NCBI GenBank assembly: GCA_026981635.1
Contig: JALSIF010000282.1
Location: 1 to 5,311, forward strand
Length of the DNA stretch: 5,311 nucleotides
Reading direction: 5' to 3'
Source: a bacterium
GTDB lineage: Bacteria; 4484-113; JALSIF01
The notes under the pieces are model-generated. The model was not told the DNA's origin and did no database searches. It saw nothing but the letters and a program-made list of their open reading frames with translations. Within the stretch, counting starts at the first letter, position 1. Every line of letters begins with the position of its first letter. Shown here piece after piece: positions 1 to 5,311 of this stretch. A program made the position numbers and the translations under genes.

Positions 1-1
1 T

Positions 2-106
2 GTAATCAGTAATGAAGGGCTAGTTGAAAGGGTGATAATTGGAGCGATGACTGAAGAAGAATTTAAGAGATATGTGCTTCCTCGGGGTCAGGGGCTGAAG
101 CGGTAG
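2..106 (+). CDS. C-terminal end of a thioredoxin-like (TlpA/redoxin-type) protein, partial
   Basis: An open frame enters from the left edge and runs for 34 codons to a TAG at 104-106. The visible end reads VISNEGLVERVIIGAMTEEE, then FKRYVLPRG and a short basic tail. A hydrophobic strand ending in Asn-Glu-Gly, a second strand with a Gly, and then a helix starting TEEEF resembles the last beta-hairpin and helix of thioredoxin-fold proteins, where a 'D-x-x-G-x-I-V-x-x-x-x-G' strand pair precedes a helix of the 'T-E-E-E-L' kind. The catalytic CxxC would lie outside the window, so the oxidoreductase role is inference. The gene converges on the response regulator and overlaps its 3' end by 19 bp. 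Its codons (gta, ata, aga, gaa) are more A/T-rich than those of the other genes here. The fragment is too short for certainty; it could be the end of another alpha/beta protein. Confidence 0.5.
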   Translation, partial: VISNEGLVERVIIGAMTEEEFKRYVLPRGQGLKR

Positions 107-786
107 CCAAATCCCCTCACCGTTTGGATGTGGTGGGGGTGGGAGGGGTCGCGCTCAATCTTTTCCCTGAGGGTCCGAAGGGTCACATCCACCGTCTTGG
201 TGTCGGTCTCGGTCCCCGGCCCCCAGACCAGGTCCACGATTCTCTGTCGGCTCAGCACCTGTTCGGGGTGGCTGGCCAGGGCGACCAGCAGGGCGAACTC
301 CTTGGGGCGCAGGTGCACCTCTTTTCCTTCCACAAAGACCCGGTGGGCGCGAAGGTCAATCTTTATCCGCCCCAGGTCCATCACCTGCTCGGTGAGCCGG
401 CTGGGGGCCCGGGCGTGGACCCGGCAGCGGTAGGCAAGCTCCTTCAGGCTGAAGGGCTTTACCACGTAGTCGGTGGCACCCAGCTCAAACCCCCGCAGGC
501 GGTCCTCCTCCTCGCCCAGGGCGGTGAGGATGATTACCGGGGTGGCAAGCTCCATCTCCTCGCGCATGGTGCGAAGCACCTCCAGGCCGCCCTTGCGGGG
601 AAGCATGAGATCCAGCACCACCAGGTCATAGGGGCCCTCCTCCTCAAGCAGTATGAGGGCGTCCCAGCCGTCCTCTGCGGTGTCAACCACGAAGCCCTCC
701 TGCTCCAGAGTCTCCCTCACCATGGCGAGGATGTCGGGGTCATCCTCCACCACCAGGATGTGCCTTCCCGATTTGTAACTTGTCAT
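88..786 (-). CDS. OmpR/PhoB-family two-component response regulator
   Basis: This is a cytoplasmic transcription regulator that is phosphorylated by a sensor kinase and then binds DNA as a dimer. Counting from the ATG at 786 it has 232 residues, the usual length for the family. The receiver domain (about 9-122) shows the acidic pair E14-D15-D16, the phosphoacceptor D59 in VVLDLMLP, the switch residue T88 and the conserved K110 in VVKPF. The winged-helix domain (about 137-231) shows LRPKEFALL, VLSRQRIVDLVWG, the recognition helix region TKTVDVTLRTLREKIE and the wing IQTVRGFGYRF. An ATG at 897 would add 37 residues with no receiver homology, so 786 is preferred. No clear Shine-Dalgarno sequence precedes it, so the transcript may have a weak or unusual start. 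No histidine kinase gene is adjacent: downstream is a convergent gene and upstream the divergent porin. The cognate kinase and the target genes cannot be read from the window. Confidence 0.95.
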   Translation of the reverse strand: MTSYKSGRHILVVEDDPDILAMVRETLEQEGFVVDTAEDGWDALILLEEEGPYDLVVLDLMLPRKGGLEVLRTMREEMELATPVIILTALGEEEDRLRGFELGATDYVVKPFSLKELAYRCRVHARAPSRLTEQVMDLGRIKIDLRAHRVFVEGKEVHLRPKEFALLVALASHPEQVLSRQRIVDLVWGPGTETDTKTVDVTLRTLREKIERDPSHPHHIQTVRGFGYRFSP

Positions 787-822
787 GGCTGGATCGATGG
801 TGTCCCCGGGAGCCGGTGATTG

Positions 823-852
823 AGCATAGCTCACCAGGAAAGTTGGTTTTAA
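823..852 (-). promoter_or_regulatory. Candidate promoter of the response regulator gene
   Basis: Read on the minus strand, TTAAAA (852-847) and TATGCT (828-823) are separated by 18 bp. Each matches the sigma-70-type consensus at 4 of 6 positions, and a start near 816 would leave about 30 nt before the ATG at 786. The -10 hexamer lies inside a 13-bp palindrome, TGAGC-ATA-GCTCA (821-833), which could be an operator. The matches are modest and the sigma factor of this host is unknown, so this is only a candidate. Confidence 0.3.
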
Positions 853-864
853 CTCACCTTTTAA
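847..864. repeat. A/T-rich direct repeat, possible response-regulator box
   Basis: On the minus strand TTAAAA occurs twice, at 864-859 and 852-847, with a 6-bp gap and so a 12-bp period. It stands out as an A/T-rich island in GC-rich DNA, and the second copy coincides with the candidate -35 of the regulator gene. OmpR/PhoB-type regulators usually bind tandem repeats spaced about 10-11 bp, so a regulator site is plausible, but 12 bp is slightly long and the repeat is short. Confidence 0.25.
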
Positions 865-918
865 AGTCGGAGGCCACAATGGACTGGCTCTCCCCAAAGG
901 TTACCCGGGAGGCAGGAA

Positions 919-946
919 TTGAGAATGAATATCAGTCTCGTATCTG
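919..946 (+). promoter_or_regulatory. Candidate promoter of the SLH porin gene
   Basis: TTGAGA (919-924) is a good -35 match. It is followed after 16 bp by TATCTG (941-946), a weak -10 that matches only in its first three bases. A start near 953 would give a leader of about 50 nt containing the G-runs at 957-977 and the ribosome binding site at 992-997. The position is sensible for the divergent porin gene, but the -10 is poor, so confidence is low. Confidence 0.25.
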
Positions 947-991
947 CTACCATGTTGGGGGGATGGGGGGCACAGGGAAAAATTGACGAAC

Positions 992-997
992 AGGAGG
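992..997 (+). promoter_or_regulatory. Strong Shine-Dalgarno sequence of the porin gene
   Basis: AGGAGG lies 7 nt before the ATG at 1005 and fixes that start. It is the strongest ribosome binding site in the window together with the one before 3276, consistent with an abundant envelope protein. Confidence 0.8.
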
Positions 998-1004
998 AAG
1001 GAGC

Positions 1005-2552
1005 ATGAAGGTATGGGTAGTTGGGACGCTTGTAGGAGTGGTTCTTCTTGGGCTTTTTCTTGCGCTGCCGACCTCGGCAGGGGTCAACGAACTACAGGAC
1101 CGTCAGCAGGTTCCCTCGTGGGCGGTGGAGGCGGTGGATGTACTCATGGAGGAGGGGCTCATCCACGGCTACCCCGACGGCACCTTCCGCCCCGACCGAC
1201 CCATCTCGCGGGCGGAGATGGCTCTGGTGGTGGCGGGGTTGCTCACCAAGCTTCGCCAGGAGAAGCTTGACCCCGGCACCCGGGCGCTGATCGGGGCACT
1301 TAGGGAAGAGTTTGCCGGTGAGCTGGAGAGCCTGCGCCAGGCCCTGGCCGAGCAGCGAAGCGCCATCTCCGAGGTGCGGGAGGCCGCCTACGAAGCCTCT
1401 GCCCAGGCGGAGGAGAACAGCAGGCTGATTGACCAGCTCAGCAAGGAGTTGGCCAGATTGGCCTGGTCAGGGGACTTCCGCTACCGGGTGGAGCTAAACG
1501 ACGAGCAGCTCAGGGACAGGGATGACCAGCGGCAGAGGATACGCTTGAGGATTGGAACTGGGATAGGCATAAACCCCAACACTCGGGTGAACTTCCGCTT
1601 CACCACAGGCAGGGAGGACCCCCTGTCGGGAAACCAGACCCTGGGCAACTTCAACGCCGGATTTGATTTCCGGCTGGACTACGCCAATCTGCACTGGACC
1701 AGAAACCTCGCTTCAGGTTCAAGGTTGGAAATCTATGCGGGGAGCTTTCCGTCGGGGGTGCTGCACAAAAACACCCAGATCGTCTTTGACAACGAAATGA
1801 CCTTCCAGGGGTTGATGGAAAAGCTAGTATTCCCCGCCGGCCGGGGGGAGTTGGGGCTCAGTTTAGTACAGAACCTGATCCGGGATGTGGGCGATACATT
1901 TGGCGAGGATGGCTGGCTCTATGGGGTGCAGCTGGCCAGTGATGACGTCTTGGCCGAAGGACTGGACCTGTTTGCCGGCTACTACACCCTCACCAAGCCT
2001 GAGCTTATGGAGGGGATCAAGGACGAGTTTTTCCGCTTAGTGGATTTCAACGGTGATGGCTCGGTCACCAGGAAGGACCTGCTGCCGGGGGAGGTCCCCG
2101 GGCTTGGGGACTACACCATCCTCAGCCTGGGAGCAAGCTACACCTTTGGTGACCCAGAGCGGCCGGTAAAGATCTATGGCGACTATGTAAGAAACCTTGA
2201 CGCCAGCTTCCCCGCCGAGGGAGCTACCGGGGCGGCCGCCTTCCTGGAGGACCAGGACGAGTGGGGCTTTGACCTGGGGGTGAAGGTGGGCCGGCTGAAG
2301 AAGCCTGGCGACTGGCAGGCACTGGCCGAGTGGCGCCGGATTGGGGCCTTTGCCACCTTCCCCTGGCTGGGAGACAGCGACTTTAAGGCCACCAACATCC
2401 ACGGCCTGAAGCTCTCCCTGGGCTACCAGTACAGCCCGAACGTCGTCTTCAAATACAGCGGGTTCCTAGGCCAGGTGGACAACCGCTTCGGGGTGCTTGA
2501 GGAGGCGGTCAGACGCAACCGGCACCAGTTTGACGTGATCTTCAAGTTTTAG
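1005..2552 (+). CDS. SLH-domain outer-membrane porin (OmpM/SlpA-like architecture)
   Basis: This 515-aa protein is predicted to form a channel in the outer membrane and tie that membrane to the cell wall. A signal peptide spans about 1-25 (basic MK, hydrophobic core, cleavage after PTSA). One SLH domain (about 34-80) contains WAVEAVDVLMEEGLIHGYPDGTF quoted here only in part: W39, the GLIHGYPDG turn and the ISRAEMA helix start at I67. In known SLH porins this domain binds cell-wall polymers. A coiled coil follows (about 84-153), rich in Glu, Gln and Ala with spaced Leu. From about 156 to the C-terminal Phe are alternating amphipathic strands; TTGREDPLSGNQTLG (201-214) strongly recalls the putative porin family Porin_5. 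Residues 347-358 form a canonical EF-hand loop inside the barrel, which is unusual. The gene has its own terminator and appears monocistronic. The domain order is clear; substrate and pore properties cannot be read. Confidence 0.88.
   Translation: MKVWVVGTLVGVVLLGLFLALPTSAGVNELQDRQQVPSWAVEAVDVLMEEGLIHGYPDGTFRPDRPISRAEMALVVAGLLTKLRQEKLDPGTRALIGALREEFAGELESLRQALAEQRSAISEVREAAYEASAQAEENSRLIDQLSKELARLAWSGDFRYRVELNDEQLRDRDDQRQRIRLRIGTGIGINPNTRVNFRFTTGREDPLSGNQTLGNFNAGFDFRLDYANLHWTRNLASGSRLEIYAGSFPSGVLHKNTQIVFDNEMTFQGLMEKLVFPAGRGELGLSLVQNLIRDVGDTFGEDGWLYGVQLASDDVLAEGLDLFAGYYTLTKPELMEGIKDEFFRLVDFNGDGSVTRKDLLPGEVPGLGDYTILSLGASYTFGDPERPVKIYGDYVRNLDASFPAEGATGAAAFLEDQDEWGFDLGVKVGRLKKPGDWQALAEWRRIGAFATFPWLGDSDFKATNIHGLKLSLGYQYSPNVVFKYSGFLGQVDNRFGVLEEAVRRNRHQFDVIFKF
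2043..2078 (+). other. EF-hand-like calcium-binding loop coded within the porin
   Basis: Residues 347-358 of the porin read DFNGDGSVTRKD. The ligand positions 1, 3, 5, 7, 9 and 12 are D347, N349, D351, S353, T355 and D358, with Gly at 6 and a hydrophobic Val at 8, as in EF-hand and dockerin-type loops. The preceding residues 333-346 (including KDEFFRLV) could be the entering helix. The segment sits between two probable barrel strands (near 320-330 and 370-383), so it would be a loop of the barrel. Calcium binding is inferred from the motif. Confidence 0.65.
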
Positions 2553-2577
2553 GCTGACCTCTCCCCTGGGAGGAGGC

Positions 2578-2633
2578 AGCCGGGGGCGCCGATTGGGTCG
2601 GGGATGGCCCAGGCGGCGCCCCGCTGTTTTTTT
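2578..2633 (+). terminator. Intrinsic terminator of the porin gene
   Basis: Beginning 25 nt after the porin stop codon is a perfect 8-bp stem, GGGGCGCC (2583-2590) with GGCGCCCC (2615-2622). It is extended outward by AGC/GCT (2578-2580 with 2623-2625) after a 2-nt bulge. An inner stem TGGGTC/GGCCCA (2594-2599 with 2606-2611, one G-T pair) closes a 6-nt loop. A run of seven T (2627-2633) follows at once. The T-run orientation makes it active for plus-strand transcription. Confidence 0.88.
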
Positions 2634-2760
2634 GGGTGCTAGTCGAGCCGCGCCTCGGAGGGGCTGGGGTGGGCAGTCCATGCTTTTTGCAGTACAGAAG
2701 AAAGAGGGCAGAAAGGTGAGGTTGGATGAATGGGGTTCTTTGCATGGGGCGTCGTAGGGT

Positions 2761-3192
2761 TTACCGGGGTCGCCTGCGCTTCTCCCGGTAGTCCTCGTAC
2801 TCCCTGGCCAGCCATTCCAGGTTGGAAAGATAGAGGGGGTCGCAGCTCTCCCTGAGCTTCTCCGCCAAGGGGGCGACCGCCTTCCACAGGCGGTAGAACT
2901 CGCTGGTTGACTCAAACAGCACCTCGGGGTGGAGGCAGCCGGTCTTAACCAGCGCACCCACCATGTTCCAGAAGCCCAGCACCTGGCGGAACCAGGCGTC
3001 CTGGCGGCTGCCCGGGGGGATCTCCCGACGATACCACTCCACCCCACTCTCCTCCTCACCCAGCTCGGCTAGCTTTCTTGCGATCACCTGGTCTACGAAC
3101 TCGCGCGCCTCCCGCATGTGGGGAGTCTGGCTCAGGTGGTAGAGCTCTAGGAGGACGAGGGCGTCCTGGTGGGTGGGAACCGGATCTGCCAT
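2761..3192 (-). CDS. Small uncharacterised helical protein (DUF4760-like)
   Basis: This encodes 143 residues with no signal peptide or membrane segment, so it is probably cytoplasmic. It looks all-helical, with repeated Leu/Glu/Arg-rich stretches. Tyr and Trp are frequent, and notable segments are LELYHLSQTPHMREAREFV (about 16-34), then FRQVLGFWNMVGALVKTGCL and HPEVLF in the middle, and LSNLEWLAREYE near a basic end (KRRRPR). The pattern of an early 'MREAREFV' helix and a central 'FWNMVGALVKxGxLHPE' recalls small bacterial proteins annotated as DUF4760; that assignment is from memory and unverified. The function is unknown. The ATG at 3192 is preceded by GGAG (3204-3201) at 8 nt. The gene is divergent from the lipoprotein gene, with 83 bp and a perfect palindrome between them, so the two may share a regulator. 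I see no convincing terminator after its stop. Confidence 0.8.
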   Translation of the reverse strand: MADPVPTHQDALVLLELYHLSQTPHMREAREFVDQVIARKLAELGEEESGVEWYRREIPPGSRQDAWFRQVLGFWNMVGALVKTGCLHPEVLFESTSEFYRLWKAVAPLAEKLRESCDPLYLSNLEWLAREYEDYREKRRRPR

Positions 3193-3212
3193 CTTGTCTA
3201 CTCCACAGTCAG

Positions 3213-3235
3213 GTTAGACTTGTGCCTAGTCTAAC
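3213..3235. promoter_or_regulatory. Perfect palindrome, probable operator between divergent genes
   Basis: GTTAGACT (3213-3220) and AGTCTAAC (3228-3235) are exact reverse complements separated by 7 bp. Flanking CA (3210-3211) and TG (3238-3239) nearly extend the symmetry. The site lies in the 83-bp gap between the divergent starts at 3192 and 3276, about 20 bp from the first and 40 bp from the second. The size and symmetry suit a dimeric repressor. There is no T-run after it, so it is unlikely to be a terminator. The binding protein is not coded in the window, unless it is the response regulator, whose family normally prefers direct repeats. Confidence 0.55.
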
Positions 3236-3240
3236 AGTGC

Positions 3241-3270
3241 GGGGGGAAAGACCACCCCCCCGGGAGGTGG
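3241..3270 (+). promoter_or_regulatory. Leader of the lipoprotein gene with two alternative hairpins around the ribosome binding site
   Basis: GGGGGG (3241-3246) can pair with CCCCCC (3255-3260) over an 8-nt loop, leaving the Shine-Dalgarno region GGGAGGTGG (3262-3270) free. Alternatively CCACC (3252-3256) can pair with GGTGG (3266-3270), with two further pairs (3258-3259 with 3263-3264) after one mismatch, which would hide that region. The two structures share bases and exclude each other. The ribosome binding site itself is strong and fixes the ATG at 3276. Whether the structures regulate translation is inference. Confidence 0.35.
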
Positions 3271-3275
3271 ACAGC

Positions 3276-4754
3276 ATGGACGGCAGGCGAAGCACCTGGG
3301 CAAAGGGGCTCTCTCTCCCCCTCATCGGGGTGGCGGCGGCCCTGCTCCTCTCCTGCGGCGGCGGGGGTGGAGGCGGGCCGGCAACCCTTGCCGCCACCTT
3401 TGACCTCGCCATCCGGGGAAGCGGAAGCCTCAGGGGGAGCGCCGAGCTCAGGCTCTTTTCCGATGGCAAGGTGGAGGGGGAGGGGAGCCTAAGCGACGGG
3501 ATAAGCCAGCTTGGCCTTACCTTCAGGGGAGAGAAGCGGGGCGAGGGGCTTAGCGGCACCCTGAGCCTCTCCAGCGGGGCGGAGGGGGAGTTTGCCCTGG
3601 ACCTCTTGAGCGAGCAGGTGCTCTCGGGCTGGTTTCGGGTGGGGGGCGGTCAGGCCCTCACCCTGGGGGCGATGGCCGGCCTTATGAGGCCGGAGCATAC
3701 CACCGCCCAGCAGGGGGAGGTTCAGTTTCCCCTCCGCCTGGTCCACTTTGAGGAGCGCTTTGGGGATAGCCAGCTGGCGGTGGGAATAGGCGAGCTTTCC
3801 AGCTCGGGGGTCTATGAGGTTAGGCTGGTGGTGGCCGACTTTGCCACTCCGGAGCCCGACCTTTCCCTCTACATCCTCAACGGCACCCTGGTGGGAGACC
3901 GCCTAAGCGGGCGGGTCTTCCCCTTTGGGGAGGTCTCCGAGGTGGGCCGCTTCATCGGGATGAGGGGGGAGCAGGGCGACTTCTACGGCCAGACGGTCTT
4001 TGCCGGCGGCCTGGGGGAGGGTTTCTTCGCCATCCCCCTCTCCGACCTTACCCCCCAGTTTCCCGACACCTCGCCGGGTAGCGTGGTGAGGGCGCTGGAT
4101 TCGAGCCTCACCCTCTCAGGCTCCACCGGCGATCTTTCGGGCCAGATGCGGATCTACCTTCGGGCCGACGGGTCGGTCACCGGTGCCGGCTCGGCCCTGG
4201 ACCAGAGTGAGAACCTTCTCTTCCTCACCCTTACCGGCAACACCCAGGGGGAGGGGTTTGCCGGTCCCCTCACGGTGGGAGAGCGGAGCCTCTCCCTCAG
4301 CGCCACACCCCTGGGCGTGGGCTTTGGCCTCAGCGTCCAGGAGCTGGATGTGGAGCTGGTGGGGCTGGCGGTCAGCGCCATCCCCAAGGAGCTGAGGGGT
4401 GAGTTTCACCGCTTCCACCTCCACCTTTCCGGCGAGCGGCGGGGGGCGGGCCTTCTGGACATGCAGTTTACCGAGACCCTTCCCCGTCCCCTGAGCGGCT
4501 ATGCCCTGGTGAGGGACAGTGTGGGGGCAGAGAAGCTGTTTGAGCTTCGCGGCGAGGCAGACTTCTCCGGCAGTGGTCCCGACAGCTCGGGGGTCTACTC
4601 AGGGGACCTATTTACCGCCACCCAGCCGCCCCAGCGGGTGGGGGGGTTCTTTGCCAACCAACAGGGGATACCCACCCGGGCGCCCATTGGGGGGCAGTTT
4701 GCCGAGGAGGGGGAGAGCTCGCTGATCCTCAGCGGCCTTCCCCTCTCCGACTAG
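3276..4754 (+). CDS. Duplicated, beta-rich surface lipoprotein of unknown function
   Basis: The frame is open upstream of 3276, but the GGGAGGTGG ribosome binding site and the signal sequence fix the ATG at 3276, giving 492 aa. Residues 1-26 form a lipoprotein signal (RR, hydrophobic core, LLSC lipobox) with C27 as the lipidation site, followed by a seven-Gly linker (28-34). The rest is Gly/Ser-rich alternating beta strand. It has an internal duplication: residues about 42-98 (LRG, SDG, GEG, LSG landmarks at 52-54, 62-64, 89-91, 93-94) match 277-334 (LSG, ADG, GEG, FAG at 287-289, 297-299, 325-327, 328-330) at an offset of 235-236. Each half ends in a similar motif, DFYGQTVF...GEGFFA (235-252) and VYSGDLF...VGGFFA (440-460). 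Two lobes ending in a barrel-type 'G-G-x-F' motif faintly recall TbpB-like receptors, but this is only a shape analogy. It is divergent from 2761-3192 and overlaps the next gene tail to tail by 26 bp. Confidence 0.85.
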   Translation: MDGRRSTWAKGLSLPLIGVAAALLLSCGGGGGGGPATLAATFDLAIRGSGSLRGSAELRLFSDGKVEGEGSLSDGISQLGLTFRGEKRGEGLSGTLSLSSGAEGEFALDLLSEQVLSGWFRVGGGQALTLGAMAGLMRPEHTTAQQGEVQFPLRLVHFEERFGDSQLAVGIGELSSSGVYEVRLVVADFATPEPDLSLYILNGTLVGDRLSGRVFPFGEVSEVGRFIGMRGEQGDFYGQTVFAGGLGEGFFAIPLSDLTPQFPDTSPGSVVRALDSSLTLSGSTGDLSGQMRIYLRADGSVTGAGSALDQSENLLFLTLTGNTQGEGFAGPLTVGERSLSLSATPLGVGFGLSVQELDVELVGLAVSAIPKELRGEFHRFHLHLSGERRGAGLLDMQFTETLPRPLSGYALVRDSVGAEKLFELRGEADFSGSGPDSSGVYSGDLFTATQPPQRVGGFFANQQGIPTRAPIGGQFAEEGESSLILSGLPLSD

Positions 4755-5311
4755 GGCGGGGGCGGTAGATGGAGACCCCGCCGAGGTCGGAGGCGATCCA
4801 CAGCCGCCCCTCACGGTCCAGGGAGATGCCCTCCTGGGCGTAGCCGGGCAGGACCTGCCAGTCAACCACCCGCAGGGTCTTGGGGTCCACCAGGCTGACC
4901 AGGTTCTGCCAGGCGTGGCTCACCCAGATGAGCTGGCTGGCCGGGTCGTAGAAGAGGCCACCCAGGTTAAGCCCAGGCATGGGCAGGGTGGCGTGGACGG
5001 TGAGGGTGCTTCCCTCCGCGGGCAGGGTGGTCTTGATGAGCAGGGGAGGGTCGTCCTGGTTGGCCAGCCAGAGGTAGCCGCCGCCGGGGGCGTCGGGGTC
5101 GGGCTGGAAGGTGATCCCCTCAAGGCCGTTTCCCCCCGGCTCAACCAGGGGCTCTCCCCGGAACCGCTCGGGCAGGCGGTACTCGGCGACCGGCTTCAGG
5201 TCGGCGGCGGAAAGCTCCAGCACCAGATCCTTCCGCTCGTTTACTACGAAGTAGCTCTTCCGCTTGGGGTGGTAGGTGATCCCCTCCAGGTCACCGTCAA
5301 TCTGGCTTGAG
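4729..5311 (-). CDS. SdiA-regulated/YjiK-like beta-propeller protein, C-terminal part
   Basis: The frame is open through the right edge, so the 193 visible residues are the C-terminal part; a GTG at 5223 is an internal codon, since recognisable blade sequence continues upstream of it. Four blade-like repeats are visible: DLEGITYHPKRKSYFVVNE (about 7-25), GLEGITFQP...YLWLANQ (about 62-85), LGGLFYDPASQLIWVSHAW and AQEGISLDREGRLWIASDL, then GVSIYRP near the end. The recurrent '(E)G-I/L-x-(Y/F/L)-D/H/Q-P' strand followed by a hydrophobic 'L-W-V/I' strand is typical of SdiA-regulated (YjiK) propellers. An esterase-like phytase-family propeller is an alternative. Such proteins are usually exported or periplasmic, but the N-terminus is outside the window. 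The molecular function of the family is poorly known. It ends in TGA at 4729-4731, inside the 3' end of the lipoprotein gene. Confidence 0.75.
   Translation of the reverse strand, partial: SSQIDGDLEGITYHPKRKSYFVVNERKDLVLELSAADLKPVAEYRLPERFRGEPLVEPGGNGLEGITFQPDPDAPGGGYLWLANQDDPPLLIKTTLPAEGSTLTVHATLPMPGLNLGGLFYDPASQLIWVSHAWQNLVSLVDPKTLRVVDWQVLPGYAQEGISLDREGRLWIASDLGGVSIYRPRPSRRGEGR

What the first reader, a model, noticed from the sequence alone, without database searches (positions are those of the whole stretch)
2004..2078. EF-hand-like calcium site inside an outer-membrane porin barrel
Seen: residues 347-358 of the SLH porin fit all six EF-hand ligand positions (D, N, D, S, T, D), with Gly at 6 and Val at 8, and a plausible entering helix at 333-346. 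Established: EF-hand and dockerin loops bind calcium, and SLH porins are known as tethers and channels. Inference: a full EF-hand in a barrel loop could let calcium gate the pore, rigidify the loop, or help anchor an S-layer. I do not know of this in characterised SLH porins.
Basis: partly seen in the sequence, partly recalled or inferred. Interest (0 to 1): 0.6.

Follow-up and report, generated by a model that had tools for sequence, protein, structure and literature searches.

The report
Conserved calcium loop in tethered porin
A pore protein that staples the outer membrane to the cell wall in a little-known bacterial phylum carries a short calcium-binding-type loop on its predicted outer face; the loop is kept almost unchanged across distant relatives and probably stiffens that part of the protein, rather than being a full EF-hand or a gate.

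Summary
Residues 347-358 of the 515-aa SLH porin read DFNGDGSVTRKD, all six EF-loop ligand positions, at the stated coordinates.

It is more than chance. In 11 SLH porins from 7 genomes of the same class (27-30% identical to the query), D1, N3, G6 and the closing D are invariant. Position 5 is D or N, and the non-ligand positions drift.

The "EF-hand" label does not hold. The proposed entering helix is not conserved, there is no sign of an exiting helix, the loop is single, and every Pfam EF-hand score is below cut-off. It is better described as a Dx[DN]xDG calcium loop.

By strand counting it lies in extracellular loop 5 of a 16-strand barrel. That is not one of the constriction loops (3 and 7) known in OmpM, so gating is weakly supported. 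Loop 5 is about 12 residues longer here than in 42 relatives that lack the motif. On a tree built without the loop, motif-bearing proteins form one supported clade (100/97).

Best reading: a clade-specific structural Ca2+ site rigidifying a surface loop of a membrane-tethering porin. Metal-stabilised loops are already known in SlpA and MOMP, so this is a new variant of a known kind. Calcium binding and the loop's fold remain unproven; no reliable model could be made.

The parts
1005..2552 (+). SLH-tethered 16-strand outer-membrane porin, 515 aa (signal peptide, SLH domain, coiled-coil stalk, Porin_5 barrel)
   Evidence: ORF; Pfam Porin_5 76.8 bits (cut-off 22) and SLH 49.2 bits (cut-off 20.8); OmpM (8bys, 8bym) is the nearest solved relative of the profile.
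1101..1223 (+). SLH domain (residues 33-73), cell-wall anchor
   Evidence: Pfam PF00395, E 5.3e-13.
1272..1466 (+). predicted helical stalk / coiled coil (about residues 90-154)
   Evidence: Helices 90-102 and 104-154 in the single-sequence model, about pLDDT 58-80; same order of parts as OmpM and SlpA.
1467..2549 (+). beta-barrel, about 16 strands (residues 155-515)
   Evidence: Porin_5 match; amphipathic-strand profile and manual strand count; alignment of both ends to the OmpM barrel. Inference, not a model.
1995..2108 (+). predicted extracellular loop 5 (about residues 331-368) between strands 9 and 10
   Evidence: Manual strand assignment: inter-strand gaps alternate long and short, and this is one of the long ones. 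Loop 5 median 41 residues in motif-bearing proteins against 28.5-29.5 in the rest.
2043..2078 (+). Dx[DN]xDG-type calcium loop DFNGDGSVTRKD (residues 347-358)
   Evidence: Sequence; D347, N349, G352, D358 invariant in 11 same-class SLH porins; absent at this place in 42 other Porin_5 proteins.
   Evidence: Variable, gapped and Gly/Asn-rich in relatives. Single-sequence models draw a helix here, but at low confidence.

Best explanation
Residues 347-358 form a single Dx[DN]xDG calcium-binding loop inserted into extracellular loop 5 of an OmpM-like, SLH-tethered Porin_5 barrel. Asp1, Asn3, Asp/Asn5, the carbonyl of residue 7, residue 9 (directly or through water) and the closing Asp would bind one Ca2+ from outside the cell, holding a long surface loop in a fixed shape just before strand 10. 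The job is structural: fold and rigidify loop 5, and perhaps pack it against neighbouring loops or subunits. It is not a sensor or a pore gate. Shown here: the motif, its conservation, its restriction to one clade, and the lack of conserved EF helices. Inferred: calcium binding, the extracellular side, and the structural role.
For: D1, N3, G6 and the closing D are invariant in 11 SLH porins from 7 genomes in 3 families of the class, at 27-30% identity to the query. Most non-ligand positions inside the 12-mer vary freely (position 7 S/V/A/T/L/Q, position 8 V/I/A/R, position 11 almost anything), and the two differences between the orthologues L026 and L041 fall at positions 7 and 11, neither a side-chain ligand. 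Two paralogues of one genome (L024, L004) have N at 5 and the closing Asp one residue later; Rigden et al. report that the spacing to the later acidic ligand varies widely among proven Dx[DN]xDG calcium loops (PMC3123361). Loop 5 is about 12 residues longer in the motif clade, and the clade is one side of a branch with 100/97 support on a tree built without the loop. Metal-stabilised, clade-specific loop insertions exist in the SLH porin SlpA (PMC9388160). Ca2+ cross-links loops L3, L4 and L6 and steadies the MOMP porin (PMC5090048). OmpM is constricted by loops 3 and 7, not 5 (PMC10628300).
Against: No metal-binding data and no confident structure (mean pLDDT 41.6 and 40.3). The strand count and loop number come from sequence periodicity and alignment. 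Asp/Asn/Gly-rich turns are common in surface loops, and position 8 is Arg in two members, unusual for an EF-type loop. Two members have N at 5 and a shifted closing Asp.
Confidence: 0.66

Rival explanations
1. The loop is a Ca2+-dependent attachment point: it helps bind an S-layer, a surface glycan or a partner protein, possibly related to the dockerin-cohesin systems of this class.
For: Every genome of the class, the window's own included, has dockerin-type domains over cut-off, and 9 of 10 have cohesin-like domains over cut-off. The porin loop resembles one dockerin repeat (D.NGDG.[IV]...D). The site is predicted to face outward.
Against: Only one repeat, without the helix that follows each dockerin repeat (L125, L126, L127); Dockerin_1 reaches only E 0.047 on the isolated fragment and E<1 in 2 of 11 members. 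No cohesin was found in the window's own (85% complete) genome. Flanking genes differ from genome to genome, so no partner is suggested.
Confidence: 0.13
2. Calcium at the loop tunes the pore: gating or ion selectivity, as in MOMP.
For: In MOMP of Campylobacter jejuni, Ca2+ tied to L3, L4 and L6 changes selectivity and steadies conductance (PMC5090048).
Against: The motif is in loop 5; in OmpM the eyelet is formed by loops 3 and 7. No evidence that loop 5 folds into the lumen.
Confidence: 0.08
3. The motif is an Asp/Asn/Gly turn conserved for backbone or packing reasons and binds no metal in the cell.
For: Departures from the ideal loop: N5 and shifted closing Asp in L004 and L024, Arg at position 8 in L026 and L041. 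No metal data.
Against: The invariant columns fall exactly on the Dx[DN]xDG positions plus a closing Asp while the residues between them drift.
Confidence: 0.1
4. A true EF-hand (helix-loop-helix).
For: The 12-residue loop fits, and low-confidence single-sequence models draw a helix at 332-345.
Against: The helix region is not conserved and is Gly/Asn-rich in relatives; the sequence after D358 leads into strand 10; Pfam EF-hand models are below cut-off, and at best 2 of 11 members reach E<1 with any one of them.
Confidence: 0.03

Closest known systems
OmpM of Veillonella parvula (8bym, 8bys; PMC10628300)
   Same: SLH domain, helical stalk, 16-strand porin barrel; best solved match to the profile of this family, SLH and both ends of the barrel.
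   Different: Very low identity in the barrel; the middle of the barrel, strands 7-11 with loop 5, does not align. Calcium appears once in the paper, in the simulation setup only.
SlpA of Deinococcus radiodurans (7zgx; PMC9388160)
   Same: SLH-coiled coil-barrel tether; clade-specific loop insertions stabilised by bound metal ions.
   Different: Much larger barrel; metal held by residues spread through the insertion (D274, D276, D310), in insertions within the pore, with the metal not identified.
MOMP porin of Campylobacter jejuni (PMC5090048)
   Same: A porin with Ca2+ bound by its loops, with structural and selectivity effects.
   Different: 18 strands, ligands drawn from L3, L4 and L6 at the constriction, no linear Dx[DN]xDG motif described.
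Dx[DN]xDG calcium loops (PMC3123361)
   Same: Linear motif, hydrophilic spacers, Gly at 6, later acidic ligand at variable spacing.
   Different: None of the 16 structural contexts counted in 2011 is described in the main text as an outer-membrane barrel: the words 'outer membrane', 'porin' and 'barrel' do not occur. Its supplementary table could not be read.
Type I dockerin (PF00404)
   Same: Nearly the same 12-residue loop consensus, and abundant in this class.
   Different: Dockerins have two repeats, each followed by a helix; the porin has one loop and no conserved helix.

Membership tests
EF-hand (PF00036 and related) | 12-residue loop with ligands at 1, 3, 5, 7, 9, 12 | tested here: met
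   DFNGDGSVTRKD; positions 1, 3, 6 and the closing D invariant in 11 relatives. Two relatives have the closing D at 13.
EF-hand (PF00036 and related) | entering and exiting helices | tested here: not met
   By sequence only: no conserved helix before; the sequence after leads into strand 10. No reliable model.
EF-hand (PF00036 and related) | score above the curated cut-off | tested here: not met
   Whole protein: EF-hand_1 16.0 bits against 25.4, the others below as well; at most 2 of 11 members reach E<1 with any one model.
EF-hand (PF00036 and related) | usually paired hands | tested here: not met
   A single loop in the window's protein.
Dx[DN]xDG calcium loop | Dx[DN]xDG core | tested here: met
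   9 of 11 strict, 2 of 11 DxNxNG.
Dx[DN]xDG calcium loop | further acidic ligand after the motif | tested here: met
   Closing Asp invariant, 5 residues after the core (6 in L004 and L024).
Dx[DN]xDG calcium loop | Ca2+ bound in an EF-like geometry | not testable with these tools
   No metal data; models too poor.
Type I dockerin | two loop-helix repeats | tested here: not met
   One loop, no conserved helix; true dockerins of the class have two repeats.
SLH porin (OmpM/SlpA type) with Porin_5 barrel | SLH domain | tested here: met
   49.2 bits against 20.8; found in 11 of 11.
SLH porin (OmpM/SlpA type) with Porin_5 barrel | porin barrel | tested here: met
   Porin_5 76.8 bits against 22; found in 11 of 11.
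SLH porin (OmpM/SlpA type) with Porin_5 barrel | trimer, cell-wall tethering, pore activity | not testable with these tools
   Needs the protein.

The most novel reading that the evidence does not exclude
In a dockerin-rich phylum, the membrane-tethering porin has acquired a surface calcium loop that works as a Ca2+-dependent docking site for extracellular proteins or an S-layer, linking cell wall, outer membrane and surface coat.
Probability: 0.1. Interest if true: 0.65.

Novelty: new variant of a known kind. Interest (0 to 1): 0.36.

Why it matters
SLH porins are thought to be an ancient way of holding the outer membrane to the cell wall. [quoted passage not shown] It gives a simple, testable prediction (Ca2+ stabilises the barrel; D347, D351 and D358 matter) in a lineage where, as far as I found, no such protein has been studied.

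Tried and rejected
Structure: single-sequence AlphaFold2 of the whole protein (pLDDT 41.6) and of a 92-residue fragment around loop 5 (pLDDT 40.3); both useless for the barrel. Rejected: full EF-hand (helices not conserved); dockerin (one repeat, no helix); chance motif (ligand columns invariant); general Porin_5 feature (absent from 42 relatives outside the clade, including same-class Porin_5 without SLH, L009 and L011, and SLH-Porin_5 of a sister-like phylum, L083-L086). Gene neighbourhood: flanking genes differ (ABC transporters, tyrosyl-tRNA synthetase, M50B peptidase, AIM24) and give no functional clue. Literature: no paper in the open library holds porin, EF-hand, outer membrane and SLH together; the library lacks most subscription papers, so this is weak evidence of novelty.

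Full report
Observation. The ORF at 1005-2552 (+) encodes 515 aa with an SLH domain (residues 33-73) and a Porin_5 barrel, both far above Pfam cut-off. Residues 347-358, window 2043-2078, read DFNGDGSVTRKD. In shuffles of the same protein a 12-residue EF-loop pattern turns up in 0.155%, so the sequence alone is suggestive but not conclusive.

Relatives. The window lies in a 1.75-Mb, 85%-complete genome of a small class; only ten genomes are held for its class and for its phylum. Eleven SLH porins from seven of them (families f1, f2 and f3) are 27-30% identical to the query. In alignment A2, D347, N349, G352 and D358 are invariant, and no other column between Y327 and G376 is. Position 5 is D in nine and N in two. 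Positions 4, 7, 8, 10 and 11 vary. Two paralogues of one genome (L004, L024) have DxNxNG and the closing Asp one residue later. The paralogues mean that the eleven rows are not eleven independent lineages; the three families are the better count.

Where it is absent. Porin_5 proteins without SLH from many other lineages, including two of the same class (L009, L011), and SLH-Porin_5 proteins of a second small phylum (L083-L086, also L133) lack the motif at this place. On a maximum-likelihood tree of 53 barrels built with this loop cut out, the 11 motif-bearing proteins are one side of a branch supported 100/97, and the SLH-only proteins are another. Loop 5 is a median of 41 residues in the motif clade and 28.5-29.5 in the others, a difference of about one calcium loop. 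The simplest history is one gain (or insertion) in the ancestor of this clade, followed by strong conservation.

Topology. I counted strands by eye from the alignment, helped by an amphipathicity profile. The gaps between strands alternate long (about 9-36 residues) and short (about 3-8). With both ends in the periplasm, as in OmpM-type barrels, the motif falls in extracellular loop 5, between strands 9 and 10. The profile of the family matches OmpM (8bys, 8bym) in the SLH part and at both ends of the barrel, but loop 5 itself does not align. This is inference: single-sequence AlphaFold2 gave no usable barrel.

EF-hand or not. An EF-hand is a helix-loop-helix, normally paired. Here the stretch before the loop is variable and Gly/Asn-rich in relatives, the stretch after it appears to lead into strand 10, and the loop is single. 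Pfam EF-hand models stay below cut-off for the window's protein, and at most 2 of 11 members reach E<1 with any one of them. The better description is the Dx[DN]xDG linear calcium motif of Rigden and colleagues, which occurs outside EF-hands in many folds, with a later acidic ligand at variable spacing (PMC3123361).

How it probably works. Outside the cell Ca2+ is usually plentiful, and Rigden and colleagues remark that this eases the fixing of new Dx[DN]xDG sites. The most likely role is to fix the shape of a long surface loop. Precedents: SlpA of Deinococcus, also an SLH-stalk-barrel protein, has clade-specific insertions stabilised by metal ions (PMC9388160); in the MOMP porin Ca2+ cross-links three loops and steadies the channel (PMC5090048). 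Gating is less likely, because OmpM is constricted by loops 3 and 7 (PMC10628300). Shown here: motif, conservation, clade restriction, absence of conserved EF helices. Inferred: Ca2+ binding, surface exposure, structural role.

Dockerin rival. An unexpected finding is that every genome of the class has dockerin domains over cut-off (3 to 30 matches at E<=0.001 each) and nine of ten have cohesin-like domains. Dockerin repeats share the DxNGDGxVDxxD loop, so the porin loop could have come from, or imitate, a half dockerin. But dockerins have two repeats, each with a following helix, and none of that is conserved here. I therefore do not file it as a dockerin, and keep Ca2+-dependent docking as the most novel reading (probability 0.1).

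Verdict. Novelty is a new variant of a known kind. The main gap is a structure and a metal-binding measurement.

Noticed in passing
L008, L007, L035 (strand 4-strand 5 turn of the porin homologues, genomes G007 and G008): A cysteine-rich insertion (for example CPEKDCCDKCSSCNGNSCGGSCGQC...) in what the strand count makes a periplasmic turn; these porins have 15-17 Cys in all. Possibly disulfide-bonded or metal-binding.
   Followed up: no
All ten genomes of the class; own genome G000 contigs C251, C301, C219, C124, C99: Rich in dockerin domains (3-30 matches per genome at E<=0.001), with cohesin-like domains in 9 of 10. Paired dockerin repeats sit at the C-terminus of several frames; some of these (L125, L127) look like subtilisin-type proteases, judged by eye only.
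   Followed up: partly
window 1764-1811 (loop 3 of the porin) and relatives: Loop 3 of Porin_5 proteins carries a widely shared WDxDxNPEG-like signature (24 of 53 fit [DN]x[DN]x[DEN]G), which the window's porin has lost (FDNEMTFQG). It might be a further metal or structural site near the pore constriction.
   Followed up: partly
window 88-897 (-): OmpR/PhoB-type response regulator transcribed divergently from the porin; no histidine kinase is seen in the window.
   Followed up: no
window 2761-3192 (-): DUF4760 protein (65 bits against 25) of unknown function downstream of the porin.
   Followed up: no
window 3276-4754 (+): Probable lipoprotein of about 490 aa (LLSCGGGGGGG after the signal) with no Pfam match.
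   Followed up: no
window 4729-5310 (-): Phytase-like esterase / SdiA-regulated beta-propeller-type protein, cut by the end of the contig.
   Followed up: no
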